Shown here piece after piece: positions 1-64,000 of a stretch of 64,000 bases of DNA; the first letter of the stretch is position 1; each line of letters opens with the position of its first letter. The notes beneath the pieces are model-generated. The model did no database searches. It was given only the letters and a program-made list of their open reading frames with translations, and was not told the DNA's origin. The DNA lies in the NCBI RefSeq assembly GCF_000238335.3, contig NZ_AHCB03000010.1, positions 143,553 through 207,552 of the forward strand, in the 5' to 3' direction. Both the position numbers and the translations under genes were made by a program. Source of the stretch: Pseudoalteromonas marina. GTDB taxonomy: Bacteria; Pseudomonadota; Gammaproteobacteria; Enterobacterales; Alteromonadaceae.

Positions 1-3000
1 CGACAATTAATAGCTTTGTACAAGTGTTTGATTATGATAATGACGGGCGAATGGATATTCTTGCCCCTTATAGAAGAGCATATGCTTACCATTGTTGGGA
101 TGCAACCAACAATCAAGTTTGTTTAATTAGGGATGAAGATACAGGGGAGCGTAGTTATTATCATAAATATGATGTGTGGACTTGGCGTGTTCTTAAACCG
201 AACGAAAATGGTTTAACATTTGAAGAGATAATATTACAAGCCGATGGTGCAGATTTATTAGGCGGCTTAGCAACAACGAGTGTTGTTGATGTAAACGGTG
301 ATGGCTGGCAAGAAGTAGTTACAGCTCTTGGCTTTAGGCAACATTCTTCAGATACATCTTGCGGTGTACAAATACCTTATTCAAGCGGTCGTTTTTATTG
401 TTATCCTGATGCAGCACCTGATGCGGGGATTTATACATATGCATTAGAAGGTGGGACAAGTCGGACGTTAAAACGCATTGATAATGACTTTGGTTTAGTG
501 GCAGAGTTTGAATACCAACAACTTGGCCGCAATGCAAACTTGAGTACAGGTATTTACAGTGTTAATAATGCGCCTTTAGCTGATGTGACATTGAGAAAGC
601 TAGGGTCTTCACAAAAAGTTGTTGCTAAATTTAAGCAGCCGAACGGGCTTGGTGAAACACGTAGTAAGCAATACCACTACATTGATGGTGTTTACCAAAC
701 GCAAGGCCGTGGTTTTATGGGTTTTAAATCAATTATAGAAAAAGATGTAGATCGTGCTTTAGTCACTCAAACTGATTTTGAGCAAATATTTCCGTATCAA
801 GGTAAGCTAAAGCGACAAGCTACATTTACCGAAGATGATTATGCAACAAGGGGAAGCGGGCAGCTAGGTATTGGTGATAATGAAACCTATGCGATAAGTT
901 ATTCAAATACTGAGTGGCAAGAAAACCTAGCTCACAGTGTAACTGACGTTTATAATTTATACCCAAATGAAACTACACAAATTACTCGAGATTTAGTTAC
1001 TAAACAAGATCTAACACGCATCGATAAAAATATTACTAGGTTAGATCAATATGGCAATGTAACTGCATCATCTACGCAAGTTGAAGACGCTTGGGGTACG
1101 TATACCACAAGTGAAACACGCGAGTATGAGGGTAACGAAAGTAACTGGTGGTTAAATAAACTTAATACTAAAATACAAACTAAAGCTCGTGTAGCTGGGC
1201 GCAGTACAAACGACCCAATAACGGATGCAGACTTAGATCAAGAAACGAGCATTAGAAGTGAATACAGTAATTACCATGGTAGTAGACAGCCACAAACAAT
1301 ATCAACTACAGCAACACTTGGTGGCTCATCATCTGGTTATGGGAGTGAAATAGATACTATCTATAATGCCTACGGCCTACCATTATCTGTTAGTCAAACC
1401 ACAAAAGTGCGTAATAGTAGTGGTAGTTGGATTGACCAAACACGTTCAACTTCAACCACCTACAGTAAAGATGGAACTGTTGAAGCTACTGACGGTTATT
1501 TTCCATATAAACAAACTAATGCTAAAGGGCATATTAGCTACACCGAAGTAAACCCTGCAACAGGGCAGATAACCCAAACTCGTCAGCAGCTTAGTAGCAA
1601 TAGCTATCAAGTGACAAACTTTGGTTACGATGATTATAACCGCCCTTACAGTATTCAGACTGATGGCAATCCGGCCCGTTATAGTGCTATGCAAATACCT
1701 GACGCACAAGCACCAGCTAATGCAATAATACAAGTGTTAAATGTCTCAGCAGGGCAGCCTATGCAAAAAATCTATCAAGATGCGCTGGGACGAACATTAC
1801 GTACAGCTGTGCAGAATTTCGATGGTGACTGGGTGTTTAGTGACGTTAATTATAACAGCCTTGGCTATAAAACGTTTGAATCTATGCCTTATAAAGAAGG
1901 AGGTGCGGTTTATGGTACGTCATACACCGAACACGATGCACTTGGCCGCGTAATCGAAAAAGTAACCAATCAACATTGCGGTAACATGACTACTAATTAC
2001 AGCTACAGTGGACTTAAGACAGATATTGAGGTCTATGATAGTTGTTATGGCATCACCTTGGATATGTCGCGTACCTACAATAGCCTTAAACAGCTTATGC
2101 AAACGGTGGATGCTGATAATGGTGTTACTCGTTACAGCTATAATAACCAAGGCTTACCTATTGTTATTCAAGATGCTAATGGCAACAACATAGAGGCAAC
2201 CTACAACGGCTTAGGCCAAAAAACACAGGTGGATGACCCTAACCAAGGCGTCACTAATTTTGAGTACAACGGCTTTGGTGAGCTGCAACGAGAGGCACGC
2301 GTTGGCAGTAAAACATTGACTTATGTCACCGACGTATTAGGCCGTGTAACGCGGCGCACCGCCACAGGTGAAAATACGTTAACGTATACCTATGACAGCG
2401 CAACGTATGGTTTAGGGCAGTTAAACCAAGCCACAGGCAATGGCGTAACCAAAACCTACACTTACGACAGTCGCGGTCGTCCAAGCGGTCAAACCGTTGC
2501 AGGCAGTGGTAAAAGCTATACCACAACCACCTTCTACGACAGCAATTATGGCCGCGTAAAAGGGCTGCGTTACCCCAACAACCTCACACTTGAATACAGT
2601 TACAATGACGTAGGCTATCAAACGCAGGTAAAAAATGCGGCTAGTGGTTATGTGTATAAAAATATAACTGAATTCGACATATTTGGTAATGGCTCTCAAA
2701 ATACGCTAGGTAATGGACTCACTGAAAATACTGCTTACAGTAATAAAAGTGGGCAAATGATCCTAAAAACAATAGCTAAAAATAATAGCAACATTATGAA
2801 CATCGATTACTCCGCGTACGATGGTTTTGGTAATTTAAAAGCCGTGGATATCACCACGGGTAATATTGGCAATCAGCACAGCTTTAGTGAAACTTACAGC
2901 TACGATGCACTACACCGTTTAGAGAGTAATGCCGTTAATGGTATCAGCACCATCAACTATAGCTATGATGCGGTGGGTAATTTGTTATCCAAATCAGACT

Positions 3001-4526
3001 ATGCAACGCAGTATGATTATGAAAGCGGCGCAACAGGCGGGCCTAATGCAGTTAAACGCGTATACCGTAGTGGAAGCTGGAAAACATTTAGCTATGATGC
3101 TCGTGGTAATATGACGCGAGGTGATGGGCTTACTAGTTCAACCTACAACGCTATGGACAAACCCACGCAAATTATAAAAAGTGGTAAAACTCTCAATTTT
3201 ACTTATGGCCCGCAGCATATGCGCTTTAAACAAGTAAATGGCAGCGTGACTACTTTTTACAGTGATAAATTATATGAAGAAGAAGTTACTGGCACAAAAA
3301 CCACCTGGCGGGCTTATATAGACGACATAGCCGTAATAAGCCAAACCACTAGTGAGGGCGCAACCATCCGCTATACTCACCGCGATCGCCTAGGCAGTGC
3401 ACGGGTATTTACCGACCACAACGGGCAAGTAGAAGCAGAGCGAAACTACGACCCATTTGGCAAACCACGTTTAGCCAGTGGTGGCTTAAAATCATTTGGC
3501 AATTCAAAACTTAATGATTTGGCGGATGCAAAAACGAATCGAGGCTTTACTGACCATGAGCATTTAGATAGTGTAGAGCTAATCCATATGAACGGTCGGG
3601 TGTACGATTATAACCTTGGGCGTTTTATGTCGGTTGACCCGTTTGTTCATGAGGGTTCGCAAGGATTAAACCCATACTCTTACATCATGAACAACCCGCT
3701 GTCCGGTATTGATCCAACAGGTTATTCACCAGAAGAACCTGAGTTAGAAAAGGTTGAGTACACGGAACAGACTGAAAAGGTCGCTGTTACTGGATCAAGG
3801 ATAAAACGAGAAGTTGTAACAGGTGCCAGTGGAACTGCAACTTACTCTAATGGGGCTACACAATCGTTTTCAGCGACATTCAGTGGTGGGAAGGTAGCCA
3901 CGATGGACATTGGTTCCATGAAACAAACTAATGCAAATAATACAAAATCCGATCCTATTTCCAATAATATAGAACAATATGCACAAGAAAATGAATATAA
4001 AACTAAAAGTAAAATTAGTTACTCCACATTACCAATAGATAAGACAAACTTGGATGAGAATGTAAAACCTTATGACAAAGTAACTCTCCATCACACAGGT
4101 GGAGCGGATACGCCAAAAAAAGTAGAAGACATGCATAGGGCTAACGAGGGGATTATAACCATAATGCGACAAGCAGGAGATATGGTTAAATTATCACAAG
4201 CCTATAATAATGCAGATGTTGGTTATCATTTTATGATTTCTAAAGATGGCACTATCTATGAAGGTCGATCGCTTGAGTATTCCGGGGCACATGTGAAAGG
4301 TAATAATCAAGGGAATATAGGGATAGCATTTTTAGGGGATTATACAGAAAACCCAATTTCTAAAAGGCAATTTGGTGCAGCTAGGCAATTAATAGGGAAC
4401 TTGCGGCAGAGATATAAATTGTCTGGACAGTTTATTAAGACTCATGGTCAATTTAACCCAGATAAACATAATGAGTTACAAGGTGCTAAACATCAGGTTG
4501 GTATGTTAAGGAGTGAATTTAAGTGA
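1..4526 (+). CDS. Rhs/YD-repeat toxin with C-terminal peptidoglycan amidase domain (5' partial)
   Basis: The frame is open from the first bases of the window, so the gene is cut by the left edge and the GTG at 24 is probably internal. Counting from that GTG, residues 1-15 and about 87-97 carry Asp-rich FG-GAP/VCBS-like motifs (DYDNDGRMD, DVNGDGWQE). Residues about 150-260 resemble the SpvB/TcdB middle region (GRGFMGF). A long run of YD repeats follows, and the RHS-associated core ends at DPTGY (1230-1234). The variable tip has a linker with VTGSR (about 1255) and an Amidase_2/PGRP-like domain (about 1350-1490) with HHTGG (H1356), GYHF (Y1401), GAHV (H1423) and THGQFNP (H1474). The Cys ligand common in this family is not obvious. 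Known Rhs proteins encapsulate a C-terminal toxin; here the inferred target is peptidoglycan in the periplasm of a rival cell. The next gene overlaps its stop codon. Family assignment is firm; toxic activity is inferred. Confidence 0.88.
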   Translation, partial: TINSFVQVFDYDNDGRMDILAPYRRAYAYHCWDATNNQVCLIRDEDTGERSYYHKYDVWTWRVLKPNENGLTFEEIILQADGADLLGGLATTSVVDVNGDGWQEVVTALGFRQHSSDTSCGVQIPYSSGRFYCYPDAAPDAGIYTYALEGGTSRTLKRIDNDFGLVAEFEYQQLGRNANLSTGIYSVNNAPLADVTLRKLGSSQKVVAKFKQPNGLGETRSKQYHYIDGVYQTQGRGFMGFKSIIEKDVDRALVTQTDFEQIFPYQGKLKRQATFTEDDYATRGSGQLGIGDNETYAISYSNTEWQENLAHSVTDVYNLYPNETTQITRDLVTKQDLTRIDKNITRLDQYGNVTASSTQVEDAWGTYTTSETREYEGNESNWWLNKLNTKIQTKARVAGRSTNDPITDADLDQETSIRSEYSNYHGSRQPQTISTTATLGGSSSGYGSEIDTIYNAYGLPLSVSQTTKVRNSSGSWIDQTRSTSTTYSKDGTVEATDGYFPYKQTNAKGHISYTEVNPATGQITQTRQQLSSNSYQVTNFGYDDYNRPYSIQTDGNPARYSAMQIPDAQAPANAIIQVLNVSAGQPMQKIYQDALGRTLRTAVQNFDGDWVFSDVNYNSLGYKTFESMPYKEGGAVYGTSYTEHDALGRVIEKVTNQHCGNMTTNYSYSGLKTDIEVYDSCYGITLDMSRTYNSLKQLMQTVDADNGVTRYSYNNQGLPIVIQDANGNNIEATYNGLGQKTQVDDPNQGVTNFEYNGFGELQREARVGSKTLTYVTDVLGRVTRRTATGENTLTYTYDSATYGLGQLNQATGNGVTKTYTYDSRGRPSGQTVAGSGKSYTTTTFYDSNYGRVKGLRYPNNLTLEYSYNDVGYQTQVKNAASGYVYKNITEFDIFGNGSQNTLGNGLTENTAYSNKSGQMILKTIAKNNSNIMNIDYSAYDGFGNLKAVDITTGNIGNQHSFSETYSYDALHRLESNAVNGISTINYSYDAVGNLLSKSDYATQYDYESGATGGPNAVKRVYRSGSWKTFSYDARGNMTRGDGLTSSTYNAMDKPTQIIKSGKTLNFTYGPQHMRFKQVNGSVTTFYSDKLYEEEVTGTKTTWRAYIDDIAVISQTTSEGATIRYTHRDRLGSARVFTDHNGQVEAERNYDPFGKPRLASGGLKSFGNSKLNDLADAKTNRGFTDHEHLDSVELIHMNGRVYDYNLGRFMSVDPFVHEGSQGLNPYSYIMNNPLSGIDPTGYSPEEPELEKVEYTEQTEKVAVTGSRIKREVVTGASGTATYSNGATQSFSATFSGGKVATMDIGSMKQTNANNTKSDPISNNIEQYAQENEYKTKSKISYSTLPIDKTNLDENVKPYDKVTLHHTGGADTPKKVEDMHRANEGIITIMRQAGDMVKLSQAYNNADVGYHFMISKDGTIYEGRSLEYSGAHVKGNNQGNIGIAFLGDYTENPISKRQFGAARQLIGNLRQRYKLSGQFIKTHGQFNPDKHNELQGAKHQVGMLRSEFK

Positions 4527-4948
4527 TTAAGAAAATAACAATAATTACATTACTTATAGTAATAGTAGGTTTTTTTGTCCATGTAAACCAAAAGACATAC
4601 AGCACGTTCGTAGATTTTTTACCTTCTAAGGTGAGATCTAATTATATTGAGTATATTTTAGATGACAGAGCTGGAATAGGCTCTGATTATATAAAAATAT
4701 TATTATTACAAGCTTTAGAGCGTGAGGAGTATGAATTTAATATACGGTTACTTTTTCCTTTATGTGATAGAACTGATACTCCATATGCAGAGCCTATCCC
4801 TCAATTAGCTGTAAAAGTTATATATAAAAATAAACCGTCTATTATAGATGAGTTAATAGAGTATTATAATAATGATGAAATTACACAAATAGTAATAGAA
4901 AAACAGTTAGAGAAAATAAGTTTGATGAATAGCGAGAAATTAAAATAA
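4523..4948 (+). CDS. Candidate immunity protein for the Rhs-amidase, membrane-anchored
   Basis: This 141-residue protein begins with GTG inside the last codons of the Rhs gene (GTGA overlap), which suggests translational coupling. Residues about 5-20 form one hydrophobic segment after MIKK, with no lipobox Cys, so the rest (about 25-141) should lie in the periplasm as an anchored or secreted domain. The soluble part is acidic, helix-rich and has a single Cys (in LCDRTD). I recognise no family. Position directly behind a polymorphic toxin tip, and an export signal matching a periplasmic peptidoglycan target, argue for an immunity role. The gene is noticeably AT-rich, as is usual for toxin tip and immunity cassettes. 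It could instead be an unrelated small membrane protein. Confidence 0.7.
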   Translation: MIKKITIITLLIVIVGFFVHVNQKTYSTFVDFLPSKVRSNYIEYILDDRAGIGSDYIKILLLQALEREEYEFNIRLLFPLCDRTDTPYAEPIPQLAVKVIYKNKPSIIDELIEYYNNDEITQIVIEKQLEKISLMNSEKLK

Positions 4949-4998
4949 TCAAGTCATAAGTATCTTACTGATTTAAGCTGGAATTAAAATAATGAAAG

Positions 4999-5173
4999 TG
5001 GGGTCGCGTCTTGCCTTTTTCCTGTTTATTGCCGAAAAAAGTTATTAAGTGCGCGACCAACCCCAGTAGAACTGCGCACTTGCTAACAGCAAGCCGTGCA
5101 ATCTGTGTCAGTGCCACTAGCTAGTGGCGCTGGCTCAAATAGCTAGCTCTGCTGTTTTTAAGTGACACGGCTT
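4999..5173. repeat. Foldback-rich intergenic element
   Basis: The gap between 4949 and 5251 has no gene but holds several inverted repeats. TGGGGTCGCG (4999-5008) pairs with CGCGACCAACCCCA (5052-5065, AA bulge). AGTGCGC (5048-5054) pairs with GCGCACT (5074-5080). CTTGCT-AAC-AGCAAG is a hairpin (5079-5093). AAGCCGTG (5091-5098) pairs with CACGGCTT (5166-5173) and encloses a 24-base near-perfect palindrome (5109-5132, centre CTAG). The left end also matches the GGGTC-N3-TCTTG motif found twice more before a transposase stump at 6508. It may be a REP-like element or a structured transcript end; no open frame is visible. Confidence 0.6.
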
Positions 5174-5251
5174 ACTGAGTTTGAATGAACACAGTACTGG
5201 TTTAAGTTGCCCTTAATGAATTGTATTTATGTGGTGGTTGTTCGCAATAAA

Positions 5252-6214
5252 TTAAATGAATCGTGACAGAATTTGTTGTTTGAGTGCCTTTAAGCTCGTT
5301 GGTGGAGTTGGTTGGAATAAAATGTTTATAAGCTCAACGATTTCTGTATGGCAAATGAAATTATAAAAACGGTTCATCCCCTCAAAAGAATTAGCAACTA
5401 GCCCAATATTAATAGCTTGTTCACATAGTTTTTTATACAAATCAAGCGTTGGCTGTATGGTTAAACAGCTGCCAGATATTAACCTCATAGGGAGGCTGAA
5501 ATGGGTATAGTCGTTATTTTTATTAGGTATTAAAATACGATAGCGCATCACAGGCATGTGTGAGTACAGCGGACTAAACATCTCATTTACATATGCATAA
5601 AAATCATCAGAAATTGACGAAAATGGTGTAACGATAGCTATCTTTAATAAGTGTTTAATTGCACATAATTGGTTGATGTCAATTTGATTATATCCTACCG
5701 CCTTTTTCTCTAGGCAAAAGGCTAGCCAGCATGTTAACGCATGAATATCATGACTATGAGTTAACTTTTGCCTTGCTTTTTGAGTCAATTTTGTTTTTCT
5801 AATGAGTTGGCCGTGACTGTTTTCTTTGAATAAAAGACTGGCGTAATTGTAGGGTAAGTGCGCTAAAACTTGATTTATAAACAGGTCTGTTGGCTGCGTG
5901 TTATCTAAAAGCTGCCAAAGTGGATGACAGAGTATTGCTAAGGAGCTGAAGTCACTATTTAAGCGTTCATCAATTTCCCTAACAACGTCAAACCGGATCA
6001 CTGGCTCACCCGCTTCTTTTTTATTAAAAAAACGAGACGACTTATTTAACCAGTCATTGCCTTTATTTCCCCACTCTTTATCGGTTAATAACTTTCTTTT
6101 TGTCTCATAAGCACTTTTCGCGTTGAGGTGTGCCTTTAAACAGGCGCACCAATATCGCGTTGCTAAGGATTTTGTTCGCCTCGATAGCGTTAAATAATGC
6201 TCAAAGGTGTACAT
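5252..6214 (-). CDS. Hypothetical protein, 320 residues, unrecognised
   Basis: I do not recognise this protein. It starts at ATG with MYTFEHYLTLSRR, has no signal peptide or clear membrane segment, and is basic and rich in Lys in its first 70 residues, then mostly helical with many Leu, His and Cys residues. No catalytic motif stands out. A 7-base inverted repeat (TTTGGCA/TGCCAAA, 6221-6241) lies immediately before the start codon and could affect translation. The gene stands alone between two stretches of repeat-like DNA: the foldback region at 4999-5173 and the transposase remnant region at 6335-6582. It is therefore likely part of accessory DNA. The length and intact frame argue that it is a real gene. 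Confidence 0.65.
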   Translation of the reverse strand: MYTFEHYLTLSRRTKSLATRYWCACLKAHLNAKSAYETKRKLLTDKEWGNKGNDWLNKSSRFFNKKEAGEPVIRFDVVREIDERLNSDFSSLAILCHPLWQLLDNTQPTDLFINQVLAHLPYNYASLLFKENSHGQLIRKTKLTQKARQKLTHSHDIHALTCWLAFCLEKKAVGYNQIDINQLCAIKHLLKIAIVTPFSSISDDFYAYVNEMFSPLYSHMPVMRYRILIPNKNNDYTHFSLPMRLISGSCLTIQPTLDLYKKLCEQAINIGLVANSFEGMNRFYNFICHTEIVELINILFQPTPPTSLKALKQQILSRFI

Positions 6215-6334
6215 CTAAAATTTGGCAATTTGAATGCCAAACTCCGTTCAAAAGTACTAACACATTGAAAATATGAATGTTCACAGTATATAGCATTGTT
6301 TTACTCGTGCCTTTAATTAAAAAAGAAAGTGATT

Positions 6335-6348
6335 AGGGTCAAATCTTG
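6335..6348 (+). repeat. GGGTC-N3-TCTTG motif, copy 2
   Basis: AGGGTCAAATCTTG. It aligns with TGGGGTCGCGTCTTG at 4999-5013 and TGGGGTCAGGTCTTG at 6424-6438. The third copy lies directly before a REP-associated transposase start, so the three are probably traces of the same element family. Confidence 0.45.
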
Positions 6349-6423
6349 ACTTCAGACATCAAAGGTCTAAATTTATAGTCTACAGCTAATTGCTTACTTA
6401 CTTACTTCTTACTTACTTAATTA

Positions 6424-6438
6424 TGGGGTCAGGTCTTG
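6424..6438 (+). repeat. GGGTC-N3-TCTTG motif, copy 3, upstream of transposase stump
   Basis: TGGGGTCAGGTCTTG followed by a T-rich run. It sits 70 bases before the remnant of a TnpA-REP gene on the same strand, which is the arrangement expected for an element leader. It is the best match to the copy at 4999-5013. Confidence 0.5.
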
Positions 6439-6507
6439 TTTTTTGCTTTTTAGCCGACTAGTGCTTAATCTTTAGTTGTTCATTTACTAGCATAGATAGG
6501 TAAAAAG

Positions 6508-6582
6508 GTGGCTAGGCCGTTAATATTAGAGTTCGAAGGTGCTTTGTATCATGTTACGTCGTGAGGGAATGAGCGAAGAAGG
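6508..6582 (+). pseudogene. REP-associated tyrosine transposase (IS200-like), N-terminal remnant
   Basis: Reading from GTG at 6508 gives MARPLILEFEGALYHVTS, a stop, then GNERRR. This is the characteristic N-terminus of Y1-type REP-associated transposases, whose usual text is close to MARPLRIEFxGALYHVTSRG. The in-frame TGA stands where the family has Arg, consistent with a CGA to TGA change. After about 25 codons the similarity is lost and nothing of the HUH or catalytic Tyr regions remains. The copy is clearly dead and truncated. It marks this stretch as a place of past element activity. Confidence 0.75.
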
Positions 6583-6621
6583 CGGCTTAAGTGCACAAAT
6601 TTATCTGCCTATAAAAATACA

Positions 6622-6651
6622 AAACTCTGCACAGTAACCTGTGCGGAGTTT
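6622..6651. terminator. Hairpin terminator downstream of GH97 gene
   Basis: AAACTCTGCACAG and CTGTGCGGAGTTT form a 13-base stem with one G-U position and a TAAC loop. On the minus strand it is followed by TTGTATTTTTA, so it should end the GH97 transcript; it could act in both directions. Confidence 0.65.
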
Positions 6652-6699
6652 GCTATTTGTAACACTTATATATCTGTAAAACTGATATAACCGTGAAGC

Positions 6700-8736
6700 T
6701 TAAAGTGCTTTAAAGCGGATGGCAGTGCCGCCGCTGGTGGCAAGTGTTAGTGTTAGCTTGTCGTTTGCGGTCACCATGCGTTTTTCGATGTTTAAATCGT
6801 ACGGGTTGTTTTTCCATTCGGCGTTTTTACCGTCTTGGTATATATGCGCTTCAAACTTTTTACCTTTTTCTAAAAAGTCGAGTTTTACTTCAATAGTGCG
6901 GGCTTTTTCGTCAGTGACTGCACCTAAGTACCAATCGTTTCCTGAGTATTTATCGCGTTTTCGTTCTTTACGAGCGAATATAATAAAGTCGCCCACCTCG
7001 CCATCTAGCGCAATACTCTGCTGCCAATCGGTTGGTACATCTTGAATAAATTGAAATGCATCAGGTTTAGCTAAATAGTTTTTAGGTAGGTCGGCGGCCA
7101 TTTGAATCGGGCTATACAGTACAACATACAACGCAAGTTGCTTGGCTAGTGTTGTTTGCGGGCGGTTTGTATCATCGCCTAAGCCATTAAAGCCCATATC
7201 AAATATACCGGGGGTAAAGTCCATTGGCCCTGCCAGCATGCGGGTAAACGCAAGCATAGAGATATGCTCTGGCGGGTTAGGCGGTGTGCCCCATGCATTA
7301 AACTCTTGCCCACGTGCGCCTTCGCGCGCAATCCAGTTGGGGTAGGTACGGCGCAGGCCAGTGTCTTTTATAGGTTCGTGAGTGTTAATACTAATTTTAT
7401 GTTTAGCAGCGAGCTTTACGTTATAAAGATATTCGTTAACCATAAATTGGCCGTCGTGCCACTCATGGCGGGCAATGCCGTTTTCATCTATGCGTTTTAT
7501 GTTACCGCCATCGGCCACATAGCCCGTTTTAACTTGGCTTACGTTTGACTTTTCGTATAGGGCAAAGGCATCTTCCATTTGATTGCGATAGTTAGTTACA
7601 TTGCCCGAGGTTTCGTGGTGGCCAATTAACTGCACCCCTTTTTGCTTACCGTAGCGAGTAAGCTCCTCAATATCAAAGTCGTCGTAGGGTTGTGTAAAGC
7701 TAAACACATCGCCATTAAAAAACCAGTCGCCATCCCAGCCTATGTTCCACCCTTCTACTAACACGCCGTCAAAGCCATATTCTGCGGCAAAGTCCATGTA
7801 GTATTTGGTTGTTTGAGTTGTAGCACCGTGTTTTTCACCACTGCCCCATGTTTGCGTATTTATGTGCATACCCCACCAAATACCGACGTATTTACCCGGT
7901 TTTACCCACGAAACATCACCTAATTTATTTGGCTCATTAAGGTTTAAAATAATATCGGAGTTAATCAGGTCGACCGCTTTGCTGCCTATTTGAATAGTAC
8001 GCCACGGCGTATTAAATGCGCCTTGTTTTTTAACTGCAATGCCGTCAGACCATGGTGTTAAATCGGCTTGAAAAACACCTGGTCGACGCTGGTTAAGGGT
8101 CATACCTGCATAATCGACAAGGGCTGCTTCGTGAATGCTAACGTGTACGCCCTCTTTATTTTTAAATGTAAAAGGGGTGTGTACTAAGGGCGCGTCGTTA
8201 ACTGGGGTGGTGTTATAAACATATTCGTAACGGTTCCAGCCTCGGGCTGGGATCCACCACGCTGTTGCACTTTGGCTGTCGGCAATGGCAAATTCGGTAA
8301 GTTCTTTTGTGATTTCTATATTTTCAAAACCGGGTTGTTTAGGTATTTCGTACCTAAACCCTATACCGTTGTTAAACGCTCTAAATTTAACGGTAAATAC
8401 GCCGCCTTGTGGTTTTTTAAATGTAACAGCAACTTCGTTATGGCTGTCTGTAACGGTTTGTCGCTCGCCCCAGGGCTGCTGCCACTGGGTGTTTTGTGTG
8501 TTTTGTTGTGTGTGGGTTATTTTAAAACCTTCGCTAAAAGGGGCTTGTTGTTTAAATTTAAAACCAAGCGCGGAGCTATTAATAACCGGTTTGTTTTTAA
8601 AGTCGATTGAATAGCTTGGGGTCGTTAATTCGTCAGAAATAGTTATTTTAATATTGCCGTTGGGCGATTGTAATGTGGCTGTTTGTGCAAAACAGCTGCC
8701 CGAAAAAGCGAAAAGCAAAAGTGCTGATGTTCTCAT
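6700..8736 (-). CDS. Glycoside hydrolase family 97 alpha-glucosidase (SusB-like), secreted
   Basis: A 678-residue GH97 enzyme that hydrolyses alpha-glucosidic bonds of malto-oligosaccharides, probably in the periplasm. Residues 1-17 are a signal peptide ending near SCFAQ. The order is N-terminal beta-sandwich (to about 280), catalytic barrel, then a C-terminal beta domain. Motifs seen are VLVEGWNIGWDGDW, HHETSG, and the segment from HEPIKDTGLRRTYPNW to EGARGQEFNAW. The Glu residues at about 454 (HEP) and 478 (RGQE) are 24 apart, the spacing I recall for the base and acid of Bacteroides SusB (E508/E532). HHETSG probably holds the third Glu, which favours the inverting alpha-glucosidase branch over the retaining alpha-galactosidase branch. 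AAGGA stands 9 bases before ATG. A motif shared with the TonB receptor gene lies about 70 bases upstream. Confidence 0.93.
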   Translation of the reverse strand: MRTSALLLFAFSGSCFAQTATLQSPNGNIKITISDELTTPSYSIDFKNKPVINSSALGFKFKQQAPFSEGFKITHTQQNTQNTQWQQPWGERQTVTDSHNEVAVTFKKPQGGVFTVKFRAFNNGIGFRYEIPKQPGFENIEITKELTEFAIADSQSATAWWIPARGWNRYEYVYNTTPVNDAPLVHTPFTFKNKEGVHVSIHEAALVDYAGMTLNQRRPGVFQADLTPWSDGIAVKKQGAFNTPWRTIQIGSKAVDLINSDIILNLNEPNKLGDVSWVKPGKYVGIWWGMHINTQTWGSGEKHGATTQTTKYYMDFAAEYGFDGVLVEGWNIGWDGDWFFNGDVFSFTQPYDDFDIEELTRYGKQKGVQLIGHHETSGNVTNYRNQMEDAFALYEKSNVSQVKTGYVADGGNIKRIDENGIARHEWHDGQFMVNEYLYNVKLAAKHKISINTHEPIKDTGLRRTYPNWIAREGARGQEFNAWGTPPNPPEHISMLAFTRMLAGPMDFTPGIFDMGFNGLGDDTNRPQTTLAKQLALYVVLYSPIQMAADLPKNYLAKPDAFQFIQDVPTDWQQSIALDGEVGDFIIFARKERKRDKYSGNDWYLGAVTDEKARTIEVKLDFLEKGKKFEAHIYQDGKNAEWKNNPYDLNIEKRMVTANDKLTLTLATSGGTAIRFKAL

Positions 8737-8806
8737 TTAAGAGATCCTTACTGTGTCAGTGTGACTTGTCAGAATAAAGGCTGTTGTTAACAAATACGAA
8801 TATCTA

Positions 8807-8819
8807 CATACGTATTCAT
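8807..8819. promoter_or_regulatory. Shared motif CATACGTATTCAT upstream of GH97 gene
   Basis: The palindromic core ATACGTAT has a central CG, as LacI-type operators do. The identical 13 bases occur at 23607-23619 before the TonB receptor and pullulanase genes. A second half-site-like ATACGAAT stands 14 bases to the left. I infer an operator for a maltose-type regulator controlling this scattered alpha-glucan regulon; the regulator gene is not in the window. Confidence 0.5.
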
Positions 8820-8895
8820 TTATCAATAAAATAGAAAGAAATAAGTAACATAATGGGTCTATACTGTAAATAATTTGAAAAATAAGAATAGTAAG

Positions 8896-9525
8896 ATGAT
8901 GTTCAAATATTTAACGTTAATTATTGTCATGTTATTAACTTGGCAGGTACAAGCGGTTTCTATCACGGTTAACAATAATAAAAACGAGCCTATGGCTAAT
9001 GCCGTGGTGTGGCTGACTTCTGAGGTGCTTTCTAGTGACCCCAGCCAAGCAGATACACTTTATTCTATGGTGCAAAAAGATAGGGAGTTTACGCCGCGCA
9101 TTTTAGTTGTACCACAAAATGCAAAAGTGGAATTTCCAAACGCCGATTCAATTTTGCATCATGTGTATTCGTTTTCTGAGGCAAAAACGTTTGAATTAAA
9201 GTTATATAAGGAACAACCCAAGGCGCCATTAGTGTTTGATCAAACCGGTGTTGTTGAGTTGGGATGTAACATTCATGACTGGATGCTTGGTTATATTGTG
9301 GTTGTTGATAGCCCTATTTTTGATATTACCGATAACAGCGGACATGTAAATTTAACCGTAGAGCCAGGTGAGTACACCCTTAATGTTTGGCATTCAGGGT
9401 TTGGCGATATAAGTCATGTTGAGTCTAAAAAAGTAACCATAGGGCAAGCTCCATTTATATATAAAATTAAACAAGCGATAACTGAGCAGTTTGATTTTGC
9501 TACGGATGAATTTGATGACTATTAA
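8896..9525 (+). CDS. Periplasmic cupredoxin-like protein (methylamine utilization-type annotation)
   Basis: I start at ATG 8896 because it gives a clean signal peptide (MMFKYLTLIIVMLL to VQA); a TTG at 8875 in the same frame has no ribosome site. The mature protein has a cupredoxin fold of the kind often annotated as methylamine utilization protein. Type-1 copper ligands are visible: His in LHHVYSF (H88 or H89) and the Cys-X2-His-X2-Met cluster GCNIHDWM (C124, H127, M130). The C-terminal third (GHVNLTVEPGEYTLNVW) looks like a carboxypeptidase regulatory-like beta domain. The next gene, an outer membrane protein, overlaps its 3' end, and a chemoreceptor follows, so a shared sensing or electron-transfer role is possible. 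No mau genes are near, so methylamine use is not supported. Confidence 0.75.
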   Translation: MMFKYLTLIIVMLLTWQVQAVSITVNNNKNEPMANAVVWLTSEVLSSDPSQADTLYSMVQKDREFTPRILVVPQNAKVEFPNADSILHHVYSFSEAKTFELKLYKEQPKAPLVFDQTGVVELGCNIHDWMLGYIVVVDSPIFDITDNSGHVNLTVEPGEYTLNVWHSGFGDISHVESKKVTIGQAPFIYKIKQAITEQFDFATDEFDDY

Positions 9526-10747
9526 CCACATGCTTAAATGTGCGGTTGTTAGTAGTGTGCTTTTATTTAGCGCGTCAATCAGTGCACAGGTTAAAGGGCT
9601 GCTACAAGTGCGTGCAGTTCAAGGTGATACGCTAAAAAGTTTTCAAGAAGGAGGCACCGGCTTATACCGACACGATGCTAAAAACGATGGGGTTTTATTA
9701 TCGCAAGGTATTATTGACGTGCGCGCCGATTTAGCAACAAGTTGGTCTGCTCATGGGGTGTTAAACGTTAATCAGGACCCTGATGTAGGTTTAGGTTTAA
9801 CACAAGCCTATTTTACATATAAACCATTAACTAGTAGCGCTTATAAGTGGCATGTACGAGTGGGTGGGTTTTATCCGCTAATGTCGTTAGAGAACCCAGA
9901 TATTGGCTGGACATCTCCTTACAACTATACCAATTCAGCAATTAATAGCTGGATAGGTGAAGAGCTTAGAACCGTTGGCGCAGAGGTAACAATAAAACGC
10001 CCCGCTAAACGTTTTAACAGCCCGCATAGTTTTAGTTTAGTGGGTGCAACATTTAAAGGTAACGACCCTACAGGCACGTTACTATCTTGGCGTGGCTTTG
10101 CCATGCACGACAGGCAAACTACATTTAACGAAGGTATTAGGTTTGCACCCGTTGCAGCACTTAGCGAATATGTATTGCGTTGGCAGGCAAATCAGGTTTT
10201 ACCATTTGAAGAAGTTGATGGACGCTTTGGTTATTACCTTGGTGTTCACTGGGATTATTTAAAACAATCACAATTTAGAGTTTATTATTACGACAATAAT
10301 GGCGATCCAACTAAACTGAACATTAGCTCAGGGCAATATGCATGGAATACACGTTTTACCAGTGCTGCATGGTTATATAAATTTAATAATAAAACGCGTT
10401 TTATAACACAGGTACTAAGCGGTAAAACCGAAATGGGGCATAGCAAATTAATAGATAACGACTTTTACAGCCATTATTTAATGCTAAGCCATAAAGAGGG
10501 TCAGCATAGAGTATCGTTGCGGTACGATTACTTTAAAGTAACCGATAACGACACGACGGTATTTGACCCAAATGCAAGCAATGGCGAAGGGGTAACAGCC
10601 TCTTGGCGTTACGCGTTTAGCAAACATGGTCAAATTGGTATTGAAGGCTCAGCACTAAAAAGTTTTGTAGACAATAGAGCTGCAATGGGGCTGCAGCAGC
10701 GAGCTTCGCAGCAGCAAGTAATGATTAACACGCAATGGAAGTTTTAG
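9515..10747 (+). CDS. Putative outer membrane beta-barrel protein
   Basis: I choose ATG 9515, with GGA 9 bases before it, overlapping the previous gene by 11 bases; ATG 9530 (MLKCAVVSS) is equally possible, and the TTG at 9491 is unlikely. A signal peptide ends at SISAQ. The mature part alternates polar and aromatic residues in strands (for example YYLGVHWDYL, FRVYYYDNNGD, HRVSLRYDYFKV) and ends MINTQWKF, with a terminal Phe as in outer membrane barrels. I recognise no named family. It is translationally linked to the cupredoxin-like gene upstream and lies 69 bases before a chemoreceptor gene. It may be a porin-like partner for the copper protein; function is not known. Confidence 0.65.
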   Translation: MTINHMLKCAVVSSVLLFSASISAQVKGLLQVRAVQGDTLKSFQEGGTGLYRHDAKNDGVLLSQGIIDVRADLATSWSAHGVLNVNQDPDVGLGLTQAYFTYKPLTSSAYKWHVRVGGFYPLMSLENPDIGWTSPYNYTNSAINSWIGEELRTVGAEVTIKRPAKRFNSPHSFSLVGATFKGNDPTGTLLSWRGFAMHDRQTTFNEGIRFAPVAALSEYVLRWQANQVLPFEEVDGRFGYYLGVHWDYLKQSQFRVYYYDNNGDPTKLNISSGQYAWNTRFTSAAWLYKFNNKTRFITQVLSGKTEMGHSKLIDNDFYSHYLMLSHKEGQHRVSLRYDYFKVTDNDTTVFDPNASNGEGVTASWRYAFSKHGQIGIEGSALKSFVDNRAAMGLQQRASQQQVMINTQWKF

Positions 10748-10816
10748 GTTTTATCAACCTACTGCAATTTTAGGTTTAATTTGTAAGAGGCGTTTAGGGC
10801 CTTGTAGGGTGATAAA

Positions 10817-12418
10817 ATGAATTTGCATAGTATTCGCGTTAAAGTGTCGTTTCCGATAGTTGTTTTAGGACTTGCCATACTCTCGTTAATTGTGGGGTAT
10901 ACCTATTTAATAACCTTACAAAAAAATGCACTTGATGTGCAGTCTGAAAAATTTATTAAGGCGTTGTCTCTTGCTTTAAACGCAGACCGCGACCTATACC
11001 AAGCTAAAGTGGCCGAATTAAATTTAGTAACTCATTCAAAAAATACAGAAAAGTACCAGGCAGAGCACGAAGAAAATGCAATGCAAGTTACTGATAAAAT
11101 TAATCAGTATTTATCTTTAATGAAAGATTACCCCAGTATAGCTAAAGAGCTAAATGGCTTTGAAAACGACTTTAATGCTTGGCTTGCAGCGTCAAAAAGC
11201 TACATGGCTGATAAAAATAGCCAAGCTAAACAAAAGAATTCAGAGCAAGCATTTGCCACTTTAAGGATTAGGCTTGATAAAGCCGGTGAGCTGGCTGAAA
11301 AAACCTCGGAGCAAGAAATCATCACGCTTTCATCCAATATCATTTCAACAAAAATGATGATGCTGACAGTGGTTGCTATTATTTTAATTGCAGCGAGTTG
11401 GTTTAGTTACAGTGTGCCTAAACAACTTACTCGCCAAATTAATTATGTAACTAAGCGAATTAGTGATATTGCCTCAGGAGATGGCGATTTAACTGGCCGA
11501 ATACAAGTAACGTCTAAAGATGAGTTTTCTGACTTAGCCACCGAATTTAATACTTTTTTAGATAACTTACAGCAATTAATACGCGATATATTAGAGCAAT
11601 CTAAAGAGTTAAATGGTTTAGGTGTTGAGCTTAGCAAAGTGGCTACCCAAAATAACAGTGTAAACCAAGCCTTGGGACAAGCGTCGGAATCTATTGTAAG
11701 CGCAGTACATGAAATGAGCACTGCTAGCAAGGAGGTTGCAGGGGTTGCACAGCAGTCATCAAGCGAAGCCGATAATTCGTTAAAACTAGCGCAACAAGGG
11801 CTTAGTGCGGTGGCTAATTCTAGTTCGCGAATTACCTCTCTCTCTAGCAACATGGAGCAAGCTATGGCGCGCTCTACTGAGCTGCAACAAAGCTCTGACA
11901 ACATCGCAAAAGTCCTTGAGGTGATTCGTGCCATAGCAGAACAAACAAACTTATTAGCACTTAATGCAGCAATAGAGGCGGCACGTGCTGGCGAATACGG
12001 GCGAGGCTTTGCGGTTGTGGCTGACGAAGTAAGAACGCTTGCTACGCGCACACAAGATAGTACCAACGATATTCAACAAATGATTGAGTTGTTTGCATCG
12101 AGTGTATCGCAGTCGATTAATGCCATAGGTGAGAGTAAGCAATTTGCAGATGATGCTGTGGAGTCGTTTTCGCAAACTAACGATATACTCAATGCTATGC
12201 AAAGTTCATCTACTAAAGTAAACGATATGGCTATGCAAACTGCGCAAGCTACCGAAGAGCAAACAACGGTTTCTGATGAAATAAGCCATAACTTATCATC
12301 ACTTAACGATCAAACCTTAGAGGGTGGGTCGCTTGCGCGCACAACGCAAGATGTATCAAATAAAATGGAGCAGTTAACAGACGAGCTAAATCGATTAGTT
12401 AACCGGTTTAAGGTTTAA
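10817..12418 (+). CDS. Methyl-accepting chemotaxis protein
   Basis: A 533-residue chemoreceptor. A first membrane helix (about 11-31) and a second (about 178-198) enclose a periplasmic helical sensor domain of about 145 residues. A HAMP domain (about 200-255, with [10 protein letters not shown] and [11 protein letters not shown]) and a cytoplasmic signalling domain follow. The hairpin tip is the invariant [20 protein letters not shown], then [12 protein letters not shown]. It would signal to CheA/CheW at the inner membrane; no che genes are in the window. It lacks a C-terminal CheR-binding pentapeptide, ending NRLVNRFKV. It stands third after the cupredoxin-like and outer membrane genes, suggesting it senses something they handle. 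The ligand cannot be read from the sequence. Confidence 0.93.
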
Positions 12419-12426
12419 CGTAACAA

Positions 12427-12452
12427 AAAGGGAGCGTGTAGAGCTCCCTTTG
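12427..12452. terminator. Bidirectional terminator between chemoreceptor and speE
   Basis: AAAGGGAGC and GCTCCCTTT form a 9-base stem with a 7-base loop. On the minus strand the stem is followed by TTTTTG, serving speE; on the plus strand the T run is short, so it is weaker for the chemoreceptor gene. Confidence 0.75.
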
Positions 12453-12469
12453 TAGAATATTAACACTTA

Positions 12470-13333
12470 TTATTTTTTATCAAACGCGCGTTTCATAAAG
12501 TTAGGTGTTGCTAAAGCGCCATGGTGAATACCACTGTTGTAGTATTCACTTTGCGTTGCAACGTGTGCTGCGCCGTCTTCTCTAAAACCATTAAATGCTT
12601 CAGACTTACGAGCAAGTGTTACCGACCATAAACCACTTGGGTAAATAGGCTGAGGGAATGGCAATGTTTGTAAATCGTTAAAACCCACGCTTAACATCGC
12701 TTCACGCATTTCAACCAGTAGTGGCATATGCATAAGTGGCGATTCGCTTTGTTGCACTAAAATACCGCCAGGGCGAAGTGCGTTTAAGCAGCTAGTGTAA
12801 AATGCATGGTTAAATAAACCTTCACCTGGGCCTACTGGGTCGGTGCCATCAACAATAACAACGTCGATAGACTCGCCAGCTGCTTCGCGCATGTACTTAA
12901 TGCCATCGTCAAACATAACTGTAGCGCGTGCATCGTTATTAGACTCGCATAGCTCTGGGAAATATTTTAACGACATTTGCGTGACTACTTCGTCTATGTC
13001 AATTTGCGTTACGCTTTCTACGCCAGGGTGTTTTAATACTTCACGTAACGTGCCGCAGTCGCCGCCGCCAATAATAACCACATTTTTAGGATTTGGGTGT
13101 GCTAAAAGTGCAGGGTGGCTGATCATTTCATGATAAAAAAAGTTTTCGCGGGTTGATACCATGGTACAACCGTCGATGATCATTAAATTACCAAAGTCTG
13201 TGGTTTCGAACATTTCTACTTTTTGAAAAGGAGACTGTTTTTCATCTAACTTTTTGTTAATGCGTAATGAAAATGCGCTGCCGTCGCGGTCGCTAATTTC
13301 AGTAAACCACTTACTTTGATCTAAGTTTGCCAT
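12470..13333 (-). CDS. speE: Spermidine synthase (polyamine aminopropyltransferase)
   Basis: It transfers the aminopropyl group of decarboxylated S-adenosylmethionine to putrescine in the cytoplasm. The nucleotide-binding motif VVIIGGGDCGTLRE has Cys where most family members have a second Gly (GGGDGG). The catalytic-site stretch VDGTDPVGPGEGLF and the C-terminal PIYPSGLWS are typical. I start at ATG 13333 (MANLDQSKW); the frame extends 14 codons upstream to a TTG, but those residues are not family-like. With 287 residues it has the usual length. It is divergent from speA across about 200 bases, so the two share a control region; speD and speB are not in the window. Confidence 0.94.
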   Translation of the reverse strand: MANLDQSKWFTEISDRDGSAFSLRINKKLDEKQSPFQKVEMFETTDFGNLMIIDGCTMVSTRENFFYHEMISHPALLAHPNPKNVVIIGGGDCGTLREVLKHPGVESVTQIDIDEVVTQMSLKYFPELCESNNDARATVMFDDGIKYMREAAGESIDVVIVDGTDPVGPGEGLFNHAFYTSCLNALRPGGILVQQSESPLMHMPLLVEMREAMLSVGFNDLQTLPFPQPIYPSGLWSVTLARKSEAFNGFREDGAAHVATQSEYYNSGIHHGALATPNFMKRAFDKK

Positions 13334-13530
13334 AGTTGCTGATACACTTTTTAGGTTAAGGTAAAAAAAGGGCAATTCTGCCAGTGCTTGGCGGTTTGCT
13401 CAATGACATTTTAACTGATTTAGCGAATAAAGTTAGTGAGGAGTGAGTGAAAGTTCAATTTTTGTTAGCCTAGGGGATAGCGACGTATTAAAATGCGCCT
13501 TTATACCTAATTGACTAAAGAAGAGTTGCC

Positions 13531-15411
13531 ATGACCTGGGGTTTAGAAACAGCACGTGCTACTTATAATGTTGCTCATTGGAGTGATGGCTATTTTGATA
13601 TCAATGCACAAGGCGAATTGGTTGCCTACCCCGACGGCGATCAAAGTAAAGCCGCAATCTCTTTAACAGACTTAACAGAGCAATTTAAACAGCAAGGGCT
13701 AACATTGCCTGTTTTAGTGCGCTTTACCGACATTTTAAAAAATCGTGTAGATACGCTTACTAATGCTTTTACTAAAGCGCGCAGTAGCCGCGAATATAAT
13801 GGCAAATACACCTGTGTTTATCCTATTAAAGTAAATCAGCAGCGCTCTGTGGTGAGTAAGTTATTGGCGCACCCAAGTGGTTTAGTTGGTCTTGAAGCGG
13901 GTTCAAAACCTGAGCTAATGGCTATTTTAGGTGTGGCAAAAGAGCCAATTACCATTGTATGTAACGGCTACAAAGACAGCGAATTTTTACGTTTAGCGTG
14001 CATTGGTCAGGCCATGGGGCACAGCGTAAAAATAGTGGTCGAAAAGCTATCAGAGCTAACCACCTTACTTGAAGAAATAGATAACTTAGGCATAGAGCCT
14101 GCAATTGGTATTCGCATACGCTTAAATTCGGTGGGTAAAGGTAAGTGGCAAAATACCGGTGGCGAAAAAGGTAAGTTTGGTTTAACTGCAGGGCAAGTAT
14201 TAAGTGCAGTAGAAGTACTTAAAAAACACAATAAATTACACTTAATGCAAATGGTGCATTTTCATATTGGCTCTCAAATTGCCAATATTCGTGATATACA
14301 CCGCGCACTTCGTGAGTGTGCGCGTCACTTTGCAGAGTTAACGCAACTAGGCGTACCACTGAATACGGTTGATGTAGGTGGCGGTTTAGGCGTTGATTAT
14401 GAAGGGTCGGGCTCTCGCAGTGCGTGCTCAATGAACTACACAGTGGAAGAGTACGCCCGTAACGTAGTCAATGCGTTTGCGGAAGTTTGCGACCAACACG
14501 ATTTAACCCATCCAGCTATTATTACCGAGTCAGGCCGTGCTTTAACCGCCCATCATGCGGTACTCATTACCGATGTGATTGACGTTGAAAAAGCACCTAA
14601 TCATTTAAACCCTGAACCACCGCTTGAAAACAGCGTGTTAGTGCTTGATGAAATGTGGCAATGTTTACAGCGTTTGAATCCGCGTATGGCGCTCGAAATT
14701 TATCACGACGCGATGCACTTATTTAGCGAAGCACACGATCAGTACGTACACGGTTTAGTAAGCATGCTAGAGTGGGCGAAAATAGAGCAGCTTTATTTTA
14801 CTATTTTACACCGCGTGCGTGCGTCGCTTAGTAATAACGCCCGCGCACACCGAGAAGTACTCGACGATCTAAATGAAAAATTAGCCGATAAACTGTTTGT
14901 TAATTTTTCACTGTTTCAGTCGTTACCTGATGTGTGGGGCATACAGCAGTTGTTTCCGGTTATGCCAATCGAAAACTTAACGCAACCGCTTACTCAGCGC
15001 GCCATTATTCAAGATATTACTTGTGACTCGGATGGGCAAATTCGCGAATACGTTGAAGGTGCAGGTATTGAAACCAGCTTGCCAATTCCTGAATATAAGC
15101 ATGGCGAACAATACCACCTTGCTATGTTTATGGTGGGCGCGTATCAAGAAATATTAGGCGATTTACATAACCTATTTGGTGATACCGATTCAGTGCATGT
15201 TGAGCTAAACGACGACGGCTATGTATTAACCAATGCCATAAAAGGTGATAGCGTTAAGGATGTATTAAAGTTTGTTGATTACGATAGCGCTATTTTAGCC
15301 GAAAATTTTGCTTATCAAATTAATAAACTAGATGCCTCAGAGCAGTGTAAAGCGGGTTATTTAGCCGAGCTCAATGCGGGCCTTGAAGGTTATACCTATT
15401 TTGAAGATTAA
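13531..15411 (+). CDS. speA: Biosynthetic arginine decarboxylase
   Basis: A PLP enzyme that converts arginine to agmatine, the first step of the agmatine route to putrescine. Of 626 residues, about 70-330 form the alanine-racemase-like barrel, with the PLP lysine in YPIKVNQQ (about residue 95), HFHIGSQ, and VDVGGGLGVDYEG for phosphate binding. The second domain carries ITESGRALTAHHAV and later FSLFQSLPDVWGI. This size and the inserted helical region mark the SpeA type rather than ornithine or diaminopimelate decarboxylases. AAGAAGAG precedes ATG. It is divergent from speE, which uses the putrescine made further along the pathway. Confidence 0.96.
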   Translation: MTWGLETARATYNVAHWSDGYFDINAQGELVAYPDGDQSKAAISLTDLTEQFKQQGLTLPVLVRFTDILKNRVDTLTNAFTKARSSREYNGKYTCVYPIKVNQQRSVVSKLLAHPSGLVGLEAGSKPELMAILGVAKEPITIVCNGYKDSEFLRLACIGQAMGHSVKIVVEKLSELTTLLEEIDNLGIEPAIGIRIRLNSVGKGKWQNTGGEKGKFGLTAGQVLSAVEVLKKHNKLHLMQMVHFHIGSQIANIRDIHRALRECARHFAELTQLGVPLNTVDVGGGLGVDYEGSGSRSACSMNYTVEEYARNVVNAFAEVCDQHDLTHPAIITESGRALTAHHAVLITDVIDVEKAPNHLNPEPPLENSVLVLDEMWQCLQRLNPRMALEIYHDAMHLFSEAHDQYVHGLVSMLEWAKIEQLYFTILHRVRASLSNNARAHREVLDDLNEKLADKLFVNFSLFQSLPDVWGIQQLFPVMPIENLTQPLTQRAIIQDITCDSDGQIREYVEGAGIETSLPIPEYKHGEQYHLAMFMVGAYQEILGDLHNLFGDTDSVHVELNDDGYVLTNAIKGDSVKDVLKFVDYDSAILAENFAYQINKLDASEQCKAGYLAELNAGLEGYTYFED

Positions 15412-15468
15412 TTTTTAAGTATAAATGCGCAGTGTTTGCTGCTGCGCACCGGTAAAGGAATAGAAGTA

Positions 15469-16353
15469 ATGTCAGTTATTCGTAGTGTTTTTAGTCTTAT
15501 TTTTTATGCATTAAACACACTTTTTTGGTTTATACCTATTTTTATATGTGGCTTGTTAAAGCTTATTCCTATTAAACCATTACAAAAGTTATTGAGCTGG
15601 ATTGCTAAACAGTGCGCCACTATTTGGGTGTCGTTTAATACCTTAAACCAGCGGCTGTTTACACCAACAAAACTTAACGTGACGGGCTTGGATTCTCTGA
15701 AACTAAAAGATTGGTATTTGGTGATTGCCAATCATCAAAGCTGGGTAGACATTTTAGTATTACAGCGTGTATTTAATCGCAAAATTCCGTTTTTAAATTT
15801 CTTTTTAAAGAAAGAGCTTATTTATGTGCCTATTTTGGGCTTATGTTGGTGGGCGCTCGACTTTCCATTTATGACGCGCACGAGTAAAAGCCAGCTTAAA
15901 AAGAACCCTAAATTACGTGGCAAAGACTTAGAAACAACACGTAAAGCCTGCGAAAAATTTAAAGAAATGCCTGTAACGGTAGTTAACTTTGTTGAAGGTA
16001 CGCGCTTTACACAAAGTAAACATGCAAAACAGCAAAGCCCATTTCCGCATTTATTAAAACCAAAAGCCGGTGGCATTGCCTTTGTTATGCAAGCAATGGG
16101 TGAGCAAATTTCTCAAGTGGTGAATGTTACTTTGCATTACCCTGACGGTATTCCTACGTTTATGGACTTTGCTGGTGGGAAAGTAAAAAATATTAATATA
16201 CACGTGGATGTCATGCCAGTAAGTGACGAGCTAATTGGTGATTACACGGGTGATTCTGAATTTAGAGTTCGTTTTCAAAGCGAGTTAAATCGTTTATGGG
16301 AAGAAAAAGAACAAACGTTGCAATCACTTGACGGTCCAATAAGTACAAAATAA
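15469..16353 (+). CDS. PlsC-type acyltransferase, first of a tandem pair
   Basis: A membrane-bound 1-acyl-glycerol-phosphate acyltransferase family member, like E. coli YihG. Start at ATG 15469 (MSVIRSVF), with AAAGGA upstream; the TTG at 15436 is not favoured. The N-terminus has hydrophobic segments (about 5-45). The catalytic HX4D motif is in NHQSWVDI, and the acceptor-binding motif is VEGTRFT. The C-terminus is a soluble domain. It is 18 bases from the next gene, a paralogue with the same motifs, and the two probably form an operon with the MscS gene. The likely role is lysophospholipid acylation at the inner membrane; chain preference cannot be inferred. Confidence 0.88.
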   Translation: MSVIRSVFSLIFYALNTLFWFIPIFICGLLKLIPIKPLQKLLSWIAKQCATIWVSFNTLNQRLFTPTKLNVTGLDSLKLKDWYLVIANHQSWVDILVLQRVFNRKIPFLNFFLKKELIYVPILGLCWWALDFPFMTRTSKSQLKKNPKLRGKDLETTRKACEKFKEMPVTVVNFVEGTRFTQSKHAKQQSPFPHLLKPKAGGIAFVMQAMGEQISQVVNVTLHYPDGIPTFMDFAGGKVKNINIHVDVMPVSDELIGDYTGDSEFRVRFQSELNRLWEEKEQTLQSLDGPISTK

Positions 16354-16371
16354 CACGGTGAGCTTACAGTT

Positions 16372-17292
16372 ATGCTAAAAAAATGGTTACCAAATTGGCT
16401 AAACGGCCTAATTGTAGGCTGCGTATTATTTACTAACCTTATAATTTTTGGCGTGTTGGTATTACTTTTAGGATTAGTGAAACTATTACTGCCTATTCAT
16501 GCTGTTAATCGTTTATTACATAGCGCTTATCGGGGATGGTGTAATGGTAATCGATTGGGTTTATGGCTAGGCTGCCCAGACATTAAAATTGATGTGAAAG
16601 GTGATTTAAATTCAAAAAGTTGGTACTTACTAATTTGCAACCATATGAGTTGGTTAGATATTACGGTGCTTAGTTCGATGCATGCGTTACCCGCTCCTAA
16701 GTTTTTTTTGAAAGATGACTTAAAGTATGTGCCATTTATTGGCACAGGTGCGTGGGCGATGGGAATGCCATTTATGAAACGTGTAAGCAAAGCGCAAATA
16801 GCTCAAAACCCAAAGCTTAAAGGGTTAGACATAGAGCGTACCAAAAACAGCTGTCGTAACTTTCGTAACCATCCAACAACTATTATCAACTTTGTTGAAG
16901 GAACGCGTTATACACCCGCTAAACACGCACAACAGCAAAGCCCGTTTAAGCATTTACTAAAACCAAAAGCAGGTGGAATTGCATTTGCACTTGAGGTACT
17001 TGGAACCCAGTTTGATGCTATGTTAAATACCAGTTTGGTCTATAGCGGTAAGTCAGATCATGTGTGCCGCAACTTATTAAAAGGTGAGCTAGACTCTATT
17101 CACGTATCAATTGATGTAATGGCTATTACCGACACTATGTTAGGTAGTTACCAAACAGATGAAGCGTTCAAAGCTAACTTTCAACAGTATGTGAACGACT
17201 TATGGGTTGCAAAAGATAAGCAATTGGCAGGTATTTATGCTCAGCAAGCTATGCCAGATGCACAAATTAGTAAGGAAGCCAAAACACTATGA
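16372..17292 (+). CDS. PlsC-type acyltransferase, second of a tandem pair
   Basis: A paralogue of the preceding gene with the same layout: hydrophobic N-terminus (about 10-45), HX4D motif in NHMSWLDI, and VEGTRYT followed by KHAQQQSPFKHLLKPKAGG, which is almost the same as in its neighbour. The two differ widely elsewhere, so the duplication is old. The stop codon overlaps the ATG of the MscS gene by four bases (ATGA), which implies coupled translation. Function is as for the neighbour: transfer of an acyl chain to a lysophospholipid at the inner membrane. Which of the two is the YihG-type housekeeping copy cannot be decided here. Confidence 0.88.
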   Translation: MLKKWLPNWLNGLIVGCVLFTNLIIFGVLVLLLGLVKLLLPIHAVNRLLHSAYRGWCNGNRLGLWLGCPDIKIDVKGDLNSKSWYLLICNHMSWLDITVLSSMHALPAPKFFLKDDLKYVPFIGTGAWAMGMPFMKRVSKAQIAQNPKLKGLDIERTKNSCRNFRNHPTTIINFVEGTRYTPAKHAQQQSPFKHLLKPKAGGIAFALEVLGTQFDAMLNTSLVYSGKSDHVCRNLLKGELDSIHVSIDVMAITDTMLGSYQTDEAFKANFQQYVNDLWVAKDKQLAGIYAQQAMPDAQISKEAKTL

Positions 17293-18545
17293 CCAACACC
17301 CATATACAAGAGCTAATTGCCCCTTGGTTTGAAAACGTCCCCGACGCTGCTTTTTTTAGTGCACTAACGGCTACCGCCATTGGCATTTGTTCGTTATTTG
17401 TTGTGTATTTATTTACTCGCAGGCTTATGCTGCCAGGTATTCAAAAGGTGGTTACTAAGTTATCGCCTGAGCGTATTGGCGCGCTTTCTCCAATGTTAAC
17501 TAAGCTTAATAAGCGTATTGCTGGGCTACTGTGTTGTGTACTGTTTTTAGCCACCTTCGACAGTTTTTATCCGGTTGGTGAGTTAGCGGCTGAAATACTT
17601 AAAACCATAGGCCAAGCTTTATTAATTATTTATACCGGTTTTATTATCAGCAGTATTGTAAGTCTTGCGGCTGCTATTTATAACCAATTAGACTTTGCTC
17701 GAGAAGTCCCCATTCAGGGCCTTGTGCAAGTTGTAAAACTAATTACCTTTATTGTTTGTGGCATTTTAATTGTTAGTATTGTGCTTGAAAAATCACCGAC
17801 GTATATTCTTTCGGGTTTTGGTGCGATTGCCGCCGTCACTTTATTAGTATTTAAAGATACGATTTTAGGGTTTGTTGCCAGTATTCAAATTGCGGCTAAC
17901 CGATTAGTAACTTATGGCGATTGGATCCAAGTTGATAATTATGGCGCCGATGGTGAGGTAATAGACTTAGGCTTAAATACGGTAAAAGTACGTAACTGGG
18001 ATAACACTATTACGACTATTCCTACGTACATGCTGGTGGCAGGCTCGTTTAAAAACTGGCGTGGTATGCAGGAGTCGGGTGGAAGGCGTATTAAGCGCTC
18101 GCTAAATATTGATATGAACAGCATTTGCCTAGTAAACGACGAGTTTAGAGCGCAAATAGACGCCGCTATTCCGCTGCACGAGTATATTCGTGTATCGGCA
18201 TTGCCAGAGCCTGTGTCTAACTTAGGACTGTTTCGTCGTTATGCCGAAGGGTATTTAAAGCAGCATAGTAAAATAAACTCTTCGCTTACTTTAATGGTGC
18301 GGGAGCTTCAACCTTTAAACCACGGTTTACCTATTGAGTTTTACTGCTTTAGTGAAGATAAGCGCTGGATTTCTTACGAACATTTGCAAGCCGAAATAAT
18401 GGATCACTTACTTGCCGTGCTGCCTATTTTTGGATTACGTGCTTATCAAAGTGTGAGTGGGCAGTTAAGCCCACCAACCAATGCAGGGCAAACTGAAAAA
18501 CCCAGTATTAAAGTGCCCAATAATGTTGTGCAAGACCCACACTAA
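17289..18545 (+). CDS. Small-conductance mechanosensitive channel, YbdG-like MscS family
   Basis: A 418-residue MscS-family channel with about five membrane helices (near 20-45, 75-95, 105-132, 145-167, 172-201). The pore helix is followed by the MscS core FGAIAAVTLLVFKDTILGF and the beta domain GDWIQVDNYGADGEVIDL. The stretch VRNWDNTITTIPTY and the insertion GRRIKRS match the YbdG branch rather than short MscS. It would open under membrane tension to release solutes. Its ATG overlaps the end of the second acyltransferase, so membrane lipid acylation and tension sensing are co-expressed. The last 38 bases overlap the convergent chromate-type transporter. Confidence 0.92.
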   Translation: MTNTHIQELIAPWFENVPDAAFFSALTATAIGICSLFVVYLFTRRLMLPGIQKVVTKLSPERIGALSPMLTKLNKRIAGLLCCVLFLATFDSFYPVGELAAEILKTIGQALLIIYTGFIISSIVSLAAAIYNQLDFAREVPIQGLVQVVKLITFIVCGILIVSIVLEKSPTYILSGFGAIAAVTLLVFKDTILGFVASIQIAANRLVTYGDWIQVDNYGADGEVIDLGLNTVKVRNWDNTITTIPTYMLVAGSFKNWRGMQESGGRRIKRSLNIDMNSICLVNDEFRAQIDAAIPLHEYIRVSALPEPVSNLGLFRRYAEGYLKQHSKINSSLTLMVRELQPLNHGLPIEFYCFSEDKRWISYEHLQAEIMDHLLAVLPIFGLRAYQSVSGQLSPPTNAGQTEKPSIKVPNNVVQDPH

Positions 18546-19662
18546 TAAATAATATTAATAGCCACCAAATAGGTGGCTTTTTAAGTCGTAGCCATGCAAA
18601 AGCTACAACAACTAACCCAATATGTAACCAGCTGTGCACTGCCGATGTCCAAATAGGTGAGTATAAAGCTGCGGCCAAAAAGCCCACAACGGCGGCATTA
18701 AGTGCGGCAATTGAACTAGCAAAACGCGGTTTATTAGCCAAGTTAAGCCAGCTTTTTTGTAATGCTAACATCAATAAAAAGCCGGGCGCAAAAATTAATA
18801 ACGTGGCAACCAGTGCGCCAAATAAAGGCTGCGCAGTATTAAGTTGTGCACCTAAATAAGTAGCAATAGTAAACATAGGGCCAGGTATTGCTTGAGCGCT
18901 GGCATAGGCACTTAAAAATTGATCGTCACTTAACGCAGGTACACCTGCTTGCAATACGGGTAATACAACGTGCCCACCACCAAACACCATAGCGCCTGCT
19001 TGGTAAAAAGGAGCAAATAATGCAAATTCTTTTCCAAGCGGGGCAAAGCTAATTGCCAGTAACAATGCAAATAAGCTCAGCGCAACCCAGTTAATATTAC
19101 TTTTTGTATTGGTGTTAGTATTTTGATTTTCCTCTCCTAATTTTAGTAAAGGCCATATAGCACCAACAGTTGCAGCAATAACTAAAACTGCAATTTGCGT
19201 GCTTAACACCGGGAGTAGTACAAGCGCTAAGGTGCTTAATACGGCAAGTAACTTAAGCACCGCACTTGTACAAAAGCTTTTAGCCATAGACAGTGTGGCG
19301 TCGGCTACAATAACCACGGCAAATAGTTTCAAACCCGCAATAATGGCATAGTAAATGGCATCAAATTGGTGTGCACTAACAGCCAATATCACCATAATTA
19401 AAAAAGATGGCAGCGTAAAACCAACAAACGCGGTAATACCACCTAATATCCCTGCGCGTTCAACGCCAATAGCAAAGCTTACTTGGCTCGAACCAGGCCC
19501 CGGCAATGCTTGGCTTAAACTAATTAATTGCGCGTAGCGTGTGTTGGTGATCCAATTTAGTGTATCTACAAAGTGGCGCTTAAAATAGCCTAAGTGTGCC
19601 GCTGGACCACCAAAGCTCATGCAGCCAAGTAAAAAAAACTGTCTAAAAATAGCAATTAGCAT
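18508..19662 (-). CDS. chrA: Chromate-type ion transporter (ChrA, CHR family, two-domain)
   Basis: A bidomain CHR transporter of the inner membrane. The first half has CMSFGGPAAHLGYF and the second the matching VFGGGHVVLPVL, with about ten hydrophobic helices. I start at ATG 19662 because AAGGAT lies 9 bases before it; ATG 19689 is a possible longer start, and the TTG at 19731 is unlikely. The family exports chromate, but many members have untested substrates, so chromate is only the family label. The 3' end runs 38 bases into the convergent MscS gene, and the terminator of that gene lies inside its last codons. Confidence in family is high, in substrate low. Confidence 0.88.
   Translation of the reverse strand: MLIAIFRQFFLLGCMSFGGPAAHLGYFKRHFVDTLNWITNTRYAQLISLSQALPGPGSSQVSFAIGVERAGILGGITAFVGFTLPSFLIMVILAVSAHQFDAIYYAIIAGLKLFAVVIVADATLSMAKSFCTSAVLKLLAVLSTLALVLLPVLSTQIAVLVIAATVGAIWPLLKLGEENQNTNTNTKSNINWVALSLFALLLAISFAPLGKEFALFAPFYQAGAMVFGGGHVVLPVLQAGVPALSDDQFLSAYASAQAIPGPMFTIATYLGAQLNTAQPLFGALVATLLIFAPGFLLMLALQKSWLNLANKPRFASSIAALNAAVVGFLAAALYSPIWTSAVHSWLHIGLVVVAFAWLRLKKPPIWWLLILFISVGLAQHYWAL
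18560..18582 (+). terminator. Terminator of the acyltransferase-MscS operon, inside chrA
   Basis: AGCCACC and GGTGGCT form a 7-base stem with an AAATA loop, followed by TTTTT on the plus strand. It starts 15 bases after the MscS stop codon but lies within the coding sequence for the ChrA C-terminus (KKPPIWWLL). Confidence 0.7.
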
Positions 19663-19840
19663 TGCGCTTTTATCCTTTTTTGAATTCATTAAATTGTCAC
19701 AAAGGAATGTGACATATTTATTAAAACTCAATTTTGTAGGGTTAATAACAAAATTATAAGGCGATTGTTACGCACTTCATAGTTTGTTCATACAGGTAAT
19801 TACATACTGTTGCTAAATTCTAAATGAATAGGACATCATC

Positions 19841-20473
19841 ATGACATTATCAAAATCACTTTTAAGCGTTACAGTGGTAGCCGTATTACTTTCAGGTTGC
19901 GAAATGAATAACACCGGCAAAGGCGCAGCAATTGGTGCAGCTGCTGGTGGCGTGTTAGGTAAAGCAACGGGTAACCACAAAGACAAGCGTATATTTATTG
20001 GTGCTGCTATTGGTGCATTAGCAGGTGCAGCTGTAGGTGACTACATGGATAAGCAAGAAGAAGCGTTTCGTGATGAACTAGCAGGTTCGGGTGTTGAGGT
20101 GGTACGCGAAGGTGATAACTTACGCTTGGTTATGCCCTCTAATATTACGTTTGCAACCGACCAATCATACATTTCAACAGGGTTTAACGATACCCTAAAC
20201 GCCATTGCTAAAGTTATGAACAAGTATGAGAAAACCTACCTAAGCGTAGAAGGGCATACAGATAGCACAGGCCAAGATAGCTACAACATGAACTTATCGC
20301 GCGAACGTGCTCAAAGTGTAAAGGCTTACTTAGCTAACCAAGATATTATGGCAGCGCGTATTAGCACTAGCGGCTTTGGTGAAACACGCCCAATTGCCAC
20401 TAACGATACTGCAAATGGCCGTGCTCAAAACCGCCGTGTAGAAATTCAAATAGTGCCAAACACAGAGGGTTAA
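19841..20473 (+). CDS. OmpA-family lipoprotein (YiaD-like)
   Basis: A lipoprotein with lipobox LLSGC (Cys at about 20) after a short signal peptide. A Gly/Ala-rich segment (about 28-68, with GAAIGAAAGG and IGAAIGALAGAAVG) resembles glycine-zipper repeats. The C-terminal OmpA domain (about 95-205) has the peptidoglycan-binding signature EGHTDSTGQDSYNMNLSRER, then NRRVEIQIVP. It should sit in the outer membrane and hold peptidoglycan through the OmpA domain, as E. coli YiaD does. It overlaps the convergent ABC exporter gene by four bases at the stop codons. Confidence 0.9.
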   Translation: MTLSKSLLSVTVVAVLLSGCEMNNTGKGAAIGAAAGGVLGKATGNHKDKRIFIGAAIGALAGAAVGDYMDKQEEAFRDELAGSGVEVVREGDNLRLVMPSNITFATDQSYISTGFNDTLNAIAKVMNKYEKTYLSVEGHTDSTGQDSYNMNLSRERAQSVKAYLANQDIMAARISTSGFGETRPIATNDTANGRAQNRRVEIQIVPNTEG

Positions 20474-22248
20474 TCCTTATTAAACTGTAATTCACACAGC
20501 TTTTGATACAACGGGTTACTTGCGACTAATTCTTGGTGAGTGCCCGTTGCAATAATTTCTCCATTCTCCATAACTACAATCATATCTGCATGGATAACTG
20601 TTGCTAGCCTATGCGCAATTATAAGCGTGGTTCTATTTTGCATTAAGTGCTCAAGCGCGGCTTGAACGTGGTGCTCGCTTTGCGCATCAAGTGCGCTGGT
20701 AGCTTCATCAAGAAGGAGTATTTCTGGGTCTTTTAAAATAGCCCTAGCAAGTACAATACGCTGCTTTTGCCCACCGGATAACCTAACGCCTTGCTCGCCT
20801 AAAAAGCTGTTGTAACCTTGTGGTAATTGTTTAATAAATTCATCGGCATGAGCATGTTTTGCAGCAGCGTATACTTGTTCATCAGTGGCGTTTGGATTGC
20901 CGTAACGAATGTTATGCATTACATCTGAGCTAAATAAAATAGGGTTTTGTGCCACCATGCCCATTTTATCGCGCAGAGTGTTTAAAGAGAGCGACTTAAT
21001 ATCAATATCGTGAAATTTTATTGCGCCACTAGCTGGGTCGTAAAAGCGCTGTAGTAGCTCAAATAAGGTTGTTTTACCTGCGCCAGATGGGCCAACAATA
21101 GCGACTGTTTGACCTTGCGAAATGCTTAAGCTTATTTTGTTAAGTGCACTGACATCCGGGCGAGAGGGATAATTAAAGCTGATATTTTCAAGCGAGATTG
21201 CAGGTAAACTTGCGTTATTTTGTAGCTGAGCGTCTTGCGGGTTTTCAGGATTTTCAATTTCACTTTTTACCGCAAGTAATTCAAGTAAGCGGGCGGCTGC
21301 GCCTGCCGCTCTTTGCAATTCGCCGTACACTTCTGCAACCGTTGCCACCGACATTGCCACCATAATAGCGTAAAACACAAACGCACCCAGTTCACCCCCG
21401 GTCATAGTGCCTGCCAGTACATCACTGCCGCCAACCCACAGCATTGCGCTGATGGCACTAAAGGTTAAAAATATTACAGCGGCAATTAAAAACGAGCGCT
21501 GTTTAATGCGGCTTTTGGCAACGTTAAAGGCTTTTTCGGTTTCAAGTGCAAAAGCATGTTGCTCTTGTGTTTCGTGGCTATAGCTTTGTACCACTTTAAT
21601 ATTTTGAATGATCTCGCCGGCATAGGTGCTTATATCGGCAATGGCGTCTTGACTCGAGCTTGCAAGTTTACGCACCTTTTTGCCAAATACCATCATCGGC
21701 ACTAATACCAGCGGCACACACGCAACCACTACGAGCGTAAGCTTTAAGTTGGTAATTAATAACATTACCAAACCGCCAACCAGCATTAATGCGCTACGCA
21801 GCGCCATAGAAAACGATGAGCCAATAATTGATTGCAGCAAAGTGGTGTCGGTTGTTAAACGCGACATAAGCTCGCCACTGCGGTTTTCTTCAAAGTAGCT
21901 TGGGTGCAAAGTAACAATGCGATTAAACACGGCTTTACGAATATCGTTACTGACTCGCTCGCCAATCCACGACATTAGATAAAAGCGGCTAAAGGTGCCT
22001 ACAGCCAATAAGCTAATTAAACCAATAAGTACCAATACAGCTTGTTGAAGTTGCGCTTGAGAGCCCGCAATGAAGCCATGATCTATAACAAACTTAACCC
22101 CTTGGCCTAACGATAAATTAACGCCAGCCGTTACTAATAAAGCGCCAAGGGCTGCTATAACCATCCATTTATAGGGTTTTATAAATGCAAAAATAGGCAA
22201 TAAACTGCTAAAGGCAGCTTTTTCGGTTGCGGGGATACTGTTTGGCAT
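20470..22248 (-). CDS. ABC exporter, fused membrane and ATPase domains (MsbA-like)
   Basis: A 592-residue half-transporter. Residues about 20-310 are a type-I exporter membrane domain with six helices, and 345-590 the ATPase. Visible motifs are Walker A GPSGAGKTTL, Q-loop VAQNPILF, signature LSGGQKQR, Walker B ILLLDEATSALD and the H-loop in IIAHRLATV. It would act as a homodimer pumping a lipid or hydrophobic compound outward. True MsbA is usually linked to lpxK, which is not here, so this is more likely an MsbA paralogue of the multidrug or lipid exporter type. Confidence 0.9.
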   Translation of the reverse strand: MPNSIPATEKAAFSSLLPIFAFIKPYKWMVIAALGALLVTAGVNLSLGQGVKFVIDHGFIAGSQAQLQQAVLVLIGLISLLAVGTFSRFYLMSWIGERVSNDIRKAVFNRIVTLHPSYFEENRSGELMSRLTTDTTLLQSIIGSSFSMALRSALMLVGGLVMLLITNLKLTLVVVACVPLVLVPMMVFGKKVRKLASSSQDAIADISTYAGEIIQNIKVVQSYSHETQEQHAFALETEKAFNVAKSRIKQRSFLIAAVIFLTFSAISAMLWVGGSDVLAGTMTGGELGAFVFYAIMVAMSVATVAEVYGELQRAAGAAARLLELLAVKSEIENPENPQDAQLQNNASLPAISLENISFNYPSRPDVSALNKISLSISQGQTVAIVGPSGAGKTTLFELLQRFYDPASGAIKFHDIDIKSLSLNTLRDKMGMVAQNPILFSSDVMHNIRYGNPNATDEQVYAAAKHAHADEFIKQLPQGYNSFLGEQGVRLSGGQKQRIVLARAILKDPEILLLDEATSALDAQSEHHVQAALEHLMQNRTTLIIAHRLATVIHADMIVVMENGEIIATGTHQELVASNPLYQKLCELQFNKD

Positions 22249-22336
22249 AGTGGATTCTTTTTATAAGTTGAGGTATAGATATGGCATCATTGGATTAAAA
22301 ATCAATAGCTTTAAAAATCATCAATAAGGAATCGTT

Positions 22337-22735
22337 ATGACAAGCAACATAGTAACAGGCCAATTTACGGTGGCATTAGCCCCACTAGATGGCTATGCCA
22401 AAGGGCAAAACGGTATTAATTTAGGGCGTATGTCCATTGATAAAACATTTAAAGGCAAGCTCAATGCTTCTAGCCAAGGCGAAATGTTAAGCGCTATGAC
22501 ACCTGTGCAAGGCAGTGCTGGTTATGTAGCAATAGAGCAAGTAATAGGCGAACTTGAAGGCAAAAAAGGCAGTTTTGTATTACAGCATTTTGGCACTATG
22601 GATAAAGGCCAAGACAGCCTAATTTTAAATGTAATTCCCGACTCAGGCACTGATGAGCTAGAAGGGTTAACGGGCAGTATGAAAATACGTATTGAAAACG
22701 GTGTACATCACTACGATTTTCAATACACGTTATAA
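22337..22735 (+). CDS. DUF3224 family protein
   Basis: A 132-residue cytoplasmic protein with no signal peptide. The core MSIDKTFKGKLNASSQGEML, then GSAGYVAIEQVIGEL and SFVLQHFGTM, matches the DUF3224 family as I remember it, a small beta-barrel fold related to allene-oxide-cyclase-like proteins. No function is known. AAGGA stands before ATG. It is followed at 17 bases by a 60-residue gene and then a LysE-type exporter, which looks like one transcript. Confidence 0.8.
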   Translation: MTSNIVTGQFTVALAPLDGYAKGQNGINLGRMSIDKTFKGKLNASSQGEMLSAMTPVQGSAGYVAIEQVIGELEGKKGSFVLQHFGTMDKGQDSLILNVIPDSGTDELEGLTGSMKIRIENGVHHYDFQYTL

Positions 22736-22752
22736 GATACACAGGGATTTAA

Positions 22753-22935
22753 ATGCAAAAAGTAATCGAATTTAGAAAGACCCGCTTTATGGGTGGGGTA
22801 AATATAGCGGCGCTGAATGATCGCATACAGGAATTAAACCAAGATGGCTGGAAAGTAATTAGCGCAGTGCCAATAACCGGTTTTTATGGGCAAGTGCATG
22901 GTTATACATTATTTATTGAAATTGACGAGCTGTAA
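22753..22935 (+). CDS. Small protein, DUF4177-like
   Basis: A 60-residue protein with an AGGGA ribosome site. The pattern ALNDRIQELNQDGWKVISA with a terminal beta strand resembles DUF4177 proteins, which share a short L-N-x-x-G-W-x-V motif. The stop codon is immediately followed by the ATG of the LysE-type gene, so the two are co-transcribed. No function can be assigned. Confidence 0.65.
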   Translation: MQKVIEFRKTRFMGGVNIAALNDRIQELNQDGWKVISAVPITGFYGQVHGYTLFIEIDEL

Positions 22936-23553
22936 ATGACTCTTTCTATGTGGTTAGGCCTAGTGGCTATTTGTATGATGGGCGCAATGTCGCCGGGTCC
23001 AAGCCTTGCGGTTGTATTAAAGCATTCGCTCAACGGCAGCATGAAAAACGGCATGCTAGCGGCGCTAAGTCATGGTATTGGAGTGGGACTATATGCGGGA
23101 GCCTCATTACTTGGCTTGGGCGCGTTAATGCTGCAGTTTCCTACTGTGTATCAGGTGTTAGTGTATTTAGGCGCTGCGTATTTAGCTTACCTAGGAATTA
23201 AAATTTTATTGTCTAAACCCAATAATGATGAACTTAAAATACAAAATAGCGAAGTGAGTAGCATTAAAGCGTTGCAAGATGGGTTTGCCATTGCCTTTTT
23301 AAACCCCAAACTTGCTATTTTCTTTTTAGCCTTGTTTTCACAGTTTATTGATCCAGAAAATCTTACCCTAAGCATTGCAATGGTGATGTGTTTAACTGTA
23401 TTTGTAATTGATACCGGTTGGTACTTACTTGTTGCCGCCCTAACAGAGTTTTCTAAAAACCGTTTTGGGTTTACTAAACACAATCCATTGTTAGACAAAG
23501 TACTGGGTTTTATATTTGTTGCCTTAGCCATTAGGGTGGTAGTGAGTATTTAA
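22936..23553 (+). CDS. LysE/RhtB-family amino acid exporter
   Basis: A 205-residue inner membrane protein with about six helices. The N-terminal signature GAMSPGPSLAVVLKHSL and the later FLNPKLAIFFLALFSQF are typical of LysE/RhtB translocators, which export amino acids or derivatives by proton exchange. It begins directly after the stop of the 60-residue gene. The substrate cannot be read from the sequence; homoserine/threonine-type export is a family default only. Confidence 0.88.
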   Translation: MTLSMWLGLVAICMMGAMSPGPSLAVVLKHSLNGSMKNGMLAALSHGIGVGLYAGASLLGLGALMLQFPTVYQVLVYLGAAYLAYLGIKILLSKPNNDELKIQNSEVSSIKALQDGFAIAFLNPKLAIFFLALFSQFIDPENLTLSIAMVMCLTVFVIDTGWYLLVAALTEFSKNRFGFTKHNPLLDKVLGFIFVALAIRVVVSI

Positions 23554-23606
23554 GCTATTGCTAGCTAAATTGCTCAAAATAGCTACAGCCTAAGCAGGCT
23601 ATACTG

Positions 23607-23619
23607 CATACGTATTCAT
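23607..23619. promoter_or_regulatory. Shared motif CATACGTATTCAT upstream of TonB receptor gene
   Basis: Identical over 13 bases to 8807-8819 before the GH97 gene. It lies 91 bases before the ATG of the receptor, a plausible operator position. The palindromic core ATACGTAT with central CG fits a LacI-family site. Its presence at both loci ties the GH97, receptor and pullulanase genes into one inferred regulon. Confidence 0.5.
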
Positions 23620-23709
23620 CACAAAATATTCACCTTTTGGTTACAATTTGTTGGTTGTGTTTTTACTGCACTGACACACCACACAAAAAAATAACCAAAA
23701 GGCACACAC

Positions 23710-26589
23710 ATGCAAAAGTTTAAATTAAATGCGCTCATGCTGGCATTATTTGCCGCCAATAGTGCTATTGCAGCTACTGAAGAACTACCTGAAGAGACGA
23801 GCAAAACCGCTCAAGTTCAAACCGATGTAGAAGTGATTGAAGTGCGCGGCTTTAGTCGCAGCTTAATTCAATCGCTTAACCAAAAGCGATTTAGCGATAC
23901 GGTGTCAGAACAAATTTCTGCTGATGACCTAGGCGCATTGCCTGATATTTCAATGGCCGATGCACTGACTCGTTTACCAGGTATTTCAGCTGTGCGCACT
24001 GGCGGGCAGGCTGCACAAATTAATATACGCGGGCTGTCGGGCGGCTTTGTATTTTCAACACTTAACGGTCGTGAGCAGGTATCTACAAGTGGTAGCCGCA
24101 GTATTGAGTTTGACCAATACCCATCAGAATTAATTAGCTCTGCGGCGGTATATAAATCGCCAAAGGCATCGCTTATAGAAGGTGGTGTGGCAGGTACGGT
24201 AGAGCTTGAAACAGCCAGCCCACTTAATAATGATCAAACGCATAAATTTGTAGCTAATGTGCGCGGTATGTATAACGACCGTGCATCTGAGGTATCGGAT
24301 GCCACTGAGTTTGGTGACCGAATTAGCTTTTCGTATCAAGGCAAATACCTAGACGATACATTAGGTGTAGCACTGGGGTTTGCGCGTTTATTTCAGCCAA
24401 GTGTAGCAACACAGTTTATTGGCCTTGCATACAACGATAGAAAAGATGTTGATGGCGTACCAAACGACACAAATGGCCCCATAGATAGCCCAGAAAGTGA
24501 ATACATTAGCGAGGGCTTTGAGCTACAGCATTTAGGCGGTGAAGAAACCCGTAATGGCTATTTGGCTGCCATAGAGTGGGCACCGGTAGATAATTTTAAA
24601 TTAAAAGGTGATGCGTTTTTATCGCGCTTTGATAAAGAGTCATTTGCCCGCGGTTTTAGGGTTAAGTTAGGCGGCCCATCTGCAGCATACGCAAATGCGC
24701 AACTTGATGGCAATGCTGTAATTGGTGCTGCGGTTAATCGTACTTCACAAAGTTATACCCGTGTTGAAATAGTGAATGACGACAACCAAGATTTTGACGA
24801 AGTAGACAGCTTTGGCGTTAATGCCGATTGGCAAGTAACCGATAGACTAAATGTTAATGCTGATGTAGCGCTTTCTCGCGCAAAAAGTAATTTTAGAAAC
24901 GGTTTGTTGTGGAGCTTAGTAGCTGAAGATGCCAATGCAGAAACGCCAGTATTTGATAACAACGTTGCAATTAACTATCAGTTAAATGGGTTAAATTTAC
25001 CTGACGTTGGGTTTAATCAGGCGGCCGCCTTTAGCGATATAGACCGAGTAATGGTCAGTAAATATGGTATTTACCCTGATCAAACAGAAGATGAAGTAAC
25101 GGCATTTAGACTCGATTTTAAATACGAGCTAGAAAGCGATATTTTTAGCTCAGTAGAATTTGGTGCACGCTATTCAGATAGAGAATACAGCCGAAAGCGC
25201 TCGGTATTTGAGTACGGTAACGACGGGGCATTTTCAACAACGCAGCCCCCTTTGCGTTTAACCGACGATATGGCATCAGTGGTTGATTGGCAAGGCGACT
25301 TTAGTTATTTCCCATCGTATTTAGCCATTGATTTAGATAAAGCACTTAATGCATGGTTTCCAGATGGCACGCCAGAACCCGTTCAAACATGGGGCAATGC
25401 CGATGGTGTAGACGATGCGCAAGGTTACACAACGAACTATTCGTGGTCAGTGTTACAAAGCGGCTCGGTGTTTGAAGATGTGCTAGCCGCGTACGTTATG
25501 GTAAACATTAACACGCAAATTGCCGGCCTTGACCTATCAGGTAATGTGGGGGTGCGCCGTATTGAAACCGACCAATCAGCAACCGTACTTGAAAACGTAG
25601 CAGGCGATGCGCGCTTAGGTGCGCAAAATATTGTTGATGAGAATGGCATTGTAAATGACTTATACGCGCCTAATGTATTAGGCACTAAATATACAGATTA
25701 CCTGCCTTCGCTAAATTTAAACCTGCAACTTAACGACAACTCGCTAGTTCGTTTTGCTGCGGCTAAAGTTATGTCGCGTGCGCCAATTAACCGCTTAGCG
25801 GGCGATGCCAGCGCAAACGTAAGTGACGATGGTGTTATTAACGGTTCAAGTAACAACAACCCATTTTTAAAACCCTTTTATGCCGACCAGTACGACTTAT
25901 CTTACGAATATTATTTTGAAGAAGGTAACGGTACTGTCGCTGCGGCGTTATTTTATAAAAATATAGACTCGTTTGTTGAAACGCTATCGATTGAGAACTT
26001 CGACTTTAAAGGTAATGGTTTTAATGTCCCTGACTCTATAGAAGATCCAGTCAGTGGTGAGCAAGTTGCTACAACAAACGGTATTTACACCACAGCAGTT
26101 AATAATGGCGAAGGTGGCTACATTAGAGGGCTAGAGCTTGCCTATACGCAAGTGTTTACCTTTTTACCAGAGCCATTTAATGGCTTAGGCGCTAATGCAA
26201 GTTACTCATACACCGAAAGTGAAATTGAATCGATAACCAGTTTAGGGGGCGATACTCTCGTTCAATCTTTACCTGGGTTATCTAATAATGTGCTTAATGC
26301 TACGTTATTTTATGCTTTAGACGATTTTGAAACCCGCCTTAATGTACGTTACCGCGATGAGTTTGTATCAGAGCAGGTTGCCATTAACGAACAAGTGGTT
26401 AATTTTGATGCTGAAACAGTCATCGATTTTCAAACGTCTTATCGCTTTAGCGATTCACTCACCATGCTTTTGCAAGTTAATAACTTAACCGATGAACCAA
26501 CCCAAAGTTACTTTGGCTCAGAGCAGCGAACAGGGACTACTCAGTACTTTGGTCGTCAGTTTTATCTTGGTTTTACATACAGTCATTAA
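23710..26589 (+). CDS. TonB-dependent receptor, probably for malto-oligosaccharides
   Basis: A 959-residue outer membrane receptor. The signal peptide ends near SAIAA. A TonB-box-like segment IEVRG (about 44-48) precedes the plug (about 50-170, with DALTRLPGISAVR and INIRGLSGGFVFSTLNGRE). The barrel ends with FYLGFTYSH. The plug starts FSRSLIQSLNQKR, the form seen in carbohydrate-type receptors of Alteromonadales and Xanthomonadales. The pullulanase lipoprotein follows within 22 bases in the same direction, and a motif shared with the GH97 gene lies upstream. I infer uptake of alpha-glucan fragments such as maltodextrins; family confidence is high, substrate moderate. Confidence 0.92.
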   Translation: MQKFKLNALMLALFAANSAIAATEELPEETSKTAQVQTDVEVIEVRGFSRSLIQSLNQKRFSDTVSEQISADDLGALPDISMADALTRLPGISAVRTGGQAAQINIRGLSGGFVFSTLNGREQVSTSGSRSIEFDQYPSELISSAAVYKSPKASLIEGGVAGTVELETASPLNNDQTHKFVANVRGMYNDRASEVSDATEFGDRISFSYQGKYLDDTLGVALGFARLFQPSVATQFIGLAYNDRKDVDGVPNDTNGPIDSPESEYISEGFELQHLGGEETRNGYLAAIEWAPVDNFKLKGDAFLSRFDKESFARGFRVKLGGPSAAYANAQLDGNAVIGAAVNRTSQSYTRVEIVNDDNQDFDEVDSFGVNADWQVTDRLNVNADVALSRAKSNFRNGLLWSLVAEDANAETPVFDNNVAINYQLNGLNLPDVGFNQAAAFSDIDRVMVSKYGIYPDQTEDEVTAFRLDFKYELESDIFSSVEFGARYSDREYSRKRSVFEYGNDGAFSTTQPPLRLTDDMASVVDWQGDFSYFPSYLAIDLDKALNAWFPDGTPEPVQTWGNADGVDDAQGYTTNYSWSVLQSGSVFEDVLAAYVMVNINTQIAGLDLSGNVGVRRIETDQSATVLENVAGDARLGAQNIVDENGIVNDLYAPNVLGTKYTDYLPSLNLNLQLNDNSLVRFAAAKVMSRAPINRLAGDASANVSDDGVINGSSNNNPFLKPFYADQYDLSYEYYFEEGNGTVAAALFYKNIDSFVETLSIENFDFKGNGFNVPDSIEDPVSGEQVATTNGIYTTAVNNGEGGYIRGLELAYTQVFTFLPEPFNGLGANASYSYTESEIESITSLGGDTLVQSLPGLSNNVLNATLFYALDDFETRLNVRYRDEFVSEQVAINEQVVNFDAETVIDFQTSYRFSDSLTMLLQVNNLTDEPTQSYFGSEQRTGTTQYFGRQFYLGFTYSH

Positions 26590-26611
26590 TTAGCAAACGG
26601 AGCGTTTAAAA

Positions 26612-29600
26612 ATGAAAATTATAACAATGTCTAAATATTTGCTAATAGCCTTAGGGTTAATGATATTAGCAGGATGTGGTGGGACAGATAAGGTTGAGTC
26701 GGGGCAGCAGCTTTTAACCTGTAATGTGCCACAAGTACCAAACGAAGCAGGCTCGCAATGTGTGGACCCTGAGCCTATAACGTGTGCAGCGCCTACTGTA
26801 CCGGATGATAAAAACGAAAGCTGTGTAGTGGGCGCCGACCCAACATTGCCTGATCCTATTGTATTTGCTGCTGAAGGTGAGGCGGTTTTATTTTATAACC
26901 GTTTAGCCGACGATAACTACGAAGGTTACCGATTACATTCGTGGAATAACGATGTGTGTGATGCTTACGCACCTCCGTTTGACACGAGCGATTGGGCTAA
27001 CGGCCATGAATACGATGGGATTGACCCAAACTACGGTGCCTACTGGATAATTGACCTCAAAGACGGTTATAACGAGTGTGCTAACTTTATTGTGCACATT
27101 GGCACAGAAGGATCGGGTAAAGCGTTTGGTGATGTTGATTTAACCATGCCGCTTATGCAAGACGATGAAAAGTTTCAGCGTATGAACTTTACCATTCATG
27201 GTGAGCCTTCTGTGTTCGAATACCCTATTTTAAGCTTGGGCGAACGTCCGGTGGCGATAGATGGTGCATCAGCACATTGGATTGATTTAAATACAGTATT
27301 GTATAAGCCAAGTAATGAGCTTACACAAATCATTAAGTTACATTCTTCAGCAGCCGCTGACTTGGTGGTTGATTTAGACACTGGGCTAAATGGTGAAACC
27401 GTTGAGCTGACTGCAAGTGAGTTAACTGATGAGCAAGCTGCAAAAGTACCACACTTAACGGATTGGACTGCTTATGAAAGTAGTTGGGATGCAGACGCTG
27501 CAAAGCAGCTTATAAAGCAACAGCTTGTTGTTGCAGGCTACGATGCCGATGGCAAGCTACTAGAAGCAACCTTTTTACAAACCGCTAAAGCACTCGATGC
27601 CCTTTACACACAAGGCGAAGATGATGCTAACGAGGCATTACTTGGCGTAAATTATGGTAATAACACGATTGATGTAACTGTGTGGGCACCCACCGCTAAT
27701 AACATGGTGCTAAACGTGTTTGATGATGCAAAAACACAAGTGCACTCCACGCCAATGACATTAAATACGCAGACAGGTATTTGGCAAGTAAGTTTAGATA
27801 CGCAATATGACCGCCATTACTATCGCTTTAATTTTGATGTTTACCACCCACTGACTCAGCAAATAGAGTCGCTATGGAGTACAGACCCTTACTCACTCAA
27901 TGTATCTGCCAATGGCTTATACAGCCAGCTGATTAATTTAGCCGATGAAGACACTAAACCAGAAGGCTGGGATGAGCGTATCGTGCCTACTATTACTAAC
28001 CCAGAGGATGCGGTTATTTATGAAGGCCATGTACGTGATTTTAGTGTGCGTGATCAGTCAGTAAGCGAAGCAAACCGTGGTAAATACCTCGCATTCACTG
28101 AACTTGAAAGCGTGCCAATGCAGCACCTTAAGCAATTAGCAGATAAGGGCTTAACACACTTTCATTTACTGCCAGTGACTGATATTGGCACCATTGAAGA
28201 AGATGCTTCACAGCGTGTGGAAATTACAGACACCTTAGGTAAATTATGTGAGCGTATTAACGATGAAGCTGATGCATGTAAAATCGAAGATAAAAACAGC
28301 ACTATTGTCGATATTATGCAAAGTTACCTACCTGGCTCAGACGATGCACAAGCATTAGCCAGTGCGATGCGTGATTTAGATGGCTTTAACTGGGGTTATG
28401 ATCCTCATCATTTTATTGCGCCTGAAGGCTCGTATGCATCAAGCAGCGATGGCATTGCTCGTGTAGTTGAGACACGCGCTATGGTGCAATCACTGCAAGA
28501 AGTAGGACTTCGTGTTGTACTGGATGTGGTTTATAACCATACAACATCATCGGGTATTTGGGATAAGTCGGTATTTGATAAACTAGTGCCGGGTTACTAC
28601 CACCGTTATAGCGAAGTAAGTGGTGAAATAGAGCGCTCAACCTGTTGTGAAAACACAGCGACAGAGCATGTAATGATGGATAAGTTTGTTACTGATTCAA
28701 TGGTTATTTTAGCGCGTGAATTTGGCTACGACAGTTTTAGATTTGATGTTATGGGGCATATGCCTAAATCATCAATATTAGCTGCGCGTGAAGCCGTGCA
28801 AGCCGTTGACCCTGACAACTATTTTTACGGTGAGGGCTGGGATTTTGGTGAAGTAGCCAACAATCGTTTATTCACACAAGCTAAACAAGCTGATATGGCA
28901 GGCTCAGAGGTAGGCACATTTAACGACCGTATTCGTGAAGCCGTGCGTGGTGGTGCAATGTTTAGCAATAACCCGACAGATGGCAACCTAGCCGAACAAG
29001 ACACGTTACGGTTATCGCTGGCGGGCAACTTACAAAATTACATTTTAAAAGACTTTAAAGGTAATTCATCTAAAGGTAATAGCTTTACTTGGAACACTCA
29101 ACCAACGGCGTATGCACTTGACCCTGCCGACAGCATTCATTACGTATCAAAACACGATAACGAAACGCTGTGGGATCAGTTGCAATACAAACATGCATCA
29201 AGCATGAGTATTGAGCAACGTGTGCGCGCGCACAATGTGGCATTGTCGATTCCACTTATGAGCCAAGGCATCCCATTTATGCAATTGGGCGCTGATTTAC
29301 TGCGTTCTAAGTCAATGGACCGTGATAGCTATAATGCCGGTGATTGGTTTAATGCTGTTGATTTAACCAAAGAGAATAATAACTGGAACATTGGTTTACC
29401 TAACGCAGAGAAGAACCAAGAAAAATGGTCTGAAATTATGCCTATCTCTGCTAATGCAGATGCACAGGCAATGCCGCAAGACATAGCTTATGCAGGTGAT
29501 GTATTTCAAGAATTCTTGGCTATCCGCAGCGCAAGCCCGTTATTTAGATTAACAACGGAACAAGATGTTATCGACCGTGTCGGATTTCACAATGTGGGTA

Positions 29601-30916
29601 AAAACCAGCAGCACGGCTTAATTGTAATGAGCATTGATGATGGTGAAGAACTCACAGACTTAGACCCAGCACTTGATGCGCTTGTCGTGGTGATTAACGC
29701 AACCGAGCAAACTCTTAGCCATACTATTGCCACTGCAGCGGGTTTTGAATTACATGACGTATTAAAAAACAGTGTTGATGCAAGCATGGCCAGCGCCAAT
29801 TTTGCCGAAGGCGATAACGAAGGCACATTCACTGTACCGCCTTATACGTTAGCTGTTTTTACTAAAAACCAAGGTGAGAGCCAAGGTACTGGTTTAAGTG
29901 CAAATGCAACCGTAGGCGCACCTGATGTAGTACCTTATGGCAGCAACGCTGTGTTTGTTCGTGGTACGTTAAACGACTGGGGCACACGTGATGCATTTGA
30001 ATATATTGGCGAAGGTGAATACCGTATAGCAATTGCACTCAGTGCTGGCGATTACGAATTTAAAATTGCCTCAGAAGATTGGTCTACGGTTGATTTTGGT
30101 GCGCTTTCTGATGCCGATAAAGACGTTGTAGAAAACCAAAGTGAGCCACTAACGCGCTCAGGTGCCAACATGACCTTTAATGCAGCCATTGATGCAACTT
30201 ATGTATTTTCGCTTGATGCTTCAAACCCTGAAAATCCAACGCTTACTTTATTCAACGAAGAGCCATTTGTAGGCACCGCTATTTATGTGCGCGGTACGCT
30301 TAATGATTGGGGAGTAACCGATGAGCTGAGCTATCAAGGCAAAGGCATTTACACCTTTACTAAAACACTGAGCGCTGCAAGCTATGAATTTAAAATAGCA
30401 TCAGAAGATTGGAGCACGGTTGATTATGGCTCTGGCGAGGGGGATGCAAGTGTGATGATAGGCACAGCAGAGCAGTTATCGGTTGCGGGCGCAAATATGA
30501 CCTTAGATATTGCCGAGCAAGGTGAATACCAGTTTGTATTTGATGCCAGTGATTTAAATAACGTAACGCTCAAAGTACTTAACGCTGAAATGTTTGCACA
30601 AACACCGGTGTTTATTCGCGGCAGTTTAAATGGATGGGGAACAGACAACCCACTGATGTACGAGGGTAATGCGGTTTACTCTACATCCATAGAGCTAGAA
30701 GCGGGCGACTATGAATTTAAAGTAGCGTCTGAAGATTGGAGTACCGTTGATTATGGCGGTACAGGGGATGCACCTGTAGCCACCATTGGTGAGCTTACTT
30801 CACTCGAAGCCATTGGTGCCAATATAGCACTGAATATTACCGAACAAGGTACTTACACCTTTAAGGTAATAGGTCCAGATAGAGAAAATGTGAGCATACT
30901 TATAAACAAACAGTAG
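26612..30916 (+). CDS. Pullulanase-type GH13 lipoprotein with three C-terminal starch-binding-like repeats
   Basis: A 1434-residue secreted debranching enzyme that cleaves alpha-1,6 bonds of pullulan or starch. The lipobox ILAGC (Cys at about 23) predicts a lipid anchor, probably on the outer membrane. A CBM48-like region comes before the GH13 barrel. Seen are YEGHVRDFSV, FNWGYDPHHF, VVYNHT, the nucleophile in SFRFDVMGH (D712), the acid in YGEGWDFG (E741) and the third Asp in KHDNETLWD (D849). From about 1110 to the end there are three repeats of about 110 residues, each opening VFVRGTLNDWG-like and containing YEFKIASEDWSTVD, similar to X25 starch-binding modules. It is downstream of the TonB receptor, which would import its products for the GH97 enzyme. 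Confidence 0.92.
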   Translation: MKIITMSKYLLIALGLMILAGCGGTDKVESGQQLLTCNVPQVPNEAGSQCVDPEPITCAAPTVPDDKNESCVVGADPTLPDPIVFAAEGEAVLFYNRLADDNYEGYRLHSWNNDVCDAYAPPFDTSDWANGHEYDGIDPNYGAYWIIDLKDGYNECANFIVHIGTEGSGKAFGDVDLTMPLMQDDEKFQRMNFTIHGEPSVFEYPILSLGERPVAIDGASAHWIDLNTVLYKPSNELTQIIKLHSSAAADLVVDLDTGLNGETVELTASELTDEQAAKVPHLTDWTAYESSWDADAAKQLIKQQLVVAGYDADGKLLEATFLQTAKALDALYTQGEDDANEALLGVNYGNNTIDVTVWAPTANNMVLNVFDDAKTQVHSTPMTLNTQTGIWQVSLDTQYDRHYYRFNFDVYHPLTQQIESLWSTDPYSLNVSANGLYSQLINLADEDTKPEGWDERIVPTITNPEDAVIYEGHVRDFSVRDQSVSEANRGKYLAFTELESVPMQHLKQLADKGLTHFHLLPVTDIGTIEEDASQRVEITDTLGKLCERINDEADACKIEDKNSTIVDIMQSYLPGSDDAQALASAMRDLDGFNWGYDPHHFIAPEGSYASSSDGIARVVETRAMVQSLQEVGLRVVLDVVYNHTTSSGIWDKSVFDKLVPGYYHRYSEVSGEIERSTCCENTATEHVMMDKFVTDSMVILAREFGYDSFRFDVMGHMPKSSILAAREAVQAVDPDNYFYGEGWDFGEVANNRLFTQAKQADMAGSEVGTFNDRIREAVRGGAMFSNNPTDGNLAEQDTLRLSLAGNLQNYILKDFKGNSSKGNSFTWNTQPTAYALDPADSIHYVSKHDNETLWDQLQYKHASSMSIEQRVRAHNVALSIPLMSQGIPFMQLGADLLRSKSMDRDSYNAGDWFNAVDLTKENNNWNIGLPNAEKNQEKWSEIMPISANADAQAMPQDIAYAGDVFQEFLAIRSASPLFRLTTEQDVIDRVGFHNVGKNQQHGLIVMSIDDGEELTDLDPALDALVVVINATEQTLSHTIATAAGFELHDVLKNSVDASMASANFAEGDNEGTFTVPPYTLAVFTKNQGESQGTGLSANATVGAPDVVPYGSNAVFVRGTLNDWGTRDAFEYIGEGEYRIAIALSAGDYEFKIASEDWSTVDFGALSDADKDVVENQSEPLTRSGANMTFNAAIDATYVFSLDASNPENPTLTLFNEEPFVGTAIYVRGTLNDWGVTDELSYQGKGIYTFTKTLSAASYEFKIASEDWSTVDYGSGEGDASVMIGTAEQLSVAGANMTLDIAEQGEYQFVFDASDLNNVTLKVLNAEMFAQTPVFIRGSLNGWGTDNPLMYEGNAVYSTSIELEAGDYEFKVASEDWSTVDYGGTGDAPVATIGELTSLEAIGANIALNITEQGTYTFKVIGPDRENVSILINKQ

Positions 30917-31240
30917 CAGTTATATTTTCCCAGACCTAAGCCGAGCATAATCCTGCTCGGCTTTTTTAATGCCTAATTAAAAATATATTAAAAACGGGTG
31001 TTAACCCATGGTATTCGCGTTCCAATGTGAAAATAAACCTTATGTAAAGTGAAGCCAGTTCAGAACTGAGGTTGAAGATATTTTTTGTTTAAAGGGAGAT
31101 TATAAAAGGAAGTGTGACAATTTATTTCAATGTAAGAAGTTAAATTGCATTAAAGTTACTGTTCACGTAACTTGAGTATCTAAAGGCGTAAAAACGACCT
31201 AGTACAGGGTATACGCTCTAATTAAATTAAGGATAAATTT
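30917..31240. other. Gene-free stretch after the pullulanase gene
   Basis: It holds the pullulanase terminator (30938-30967). A small inverted repeat AAGTTAC-N7-GTAACTT (31153-31173) lies about 70 bases before the next gene and could be an operator. No open frame is visible in the rest. Confidence 0.5.
30938..30967 (+). terminator. Terminator of the receptor-pullulanase operon
   Basis: AAGCCGAGCA and TGCTCGGCTT form a 10-base stem with a 6-base loop, followed by TTTT. This is a classic intrinsic terminator 22 bases after the stop codon. Confidence 0.9.
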
Positions 31241-31786
31241 ATGAATAACCTCGTTTTAAAAAGCGCAACTTTCGACCCCAAAGTGCAGCAATATTGGATG
31301 CTAATGGCCGCTTTTTTTAGTGTGTTAGCACTCGTGACCATTCCGCTATTACCTATTGTTTTGGCGATTGTGTGGCTGGTGGGAGGACGAATATTGGCGG
31401 CTATGTCAGCACAATTGCTCACGCAAAAACTCGTTGTAAAACGCGGGATATTTTTTAAAGAAGAAAAATCAATACCACTTGAAAAAATAACCGATGTAGG
31501 CCTAAGTCAAGGCCCAATAATGCGCATGTTTGGGCTGTATCGTTTAAGTTTTGAAACAGCAGGGCAGTCTGGCCACGGTGCACTGGTGTCATTACTTGGT
31601 GTTGAAAATGCCAGTGAATTCAGAGAAGCCATACTTGAGCAAAAAGATAACTTAACCGCGAGCACACCAGCAAAATCATCAAATGAAGAAAGCCCGCAAA
31701 GCCAACTAGAGTTAATACGTGCACTTACCTATAGCGTAAAAAACATAGAAAACATGCTTGTTACGCTAATTGATGAAAAAAAATAG
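31241..31786 (+). CDS. PH domain-containing membrane protein (YdbS-like, bPH2)
   Basis: A 181-residue protein with two hydrophobic helices (about 18-35 and 38-58). A bacterial PH-like domain (formerly DUF304) follows, seen in LTQKLVVKRGIFFKEEKSIP, then ITDVGLSQGPIMRMFGLYRL and FETAGQSGHG. The end is a charged tail. Such proteins sit in the membrane and have no clear biochemical role. AAGGAT precedes ATG. It appears to be a single-gene unit, with a hypothetical gene 44 bases later. Confidence 0.85.
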   Translation: MNNLVLKSATFDPKVQQYWMLMAAFFSVLALVTIPLLPIVLAIVWLVGGRILAAMSAQLLTQKLVVKRGIFFKEEKSIPLEKITDVGLSQGPIMRMFGLYRLSFETAGQSGHGALVSLLGVENASEFREAILEQKDNLTASTPAKSSNEESPQSQLELIRALTYSVKNIENMLVTLIDEKK

Positions 31787-31830
31787 CTTTTGCTATACAA
31801 AAAAGCACTTAATATGGGCCTTAAAAAAAT

Positions 31831-32655
31831 ATGCTGAGATATGGACTGTTTTTATATTTGTTGATTAATGCGGCTACTATTAAGGCCGCTGGTATGCCTC
31901 CTTATTTTAATGAGGATATAGACACAGAATATAGAACATTGCTAAAGCATGCTGGAGATATATTACCTAAAAGTGATTTACCACTAGCGTATCTGCCGTT
32001 ATTTTATCCTTTTAGTTTTCTTGATATTCACCCAACTAAGTTTAAAAGTGAGAAAGATAAACAAGCGTTTGCAAACTTTAATTTAGGTGTTTTGGGGCGC
32101 AATTTCTTAAATATTAATAAGACACAACTCTCCAAATTACCTAATGTTACGATATGTAAAAAACAAGCATGCAAAGAAGAACGGTTAGGCTTAATTGACG
32201 ACTTTTTAAGAGTAACGATGAATGAGCTTGTTAAATTAAATCAGTCAAAAGATCTAAATCTGATTCAGCAAACCGACATGTTTGTTTATCGAATAAATAA
32301 TACATTTTTCACGCCAGCTCAACTTGTTACTTATTATCCTTCTAAGTATGCGGGATTTGTTCCTTCAGCTAATTATAAAGTTTTTAAGTTAGGTGAAAAT
32401 GAAGAGCTAATGAAGTTATCAGCAGAAACTCAGCAAGTTAGGGAGTTAATGGATGCTTATAATGTTGCTGCTATCACTAAAAATGATGACAAAAGTATGA
32501 GCATAATTTTTGGAGGAGTGAGTGATAACCATTGGGGTGTTGTTGTTAATTACAGTTCAAGCATACCAACTCAGGGTGAGTATAACCACATGGGCTTAGA
32601 GTATGACATTATTGAAAAAATAACAGAAACGCGCTTTTATTTTCAAACAAATTAA
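31831..32655 (+). CDS. Hypothetical exported protein, 274 residues
   Basis: I do not recognise this protein. It begins with a signal peptide (MLRYGLFLYLLINAATIKAA, cleavage near residue 20). The mature part has two Cys (ICKKQACKEE, about 109 and 114) that could form a disulfide. It is more AT-rich than its neighbours, which hints at transfer. A perfect 12-base hairpin follows the stop codon. No motif suggests an enzyme. It may be periplasmic or outer membrane-associated. Confidence 0.6.
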   Translation: MLRYGLFLYLLINAATIKAAGMPPYFNEDIDTEYRTLLKHAGDILPKSDLPLAYLPLFYPFSFLDIHPTKFKSEKDKQAFANFNLGVLGRNFLNINKTQLSKLPNVTICKKQACKEERLGLIDDFLRVTMNELVKLNQSKDLNLIQQTDMFVYRINNTFFTPAQLVTYYPSKYAGFVPSANYKVFKLGENEELMKLSAETQQVRELMDAYNVAAITKNDDKSMSIIFGGVSDNHWGVVVNYSSSIPTQGEYNHMGLEYDIIEKITETRFYFQTN

Positions 32656-32668
32656 GCCAACTTGAATC

Positions 32669-32702
32669 AGTAGACTCGACAATTTTTATCGTCGAGTCTA
32701 CT
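32669..32702. terminator. Perfect 12-base hairpin between convergent genes
   Basis: AGTAGACTCGAC and GTCGAGTCTACT pair perfectly around a 10-base AT loop. It stands between the plus-strand hypothetical gene and the minus-strand rhodanese gene. No T run follows on either strand, so it may stabilise 3' ends or need Rho rather than act as an intrinsic terminator. Confidence 0.55.
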
Positions 32703-32735
32703 AACTAAGGCCCTAATTATTTGGGTTTACCATAA

Positions 32736-33080
32736 TTAAAAAGCTTCACACACTTGCGTTGCGTTACAAGTAATAACGGTGACGTTTTCATATCCTATAC
32801 GTGTAATTGCTTCAGCACTTAATGTGGCGCGTGCGCCACTAGCGCAGTGCAGATAAATTGGGCGGGAAGCGTCTTTTTCTATTTCCATCAACTTTATTTC
32901 AAGTAAGCCACGCGGAATATTAATAGCGCCTACAGCAGGATTGGTAGCATGTTCTGCGGGTTCGCGCACATCAATAAGTAAGCCCTTGTTTTCGATAATC
33001 TCTTGTTTTGCTTGCTCAGCGTCGATACGTCGTTGGTTAGGTGTAATAACTTTTAGTAAATCGGGGATAGAAGTAAGCAT
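32736..33080 (-). CDS. Rhodanese-like sulfurtransferase
   Basis: A 114-residue single rhodanese domain. It shows LLIDVREPAEHATNPAVGA and the active-site loop LHCASGARAT, with the catalytic persulfide Cys. A further Cys pair occurs near the C-terminus (ITCNATQVCEAF). It would carry sulfane sulfur in the cytoplasm. It lies 5 bases downstream of a DUF2892 membrane gene, together equivalent to E. coli YgaP, which fuses the same two parts. Divergently transcribed is an ArsR regulator with the Cys spacing of persulfide sensors, so sulfide or persulfide detoxification is the likely context. Confidence 0.88.
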   Translation of the reverse strand: MLTSIPDLLKVITPNQRRIDAEQAKQEIIENKGLLIDVREPAEHATNPAVGAINIPRGLLEIKLMEIEKDASRPIYLHCASGARATLSAEAITRIGYENVTVITCNATQVCEAF

Positions 33081-33085
33081 TATAT

Positions 33086-33274
33086 TTATTCCTTAACGCC
33101 AAATTTGCGTAGTAGTGTAATCATAGGGCACCAGCTAGTGAAAGCCGATTGAATCAAGTTTAGGGCAATAAATACTGTAAAATATACCCACCTAGGATCG
33201 TGATAGGTTTGTAATAAAATTGAGATCACAATCATTATGCCAGCGATCAGACGAAGCGCATTATTGAGTTTCAT
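33086..33274 (-). CDS. DUF2892 (YgaP-type) small membrane protein
   Basis: A 62-residue protein with two hydrophobic helices (about 8-22 and 30-45). The motif ALRLIAGIMIVIS and the SWCPM stretch with a conserved Cys are typical of the DUF2892 membrane part found fused to rhodanese in YgaP. It is the first gene of a two-gene unit with the rhodanese and is divergent from the ArsR regulator over 131 bases that contain a palindromic operator candidate. Confidence 0.85.
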   Translation of the reverse strand: MKLNNALRLIAGIMIVISILLQTYHDPRWVYFTVFIALNLIQSAFTSWCPMITLLRKFGVKE

Positions 33275-33327
33275 TATAGTCGGTCACTTATCCAGTTAAA
33301 TACCTAATTACTATAATCGTATTTTAT

Positions 33328-33347
33328 ATATTAGTAAATCCTAATAT
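33328..33347. promoter_or_regulatory. Palindromic operator candidate for the ArsR/BigR-like regulator
   Basis: ATATTAG, six bases, CTAATAT: perfect 7-base arms. It is central in the divergent promoter region. AT-rich palindromes of this type are known targets of BigR/SqrR regulators. It could silence both the sulfur genes and the RND operon until sulfide or persulfide appears. Confidence 0.6.
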
Positions 33348-33405
33348 TAGACTTTTCTAATGTAACAATTTATACTGCGTTCACATTAGGTTATTAGAGC
33401 TTTAT

Positions 33406-33708
33406 ATGAATATTGATTTTACTGCTATGGCGGGGAACGTTGAGCAAGCAGAGCAGCTATTAAAAATTTTAGCTAATAAAAATCGTTTAATGATTTTATG
33501 TTCGTTGCAAGATACCGAAATGAGTGTGACACAGCTTAATGAAGCGGTGCCGTTAGCGCAGTCGGCACTTTCTCAGCATTTGGCTGCCCTTAGAAAAACG
33601 AATATTGTTGCTACTCGCCGTGAGGGGCAAACTATTTATTACCGTGTGATTGATCAGAATGCTATTCATCTTTTAGGCACATTGTATGGTTTGTTTTGTA
33701 AGGGGTAG
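33406..33708 (+). CDS. ArsR-family regulator, BigR/SqrR/YgaV-like persulfide sensor
   Basis: A 100-residue winged-helix repressor. The recognition helix region is SALSQHLAALRK, then the wing TRREGQTIYYRV. Two Cys, C32 (LMILCSL) and C98 (GLFCKG), are 66 residues apart, the same spacing as the sensing pair of SqrR and BigR as I recall (41/107 and 42/108). In those proteins a tetrasulfide link between the pair releases DNA. Metal-binding ArsR motifs (ELCVCDL-like) are absent. It heads an operon with an RND pump and faces the DUF2892-rhodanese unit. Sensing of persulfide is inferred but well supported. Confidence 0.88.
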   Translation: MNIDFTAMAGNVEQAEQLLKILANKNRLMILCSLQDTEMSVTQLNEAVPLAQSALSQHLAALRKTNIVATRREGQTIYYRVIDQNAIHLLGTLYGLFCKG

Positions 33709-33713
33709 TGGTA

Positions 33714-36700
33714 ATGAACATGATTGATAACGCAGTAAAAAGCAGTTTAACGGGCCGTATTCCGGTTATTATTTTTGTGTTATCAATTTTGTTTGGTCTG
33801 TTTGCTTTAAAACAAACGCCTCGCGAGGAAGAGCCGCAAATAGTGGTGCCTATGCTTGATATATATGTATCGGCTCCTAATGTAGAAGCGCCCGAAGTGA
33901 CACGGTTGGTGACTCAGCCTCTTGAAAAGTTACTTTCCCAGCTCGGCGGTGTTGAACATATTTATTCAACCACACAAACTGGCGCTAGCGTGGTGACACT
34001 TAGGTTTGAGGTGGGGCATGATCGCGAACAAGCTATTTTAGATACCTACGCCAAGCTTAATAGTTACCAGCATACAATGCCTTCTGTTATTAAAAATTGG
34101 CAAATTCGGCCCATTGAGGTCGATGATGTTCCCATTGTTATGCTTGGGCTGTACAGCAAAGATCCACAACTCTATAGCGATTACGAATTAACACGATTTG
34201 CAAACGAAATTGCGAGTGCTTTACAGCGTATTGAAAACACCAGCGAGGTAAAAGTGATTGCTGGGCGTAAACGCACGCTCACTATTAATTTAAATGCCAG
34301 CGCGTTGGCTGCTCACCAAACAACTATAAGCGATGTACTTTATGCATTAAGTGTATCTAATCAACTTACGCAACTAGGCAGTGTTGTAAATGGTCAGCAA
34401 AAAATAGCTTTGCAAGCGGGTGACGTTTTACGTAATAAGTCTGCAGTGGAGCAGCTTGTAGTAAATGTAGTAAACGGTAAGAGTGTTTACTTACTTGATA
34501 TTGCAAGCGTGATTGACGGACCTGGCGAGAGCGAACATTACCAATGGCTTGCACAATCTTCTAATGCTCAACAGTTACCCATGGTCACATTAAGTGTGGC
34601 TAAGCAAACAGGCACGAATGCCGTGGCGATGGCAAACCATGTTCATCAAATGATGGCCGAGTTATCACGCACGCTTTTACCGCCAGAAGTGAGCTACTCG
34701 GTATTAAGAGATTACGGGCAAACCGCCAATGAAAAAGTAAATAATCTAACATCAAGCTTGGTGTTTGCAGTATTTACGGTAGTGATATTTGTTGGGGTGT
34801 TTTTGGGCTGGCGACCCGCCATTGTTGTTGGATTAGCGGTGCCTATTTGCTATGGCATTACACTAGCACTGGATTTTGCGTTTGGGTATACCATTAACCG
34901 AGTAACGTTATTTGCACTTATTTTATCGTTAGGTTTATTGGTAGATGACCCAATTACAGGCATTGATAATATAAGCCGCTTTTTAAATAAAAAAGGCAAC
35001 AAAAAGCAGCAAATAGTTGGTGCAATGAGCGAAATTCGCGGTGCATTACTTATGTCTACGTTAACGATTATGGTGGCATTTATTCCGCTGGCATTTATTA
35101 CCGGCATGATGGGGCCATACATGGCACCTATGGCATTTAACGTTCCAATCAGCGTGATGGTATCCACCATTGTGGCGTTTTTTGTAACGCCATGGCTTGC
35201 GATGAAGTTACTCAAGCCCAATACGGATACCCACACTGAAATTAAGCCCAAAATCAGTATTTATCAAACGCTATTAAGCCCACTGCTTGTCTCAAAGCAG
35301 CGCGCAAAATGGGTATTATGGGGTACATTAATTTTATTTATTATTAGCGCCATGCTGCCAGTGATGCGTTTAGTGCCTTTAAAGTTATTACCGTTTGATA
35401 ATAAAAACGAGCTACAAGTATTAATAGACATGCCAGAGGGCACAAATTTAGAACGAACCGCAGCCTTTACCAAACAAGTGCAAACACTCACTTGGCAATT
35501 AAACGAAGTAAGTGAAATAGCAGCCTACGTTGGTAAGCCTTCAAGCATGGATTTTAATGCCATGGTACGTGGCTATTATCGCCGTGAGGCGACACATTTA
35601 GCAGAGCTAAGAGTGTTATTGATTGATAAGTCTGAGCGCGAGCATCAATCACATGCTGTGGTTATGCGCTTACGGAAACAGCTCGCACCTTTAGCAAAAC
35701 AAGGCATAGTAATAAAAGTTGTTGAAGTGCCTCCTGGTCCGCCGGTATTAAGTACTTTAGTTGCTGAGGTTTACCGAGATGATTTTGTTGATGAGCAAAC
35801 TCATTACCAAGCAGCTAAACAATTAGCTGAACGTTTAAAGCAAGAGCCACACGTAGTCGAAGTGGATACCTCTATGGTTGCACCTTCACCTTTACAGCGT
35901 TTTGTAACCGATAAGAGCAAAGCGGCAATCAGTGCAGTTTCTACTCAAAATATTGCTCAATCGTTAAGTGTTGCAACACAAGGTGAAACCATGGGTGTAC
36001 TTTACGTAAGCTCTGAAACTGAGCCTGTTGATATTAAATTACAGTTACCATACAGCGAGCGTAATCAAATTTCGCAATTACTCGCACTGCAAGTAAGGGG
36101 TGATAGAGACTTAGCTAAAACCAGTAATGAATTTGGCTTACAAAGTGCACCTAGGCCATTAGTGTCGCTTTCAGAATTAGGTGAATTTACGCAACATCAG
36201 GTTGCTGACATCCGGGTTCGTAAAGATCAACGCGATGTAATTTATGTTATGGCTGAGCTAAACGGGCGAACGCCAGCAGAGGTTATTGCAGACGTAAATG
36301 CTGATTTTAACGCCGAGCCTAACTATTTTGAAAAAACACCGTGGATAAACCGCCACTTTTTTAATAATGGCGGTACTGCACCATGGCAATTCCCTAAAGG
36401 CACTCATGCCAACTTTAGTGGTGAGGGTGAGTGGCGTATTACCATAGATGTGTTTAGGGATATGGGAATTGCATTTGCCTTTGCGCTTAGTGCCATATTT
36501 ATTATTTTACGTGTTCAAACACAATCTGCGAGCTTGTCGCTAATTATTATGTCGGCTATTCCGCTCACGGTGATAGGTATTATGCCAGGTTTTTGGTTAT
36601 TAAATCAGTTTGGTGAACGTGCTATAGCTGGCGCTCCTGAGCCGGTATTATTTACCGCCACAGCAATGATTGGGATGATTGCCCTTGCTGGTATTGTGGT

Positions 36701-36989
36701 ACGTAATTCGCTTATTTTAGTCGAATTTATTAATCAAGCCCGAGGCCAAGGTATGGCTATAAAAGATGCGCTGGTTGCTGCTGGAACAGTGCGCATGCGC
36801 CCTGTATTACTAACCGCAGGCACGACTTTATTGGGTAACTTAGTAATCACACTTGACCCGGTATTCAGCGGGCTCGCGATTGCGATAATTTTTGGTATTG
36901 TGGCGTCTACTGTATTTTCGTTATTTGTAGTGCCACTTGTTTATTATTTAGTGTTTGCAAGTTCAGAGGGTGAAGCGCATGCAGGGTAA
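33714..36989 (+). CDS. RND-family efflux permease
   Basis: A 1091-residue inner membrane proton antiporter of the AcrB/HAE superfamily. It has the standard duplicated layout: helix 1 near residue 15-30, a large periplasmic loop, six helices, then the same again. Seen are the TM4 proton-relay-like LLVDDPITGIDNI and the C-terminal IALAGIVVRNSLILVEFIN. Start at ATG 33714 with AAGGGG 8 bases before it; the open frame reaches back to a GTG overlapping the ArsR stop. The adaptor gene follows and overlaps by 11 bases. No outer membrane channel gene is near, so it probably uses TolC. Control by a sulfur-sensing repressor suggests a substrate linked to sulfur stress. Confidence 0.92.
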   Translation: MNMIDNAVKSSLTGRIPVIIFVLSILFGLFALKQTPREEEPQIVVPMLDIYVSAPNVEAPEVTRLVTQPLEKLLSQLGGVEHIYSTTQTGASVVTLRFEVGHDREQAILDTYAKLNSYQHTMPSVIKNWQIRPIEVDDVPIVMLGLYSKDPQLYSDYELTRFANEIASALQRIENTSEVKVIAGRKRTLTINLNASALAAHQTTISDVLYALSVSNQLTQLGSVVNGQQKIALQAGDVLRNKSAVEQLVVNVVNGKSVYLLDIASVIDGPGESEHYQWLAQSSNAQQLPMVTLSVAKQTGTNAVAMANHVHQMMAELSRTLLPPEVSYSVLRDYGQTANEKVNNLTSSLVFAVFTVVIFVGVFLGWRPAIVVGLAVPICYGITLALDFAFGYTINRVTLFALILSLGLLVDDPITGIDNISRFLNKKGNKKQQIVGAMSEIRGALLMSTLTIMVAFIPLAFITGMMGPYMAPMAFNVPISVMVSTIVAFFVTPWLAMKLLKPNTDTHTEIKPKISIYQTLLSPLLVSKQRAKWVLWGTLILFIISAMLPVMRLVPLKLLPFDNKNELQVLIDMPEGTNLERTAAFTKQVQTLTWQLNEVSEIAAYVGKPSSMDFNAMVRGYYRREATHLAELRVLLIDKSEREHQSHAVVMRLRKQLAPLAKQGIVIKVVEVPPGPPVLSTLVAEVYRDDFVDEQTHYQAAKQLAERLKQEPHVVEVDTSMVAPSPLQRFVTDKSKAAISAVSTQNIAQSLSVATQGETMGVLYVSSETEPVDIKLQLPYSERNQISQLLALQVRGDRDLAKTSNEFGLQSAPRPLVSLSELGEFTQHQVADIRVRKDQRDVIYVMAELNGRTPAEVIADVNADFNAEPNYFEKTPWINRHFFNNGGTAPWQFPKGTHANFSGEGEWRITIDVFRDMGIAFAFALSAIFIILRVQTQSASLSLIIMSAIPLTVIGIMPGFWLLNQFGERAIAGAPEPVLFTATAMIGMIALAGIVVRNSLILVEFINQARGQGMAIKDALVAAGTVRMRPVLLTAGTTLLGNLVITLDPVFSGLAIAIIFGIVASTVFSLFVVPLVYYLVFASSEGEAHAG

Positions 36990-38052
36990 ATCAAAACTAA
37001 TCGGCGCTTTAATCGCTTTATTGGTAATTATTATGGCTGTGCTTTACATGGCAGGCAGCTTTTCTGACCAACAAGCTGCTGGTTTAAAAGAATCACAACA
37101 AAGTAATTATCAAGGTGAGCGAGTCACCATTGCGCTGCAAAGCATCACCGGTATTGAGCAGGTACCGGGTAGTGTAATTGCAAAACAAAATACGCAAATT
37201 TCATCAAATGTTATGGCGCAGGTGGAGCAGCTAAAAGTACGAGCGGGCGATATGGTCACTAAAGGCGATTTACTTATTACCCTCAAGCAAGATGATTTTA
37301 AAGCGGCGTTAGCACAAAGCGACGCGAATATTAACGCGGTGAAAGCATCGTTGACGCAAGCTCAAAAGCAATTAGTTAGAATGAGTGATTTAAATGCGAA
37401 GGGGTTGGTGCCTGTTAGTGAATTGGATGAGGCTAAGGCTAAATTTGATAATCTCACTGCTAATTTAGCCGCCGCTCAGCAGCAACAAGCACAAGCAAAA
37501 GTGGCGCTAAATTATACTCAAATTATAGCGCCTATTTCAGGGGTTGTGGTTGAGCGTTTAACCGAGCCCGGCGACACCGCCACTCCGGGCAAGCCACTTA
37601 TTACAGTGTATAACCCATTGCAATTACAGCTCGAATTTAATGTGCGTGAACAACAAGCTGTAAAATTAAAACTCGGAGATAGCTTAAATGTGGCCCTTCC
37701 ATCTTTGGCAATAACAACACCTGCCGTAGTAAGTGAGATTGTCCCTGTTGCCGACAATAGCGCGCGTAGCTTGCTTATTCGCCTAGATACGAATGCACAG
37801 TTAGGGTTAATTCCTGGGCTTTACGCACAGTTGCAGTTACCTACAAAAAGCGCTCAAGGTATTTTAATTGAGCCAAGTTGGGTACATGAGTTTGGGCAAT
37901 TAAACATGGTGTATGTACTAGAAAACGAAACGCCAGTTAAACGTTTCGTAAGGTTAGGTACAATGGTTAATAACAAACAACATGTAATTGCTGGCCTTAA
38001 AGAGGGAGATATTCTTGCTATTGATTATTCCCCCTTGCACGGGATTAAATAA
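36979..38052 (+). CDS. RND efflux periplasmic adaptor (membrane fusion protein)
   Basis: Start at ATG 36979 (MQGKSKLIG), inside the end of the permease gene, with GAGGG 11 bases before it. A membrane anchor (about 5-23) precedes the lipoyl-like half motifs (VEQLKVRAGDMVTKGDLLI and APISGVVVERLTEPGD). A coiled hairpin (about 100-165, many Ala, Gln, Lys) lies between them, then the beta-barrel domain. It would bridge the RND pump and a TolC-like channel. The permease-before-adaptor order is the reverse of acrAB. The 3' end overlaps the convergent nitroreductase gene by 8 bases. Confidence 0.9.
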   Translation: MQGKSKLIGALIALLVIIMAVLYMAGSFSDQQAAGLKESQQSNYQGERVTIALQSITGIEQVPGSVIAKQNTQISSNVMAQVEQLKVRAGDMVTKGDLLITLKQDDFKAALAQSDANINAVKASLTQAQKQLVRMSDLNAKGLVPVSELDEAKAKFDNLTANLAAAQQQQAQAKVALNYTQIIAPISGVVVERLTEPGDTATPGKPLITVYNPLQLQLEFNVREQQAVKLKLGDSLNVALPSLAITTPAVVSEIVPVADNSARSLLIRLDTNAQLGLIPGLYAQLQLPTKSAQGILIEPSWVHEFGQLNMVYVLENETPVKRFVRLGTMVNNKQHVIAGLKEGDILAIDYSPLHGIK

Positions 38053-38722
38053 AACTGGCTATTTCATCAATCGATTTTTTATCTAGTGCATGCATTGGTA
38101 CTGTTGCATGCTCATCCGGATAGCCTGCAATTAATAGCATATAAGGGCGCTCGTTATCTTTATCGCGGCCACAAATGTCTGTTAAAAAGCTCATAGGTTT
38201 TGGGGTGTGAGTAAGCGTTGCAAGGCCTGCTCGGTGCAGAGCTTGTATTAAAAACCCCGTTGCTAACCCAACAGACTCATGCACATAGTAATTTGTATTT
38301 TTATCGTCAGTACTCACGCCGCCCTTTTTTTGACTAAACACAGCAATAAGCCAAGGTGCATGCTCTAAGTAGGGTTTGTTCGCGTCAGTCCCTAATGGTT
38401 TTAATGCATCCAGCCACTCCTCGCCTGCTCGCCCTTCGTAAAAAGAGCGCTCTAGCTTTTCAGCCGCGTCGCGTATTTGTTTTTTTACATCGCTACTGTT
38501 AATAGCCACAAAATGCCAAGGCTGGTGGTTTGCACCACTAGGTGCTGTACCCGCTGCTTTTATACAGGTTTCGATAATCTCTTTTGGCACTGGGCGGTCA
38601 CTAAAACTGCGAATGCTATGGCGGCGCTGGCTTGTTTGTAAAAATTCATTTGCACGGGCTAACATTTCATCGTGTGAGTATTCTATAAAATCGGTCAATG
38701 GCTGGTTTTTATGTTCTTGCAT
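38045..38722 (-). CDS. Nitroreductase-family flavoprotein
   Basis: A 225-residue FMN-dependent enzyme. The FMN-contacting motifs RRHSIRSFSDRPVP (about 33-46) and GTAPSGANHQPWHFV (about 57-71), with YVHESVGLATGFLIQALH later, place it with the iodotyrosine deiodinase-like and BluB-like branch rather than NfsA/NfsB. It reduces an unknown acceptor with NAD(P)H. It is transcribed alone, convergent with the RND operon. Confidence 0.88.
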   Translation of the reverse strand: MQEHKNQPLTDFIEYSHDEMLARANEFLQTSQRRHSIRSFSDRPVPKEIIETCIKAAGTAPSGANHQPWHFVAINSSDVKKQIRDAAEKLERSFYEGRAGEEWLDALKPLGTDANKPYLEHAPWLIAVFSQKKGGVSTDDKNTNYYVHESVGLATGFLIQALHRAGLATLTHTPKPMSFLTDICGRDKDNERPYMLLIAGYPDEHATVPMHALDKKSIDEIASFI

Positions 38723-38909
38723 GGCTTTTCGCTTCTTATCAATAGTGTGTGGTTTTTATACCCAGAGGCTCACTTCTTAGCAAGTGTTATTAGAGTGTGT
38801 TGCTGTTTATTTATTGTTACAAAGTTGGCCACAGCGTAACTTATGTTCCCGTTTTTAATGTGGTATAAAACAGTATAAAAATAATACTTACAATTCAAGG
38901 AAGTAAAAA

Positions 38910-39791
38910 ATGCTATCAATAACAGGGTTATCAAAAACCTACGACAACGGCGTGCACGCTCTGCAAGGTGTTGATTTATCAATAGGTAAAGGCATGTTTG
39001 GGCTACTTGGGCCAAATGGTGCCGGGAAGTCATCGCTAATGCGCACTATTGCAACGTTACAATCTGCCAACGCGGGGGCAATTACCTTTGATGGTATTGA
39101 TGTATTTAAAGACCCACAAGCACTGCGCCAACGTTTAGGTTACCTTCCGCAAGATTTTGGTGTTTATTCGCGTGTTAGTGCTTACGACTTGCTAGACCAT
39201 ATGGCTGTTTTAAAGGGGATTCATAATAAAAGGGAGCGTAAAGAGTCGGTTGAAGGCCTACTAGCACACACTAATTTATATCAACATCGCTCAAAAGCGG
39301 TAAGTGGCTTTTCGGGCGGGATGCGCCAGCGTTTTGGTATTGCTCAAGCGTTATTGGGCGACCCTGATTTACTAATCGTTGATGAGCCAACCGCAGGGCT
39401 AGACCCTGAAGAGCGAAATCGCTTTCATAACTTGTTAGTAAGCTTAGGCGAGCAAAAAGTCGTTATATTATCAACCCACATAGTAGAAGATGTGGCTGAA
39501 CTATGCCCTAATATGGCGGTACTGGCTGGTGGTAAAATTTTATTAGAGGGTAACCCGATTGCCCTCACCGACAAGCTGCAAGGCCAAATTTGGCGCAAAG
39601 CCATGAGCCAAGAAGAAGCGCAAGAGCTTGAGCCACAGCTACCTGTTATTTCTAAACGCTTATTTGCTGGGCAAACCATATTGCATGTATTAGCGGAACA
39701 AGCCCCTGAAGGTTTTCAATCAAGCCATGCAAACCTAGAAGACGTGTACTTTTCTACTTTGCTCAATCATCGTAATAGCCAAGTAGCATAA
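38910..39791 (+). CDS. ABC transporter ATPase, partner of the peptidase-fused permease
   Basis: A 293-residue ATP-binding subunit. Walker A is GPNGAGKSSL, the signature VSGFSGGMRQR, Walker B LLIVDEPTAGLDP, and the H-loop STHIVED. The C-terminal 80 residues are the extra domain of the CcmA/DrrA branch that serves ABC-2 type permeases. AAGGA precedes ATG. The permease/M1-peptidase gene begins 9 bases after its stop, so the two make one transporter. Confidence 0.92.
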   Translation: MLSITGLSKTYDNGVHALQGVDLSIGKGMFGLLGPNGAGKSSLMRTIATLQSANAGAITFDGIDVFKDPQALRQRLGYLPQDFGVYSRVSAYDLLDHMAVLKGIHNKRERKESVEGLLAHTNLYQHRSKAVSGFSGGMRQRFGIAQALLGDPDLLIVDEPTAGLDPEERNRFHNLLVSLGEQKVVILSTHIVEDVAELCPNMAVLAGGKILLEGNPIALTDKLQGQIWRKAMSQEEAQELEPQLPVISKRLFAGQTILHVLAEQAPEGFQSSHANLEDVYFSTLLNHRNSQVA

Positions 39792-39800
39792 GGAGGCGTT

Positions 39801-42800
39801 ATGTTTTTTAATATGCTCGCGTTTGAGCTGCGCTATTTTGTGCGCCAGCCCTCGTTTTATATCATTTCATTAATGTTCTTTTTTATGGCGTTTTTTATCA
39901 GCTCTTCTAGCAAATTTCCGCTAGGCGGCGCTAATGTACATATGAATTCGCCTTTTTCAATTATGATGTTGACCATTACATTTTGTGTATTTGCGATGTT
40001 TTTGGTAGTTAACTTTGTTGCCAGCTCCGCTATTAGAAATAGTGAAACTAAAATGGATGAACTGGTTTTTAGTAAGCCTGTTAATCCTGTCCCTTATCAA
40101 ACTGGGCGCTTTTTTGGTGCTTACTTAGTGGTGCTGGTTGTATTTTTAACCGTGCCTTTAGGAGTACTTTTAGGGTCGCAGTTTGGCTTATCAGTTGGAT
40201 GGCTCGATAGTGAGCTAGTGGGTCCAAATAAGTTTGTGTATTACGCTGCACCTTATTTTTATATTGCAGTACCCAGTTTGCTGGTGCTTTCGGCTATTTT
40301 TAACAGTGTGGCTGTCTATTTTAAAACGATGATGTCGGTGTATGTCGCAGCCGTTGTTATTTTTATCGCCTATCAAATAGCCAGTGCTTATTTTGATGAT
40401 TTAGCATTTAGAAATATAGTTGTTTACGCCGACCCATTTGGCTTGGGGTCTTTAATTGATTTGACGCGTTACTGGACTGTGAGTGATAAAAACACAGAAG
40501 TGCTAACCCTCACAGGTGACCTTTTAGTTAACCGTATATTGTGGGTGGCAATCAGTATTACAATGTTTTTTGGTCTTGGAAAGCTAAGCAACCGCATAGT
40601 AATTAAAAAACAGCAAAAACAATTTAAAGTCTCTGCTTTTGTTCAAAATAAACAAGCTGCACTTATCAACAGTGCTAAAAATTATAAATCAGCGGGGGTT
40701 AGTACTCCATCTCAGCTAATAATGCGCAGTATATTCGAACTTAAACAAGTTATATTTAGTGCTCCTTTTATGATTTTAGCGGGTGTAAGTATTGTAACGC
40801 TTATGATCCCGCTGTTTGCGCCCATAGGCGCTTACGGCACAACTAACTGGCCGATCACCGCGAATATGGTAAATATTATTAGCGGTATTTCTGGTTTATT
40901 TTTGTTTGTTATTATCGCTTTTTATAGTGCAGAACTTGTATGGCGCGAACGTCAAAGTGGTATGGGCGATATTGTTGATAGCTTTCCTGTGCATAACAGT
41001 GTTTTTTGGGTATCAAAAATACTGGCGTTAATCACGGCTATTTCAGGCTTGTTTATTGTTGGAATGATACTAACAATCACAGTGCAGTTATTTAAAGGGC
41101 AATTTAATTTAGAGTTGGGGCAGTATTTATTCAGGATTGTTTATTTATCGCTTTTACCATTGATTATGCTGACGGTGCTTGCCTTCTTTTTACAAATTAT
41201 TAGCCCAAATAAATACGTAGGGATGGGTTTGTTTATTCTTTATTACATTGCCCAAATCGTAATGGATTCTTATGGATTTGAACACCATATGTATCATTTT
41301 TCGAAAAGCAGCAGCGTACCGTACTCTGATATAAACGGTTATGGACACTTTTTGGAAGCAGCGCATTGGTACACATTGTATTGGGGCGCGTTAAGTCTTG
41401 TTTTGGCTATTGTAGGATTTGCGTTATGGCATAGAGGACCTTCACAAACACTACGTACACGACTGTCTCTGCTTCGTTATAATATGTCGTTAAAGGGGCA
41501 AGTAATTGTTTGTGTTAGTGCACTGGTGTTTGTTGGTGCAGGTTATAACATTTATCACAATACGCGTGTTTTAAACGAATTTATCACAAGCGATGCGTTT
41601 CAAGACAAGCAAGTAAGCTATGAAAAACAGTTTGCACAATATAAAGATTTAGCAGTGCCTATGGTGACCGATGTTGACTTAACTGTTGATATTTACCCTA
41701 AAAAGCGTGCTTTAAGTGCAGTTGCAAAAATTAAGTTTACTAATACATCTAATGAGCCAATTTCGCGAGTATTGATCACCTCACCGCAACACGCCAAAAG
41801 CTGGGATGTAACGATGGCTGGCGGTAAAATTGTTGAAAAATTACCAGCGCTTTATTCTGCATGGTTTGAATTTGATCAGCCCCTTATGCCAGACGAGGTA
41901 AGAGAAGGGCAGCTGTCTGTCACTCGCGAGCATACAGGCTTTACCGATAGTGGCTCCGATACACAGTTAGTGGCTAATGGTACGTTTATTAATAATTGGG
42001 AGCTTTTTCCTAACTTCGGGTACAACCGTGGTTTACAGGTGGCTGATAAATTTAAGCGCCGTAAACATGGCTTACCAGAGCTAGAACGAGCAAATAAACT
42101 TGAAGATAGCCAGTACTATACACAAAGTGATTTTGGTCAAGCTACTGGGTTTATTAACTTTAGGGCCAGGGTAACGACCGATGAATCGCAATTTGCGATT
42201 ACACCTGGTTATTTACAAAGTGAAAGCGTAAAAGATGGGCGCCGAACCTTTGTTTATGAAATGGATGCACCTATTATAAATTTTTATGCGGTGCAGTCGG
42301 CTGAATTGGAAAGTAAAAAGGTTGAGCATAATGGTGTAAATATTGAGGTTTATTTCCATAAAAGTCATGCGTGGAATGTTGACCGCATGATTGAATCGGT
42401 TCAAGACTCGATAGATTATTTTACACAAGCATTTGGCCCCTATCAGCATAAGCAATTACGTATTATTGAATTTCCTCGCTATCGCTCATTTGCGCAAAGT
42501 TTTGCTAATACTGTTCCTTATTCAGAAAGCATTGGTTTTGTTACAGACTCAAGGGATGAAAGTAAAATTGACCTGCCTTATTACGTAACTGCACACGAAG
42601 TAGCGCATCAATGGTGGGGTCATCAAGTATCAGGCGCCAATGTAGAGGGGAGTGAAGTTATGTCCGAAACGCTTTCACAATACAGTGCGCTTATGGTGCT
42701 TGAAAAACGCTTTGGCCCAGAAAAGCTACGTAAGTTTTTAAAATACGAGCTAGATAGGTACTTAATGGGCCGCACTGGAGAAGCGTTTGAAGAGATGCCA

Positions 42801-43379
42801 CTATATAAAACCCAGGCTCAGCAATACCTTCATTACAATAAAGGATCTGTTGTTATGATGGCGATTTATGATCGCCTAGGTGAAAAACGCCTAAACGCTG
42901 CACTTAAGGCATTTTTAAATGAGTTTAGATATCAGTCAACGCCATACCCAACAACACTTGATTTACTAAGTTATTTAAAACAAGACGCAACCCAAGCTGA
43001 GCAAAACTTTATTGACGATCAGTTTAAATATATCACTTTGTATGAGCTGGAAATGAAAGAGGTTTCGATTTCAGACGAAGCCGACAGTGAGGGCTTTTAC
43101 AGTGTTACGTTAAACGTTGAAGCTGTTAAGCAACGTGCTGATGGTCAAGGTGAAGAAACAGAACAGCCACTCGATGAGTTAATTGATATTGTGTTGTTTA
43201 GTGACGATCCTGAAAATCTACTCGCTGAAGATTTTGTGATTTACTCACAAAAACATCAAATAGTAACGGGTACTAATATTATTGAGTTAAAGGTAAAAGA
43301 AAAACCTTTATTTGCAGGGGTAGATCCGTACGTAAAACTGGTTGATAAAGACAATGTAAATAATTTGGCTAAGTTTTAA
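39801..43379 (+). CDS. ABC-2 permease fused to M1-family zinc aminopeptidase
   Basis: A 1192-residue fusion. Residues 1-580 hold about twelve hydrophobic helices in two ABC-2-like sets (20-260 and 315-580). After a linker, residues about 610-1150 form an M1 peptidase domain. The zinc motif is HEVAHQWWG (H932, E933, H936), with the third ligand likely E956, one residue further than the usual HEXXH-X18-E. No clear GAMEN motif is seen. The family is known in Alteromonadales and Bacteroidetes as ABC permease/M1 aminopeptidase. A plausible layout has the peptidase in the periplasm, trimming peptides handled by the transporter with the ATPase encoded just upstream. A terminator follows the gene. 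Confidence 0.9.
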   Translation: MFFNMLAFELRYFVRQPSFYIISLMFFFMAFFISSSSKFPLGGANVHMNSPFSIMMLTITFCVFAMFLVVNFVASSAIRNSETKMDELVFSKPVNPVPYQTGRFFGAYLVVLVVFLTVPLGVLLGSQFGLSVGWLDSELVGPNKFVYYAAPYFYIAVPSLLVLSAIFNSVAVYFKTMMSVYVAAVVIFIAYQIASAYFDDLAFRNIVVYADPFGLGSLIDLTRYWTVSDKNTEVLTLTGDLLVNRILWVAISITMFFGLGKLSNRIVIKKQQKQFKVSAFVQNKQAALINSAKNYKSAGVSTPSQLIMRSIFELKQVIFSAPFMILAGVSIVTLMIPLFAPIGAYGTTNWPITANMVNIISGISGLFLFVIIAFYSAELVWRERQSGMGDIVDSFPVHNSVFWVSKILALITAISGLFIVGMILTITVQLFKGQFNLELGQYLFRIVYLSLLPLIMLTVLAFFLQIISPNKYVGMGLFILYYIAQIVMDSYGFEHHMYHFSKSSSVPYSDINGYGHFLEAAHWYTLYWGALSLVLAIVGFALWHRGPSQTLRTRLSLLRYNMSLKGQVIVCVSALVFVGAGYNIYHNTRVLNEFITSDAFQDKQVSYEKQFAQYKDLAVPMVTDVDLTVDIYPKKRALSAVAKIKFTNTSNEPISRVLITSPQHAKSWDVTMAGGKIVEKLPALYSAWFEFDQPLMPDEVREGQLSVTREHTGFTDSGSDTQLVANGTFINNWELFPNFGYNRGLQVADKFKRRKHGLPELERANKLEDSQYYTQSDFGQATGFINFRARVTTDESQFAITPGYLQSESVKDGRRTFVYEMDAPIINFYAVQSAELESKKVEHNGVNIEVYFHKSHAWNVDRMIESVQDSIDYFTQAFGPYQHKQLRIIEFPRYRSFAQSFANTVPYSESIGFVTDSRDESKIDLPYYVTAHEVAHQWWGHQVSGANVEGSEVMSETLSQYSALMVLEKRFGPEKLRKFLKYELDRYLMGRTGEAFEEMPLYKTQAQQYLHYNKGSVVMMAIYDRLGEKRLNAALKAFLNEFRYQSTPYPTTLDLLSYLKQDATQAEQNFIDDQFKYITLYELEMKEVSISDEADSEGFYSVTLNVEAVKQRADGQGEETEQPLDELIDIVLFSDDPENLLAEDFVIYSQKHQIVTGTNIIELKVKEKPLFAGVDPYVKLVDKDNVNNLAKF

Positions 43380-43400
43380 TAGCTGAAACTAAACTTACTC

Positions 43401-43428
43401 AAAGGCCGCAATTTTGCGGCCTTTTTTG
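43401..43428 (+). terminator. Terminator of the ABC-peptidase operon
   Basis: AAAGGCCGCA and TGCGGCCTTT form a 10-base stem with a 4-base loop, followed by a T run. It is a strong intrinsic terminator 22 bases after the stop codon. Confidence 0.9.
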
Positions 43429-43549
43429 TGTAAAAAACTGTTTGAAATCTGTAAGGTTGGCTACATTTTTCGCACAGCTTTTTACTCATTATTTTACTGG
43501 TTTACTGTAAAGTTTATTTACTGAAAGTAAGTACCAAGTAAGGACAAAC

Positions 43550-43861
43550 ATGAAATCATTAATAATGGGGTTTGTAGTATTAGGCTTAAGCGCCTGTTCT
43601 GCGGTTACCATACAGCCACACGCTATCGCAAAAATTACAAGTAAAGCGACCTACGAAGATAGCCGTCCATTTTATTTATGGGGATTAGTAGGAGAGGAAC
43701 GTGTAGATGTAAAACAGATTTGTACAGATACACAAGCGGCTCAAATGCAGTCGCAACAAACATTTAGCGATGGTGCGTTGGGTTTAATTACGCTAGGCAT
43801 TTATTCACCACATACCATAAAGGTATGGTGTGAAGAGCAAAATACGCAGGAGGCGTTATGA
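43550..43861 (+). CDS. Bor/Iss-like lipoprotein, first of a pair
   Basis: A 103-residue lipoprotein with lipobox LSAC (Cys at about 16). The stretch from VDVKQICTD through QQTFSDGALGLITLGIYSP to KVWC matches lambda Bor (VDAAKIC, QQTFVNGLLGFITLGIYTP, RVYC) closely, including both Cys. Bor and Iss are outer membrane lipoproteins that give serum resistance in E. coli; the role in a marine bacterium is unknown. AAGGA precedes ATG. The stop overlaps the ATG of a second small lipoprotein with the same Cys layout. Confidence 0.82.
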   Translation: MKSLIMGFVVLGLSACSAVTIQPHAIAKITSKATYEDSRPFYLWGLVGEERVDVKQICTDTQAAQMQSQQTFSDGALGLITLGIYSPHTIKVWCEEQNTQEAL

Positions 43862-44187
43862 ATCTTAAATTAATTTTAGGCAGTATTACTTTTGCTATGT
43901 TAACTGGTTGCACAAATATTTACTTTGATAATGGTGTACCTGAAAAAGTTAATAACCAGTCGCACAATAGTTCTCAGTGGCATCATAATTTTGCTTTAGC
44001 TTTGTATGAGGGATCTGATGCGGTTGACTTAAGTGAGCATTGCCCGCAAGGACAATGGCAAACGGTGCACACGTATAAGTCATTTAGTAATGGAGTAGCG
44101 GAGGTTGTAGTTAATCAGATAGGCCCGGCTTGGTACCCTAAAACAGTTGAAGTGAGCTGCACTAAGGTACCTTTTAAAGCTGAGTAG
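43858..44187 (+). CDS. Bor-related lipoprotein, second of a pair
   Basis: A 109-residue lipoprotein with lipobox LTGC (Cys at about 18), overlapping the first gene by four bases (ATGA). The pattern VDLSEHCPQGQWQTVHTYKSF, then NQIGPAWYPKTVEVSC, lines up with the Bor layout (VD-x2-x-x-C, then a T/S-F segment, I/L-G-x-x-x-P, VxC) but is more diverged. A pair of coupled Bor-like lipoproteins suggests they act together at the outer membrane. Assignment to the family is from pattern only. Confidence 0.65.
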   Translation: MNLKLILGSITFAMLTGCTNIYFDNGVPEKVNNQSHNSSQWHHNFALALYEGSDAVDLSEHCPQGQWQTVHTYKSFSNGVAEVVVNQIGPAWYPKTVEVSCTKVPFKAE

Positions 44188-44200
44188 AGATTAATGCTGA

Positions 44201-45439
44201 TTATTCGTATCGTAATGCTTCAATAGGGTTTAGCCTTGCCGCTTTAATAGCAGGGGCTAAGCCAAATATAATACCGATAAGTGACGTAAAACCGAACGAT
44301 AGCATCACAGCCCAACCAGGTATGTAAGCATCCGGCATACTGGGAACCATAAACGAAATCAATGCGGCAGCACCATAACCTATAGCTAAGCCAATGAGTC
44401 CGCCAAATAACGATAGCACTACGGCTTCCACCAAAAACTGTAGCATAATAAAGCCGGGTGTTGCGCCCAATGCTTTAAGAGTGCCTATTACACGGGTACG
44501 TTCAGTCACCGATACCAGCATAATATTCATTACGCCAATCCCCCCTACAACAAGGCTTATACCAACAATACCAGCAGTGATTGCCGTGGCGCTACCTGTA
44601 AACTTATCAACATTAGCACGGGCTTTTTCAGCGGTTTCAAATTCAAAGTCGTTTTCTTCACCGTCTTTTAATTTATGTAATTGGCGTAAAATACGCGTTA
44701 TTTTAGCTAAAGTAAGCTCTTCATCGACCCCTTCTTTAAGTCTAAACATTATTTGCACGTTACTCGTGCTACTAGCACCCTCTAACGCGCTCATGGTACT
44801 GATCGGAATATTTATATAATCATCTTGATCAAAGCCAAATAAGCTACCTTGTTTTTCGGCTACTCCAATGATCCTAAACCATTCGCCACCAAGTTTGATA
44901 TATTCGCCTACGGGGTTATCGGGTAAATTTAACTTTTCAATAATAGAAGGACCAATGAACGCAACCCGACGGCGTTTTTCGTCATCTTCCGCGCGAATAA
45001 AGCGGCCTAATTCTGGAAACGTGCGGTATGCTTTTTGGTAATCTTGTTCGGTTCCCATCACGCGTGATGAATGGCTTTTATTTCCGTATTCAGCTCCACC
45101 AGAAAAACGCCACGTAAACATAAGTGCGGTCAGTGTTTCGGCTTCTTTTATACGTGCTTTTAGTGTTAGAAAATCGGAGTAAGTCAGTTTTGCGTTTTTA
45201 CCAACCATTTCTTGCTCGATGCTTGTAAATGGTTTGATTGAGGTTACATCGGGTGCCATGTCAGCAAGTTGATCGTTAATTTGTTTAGTAAAGCCCTGCA
45301 TAACTGCAACCACAGTTATAACGGCTGCAACACCAATAATAATACCTAAACAGGTTAATGCGCTGCGCATTGCGTTGGCCTTAATAGCCATTAATGCTGC
45401 TTTTGTTCCTTCCATAATGGCAATGGCAGATTTAAACAT
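44201..45439 (-). CDS. MacB-like ABC permease
   Basis: A 412-residue permease of the FtsX/MacB type. One helix (about 20-45, with IIIGVAAVITVVAVMQG) is followed by a large periplasmic domain (MacB_PCD, about 50-275), then three helices (about 285-400, with GGIGVMNIMLVSVTERTR and the end PIEALRYE). These are diagnostic for MacB-type mechanotransmission transporters. It overlaps the ATPase gene by 8 bases. Together with the adaptor it should form a MacAB-TolC-like pump for peptides, lipids or macrolides; the substrate is unknown. Confidence 0.92.
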   Translation of the reverse strand: MFKSAIAIMEGTKAALMAIKANAMRSALTCLGIIIGVAAVITVVAVMQGFTKQINDQLADMAPDVTSIKPFTSIEQEMVGKNAKLTYSDFLTLKARIKEAETLTALMFTWRFSGGAEYGNKSHSSRVMGTEQDYQKAYRTFPELGRFIRAEDDEKRRRVAFIGPSIIEKLNLPDNPVGEYIKLGGEWFRIIGVAEKQGSLFGFDQDDYINIPISTMSALEGASSTSNVQIMFRLKEGVDEELTLAKITRILRQLHKLKDGEENDFEFETAEKARANVDKFTGSATAITAGIVGISLVVGGIGVMNIMLVSVTERTRVIGTLKALGATPGFIMLQFLVEAVVLSLFGGLIGLAIGYGAAALISFMVPSMPDAYIPGWAVMLSFGFTSLIGIIFGLAPAIKAARLNPIEALRYE

Positions 45440-46139
45440 GTTGTTTTTCTCCTTCGCCTTTTTTTACGTCACTGACTACCTTACCATCGACTAAGCGAAT
45501 AACCCGTTGGCAATGGTCTGCAATTTCTTGCTCGTGGGTGACTAAAATAATAGTGTGTCCCTCATTATGCAGTTCATCAAACAAGGTCATTATTTCTGCT
45601 GTGGTCTTACTATCAAGATTACCAGTGGGTTCATCCCCCAGTAAAATATGTGGTTTAGTTACTAATGCGCGAGCAATGGCTACACGTTGACGTTGCCCAC
45701 CCGAAAGCTGACTTGATAGGTGATCAACCTTGTCGCCAAGACCAACGCGTTGCAATGCTTCAAGTGCTTTTTGTTTGCGTTGTTTTGCGGGTATAAAACG
45801 ATAAACCAAGGGCTGCATTACATTTTCAAGTGCAGATGCGCGAGGCAATAAGTTAAAGCTTTGAAAAATAAATCCGACGCTTTCATTGCGTTGATGGGCA
45901 AGCTCGGTTTCGGTCATACTTTTTACAAGCTTATCTTTTAAAAAGTAATCGCCACTAGTGGGTGTATCTAAGCAGCCAAGTAAGTTCATTAAAGTTGATT
46001 TACCTGAGCCTGAAGGGCCAATAATGGCTACGTATTCATTTTCATTCATGACGATATTTACATCATCTAACGCTTTAAATACTTGCTCGCCCATTACATA
46101 TTGTTTGTTAATGTGTTCTAACTTAATTACCGCAGACAT
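45432..46139 (-). CDS. MacB/LolD-like ABC ATPase
   Basis: A 235-residue ATPase with Walker A GPSGSGKSTL, the signature LSGGQRQR, Walker B ILLGDEPTGNLD and H-loop VTHEQEI. The LLGCLDTPTSGDY segment is typical of the MacB/LolD/FtsE group. It overlaps the adaptor gene by one base and the permease by eight, so the three are translated together. Confidence 0.93.
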   Translation of the reverse strand: MSAVIKLEHINKQYVMGEQVFKALDDVNIVMNENEYVAIIGPSGSGKSTLMNLLGCLDTPTSGDYFLKDKLVKSMTETELAHQRNESVGFIFQSFNLLPRASALENVMQPLVYRFIPAKQRKQKALEALQRVGLGDKVDHLSSQLSGGQRQRVAIARALVTKPHILLGDEPTGNLDSKTTAEIMTLFDELHNEGHTIILVTHEQEIADHCQRVIRLVDGKVVSDVKKGEGEKQHV

Positions 46140-47305
46140 TATAGTGTTTCCTCGTCTGCGTCATTTTTAAGTGAAACAACATCGCCTTCTTGCAGCTTGC
46201 TAATTGGTCGAGCGGGGCCAATAACCACATTATCGCCTTTGCTTAGCCCCTCTGTTATAGCTTGCTCAATGTCAGACGAAATACCAACACTTACTATTAC
46301 TTTACTGACGGTATTATCGCTATTTAAGCGCCATACAAAGGTTTTACCCTCTTCTTTTTGTATTGCTTCAATAGGGAGCTTTAAACCATTTTCGGCAATA
46401 CTGGTGGCAATTTCTGCTCGGCAACTCATACCCGCATAAAGTTGGCGATCTGTTGGGTCTAATAATACTTTAACTCTAAAAGAAAGCCCTTGCGAACCTG
46501 GTTGGTTTTTAGCTGATGTACCAATATTAATCACTTTGCCGCTAAATGGTTCGTTAGGGTAGGCTGCGGCATAAATATCAGCTTGTTGATTTAGTTTTAT
46601 GCTGGCTATATCTGTTTCATCAACTCTAAGCTCTGCTAAAATAGCGCTAGGGTCGGCAACAAGCATAAGGTCTGAACCAATAATATTAGTTGTGCCTGCA
46701 ATAACTGTTTCACCTTCTTTAATATTAACCGATGCCAGTAAGCCACTCATTGGCGCTCTAAATACACTTTTACTTAGGCGATCTTGTGCAATTTGAAGCG
46801 ACGCTTGCGCTTGGTTATATGACTCTTTGCGTGATTCGATATCTATTTTTGCTAGATCGCGAGCACTTTCGATATTTTCAAAGCTTTCTTGATTTCCTAA
46901 TCCAACATCGTATAGCTCTTTTTGCCTTTTTAATTGGCGCTCTAAATTAGCAAGGCGAGTTTGGCTATGTTTTATTTCAATTTCGGTAGCGCGTAGAACG
47001 GCTTGGTTTCGGTTTACTTCTGATTCGAAGGCCGTTGTATCAAGGCGCATTAAAATATCCCCTTGCTTAACGCTTTGCCCTTCTTCTACAAATACCTTAT
47101 CGACACGACCAGTTACCTCAGAGCGCAATTGCACTTGGGTATTAAAAACTAGATTGCCCGACGCCATGATTGAATCAGCAATATTCCCTTGCTCAACCTG
47201 CGCAATATTCACTTGGGCTTGCTTTTTATCACCGGTCACCTGCTTAGAGACGATTAGGCTTACAAAAGCGACTATAGCTATCGTTATTATTATTGCTTTT
47301 TTCAT
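46139..47305 (-). CDS. MacA-like periplasmic adaptor
   Basis: A 388-residue membrane fusion protein. An N-terminal anchor (about 3-20) is followed by the lipoyl halves (VDKVFVEEGQSVKQGDILM and RAPMSGLLASVNIKEGE) around a helical hairpin (about 90-170). A beta-barrel and the membrane-proximal domain complete it. It links the MacB-like transporter to an outer membrane channel that is not encoded here. A Yip1-domain gene precedes it by 55 bases in the same direction, likely in the same transcript. Confidence 0.9.
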   Translation of the reverse strand: MKKAIIITIAIVAFVSLIVSKQVTGDKKQAQVNIAQVEQGNIADSIMASGNLVFNTQVQLRSEVTGRVDKVFVEEGQSVKQGDILMRLDTTAFESEVNRNQAVLRATEIEIKHSQTRLANLERQLKRQKELYDVGLGNQESFENIESARDLAKIDIESRKESYNQAQASLQIAQDRLSKSVFRAPMSGLLASVNIKEGETVIAGTTNIIGSDLMLVADPSAILAELRVDETDIASIKLNQQADIYAAAYPNEPFSGKVINIGTSAKNQPGSQGLSFRVKVLLDPTDRQLYAGMSCRAEIATSIAENGLKLPIEAIQKEEGKTFVWRLNSDNTVSKVIVSVGISSDIEQAITEGLSKGDNVVIGPARPISKLQEGDVVSLKNDADEETL

Positions 47306-47360
47306 ATATACATCTGTCCGTGAATAAGTAGCGCAAAGGTAAAATACCTCTGCTTATTAA

Positions 47361-48074
47361 TTACATTGCGGCAATAATTGCCCAAATACCAAAAATAACG
47401 AGTGTTGGAAGCGCCGAGAAAAGTAACGCTTTATTTGTTGAAAAATTTGTCCAACATTTTAAGCCAACCATTCCTAGTCCAATCCCCCAAAGACTACTTA
47501 GCTTTAATGATTCTAGTAATGTATAAAATGCGCTACCAGGCTCTAACCCAACAACAAGCTGATTAATTGAATCAAAGTTAAATACTGCTGTTTGAGATAT
47601 TTGATCGGTACTTGCACTAAGTACAAGTGCTATCGTACCTAAATTTAGAACAATATTTGGCATTATTGTCCAAATAGTAAAACCATACCAAGCACCATAG
47701 CTGTGCTCTGACTCTGGGTCTAATTTAGCAATGAGCATATAATACACAGCCATGATCGCGGCTATGATTGCAGTACCTAATACGATTGATATCATGCTAA
47801 TCCATACTTGTATTTCGGCATTTTGTTCAATGCTTTGGCGAATCATTTTTTGCTCGCCAATTGTTGCATCAACACTTGCAGCTGCAAATTGCTCGTTAAT
47901 CAAAAACTGCATATCAACGGTAGAATAAAAAATATAAATACTCGCCATTGAAACTAAAGATATTGTTATAAAAGCAAGCCATGACCAACCTTTGGCGTGC
48001 TCAACACCATTGAAAGCTTTGCTTGGACTAATGTAAATATCGAGTAGGGCGCTAAATGCGTTAGGTGATTTCAT
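47361..48074 (-). CDS. Yip1-domain membrane protein
   Basis: A 237-residue protein with about five hydrophobic helices (near 30-50, 90-115, 135-155, 185-205, 215-235). The N-terminal LLDIYISPSKAFNGV is the usual opening of bacterial YIP1 family proteins. Function is unknown. It is probably the first gene of the transcript that continues with the MacAB-like pump. Confidence 0.8.
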   Translation of the reverse strand: MKSPNAFSALLDIYISPSKAFNGVEHAKGWSWLAFITISLVSMASIYIFYSTVDMQFLINEQFAAASVDATIGEQKMIRQSIEQNAEIQVWISMISIVLGTAIIAAIMAVYYMLIAKLDPESEHSYGAWYGFTIWTIMPNIVLNLGTIALVLSASTDQISQTAVFNFDSINQLVVGLEPGSAFYTLLESLKLSSLWGIGLGMVGLKCWTNFSTNKALLFSALPTLVIFGIWAIIAAM

Positions 48075-48302
48075 TATTATTCCTTAATAACCTATATGTG
48101 ATTTGGTAAACACTTGATACCAATGGATAGATTAATAATATAGGAAAAAGTATGTACTAATTTTATTCAATTGTAACCGATTGTTAACAAGGGTGGGCAT
48201 TATAAAAGTAATTAATAAAAGACGTATTGTTAAGCTCTATAGTTGCCAGATGGTTTTAATATGATTGAGCCATAAGGAGTGGGGCTTAATAATCACGTTG
48301 TT

Positions 48303-48331
48303 ATGGCTGTATCTAATGCAAATACAGCCAT
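48303..48331. terminator. Hairpin downstream of the 221-residue gene
   Basis: ATGGCTGTAT and ATACAGCCAT form a 10-base stem with a 9-base loop just after the stop codon at 48340 (minus strand). On the minus strand the T run is lacking, so termination is only likely. Confidence 0.5.
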
Positions 48332-48339
48332 TTATTTAA

Positions 48340-49005
48340 TTAGCTATCAGATAAACTCAGACCGCTAGGGTTATCTGTTGCGATATACAATGCTTTTAGT
48401 TTTTTATCACCACTTTCGGTTTCAGTGAATTGCTGAAAAGAATAGTTTTTAGAAAAGCTTGAAAGGGTGTCAATAGATGCTTGGTTACTACTTTGCGTAT
48501 AAGTAAGTTCTATCGCGCAAACCTTTCCTGCACACTCTAAGTCTTGCTGTAAAATGGTAACGTCTTTTAATTCATTTATAATAAATTCGTTTAACTTATC
48601 TTTACGTATCTGGGCAACTTCAGAGTATTCAATATCAGACATGCGTTGCAGTAATAGTGAAGTGTCATTTTTAAATACGTCATCTAATGCTTTTTTTGAC
48701 ACAAACTCTTTGCCATTTTCGGAAGAGACAAACTCATCAGAAAATACTTCAGCAGTTAAGACTTGTTGCTCTGGTTTATCTAACTGTTCTTGTGTTGTTG
48801 AATTGCTTTTATCGGTGATGCGCAACACGTTTTTACCTGTAGATAAAGTTTGTATGGGCTTCATATCAATTACTGGGATGTTTTTGTTGGATTCGATAGC
48901 TGATTGTTGAACCGATAGATTAGGCTCTGGTGAGTAATGTAATGTGAAGATAATCGCAAAACTAACTGCAATAACAGAAATAGTAATTAACACTTTATGT
49001 TTCAT
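48340..49005 (-). CDS. Hypothetical membrane-anchored protein, 221 residues
   Basis: Not recognised. One N-terminal hydrophobic segment (about 5-24) acts as anchor or signal. A low-complexity polar region (about 28-90) is followed by a small folded part with two Cys (QDLECAGKVCAIEL, about 155-163) that could form a disulfide in the periplasm. It lies alone between the Yip1 gene and the TorF-type porin gene. Confidence 0.6.
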   Translation of the reverse strand: MKHKVLITISVIAVSFAIIFTLHYSPEPNLSVQQSAIESNKNIPVIDMKPIQTLSTGKNVLRITDKSNSTTQEQLDKPEQQVLTAEVFSDEFVSSENGKEFVSKKALDDVFKNDTSLLLQRMSDIEYSEVAQIRKDKLNEFIINELKDVTILQQDLECAGKVCAIELTYTQSSNQASIDTLSSFSKNYSFQQFTETESGDKKLKALYIATDNPSGLSLSDS

Positions 49006-49123
49006 TTTTACTGTCCTTAGTAATCAAAAGCCTAAGCTTTGAAAAGTCCAATTCAACTTAACATAGTAAGAACCTACCTTCTAGGTATACAGTCATGAAT
49101 ACTTAAACAAATTTGCCTTAGTA

Positions 49124-49148
49124 TAAAAAAAGGGCCAAATGGCCCTTC
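49124..49148 (-). terminator. Terminator of the TorF-type porin gene
   Basis: On the minus strand AAGGGCC and GGCCCTT form a stem with an ATTT loop, followed by TTTTT. It lies 27 bases after the stop codon. Confidence 0.88.
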
Positions 49149-49174
49149 AGTTGCAGCAAGTAACACATGTTTGT

Positions 49175-49861
49175 TTATAGGCTGAAGTCTACAGCGTAAG
49201 CAACGTAAACTTTTACATCTGACTCGTCCATATCAGTGTCTGATACGCCAAATGTGAATCCATCTTTTGACACAGACACACCGTAATCAATGATGTCTTC
49301 GTCACCAATAAAATCGCCAGAATAATGACCTATGTGTAAAGCCATTTCTGTACCATTGCTGCCTACGGCAAAGCCGTAATCAGCTGTCAAATAAAGTGAG
49401 TCACCAAAGTCTGTACCGTCACCACTTGCAGCAGATGTAGCAAGCACTGATGCACCAAAGGTAAAGCCTTCAACACTGATGCTACCGTAAACTTCTGAAA
49501 AATCAGCATCTGCGCTTGATGCCGCGTCTGGGTAAGCATAATAAATGTAACCTACATCGTAGCTAACACCTTCGCTAATATCGCCACCAAAGCCTGCGTA
49601 AAAATCTAGCTCGTAGGTCATTTCGTCAGCCCAAGATGCATTAGATACCCATGTACCAGCATAAAACCCAGATTCGTCAGCGTAATCAATACCACCAGAA
49701 ATAGCAGCGTCGCCGCCAGTTTGTTCTTGTCCACGCCATAAGTAATTTGAGGTAGCTGCTACATTCGCAGATACTTCAGCATTTACTGCTGTTGATGTAA
49801 GTGACGTTGCAGCCATTAATGCCACGGCGCTAAAAGCGATTGTTTTTTTTAGTTTTAACAT
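49175..49861 (-). CDS. TorF-family putative porin
   Basis: A 228-residue outer membrane protein. A signal peptide ends at VNAE. The first strand ATSNYLWRGQEQTGGDAAI then GGIDYADESGFYAGTW is the signature of the TIGR02001/TorF family. Beta strands with Asp/Ser-rich turns continue to the terminal VYVAYAVDFSL. It is acidic, as expected for marine bacteria. It probably forms a small pore, but the substrate is unknown. Confidence 0.88.
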   Translation of the reverse strand: MLKLKKTIAFSAVALMAATSLTSTAVNAEVSANVAATSNYLWRGQEQTGGDAAISGGIDYADESGFYAGTWVSNASWADEMTYELDFYAGFGGDISEGVSYDVGYIYYAYPDAASSADADFSEVYGSISVEGFTFGASVLATSAASGDGTDFGDSLYLTADYGFAVGSNGTEMALHIGHYSGDFIGDEDIIDYGVSVSKDGFTFGVSDTDMDESDVKVYVAYAVDFSL

Positions 49862-50142
49862 GTTCCATTTCCCGTTATATGATTATTTGCATAGGAAGGC
49901 TTTTATTATGAAGTACCGTAGCCTTTTGATTTATGCGTTTTTATTGTTTAACTGAGAATAGAATTGCACTGTGTGTGCCAGCTTGGTTTATTTTGTTTTA
50001 AAATTAAATTTTATATTTTATTAACAATGACTTGCGTTTGGGGTGGGTGCTTTAGATTATGCGGAAGAAATATTTTATCGCACATCGCTGGTGCATAAAA
50101 TAATCAAGCTGCACCATGAAAGTACAGCTTGTTTAGAATTAT

Positions 50143-51306
50143 TTAGCCAAATATGGTGCGCATTAGACTAATTGTTTCGTTTACACTGCGGCCTTTTTGA
50201 ACTTCGCTGATTATTGAGTCGCGTTTGCTACGAATATGCTCAGGAATATCATCGGCAGCCAAAGCGCGGTCAACTAAAATTTCAGCAGACTCTTTACCTC
50301 TGCGTTGTGTTTTACCCGTTTTAGTGGTGCTACGCTTTGGTTTATTAAGTAATTTAATATAGTTAGAGCTATCTGGTGTTTTGTTATCCGCGTAGTAAAA
50401 AAAGCACGGAATAAGCGCTTTAATTGACACTAGTTGCTCTTCTAGTTCATTTGAAGCATTTGCCATTTTGTACCATGACATAGCTTGAATGCCTTTTACA
50501 ATATCTTGCCAGTAACGCTCAAAATCACTATTTTTAAGTTTAGTAACCGCAAGTGCTGAGCATAATGCGTCTAAACGGCTATTTGTAATTGGCGTAAAAA
50601 TATCAGGGCGACGCATTGCAAGTAGTCGTGTTGCCGGAGCAAGAGTTGGCTTTTCACTGCTATCAGTAAATATTTTGCTATAAGCAGCTACAAACTGTTG
50701 GTACTCGTAATGGGTAATGTCACCTTCAAGAGGAATATTAGCCAGTGCTTCATCAAACGCACCCGGTAAATCACCAATGAGTTGGTGGAAAACTTTAGCA
50801 CTCTTAGTTGATGCAAACCACTCAACATCAAAATCGTAAGTGCTTGGATCAAGTGAAGCCATATGCTTGCCAGTAAAAGCAAGAAGGTCTTCAGGGATCA
50901 TGTCTTTTAATGATTGCTCACGAATACTTTTTACGTAACTTGCTAAACGAAGTTGTTCATCAAGTGCAATAACGTCTTTATGTTGCTCTATAAATACACT
51001 TACCACAGGCCAAGGGGCTACACGAAGCGTTTTAACTTGTAAAAAGCTGATAGCCGAAATAAGCTGATCATGCAGTTTTTTAAGAACAGGTAGCTGTTGC
51101 GGCTCAAGTAAGTCGTAGTTAATACGATCTCTGCTTGCGTTTAATAGCTCGTAACACCAAGGTAAAAAATCATCAGGATGGTTTTCTACTTTCACGGCCA
51201 TAAGGTTAAGGCTTAATTCTGAAGATTGTTTCAGAATGTTCTGATAGATTTGATTTTCTTGCTCGCCTAGTGTCATTTTTGACGGTGAAATTAGCAGTTT
51301 TTTCAT
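50143..51306 (-). CDS. Hypothetical protein, 387 residues
   Basis: I do not recognise it. It has no signal peptide or membrane segment. The first 280 residues are helix-rich, with a distinctive ATRLLAMRRPDIFTPITNSR. A basic hinge (about 320-345, many Lys, Arg and Thr) precedes a short C-terminal helical region (EHIRSKRDSIISEVQKGRS). The basic hinge could bind nucleic acid. It is transcribed alone. Codon use does not look foreign. Confidence 0.6.
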   Translation of the reverse strand: MKKLLISPSKMTLGEQENQIYQNILKQSSELSLNLMAVKVENHPDDFLPWCYELLNASRDRINYDLLEPQQLPVLKKLHDQLISAISFLQVKTLRVAPWPVVSVFIEQHKDVIALDEQLRLASYVKSIREQSLKDMIPEDLLAFTGKHMASLDPSTYDFDVEWFASTKSAKVFHQLIGDLPGAFDEALANIPLEGDITHYEYQQFVAAYSKIFTDSSEKPTLAPATRLLAMRRPDIFTPITNSRLDALCSALAVTKLKNSDFERYWQDIVKGIQAMSWYKMANASNELEEQLVSIKALIPCFFYYADNKTPDSSNYIKLLNKPKRSTTKTGKTQRRGKESAEILVDRALAADDIPEHIRSKRDSIISEVQKGRSVNETISLMRTIFG

Positions 51307-51445
51307 GCCTTGTAGATACTCCGGATTTATATATATGTATTAGCATTGCTTATTTTAGCTCAAATACACTAATAACAACAGCGCTGTCCTGCGCGCTGCA
51401 TTATTATGGTGTTTAAAATCGGGGTTAATCTAACCAGCTCGGTTA

Positions 51446-51646
51446 TTAATCAGCCTCTTCTAATATGAAGAGGCTTTCAACTGATGCGTGAAAATGAGCT
51501 GCGATTTTAAGGGCTATAATGACCGACGGCGTAAATCGATTTGTTTCTACTGTACTTATTGTTTTACGTGAAACGCTAATAGCATCGGCAAGTTCTTGCT
51601 GTGAAAGCCCCGCCTCTTTACGAAATTTTGCTATGTTATTTTGCAC
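51446..51646 (-). CDS. XRE-family helix-turn-helix regulator, small
   Basis: A 66-residue Cro/C1-type DNA-binding protein, all one HTH domain: FRKEAGLSQQELADAISVSR then KTISTVETNRFTPSV. It resembles the single-domain regulators that accompany small membrane proteins. The four-helix membrane gene lies 8 bases upstream in the same direction, so they form a two-gene unit. It probably represses its own operon. Confidence 0.85.
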   Translation of the reverse strand: MQNNIAKFRKEAGLSQQELADAISVSRKTISTVETNRFTPSVIIALKIAAHFHASVESLFILEEAD

Positions 51647-51654
51647 TTTGACTC

Positions 51655-52089
51655 CTAATCACGGCTCTGCCAAAGGGTTGATACTCCATATACTAAGAGC
51701 ATAATACCTAAGTAAAATATTGCCATATTTGCATGCGAAACCTCGCTAGGTATTGAATCGTTATTATACAAAACACCAATAAGACAAACTCCAAATGCAC
51801 AACTTGTATGTTTATAGGCATTAATGTCAATGGTGTTTAGAAACTCATCTTTATAAGCATATTTAAAATACATTTTTAGCGGAAAGCTTGCTTTAATCAT
51901 AAAAATTGCAGTTACAACCATATAAAATAAAACGCTCATTCCAACAACTATCATCTCTTCTATATTATGGTTAGTTAGTGAGTAAACACTGAGAAGTAAA
52001 CAAACTACGCCAGCGCTTATACAAAACCGTATATTTTGTCTCATAAATTGTTCTTCTGTTTTAATATCTTGTTGTTTCATAGTATTCAT
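51655..52089 (-). CDS. Small four-helix membrane protein linked to an HTH regulator
   Basis: A 144-residue protein with four hydrophobic helices (near 21-38, 48-68, 95-110, 120-138). It has no recognised motif, but pairs of a small multi-helix membrane protein and an XRE regulator of this size are common in bacteria. Function is unknown. Confidence 0.65.
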   Translation of the reverse strand: MNTMKQQDIKTEEQFMRQNIRFCISAGVVCLLLSVYSLTNHNIEEMIVVGMSVLFYMVVTAIFMIKASFPLKMYFKYAYKDEFLNTIDINAYKHTSCAFGVCLIGVLYNNDSIPSEVSHANMAIFYLGIMLLVYGVSTLWQSRD

Positions 52090-52293
52090 CCTTTAATAGT
52101 ATTTGATTTCTTGTAACCTCTGGGGTATCAATGAGTCAATTATTTTTTGTAACCTAAAGGTATCAGAATGTTTCAGGAACGATTCATATGAAATAAGTAA
52201 ACTGCTTTTATGAGCTTTTTTTATCTACAGCAATGCTTTTAGGCTTAACACTCGCTATGATAAAAACATAATTTGACCGCTTAAAGGACGAAC

Positions 52294-54276
52294 ATGAAAA
52301 CCTTACTCAAAATTTTTGGTGTAATACTCTTACTCTGTATTGCTTTAATTGTGGCAGCGCCTTTTTTAATTCCTACCGATACCATTTTTAATAAAGTATC
52401 AGAGGAAGTTCAAAAAACGACGGGAAGAACGCTAACAATTAATGGTGACAAAACGCTTAGTGTGTTTCCTGCACTAAAGTTAGAGTTGAATGATGTCCAC
52501 TTTGCTAATATGCAAACAGGTTCGCGAGCTGATATGGCAAGTATGCAGCAGCTGGCAGTACATATACCTTGGTTCTCGTTATTTGGCGGTGAGTTTAAGC
52601 TTGATAAGTTTGTTATTAACGAACCAGATATTTTATTAGAGACAGATAAAAATGGCAAAGCTAACTGGCAGTTGTTTGATGCTGTAGCAGAGCAACCTAT
52701 AGAGCAACCTATAGAGCAAGCTGAGCCTGGTGAGGCAATTAAGCTGCCTGCTAACTTTGATATTGAGCTGGGTGAGGTCGCTATTTATGGCGGTACATTT
52801 ACATATCTAGATGGTCAAACGGGCGCCAAGCAGCAAATTAGCGATTTAGAGCTGGCTATTTTACTTCCTTCATTACGTAAAACCCTTGAGGTTAAAGGGG
52901 GGGTTACCTATATGCAGGAGCGATTTGAACTAGATGTAAAACTCGACACTCCTGCCAAAGCGATTGAAGGTCAGGCTTTTAATGTATCGCAAAATTTAGA
53001 TTCGCGCTTGGTTGAATTGACATTTAATGGCTCAATCGCAAAACAAGGGCAAGACATAAAAGGTCAATTAGCACTCAATGGCGAGTCGGTAAAAAATATT
53101 GCTAAATGGCAGGGGGTTGACCTAAATGCGAAATATAATGCGTTTAATGCATTTAGTGTAAATGGTAAAATGCATTTACTGGGTGAAAAATTCAAACTTG
53201 AAGAGTTAACTGCAACGCTTGATGAACTTCAAATTAAAGGTAAAAGCGAAATTAGTTTAGGTAATCGTTTAGCCATTAATGCAAATGTAGATTTGGGGAT
53301 GCTCGATCTTAATCCCTATTTGCCAGATGCCGTTGCTAAAAAAGAACAGCCGACTGAAGGCGATAGCAAACCGGCAGAGCCAATTGTTTGGGATGACACT
53401 CAAATTGATTTAAGCGCCCTTAAAGCACAAGATGCTAATGTAGTAATTCGTTCTAGTGGATTAATAGCAAATGATATAAAGCTGGGTGCGAACCAGTTTA
53501 CAGTGGCGCTAAATAAAGGTGTAGCTAAATTAAGTTTAGATAGCTTTTCAGCCTATGAAGGCGCTGGTAAAGGTGTAATTACGATTGATGCTCAAAATGC
53601 GCCTTATAAAATAGCTACAAACTTTAATTTAACAGATATAAATGCCCAGCCGTTATTAACTGATGCAACCGGTTTTGACAAGGTACTCGGTAGAGGTTCT
53701 TTAAATTGGAATTTATCTACAGCTGGACAAAGTCAAAAATCGTTTATCGATGCGCTAAATGGTAAGTTGGCATTTGAGTTTGCAGATGGTGCTGTAAAAG
53801 GGGCGAACATTGCTGAAATGGTTCGTAAAGGTAAAGAGATTATATCTGGTAATTTTGGCGCCGCTTCTGAAGGATTAGATACTGGCTTTGAAGAGGCAGA
53901 ACAAACAGATTTTTCTGCGCTTACAGGTAGCTTTAATTTTATTAAAGGTGTTGGACGCAATACTGACCTTTCACTAATTAGCCCTCTGATTCGTATTTCC
54001 GGTGAAGGAGATGTGGATTTACCTCTCACTAAAGTTGATTACCGTTTGGTAACAGGGATTGTAGATTCAATAGAAGGTCAAGGCACTACCGATGACAGTA
54101 CAGGCTTTAAAATACCGTTACGCATAAAAGGACCATTTCACGATGTGGGAATTAAACTTGATGTAAGTAATGCCTTAAAAGATGAAGCAAAAAAGAAACT
54201 CGATGACGCAAAAGAAAAAGCGAAAGAGAAAGCCAAAGATAAAGTAAAAGACAAATTAAAGGGACTATTTGGCTAA
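52294..54276 (+). CDS. AsmA-family protein
   Basis: A 660-residue inner membrane-anchored periplasmic protein. A helix (about 5-24) precedes the AsmA N-terminal domain (GRTLTINGDKTLSVFPALKL, then SLFGGEFKLDKFVINEPD). The C-terminal AsmA_2 part contains GRGSLNWNLSTAGQS and VDYRLVTGIV. The end is a Lys/Ala/Asp-rich helix (about 625-656). A 12-base direct repeat encodes EQPIEQPIEQ (about 134-143). AsmA-like proteins are thought to help move lipids between membranes. It occupies the place before rplN that the S10 operon holds in E. coli. Confidence 0.9.
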   Translation: MKTLLKIFGVILLLCIALIVAAPFLIPTDTIFNKVSEEVQKTTGRTLTINGDKTLSVFPALKLELNDVHFANMQTGSRADMASMQQLAVHIPWFSLFGGEFKLDKFVINEPDILLETDKNGKANWQLFDAVAEQPIEQPIEQAEPGEAIKLPANFDIELGEVAIYGGTFTYLDGQTGAKQQISDLELAILLPSLRKTLEVKGGVTYMQERFELDVKLDTPAKAIEGQAFNVSQNLDSRLVELTFNGSIAKQGQDIKGQLALNGESVKNIAKWQGVDLNAKYNAFNAFSVNGKMHLLGEKFKLEELTATLDELQIKGKSEISLGNRLAINANVDLGMLDLNPYLPDAVAKKEQPTEGDSKPAEPIVWDDTQIDLSALKAQDANVVIRSSGLIANDIKLGANQFTVALNKGVAKLSLDSFSAYEGAGKGVITIDAQNAPYKIATNFNLTDINAQPLLTDATGFDKVLGRGSLNWNLSTAGQSQKSFIDALNGKLAFEFADGAVKGANIAEMVRKGKEIISGNFGAASEGLDTGFEEAEQTDFSALTGSFNFIKGVGRNTDLSLISPLIRISGEGDVDLPLTKVDYRLVTGIVDSIEGQGTTDDSTGFKIPLRIKGPFHDVGIKLDVSNALKDEAKKKLDDAKEKAKEKAKDKVKDKLKGLFG

Positions 54277-54287
54277 GTAACCACTAG

Positions 54288-54328
54288 TAAAATAAACAAG
54301 GCACTTTTTAAGTGCCTTGTTTATTTTA
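54288..54328. terminator. Perfect 18-base hairpin after asmA
   Basis: TAAAATAAACAAGGCACT and AGTGCCTTGTTTATTTTA pair without mismatch around a TTTTA loop, and the right arm is T-rich. It is a strong terminator that insulates the ribosomal protein operon from the AsmA gene. Confidence 0.85.
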
Positions 54329-54428
54329 TAACCATTGAAAAAATAGTCACATAGCTTTAGCAACGTTAATAAAATCCCCTCAGTCCTTAAATTAATTAAA
54401 AAATAACCTATCGCTACATGCTCAATGC

Positions 54429-54437
54429 TGGTACAAT
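54429..54437 (+). promoter_or_regulatory. Candidate spc operon promoter, extended -10
   Basis: TGGTACAAT fits an extended -10 (TG-N-TACAAT) about 110 bases before rplN. No good -35 is seen at the usual distance, which is consistent with an extended -10 type. It is the only convincing promoter between the asmA hairpin and rplN. Confidence 0.45.
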
Positions 54438-54548
54438 TGCCCGCCCTTAAGAGACAACTCGTTTGTTTTTGAGTGGGATTTAATCGAAATGTCTTGATTT
54501 TAAACAATTTTAAGACACGTTGTAATTACTACACCGGAGGTCATTAAC

Positions 54549-54917
54549 ATGATCCAAATGCAAACTCAGCTGGAAGTTGCTGATAACAGCGGCGCTCGCA
54601 AAGTGCAGTGTATAAAAGTCCTTGGTGGTTCACACCGTCGCTACGCAGCGATTGGCGACATCATTAAAGTTTCTGTAAAAGAAGCTATTCCTCGCGGTAA
54701 AGTGAAGAAAGGTGATGTTAAAAACGCGGTAGTTGTGCGTACCAGAAAAGGTGTTCGCCGTCCAGATGGTTCTCTGATCCGTTTCGACAGCAACGCGGCT
54801 GTTATCTTAAATGATAACTTGCAGCCAATTGGTACACGTATTTTCGGCCCTGTGACTCGCGAACTTCGTAATGACAAGTTCATGAAAATCGTTTCACTAG
54901 CCCCAGAAGTACTGTAA
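54549..54917 (+). CDS. rplN: Ribosomal protein uL14
   Basis: First gene of the spc operon; 122 residues. The N-terminus [20 protein letters not shown] and the [13 protein letters not shown] stretch are typical of L14, a 50S protein at the subunit interface that binds 16S and 23S rRNA and L19. A strong CGGAGG site precedes ATG. Upstream is an AsmA gene rather than rpsQ. Confidence 0.98.
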
Positions 54918-54927
54918 GGAGCCAATC

Positions 54928-55242
54928 ATGGCAGCAAAAATCCGTCGTGGTGACGAAGTAATCGTACTAGCAGGTAAAGACAAAGGTAAGCGCGGTAAGG
55001 TGCTTTCAGTTGTTACTGAATCTGGTCGAATCTTTGTCGAAGGCATAAACTTGATCAAGAAACACCAAAAGCCGGTTCCACAATTGAACCAAGCTGGCGG
55101 CATTGTTGAGAAAGAAGCGTCTATGGACGCATCAAACGTTGCGATCTTCAACTCGGAAACGAGTAAAGCAGATCGTGTAGGTTTCAAGATTGAAGATGGT
55201 AAGAAATTACGTATCTTTAAATCTACTGGTAAAACTATCTAA
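54928..55242 (+). CDS. rplX: Ribosomal protein uL24
   Basis: 104 residues. It has the KOW motif at the start ([20 protein letters not shown]). L24 starts 50S assembly by binding the 5' domain of 23S rRNA. It is 10 bases after rplN, with AAGGAG. Confidence 0.98.
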
Positions 55243-55258
55243 TAGTTGGAGTAGAATG

Positions 55259-55798
55259 ATGGCGAAACTGCATGAAGTATATAAAGACAAAGTAGTTGCT
55301 GAGCTTCAAGAGAAGTTTGGTTTCAGCTCTGTCATGCAAGTCCCTCAGATCGAAAAGATCACATTAAATATGGGCGTGGGCGAAGCCCTAGCTGACAAGA
55401 AAATTTTAGATCACGCTGTAGCTGATTTAACTGCAATCTCTGGTCAGAAACCTTTAATCACTAAAGCACGTAAATCTGTTGCTGGCTTTAAAGTGCGTGA
55501 AGGCTACCCAATTGGTTGTAAAGTAACCCTACGCGGCGAGCGTATGTGGGACTTTTTTGAGCGTTTGGTATCAATCGCTATCCCACGTATTCGTGACTTC
55601 CGTGGCGTAAGTGCTAAGTCTTTTGATGGACGTGGTAACTACAGCATGGGCGTACGTGAACAAATCATCTTCCCAGAAATCGATTACGATAAAGTAGACC
55701 GTGTACGCGGTATGGATATCACTATCACTACTTCTGCGAAATCTGATGAGGAAGGCCGTGCGTTGTTAGAAGCGTTTAACTTCCCATTTAAGAAATAA
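55259..55798 (+). CDS. rplE: Ribosomal protein uL5
   Basis: 179 residues, starting [11 protein letters not shown]; the open frame extends further upstream but into non-family residues. Seen are [10 protein letters not shown] and [21 protein letters not shown]5 binds 5S rRNA and contacts the P-site tRNA and S13. In E. coli the S8 repressor site of the spc mRNA overlaps the rplE start. Here only a short AACTAT-CT-ATAGTT-like repeat is near, so control by S8 is possible but not shown. Confidence 0.98.
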
Positions 55799-55808
55799 GG
55801 GTAGGGTT

Positions 55809-56114
55809 ATGGCAAAGAATTCTATGAAAGCGCGCGAAGCAAAGCGCACAAAACTAGTTGCTCAGTATGCTGAAAAGCGTGCTGCACTAAAAGCTATCAT
55901 CAGTGATGTTAATACATCTGAAGATGATCGTTGGGACGCGGTACTTAAGCTACAAGCTTTACCTCGTGATTCTAGCCCTGCACGTCAACGTAATCGTTGT
56001 AACATTACGGGCCGCCCACATGGTTTCCTTCGCAAATTCGGCATGAGCCGTATTAAAGTTCGCGAAGCAGCTATGCGCGGTGAAATTCCTGGCCTTAAAA
56101 AGGCTAGCTGGTAA
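55809..56114 (+). CDS. rpsN: Ribosomal protein uS14, zinc-free type
   Basis: 101 residues, the long form without the Cys-X2-Cys zinc ribbon. It has [20 protein letters not shown] and the C-terminal GLKKASW. It lies in the 30S head near the decoding side. It follows rplE by 10 bases. Confidence 0.98.
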
Positions 56115-56135
56115 TAGAATCATGGGAGTAAGACT

Positions 56136-56528
56136 ATGAGCTTGCAAGATCCTATCGCGGATTTGTTCACACGTATCCGTAACGGTCAATCAGCGAAGAA
56201 AGTATCTGTAACGATGCCAACTTCAAAGCTGAAAGTAGCATTAGCTAAAGTACTAAAAGACGAAGGTTACATCGTAGACTACGCAGTTAACGGTGAAGTT
56301 AAACCTGAGCTTTCTATCGAGTTGAAGTACTTCGAAGGCAAAGCTGTAATTGAAAATATCCAGCGTGTAAGTCGCCCTGGTTTACGTATCTACAAGAAAC
56401 GTGACGAATTACCGAAGGTAATGGGTGGTCTTGGTATCGCTATCGTATCAACTTCTAAAGGCCTAATGACAGACCGCGCAGCACGTAGTGCTGGTGTTGG
56501 TGGTGAAATCATTGGCTTTGTAGCTTAA
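56136..56528 (+). CDS. rpsH: Ribosomal protein uS8
   Basis: 130 residues, starting [17 protein letters not shown], with the C-terminal [20 protein letters not shown] typical of S8. It binds helix 21 of 16S rRNA and in E. coli represses the spc operon. A GGGAGTAAG site precedes ATG. Confidence 0.98.
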
Positions 56529-56541
56529 TCGGAGGGGAACT

Positions 56542-57075
56542 ATGTCTCGCATAGCAAAGGCACCAATTAATGTTCCTGCCGGTGTAGAAGTTACATTGAA
56601 AGGCCAGGAAATCACAGTTAAAGGCAAAAACGGTGAACTTACTCGTACTATCAACGACGCAGTTGAAGTACAAGTTAACGACAACGTTATTACAACTTTA
56701 CCTCGTGAAGGCGTAGCAAATGCATGGGCACAAGCAGGTACTGCTCGCGCTCTAATCAACAACATGGTTGTTGGTACGCATGAAGGTTACGAGAAGAAAC
56801 TTCAGTTAGTAGGCGTTGGTTACCGTGCTGCAGCTAAGGGTAAAGTTTTAGACTTAACACTTGGTTTCTCACACCCAGTTAATTTCGCAGTTCCTGAAGG
56901 AATTACGATTGAAACTCCAAGCCAAACAGAAGTTCTAGTTAAGGGCGTAGATAAGCAGTTAGTTGGTCAAACAGCTGCTAACATTCGTGCATACCGTAAA
57001 CCTGAGCCTTATAAAGGTAAAGGTGTTCGCTATTCAGATGAGAATGTACGCCGTAAAGAGGCTAAGAAGAAGTAA
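56542..57075 (+). CDS. rplF: Ribosomal protein uL6
   Basis: 177 residues, with two similar alpha/beta domains. Seen are [17 protein letters not shown] and the C-terminal [21 protein letters not shown]6 lies near the factor-binding site of 50S. A GGAGG site is present. Confidence 0.98.
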
Positions 57076-57084
57076 GGTAAGACG

Positions 57085-57435
57085 ATGGATAAAAAAACAG
57101 CTCGTCTACGTCGTGCTAAACGCACTCGTAGAAATTATATTGAACAAGGCACAACGCGTCTTGTTATCCACCGCACGCCACGTCACATTTACGCTCAAGT
57201 AATTAATGCTGAGGGTAATGTACTGGCTGCTGCTTCTACTGTTGAGAAGGCTATTAGCGAAACAGTTAAAGGCACCGGTAACGTTGAAGCTGCGCAAGCA
57301 GTTGGCAAAGCGGTTGCTGAACGTGCGGCTGACAAAGGCATCGAAAAGATTGCTTTTGATCGCAGTGGCTTTAAATATCACGGCCGTGTGAAGGCGCTAG
57401 CTGATGCTGCGCGTGAAGCCGGTTTGCAATTCTAG
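57085..57435 (+). CDS. rplR: Ribosomal protein uL18
   Basis: 116 residues. It has [15 protein letters not shown] and [20 protein letters not shown], the L18 signatures. It binds 5S rRNA in the central protuberance with L5. It follows rplF by 9 bases. Confidence 0.98.
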
Positions 57436-57444
57436 GAGTAGACA

Positions 57445-57951
57445 ATGGCTAACGTAGAAGCAAAGCAACAACAGCCTGATCTAGCTGAAAAGCTAATAGC
57501 GGTAAACCGTGTGTCTAAAGTAGTTAAAGGTGGTCGTATCTTTAGCTTTACTGCACTAACTGTAGTTGGTGATGGCGCAGGTAAAGTAGGTTTTGGTTAT
57601 GGTAAAGCACGTGAAGTTCCAGCTGCTATTCAAAAAGCAATGGAAAAAGCACGTCGCAACATGATCAATGTAGACCTAAATGGCAATACATTACAGCATC
57701 CTGTTAAGGGACGTCATGCTGGCTCACTAGTGTTCATGAAACCAGCCTCTGAAGGTACTGGTATCATCGCAGGTGGTGCTATGCGTGCAGTACTAGAAGT
57801 GACTGGTGTTCAGAACGTACTATCTAAATGTTACGGTTCTACTAACCCAATCAACGTAGTACGTGCAACGATTTCGGCTCTTGAGAATATGAATTCTCCA
57901 CAGTCTATCGCTGCAAAACGTGGCCTTCGCGTAGAAGAAATACTGGGGTAA
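57445..57951 (+). CDS. rpsE: Ribosomal protein uS5
   Basis: 168 residues. The N-terminal double-stranded RNA-binding-like domain has [20 protein letters not shown], and the C-terminal domain [17 protein letters not shown]5 affects decoding accuracy and mRNA unwinding. AGGAG precedes ATG. Confidence 0.98.
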
Positions 57952-57953
57952 CC

Positions 57954-58136
57954 ATGGCTAATCAAACTGTAAAAGTAACACAAGTAAAAAGCTCTATCGG
58001 TCGTTTACCGAAGCATAAAGCTACATTACGCGGTCTTGGTTTACGTCGTATCAATCACACTGTTGAGTTAGAAGACACAGCATGTGTACGTGGTATGATA
58101 AACAAGGTTTCTTACATGGTTAAGGTAGAGGGTTAA
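57954..58136 (+). CDS. rpmD: Ribosomal protein uL30
   Basis: 60 residues, with [20 protein letters not shown] and the end MVKVEG, as in other gammaproteobacterial L30. It begins 2 bases after the rpsE stop codon. Confidence 0.98.
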
Positions 58137-58140
58137 TTTC

Positions 58141-58575
58141 ATGCATTTGAATACACTTTCACCTGCTGCAGGTTCAAAAACTGCCCCTAAACGTGTTGGT
58201 CGTGGTATCGGTTCTGGTCTTGGTAAGACTGGTGGCCGTGGTCACAAAGGTCAAAAGTCACGTTCTGGCGGTAAAGTACGCGTTGGTTTTGAAGGCGGTC
58301 AAATGCCTATGCAACGTCGTCTACCTAAATTTGGTTTCACTTCACGCAAATCGTTAGTATCTGCAGAAGTAAACCTTTTTGAAATCGCTAAAGTTGAAGG
58401 CGATGTGGTAGACCTAAGCGCGTTACAAGCAGCTGGTCTAGTTAAAAAGAACGTTCTTTTCGTTAAAGTTGTTAAATCTGGTGAAGTTTCACGCGCTGTT
58501 ACACTTAAAGGTCTTAAAGCCTCTAAGGGTGCACGCGAAGCTATTGAAGCTGCCGGAGGCAAGGTAGAAGACTAA
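58141..58575 (+). CDS. rplO: Ribosomal protein uL15
   Basis: 144 residues. The Gly-rich basic N-terminal extension ([20 protein letters not shown]) and the [17 protein letters not shown] motif are diagnostic. It is a late 50S assembly protein and is followed by secY as in E. coli. Confidence 0.98.
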
Positions 58576-58585
58576 GGAAGTACAA

Positions 58586-59914
58586 ATGGCTAAACCAGGT
58601 CAAGATACACAAAGTGCACAAGGTGGGCTTTCGGAATTGAAGCGTCGATTACTCTTCGTATTGGGCGCTATCATAATTTACCGTCTAGGTTCATTTGTGC
58701 CGATCCCTGGGATTGACGCCGCTGTACTTGCCGATTTCTTCGAGCAACAAAAGGGCACCATTGTTGAAATGTTCAACATGTTCAGTGGTGGTGCACTTGA
58801 GCGAGCTTCAGTGTTAGCGCTGGGTATTATGCCGTATATCTCGGCTTCGATTATTACGCAACTATTAACGCATATGTATCCTCCGTTTATAGAGCTTAAG
58901 AAAGAAGGCGAGCAAGGGCGTAAAAAAATTAGCCAGTACACACGCTACGGCACGCTTGTGCTAGCTACTATTCAATCTATCGGTATTGCTACTAGCTTAC
59001 CGGGCATGATGAACGGATTAGTTGTTAATCCGGGTATGGGTTTCTATTTCACCGCTGTGGTGAGCTTAGTAACTGGTACTATGTTCCTTATGTGGTTGGG
59101 TGAACAAATAACAGAACGTGGTATCGGTAACGGTATTTCAGTTCTAATATTTGTTGGTATTGTAGCTAACTTGCCGTCTGCTATTGGTTCGACAGTCGAA
59201 ATGGCGCGCCAAGGTGATTTGAATGTTTTTGTACTACTTATGGTTGCGGTTATAGTATTCGCTGTTACTTATCTTGTAGTGTTTTTCGAACGTGGACAAC
59301 GTCGTATTGTTGTTAACTACGCTAAACGCCAACAAGGTCGTCAAGTATTTGCTGCTCAAAGCACGCATTTACCACTAAAAGTAAACATGGCGGGTGTTAT
59401 TCCACCAATCTTTGCTAGTAGTATAATTCTGTTCCCTGGTACAATTGCTAGCTGGTTCGGCCAAGGTGAAGGTCCTGTCGCTGATGCATTACAAGCTGTT
59501 GCTACAACGTTGACTCCAGGTCAACCCTTGTACTCACTTGTATTAGCTGCGGCAATTATCTTCTTCTGCTTTTTCTATACAGCGTTGGTGTTTAACCCTC
59601 GTGAAACTGCAGATAACCTTAAGAAATCTGGCGCATTTATCCCAGGTATTCGTCCAGGTGAGCAGACATCTAAATACATTGATAAAGTGATGACACGCCT
59701 GACATTGGCAGGTGCTTTGTATATAACCTTTATCTGTCTGGTGCCCGAATTCATGACTATGGCATGGCAAACGCCATTCTATTTCGGCGGTACATCAATT
59801 TTGATTATCGTTGTTGTAATCATGGACTTTATGGCACAAGTACAGACTCACCTGATGTCTCATCAGTATGATTCTGTGCTGAAAAAAGCGAACCTTAAAG
59901 GCTACGGTCGATAA
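58586..59914 (+). CDS. secY: Protein translocase subunit SecY
   Basis: 442 residues with ten membrane helices, starting near [20 protein letters not shown]. Seen are [15 protein letters not shown] (helix 2, plug region), [15 protein letters not shown], and [15 protein letters not shown] in helix 7. The C-terminus is [13 protein letters not shown]. SecY is the channel of the general secretion system. It follows rplO by 10 bases in the spc operon. Confidence 0.98.
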
Positions 59915-59936
59915 GGTCAGTTTACGGAGTTGAGCA

Positions 59937-60050
59937 ATGAAAGTACGTGCTTCCGTTAAGAAAATATGCCGTAACTGTAAAGTTATTAAACGTGCTGGTG
60001 TAGTACGCGTAATTTGCAGTGAGCCTAAGCATAAGCAAAGGCAAGGCTAA
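59937..60050 (+). CDS. rpmJ: Ribosomal protein bL36
   Basis: 37 residues, [20 protein letters not shown] onward to KHKQRQG. The four zinc ligands are present (C11, C14, C27, H32), so it is the zinc-ribbon form. It is 22 bases after secY with GGAG. It is the last gene of the spc operon; a terminator-like hairpin follows. Confidence 0.97.
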
Positions 60051-60063
60051 GTAAACAGTCGTG

Positions 60064-60092
60064 CAGGCTGAGATTTCTCGGCCTGTGTTTTT
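60064..60092 (+). terminator. Hairpin between spc and alpha operons
   Basis: CAGGCTGAG and CTCGGCCTG form a 9-base stem with one G-U pair around ATTT, followed by TGTTTTT. It likely gives partial termination between rpmJ and rpsM. Confidence 0.75.
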
Positions 60093-60100
60093 AGTAGTGA

Positions 60101-60180
60101 TTTGGTCTTCGTTTGAGTATCCTTACGGGCTTTTCAAACTTTTGATTACCAAATTCGAATATAGGAGATGTGTTAGTGGC
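60101..60180 (+). ncRNA. Alpha-operon leader (S4-binding ribosome site pseudoknot)
   Basis: The segment TTTGAGTATCCTTACGGGCT, followed by TTTTCAA and a GGAG site before the GTG start of rpsM, matches the E. coli alpha-operon leader as I remember it (TTTGAGTATCCTGAAAACGGGCTTTTC). In E. coli S4 binds a nested pseudoknot here and blocks translation of rpsM. The position and the conserved core support the same autoregulation; pairing was not computed. Confidence 0.75.
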
Positions 60181-60532
60181 CCGTATTGCTGGCATTAACG
60201 TCCCTGATCATAAACATGCAGTTATTGGTTTAACAGCTATTTATGGCATAGGTAAGACTCGCTCTAAGGCTATCTTAGCAGCGACTGGTATCGCCGAGAC
60301 CACAAAAATCGGTGAACTTTCTGACGAAACACTTGACGTACTGCGTGATGCAGTTGGCAAGTACACTGTTGAAGGTGACCTTCGTCGTGAAGTTACATTA
60401 AATATCAAGCGCCTTATGGACCTTGGTTGTTACCGTGGCCTACGTCACCGTCGCTCTTTACCACTACGTGGTCAAAGAACTAAGACTAACGCGCGTACCC
60501 GTAAGGGTCCTCGTAAGCCTATTAAGCGATAA
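60176..60532 (+). CDS. rpsM: Ribosomal protein uS13
   Basis: 118 residues, starting at GTG 60176 ([19 protein letters not shown]). AGGAG lies 8 bases before it. GTG is also the start of E. coli rpsM and belongs to the S4-controlled initiation region. Seen are [12 protein letters not shown] and the end [13 protein letters not shown]13 contacts L5 and L31 across the subunit bridge. Confidence 0.97.
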
Positions 60533-60544
60533 GGGGATAGTATT

Positions 60545-60931
60545 ATGGCTAAGACACCAATTCGTCGTAAAAAGGTTAAAAAACAAGTTGCTGATGGTAT
60601 GGCTCATGTTCATGCTTCTTTCAACAACACTATTGTAACGATTACCGACCGTCAAGGTAATGCACTATCATGGGCTACTGCCGGTGGTTCAGGTTTCCGT
60701 GGTTCACGTAAATCTACACCATTTGCTGCTCAGGTTGCTGCAGAGCGTGCAGGTACTGCTGCTCAAGAATACGGTTTAAAAAATCTAGAAGTTTTCATCA
60801 AAGGTCCAGGTCCAGGTCGTGAATCTGCTGTACGTGCTTTGAATGCTGCTGGTTACCGTATTACAAACATTACTGACGTGACGCCAATACCACATAATGG
60901 TTGTCGTCCACCGAAGAAACGTCGCGTTTAA
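60545..60931 (+). CDS. rpsK: Ribosomal protein uS11
   Basis: 128 residues. It has [35 protein letters not shown] and the C-terminal [12 protein letters not shown]. It is part of the 30S platform that contacts the mRNA Shine-Dalgarno helix. Confidence 0.98.
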
Positions 60932-60952
60932 CAATAGGTTAGGAGAAATAAC

Positions 60953-61573
60953 ATGGCAAGATATTTGGGCCCTAAGCTCAAGCTGAGTCGTCGTGAAGGT
61001 ACTGACCTGTTCCTTAAGAGCGGCGTAAGAGCTATCGACTCTAAGTGTAAACTTGAGACTGCACCTGGTCAGCACGGCGCTCGTAAAGGTCGTCTATCTG
61101 ATTACGGTTTACAATTACGTGAAAAGCAAAAAGTACGTCGTATCTACGGTGTATTAGAAAAGCAATTCCGTAACTACTATAAAGAAGCTGCTCGCCTTAA
61201 AGGTAATACAGGTGAAAACTTGTTACAGCTTTTAGAGCAACGTTTAGACAATGTTGTATATCGCATGGGTTTTGCTAGCACACGCGCTGAAGCTCGTCAG
61301 TTAGTAAGCCATAAAGCGATTCTAGTTAATGGTCGTGTTGTGAACATTCCTTCATACGTAATTACTCCAGAAGATACTGTAGTAATCCGTGAGAAGTCTA
61401 AGACACAAGCACGTATCATCGCTGCTCTAGAGTTGGCTGAGCAACGTGAAAAGCCGACTTGGGTTGAAGTTGACGGTAAGAAATTGGAAGGCAGCTTTAA
61501 GCGTCTACCTGAGCGTTCAGACCTGTCTGCGGACATTAATGAACAACTAATCGTCGAACTTTACTCTAAGTAA
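60953..61573 (+). CDS. rpsD: Ribosomal protein uS4
   Basis: 206 residues, starting [19 protein letters not shown]. The S4 RNA-binding domain (about 95-160) has [20 protein letters not shown]. It starts 30S assembly and in E. coli represses the alpha operon through the leader before rpsM. Confidence 0.98.
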
Positions 61574-61597
61574 AGTTAAGAGTTAAGAGAGGATAAA

Positions 61598-62584
61598 ATG
61601 CAGGGTTCTGTTACAGAATTTCTAAAACCAAGGTTAGTCGACATCGACGCTATAAACCCAACGCGTTCTAAAATAGTTTTAGAGCCATTAGAGCGTGGCT
61701 TTGGTCACACTCTGGGTAATGCTTTACGCCGTATATTACTTTCATCTATGCCTGGATGTGCAGTAACTGAAGTAGAAATCGACGGTGTATTACATGAGTA
61801 CAGCGCGAAAGAAGGCGTTCAAGAAGACATCATTGAAATACTATTAAACCTTAAAGGTTTAGCAGTAACGTTAGAAGGCAAAGATGAAGTTTTTCTGACC
61901 CTGACTAAATCTGGTGTAGGCCCTGTTACTGCGGCTGATATTCAGCACGATGGCGATGTAACAATTGCTAATCCAGATCACGTTATCTGTAATTTAACTA
62001 CAGGTAACAGCGAGATCAGCATGCGTATTCGTGTTGAGCGCGGTCGTGGTTATGTGCCGGCATCTAGTCGTTTATCCTCTGATGACGATGAGCGTCCAAT
62101 TGGTAGATTGTTGCTTGATGCATCATTCAGCCCAGTTGAACGTATTGCGTACTCGGTTGAATCAGCTCGAGTTGAGCAACGTACAGATTTAGACAAATTA
62201 ATCATTGATATGGAAACAAACGGTACATTAGATCCTGAAGAAGCGATCCGCCGTGCGTCTACTATCTTAGCTGAGCAATTAGATGCATTCGTAGATTTAC
62301 GCGATGTAACTGAGCCAGAAGAGAAAGAAGAGAAACCAGAATTCGATCCTATTCTGCTTCGTCCAGTCGATGATCTTGAACTAACAGTACGCTCAGCAAA
62401 TTGTTTGAAAGCCGAGCAAATTCAATATATCGGTGATTTAGTTCAGCGCACTGAGGTTGAGCTTCTTAAAACGCCTAATCTAGGTAAGAAGTCTCTAACT
62501 GAAATTAAAGACGTGCTAGCTTCACGTGGTCTTTCTCTAGGTATGCGCCTAGAAAACTGGCCACCTGCAAGTTTAGCTGAATAA
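61598..62584 (+). CDS. rpoA: RNA polymerase alpha subunit
   Basis: 328 residues. The N-terminal domain has [20 protein letters not shown] for dimer formation. The C-terminal domain (about 250-325, [19 protein letters not shown] then [16 protein letters not shown]) binds UP elements and activators. It follows rpsD in the alpha operon with GAGAGGA before ATG. Confidence 0.98.
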
Positions 62585-62623
62585 TCTAAATCACTATATT
62601 AGTTTAGTTAGAAGGATAGGGTC

Positions 62624-63025
62624 ATGCGCCATCGTAAGAGTGGTCGTCAATTAAACCGTAACAGTAGCCATCGTAAAGCGATGTTCAGCAATATGGCAGG
62701 TTCTTTGGTGAAACATGAAATCATCAAAACTACTTTGCCAAAAGCGAAAGAGTTACGTCGTGTAATTGAACCTTTAATCACACTGGCTAAGACTGACAGT
62801 GTAGCAAACCGCCGTTTAGCGTTTGCTCGCACACGCGACAATGAAGTTGTTGGTAAATTATTCAGTGAAATCGGTCCACGTAACGCGGATCGTCCAGGTG
62901 GTTACACTCGTATTCTTAAGTGTGGCTTCCGTACTGGTGATAATGCACCAATGGCTTATATTGAACTAGTTGGTCGCCCAGCGACTAGCGAAGAAGTTCA
63001 AGAAGACGCACAGTCTGCAGAGTAA
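62624..63025 (+). CDS. rplQ: Ribosomal protein bL17
   Basis: 133 residues, starting [20 protein letters not shown], with [20 protein letters not shown] and the C-terminal [20 protein letters not shown]. It is the last gene of the alpha operon, followed by a strong terminator. Confidence 0.98.
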
Positions 63026-63040
63026 GTCTTAAAGAAACCT

Positions 63041-63067
63041 AAAAGCCGAGCTTATGCTCGGCTTTTT
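63041..63067 (+). terminator. Terminator of the alpha operon
   Basis: AGCCGAGC and GCTCGGCT form an 8-base stem around TTAT, followed by TTTT. It lies 19 bases after the rplQ stop codon. Confidence 0.92.
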
Positions 63068-63110
63068 AATGCCTGGAAATTATCAATAAAATTTCTGCAT
63101 TACTATATTT

Positions 63111-63671
63111 ACCTATTACCTATTACCTATTACCTATTACCTATTACCTATTACCTATTACCTATTACCTATTACCTATTACCTATTACCTATTACCTAT
63201 TACCTATTACCTATTACCTATTACCTATTACCTATTACCTATTACCTATTACCTATTACCTATTACCTATTACCTATTACCTATTACCTATTACCTATTA
63301 CCTATTACCTATTACCTATTACCTATTACCTATTACCTATTACCTATTACCTATTACCTATTACCTATTACCTATTACCTATTACCTATTACCTATTACC
63401 TATTACCTATTACCTATTACCTATTACCTATTACCTATTACCTATTACCTATTACCTATTACCTATTACCTATTACCTATTACCTATTACCTATTACCTA
63501 TTACCTATTACCTATTACCTATTACCTATTACCTATTACCTATTACCTATTACCTATTACCTATTACCTATTACCTATTACCTATTACCTATTACCTATT
63601 ACCTATTACCTATTACCTATTACCTATTACCTATTACCTATTACCTATTACCTATTACCTATTACCTATTA
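63111..63671. repeat. Perfect heptamer tandem repeat, 80 copies of ACCTATT
   Basis: From 63111 to 63671 the sequence is a 7-base unit repeated 80 times plus one base. I checked the phase at the start of each 60-base line and found no break. Degenerate half copies flank it (TATTTACC on the left, GCTATTTACC on the right). The plus strand has no G at all, so the minus strand is (AATAGGT)n with GG doublets. All three plus-strand frames are open (they encode the same Thr-Tyr-Tyr-Leu-Leu-Pro-Ile cycle) but contain no ATG, GTG or TTG. All minus-strand frames have stops. It lies between the rplQ terminator and an rRNA-type promoter. Confidence 0.97.
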
Positions 63672-63965
63672 GCTATTTACCACTAATCTGTAGTCATCTA
63701 CAACACGGCTCTATTTCATTAATGATTTAGCTAAGTGAGTAGCATTACTATAAAAACGGTAACGTTACACCAAGAAAAAATCATAAGCTAAAAAGGTTGT
63801 CACCATAATTACCTTTCAAATAAGCACTAGAAAGATATTTATCATCATACACTTAGTAAAATGGCGTTATTAGATAAATAAAGCTTACTATTAGTTGTGT
63901 TTTTGAGCGTTTAGCTCAAATACTCATCGAACAGCATGTTTTTTCAAGTTTTCTTCAAAAAAGGG
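63672..63965. other. Gene-free stretch between heptamer array and rRNA-type promoter
   Basis: About 290 bases, AT-rich, with no supported open frame. An inverted repeat TTTGAGC-GTTTA-GCTCAAA (63903-63921) and A/T tracts (63940-63962) lie just before the promoter. In rRNA operons such regions hold Fis sites and an UP element, but no site can be named with confidence. Confidence 0.55.
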
Positions 63966-63993
63966 TTGATCTGTTTTCGGATCTCCCTATAAT
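63966..63993 (+). promoter_or_regulatory. rRNA operon P1-type promoter at the window edge
   Basis: TTGATC (-35), 16 bases, TATAAT (-10), then GCGACCC. The block CTCCCTATAATGCG matches the E. coli rrn P1 text (CTCCCTATAATGCGCCACC) as I remember it. The 16-base spacer and the GC-rich discriminator are typical of promoters under stringent and growth-rate control. A/T tracts upstream could serve as an UP element for the alpha C-terminal domain. Transcription would start near 64000, so the rRNA genes would lie outside the window. Confidence 0.85.
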
Positions 63994-64000
63994 GCGACCC

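Follow-up and report, generated by a model that had tools for sequence, protein, structure and literature searches.

Long simple-sequence repeats made of heptanucleotides are an established class in bacterial genomes. In the account of Mrazek and co-workers (2007), as cited in PMC4692102 and PMC4679880, heptamers are the most abundant of these repeats, the tracts are intergenic and of many units, and slippage is the proposed origin, with the bacterial preference for heptamers attributed to slippage across the stretch of DNA that the polymerase holds. The reason why bacterial tandem repeats favor units of seven has long been debated. Heptamers of this kind also appear in the excerpts of three papers on which we draw: GGGAATC and GGGGA(C/T)T in Xanthomonas and Nostoc, which are intergenic, lie near gene ends, and vary in length and sequence between relatives (PMC4692102); the intergenic TAACTGA repeats of marine Beggiatoaceae (PMC4679880); and the tracts of 13-38 copies in the Haemophilus hmw1A and hmw2A promoters, whose unit type at the locus depends on the strain (PMC2651432). 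According to the same excerpt of PMC4679880, 12 Pseudoalteromonas proteins matched LSVISYQ, the peptide repeat of TAACTGA, and heptamer tracts had thus been glimpsed in this genus before. The class of array is already known; the recurrent origin of such arrays at one set position past certain ribosomal-operon terminators, and the locus analyzed here, we found described nowhere in the open-license literature on heptamer repeats, Pseudoalteromonas, Alteromonadales, rplQ, rRNA operons, and Rho.

The window is a stretch of 64,000 nucleotides of Pseudoalteromonas marina (contig NZ_AHCB03000010.1, positions 143,553 to 207,552), whose end coincides with the end of the contig. Its array (Table 1) follows the genes rpsM-rpsK-rpsD-rpoA-rplQ, which Pfam identifies as the alpha operon, and begins 42 bp beyond the terminator hairpin of that operon; a consensus terminator scan reports the hairpin on the minus strand only, as the T run of the plus strand pairs mostly within the stem. 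From the array end to an rRNA-type promoter there are 294 bp. This promoter pattern occurs at 4 places in the source genome, and in the relative G097 the same gene order and promoter pattern run into a full 16S rRNA, so that the earlier note's placement of the array between the alpha operon and a probable rRNA operon is upheld through a relative, the source contig stopping before the rRNA. Farther upstream, the rplN start of the spc operon (52294-54549) comes directly after an AsmA-family gene (Pfam), an order shared by G097; this gene carries two short tandem repeats of its own, and presumably no S10 operon precedes the window's spc operon, unlike in E. coli.

Table 1. Positions, in window coordinates, of the array and neighboring features
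Feature	Position	Strand	Basis or remark
12-bp tandem repeat in AsmA-family gene	52689..52719		2.6 exact copies
12-bp tandem repeat in AsmA-family gene	54208..54255		4.0 copies, 80% match
rplQ (ribosomal protein L17), last alpha-operon gene	62624..63025	+	Pfam Ribosomal_L17, E 3.1e-38
Alpha-operon intrinsic-terminator hairpin with T run	63041..63066	+	Fold -18.3 kcal/mol, z -5.2; accepted by a purpose-built terminator finder
Perfect heptanucleotide array	63109..63671	+	Exact period 7 over 563 bp
Degenerate 3' edge of array, AGCTATT-like	63672..63684	+	Sole imperfect stretch, read from sequence
rRNA-type promoter TTGATC-16-TATAAT	63966..63993	+	Pattern scan; contig end 4-7 bp beyond

Direct counting gives 80 perfect copies of ACCTATT at 63111-63670, and Tandem Repeats Finder reports 81.3 copies of period 7 at 63109-63677 with 99% matches, which together confirm the earlier description of 80 copies without drift. 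The chance of such a perfect run is about 10^-326 per site at the window's composition, and with exact 7-bp units set head to tail in copies far above chance, the array belongs to the long heptanucleotide simple-sequence repeats. Its 563 bp contain 160 C and 0 G; the absolute strand bias claimed for it is therefore correct as a count, but is simply a property of the unit. A three-copy ACCTATT pattern has 78 overlapping matches in the source genome, every one inside the array and 0 on the opposite strand, and the window together with a further 344 kb of the source genome holds no other exact array (at least 4 copies, units of 5-15 bp).

The figure of 80 copies comes from the assembly, and several observations suggest that it is doubtful as the true copy number, as the earlier note had already suspected. 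It is almost four times the runner-up in the genus sequence examined (21.1 copies), and the other ACCTATT arrays read in the order reach at most 22.4 copies, which 80 exceeds by a factor of 3.6. Two more contigs of the source assembly stop at the same rRNA-type promoter and have about 60-65 bp in common with the window contig, which suggests reads too short for counting a 563-bp array, and in G008 and G096 a contig breaks off within an array, as expected of short-read assemblies. Assemblies may break or miscount at such arrays. That the array is real while its length is an assembly product, with a true length nearer the 3-22 copies seen elsewhere, is thus a serious possibility, though one that we rate short of probable: the contig crosses the array and has unique sequence on either side of it, and long arrays do exist, with up to 38 heptamers in Haemophilus in the portion of PMC2651432 concerned.

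To place the locus in the genus, 107 genomes were searched and DNA downstream of rplQ was taken from the 100 with an rplQ match, 99 of which were usable; the 7 genomes with no match and G016, whose match was partial, were left out. Counting exact arrays of at least 3 copies with units of 5-15 bp within 400 bp, 19 of the 99 genomes carry an array behind rplQ, in 10 different units. Five are heptamers (ACCTATT, AACTAGC, ACCTAGC, AACCCTG, and ATCTTCT), four are octamers (ACTTATCT, ACCTATTT, ATCTGTTT, and AACTGATT), and one is a hexamer (AAAAGT), each given in its first rotation. G058, with about three degenerate units, and G008, whose contig stops after roughly two copies, were scored as array-free under these criteria. 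The arrays start 61-123 bp from the rplQ stop codon in 18 of the 19 genomes and 197 bp from it in the other, always past a terminator (19/19). In the rplQ spacer, position and approximate period recur while the word changes. The distance from rplQ to the promoter ranges from 224 to 1374 bp over the 66 loci with a promoter match, and we accordingly reject a spacer of fixed length, which disposes of the proposed buffer in that form.

Similar arrays occur at the ends of other genes. Across 30 genomes, chosen to include 13 of the 19 with rplQ arrays, they were found behind rpsI at 8 of 29 loci, behind rplS at 8 of 30, and, as a hexamer, behind rplT at 1 of 30, with none behind atpC or lexA (0/30 loci each), where the spacer has room; ligA was uninformative as a control (0/30), since the median distance to the next gene is 15 bp and no locus of the 30 has 150 bp. 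A terminator lies between stop codon and array at all 17 positive rpsI, rplS, and rplT loci and, with rplQ added, at 36 of 36 array-bearing loci. By Fisher tests, whose independence is overstated because species share arrays by descent, the lexA and atpC ends taken together (0/60) differ from rpsI plus rplS (16/59, p = 4e-6) and from rplQ (19/99, p = 7e-5). Counted by us as separate unit types, the arrays number 10 at rplQ, 3-4 at rpsI, 3 at rplS, 1 at rplT, and 0 at atpC and lexA. A survey of the promoter pattern returned 33 sites in 10 of 12 genomes; of the 30 sites read, three have an array, all adjoining rplQ, and none of the 23 away from rplQ has one within 1.5 kb. The link to rRNA operons that the earlier note proposed consequently falls, as arrays are absent from these 23 sites and recur behind rpsI and rplS, and an rRNA-operon-associated element was rejected. 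A pure expression effect was likewise set aside, atpC (0/30) and rplT (1/30) speaking against it. Some operon ends, then, act as hot spots without the rRNA operon being the cause, and high expression alone is not the rule, because the atpC and rplT ends are nearly array-free.

The source array is young. A tree was built from the rpoA-rplQ DNA of 36 of the 99 species and rooted by midpoint only. In it the source genome (G000) has G064 as its sister (support 100/100) inside a 12-species clade, the other 11 members of which, the sister included, lack an array; the source array was thus gained recently and independently of the similar array that G097 carries in another clade, and the idea of a recent expansion without drift is supported. 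The earlier note had also reasoned that a locus-specific role would be unlikely if relatives lacked the array here and had random heptamers elsewhere; the nearest relatives do lack it, but the locus proves to be a hot spot for many short-unit arrays. At the matching place, offset 77, 7 of the 11 array-free clade members carry ATTACCTTCTAT, which is plausible as the seed of the source array.

Differences among relatives reach the unit itself. In G090, 11 repeats of ACCTATTT run into two copies of the G063 unit, and in G019 eight copies of ACCTAGC are bordered by AACTAGC, which its closest neighbors on the tree have as their unit; both look like one unit replacing another, the kind of trace that slippage would leave if a variant unit swept the array. 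Behind rpsI, G067 and G095 share array places with different copy numbers, 20.4 and 3.7, and of the sisters G000 and G064 the first has an rplQ array and the second has none. In another gammaproteobacterium a block of ATTACCT (7.9 copies) adjoins a block of ATTACCC (3.7 copies), a further sign of unit turnover.

Period seven predominates in the genus. Among arrays of at least 4 copies in the genus sequence examined, some of them counted twice, 59 of 66 rows (25 units) have period 7, and the remaining 7 have period 8 (4 rows, 4 units), 6 (2 rows), or 4 (1 row); all four octamer arrays lie behind rplQ. Density is uneven: a 400-kb stretch holds 20 heptamer rows in G067 and 2 each in G097 and G023, 204 kb of G000 holds 1, and 18 stretches of 5 kb from further genomes hold none. 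Outside exact arrays, similarity at lag 7 is raised in G067 (0.285; mean 0.273, sd 0.0035) and shows no rise in G000 or G097. Several of the 20 heptamer rows of G067 (G067:C1:400001-800000) have a stop codon on one side and a repeated terminator-like element (AACCTTGCGATATTAACCGCAAGGTTTTT) on the other, and contain more G than C in sense. In G097 (G097:C1, near 3515366-3516000), an array of 10.7 TGTCAGT copies lies between a gene end and a hairpin and is followed by several near-identical copies of one intergenic stretch and then by a gene that we take to be tuf.

ACCTATT itself is rare in the genus, arrays of at least 4 copies being found in 2 of 108 genomes, the source and G097, which has 8 copies at the same place. 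In an order-level draw of 295 genomes (G097 left out), 4 have an ACCTATT array, namely the source and three from another family, whose arrays, by eye, come after a hairpin at the end of a different gene. Across phyla the unit is common, foremost in cyanobacteria (at least 120 stretches). Among at least 129 arrays at no fewer than 120 loci, 40 of those lying no more than 25 bp from a stop codon read AATAGGT in the sense direction, against 4 that read ACCTATT; we do not build a strand rule on this count, as AATAGGT repeats contain stop codons in every frame and the bias is at least partly trivial.

We consider the array to be, probably, a hypermutable and hypervariable heptanucleotide repeat that strand slippage produced in the tolerant, unconstrained spacer just past the terminator of the alpha operon. 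The starting point would have been a short near-repeat at the spot, duplicated first and then extended in whole 7-bp steps. Mismatch repair usually corrects loops smaller than 7 nt. Steady gain and loss of copies would keep them identical and let a mutated unit sweep the array. Many species have acquired arrays, in different units, within one stretch of a few dozen bases; that the array might be a slippage by-product was among the options listed at the outset, and the unit turnover at array edges fits it. In E. coli, the relevant part of PMC8360656 places transcription-dependent positive supercoiling in a region that starts just within the 3' end of rplQ and extends about 2 kb downstream. By analogy, positive supercoiling behind rplQ could favor slippage there, and array birth may be helped by torsional stress in the wake of so active an operon. 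The comparisons establish the place, its recurrence, the unit turnover, and the recent gain; from them we infer that slippage is the process, that torsional stress assists it, and that the array has no sequence-specific role. Slippage alone leaves unexplained why arrays are gained at rplQ, rpsI, and rplS and not at the roomy atpC and lexA ends, as well as the single array among 30 rplT loci, and the lack of the proposed seed in the sister G064 also counts against it. A broader reading, which we regard as tentative and rather unlikely, is that the bases just past certain ribosomal-operon terminators form a conserved cradle, in which a physical process at very active operon ends (torsional stress, fork stalling, or 7-bp stepping by a polymerase) writes 7-bp arrays again and again and the cell keeps unstructured C-over-G tracts as a buffer or Rho-loading stretch, so that place and period are conserved while the word is free.

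Rho could also account for the array more directly, as a putative backup terminator in which the factor would load on read-through (ACCUAUU)n and remove polymerase ahead of the rRNA promoter. Unstructured, G-free RNA suits Rho loading, and the sense RNA of the array folds to 0 kcal/mol with no G over 563 nt, as the C-over-G, unstructured transcript of a Rho utilization site should; all 36 array-bearing loci examined behind these ribosomal genes have the array past an intrinsic terminator, and C exceeds G in 15 of 18 untied units behind rplQ, rpsI, rplS, and rplT (p = 0.004 against 0.5). Array-free spacers lean to C too, however (0.63), which makes the excess marginal (p = 0.054), the units TAAAAG, TTAGAAG, and TTCAAGG lean the opposite way, the G067 arrays between stop codon and hairpin have G over C in sense by eye, and 80 of the 99 species manage without an array, so that we judge this role possible but unlikely. 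Still less credible is a contingency dial in which copy number would tune rRNA or ribosomal-protein expression, by analogy with the Haemophilus hmw promoter heptamers. The heptamers are perfect and presumably length-variable, and hmw loci likewise swap unit type between strains, but the nearest known promoter is 294 bp away as against about 70-105 bp at hmw (both hmw statements from the excerpt of PMC2651432), and the array lies behind rplQ rather than before it, with no variable surface function and most relatives lacking it. A binding array for a specific, putative DNA-binding protein might be read from the uniform copies and fixed place; with 19 species showing 10 different units at this one place, and 80 species and the close relatives showing none, it is the most improbable of these readings, and because the unit is not conserved at the orthologous place we reject a conserved protein-binding array, a role that the earlier note had suggested.

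A hot spot of the rplQ type, with intermediates in close relatives, makes the birth, homogenization, and replacement of arrays directly testable, and the array could serve as a fast typing marker. As far as the excerpts cited above describe them, the known systems differ from it in several ways. The hmw1A and hmw2A tracts lie upstream of a surface-protein gene and alter its expression (PMC2651432), and the TAACTGA repeats of Beggiatoaceae are one unit at about 169 places, in 2-6 copies and mostly just before start codons (PMC4679880). Xanthomonas and Nostoc have one G-rich, quadruplex-forming unit per genome (PMC4692102), whereas Pseudoalteromonas has many units, of which ACCTATT contains no run of three G. 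Compared with the long heptanucleotide repeats that PMC4692102 and PMC4679880 cite from Mrazek and co-workers (2007), Pseudoalteromonas stands apart in gaining its arrays repeatedly, across the genus, in one short stretch behind one terminator.
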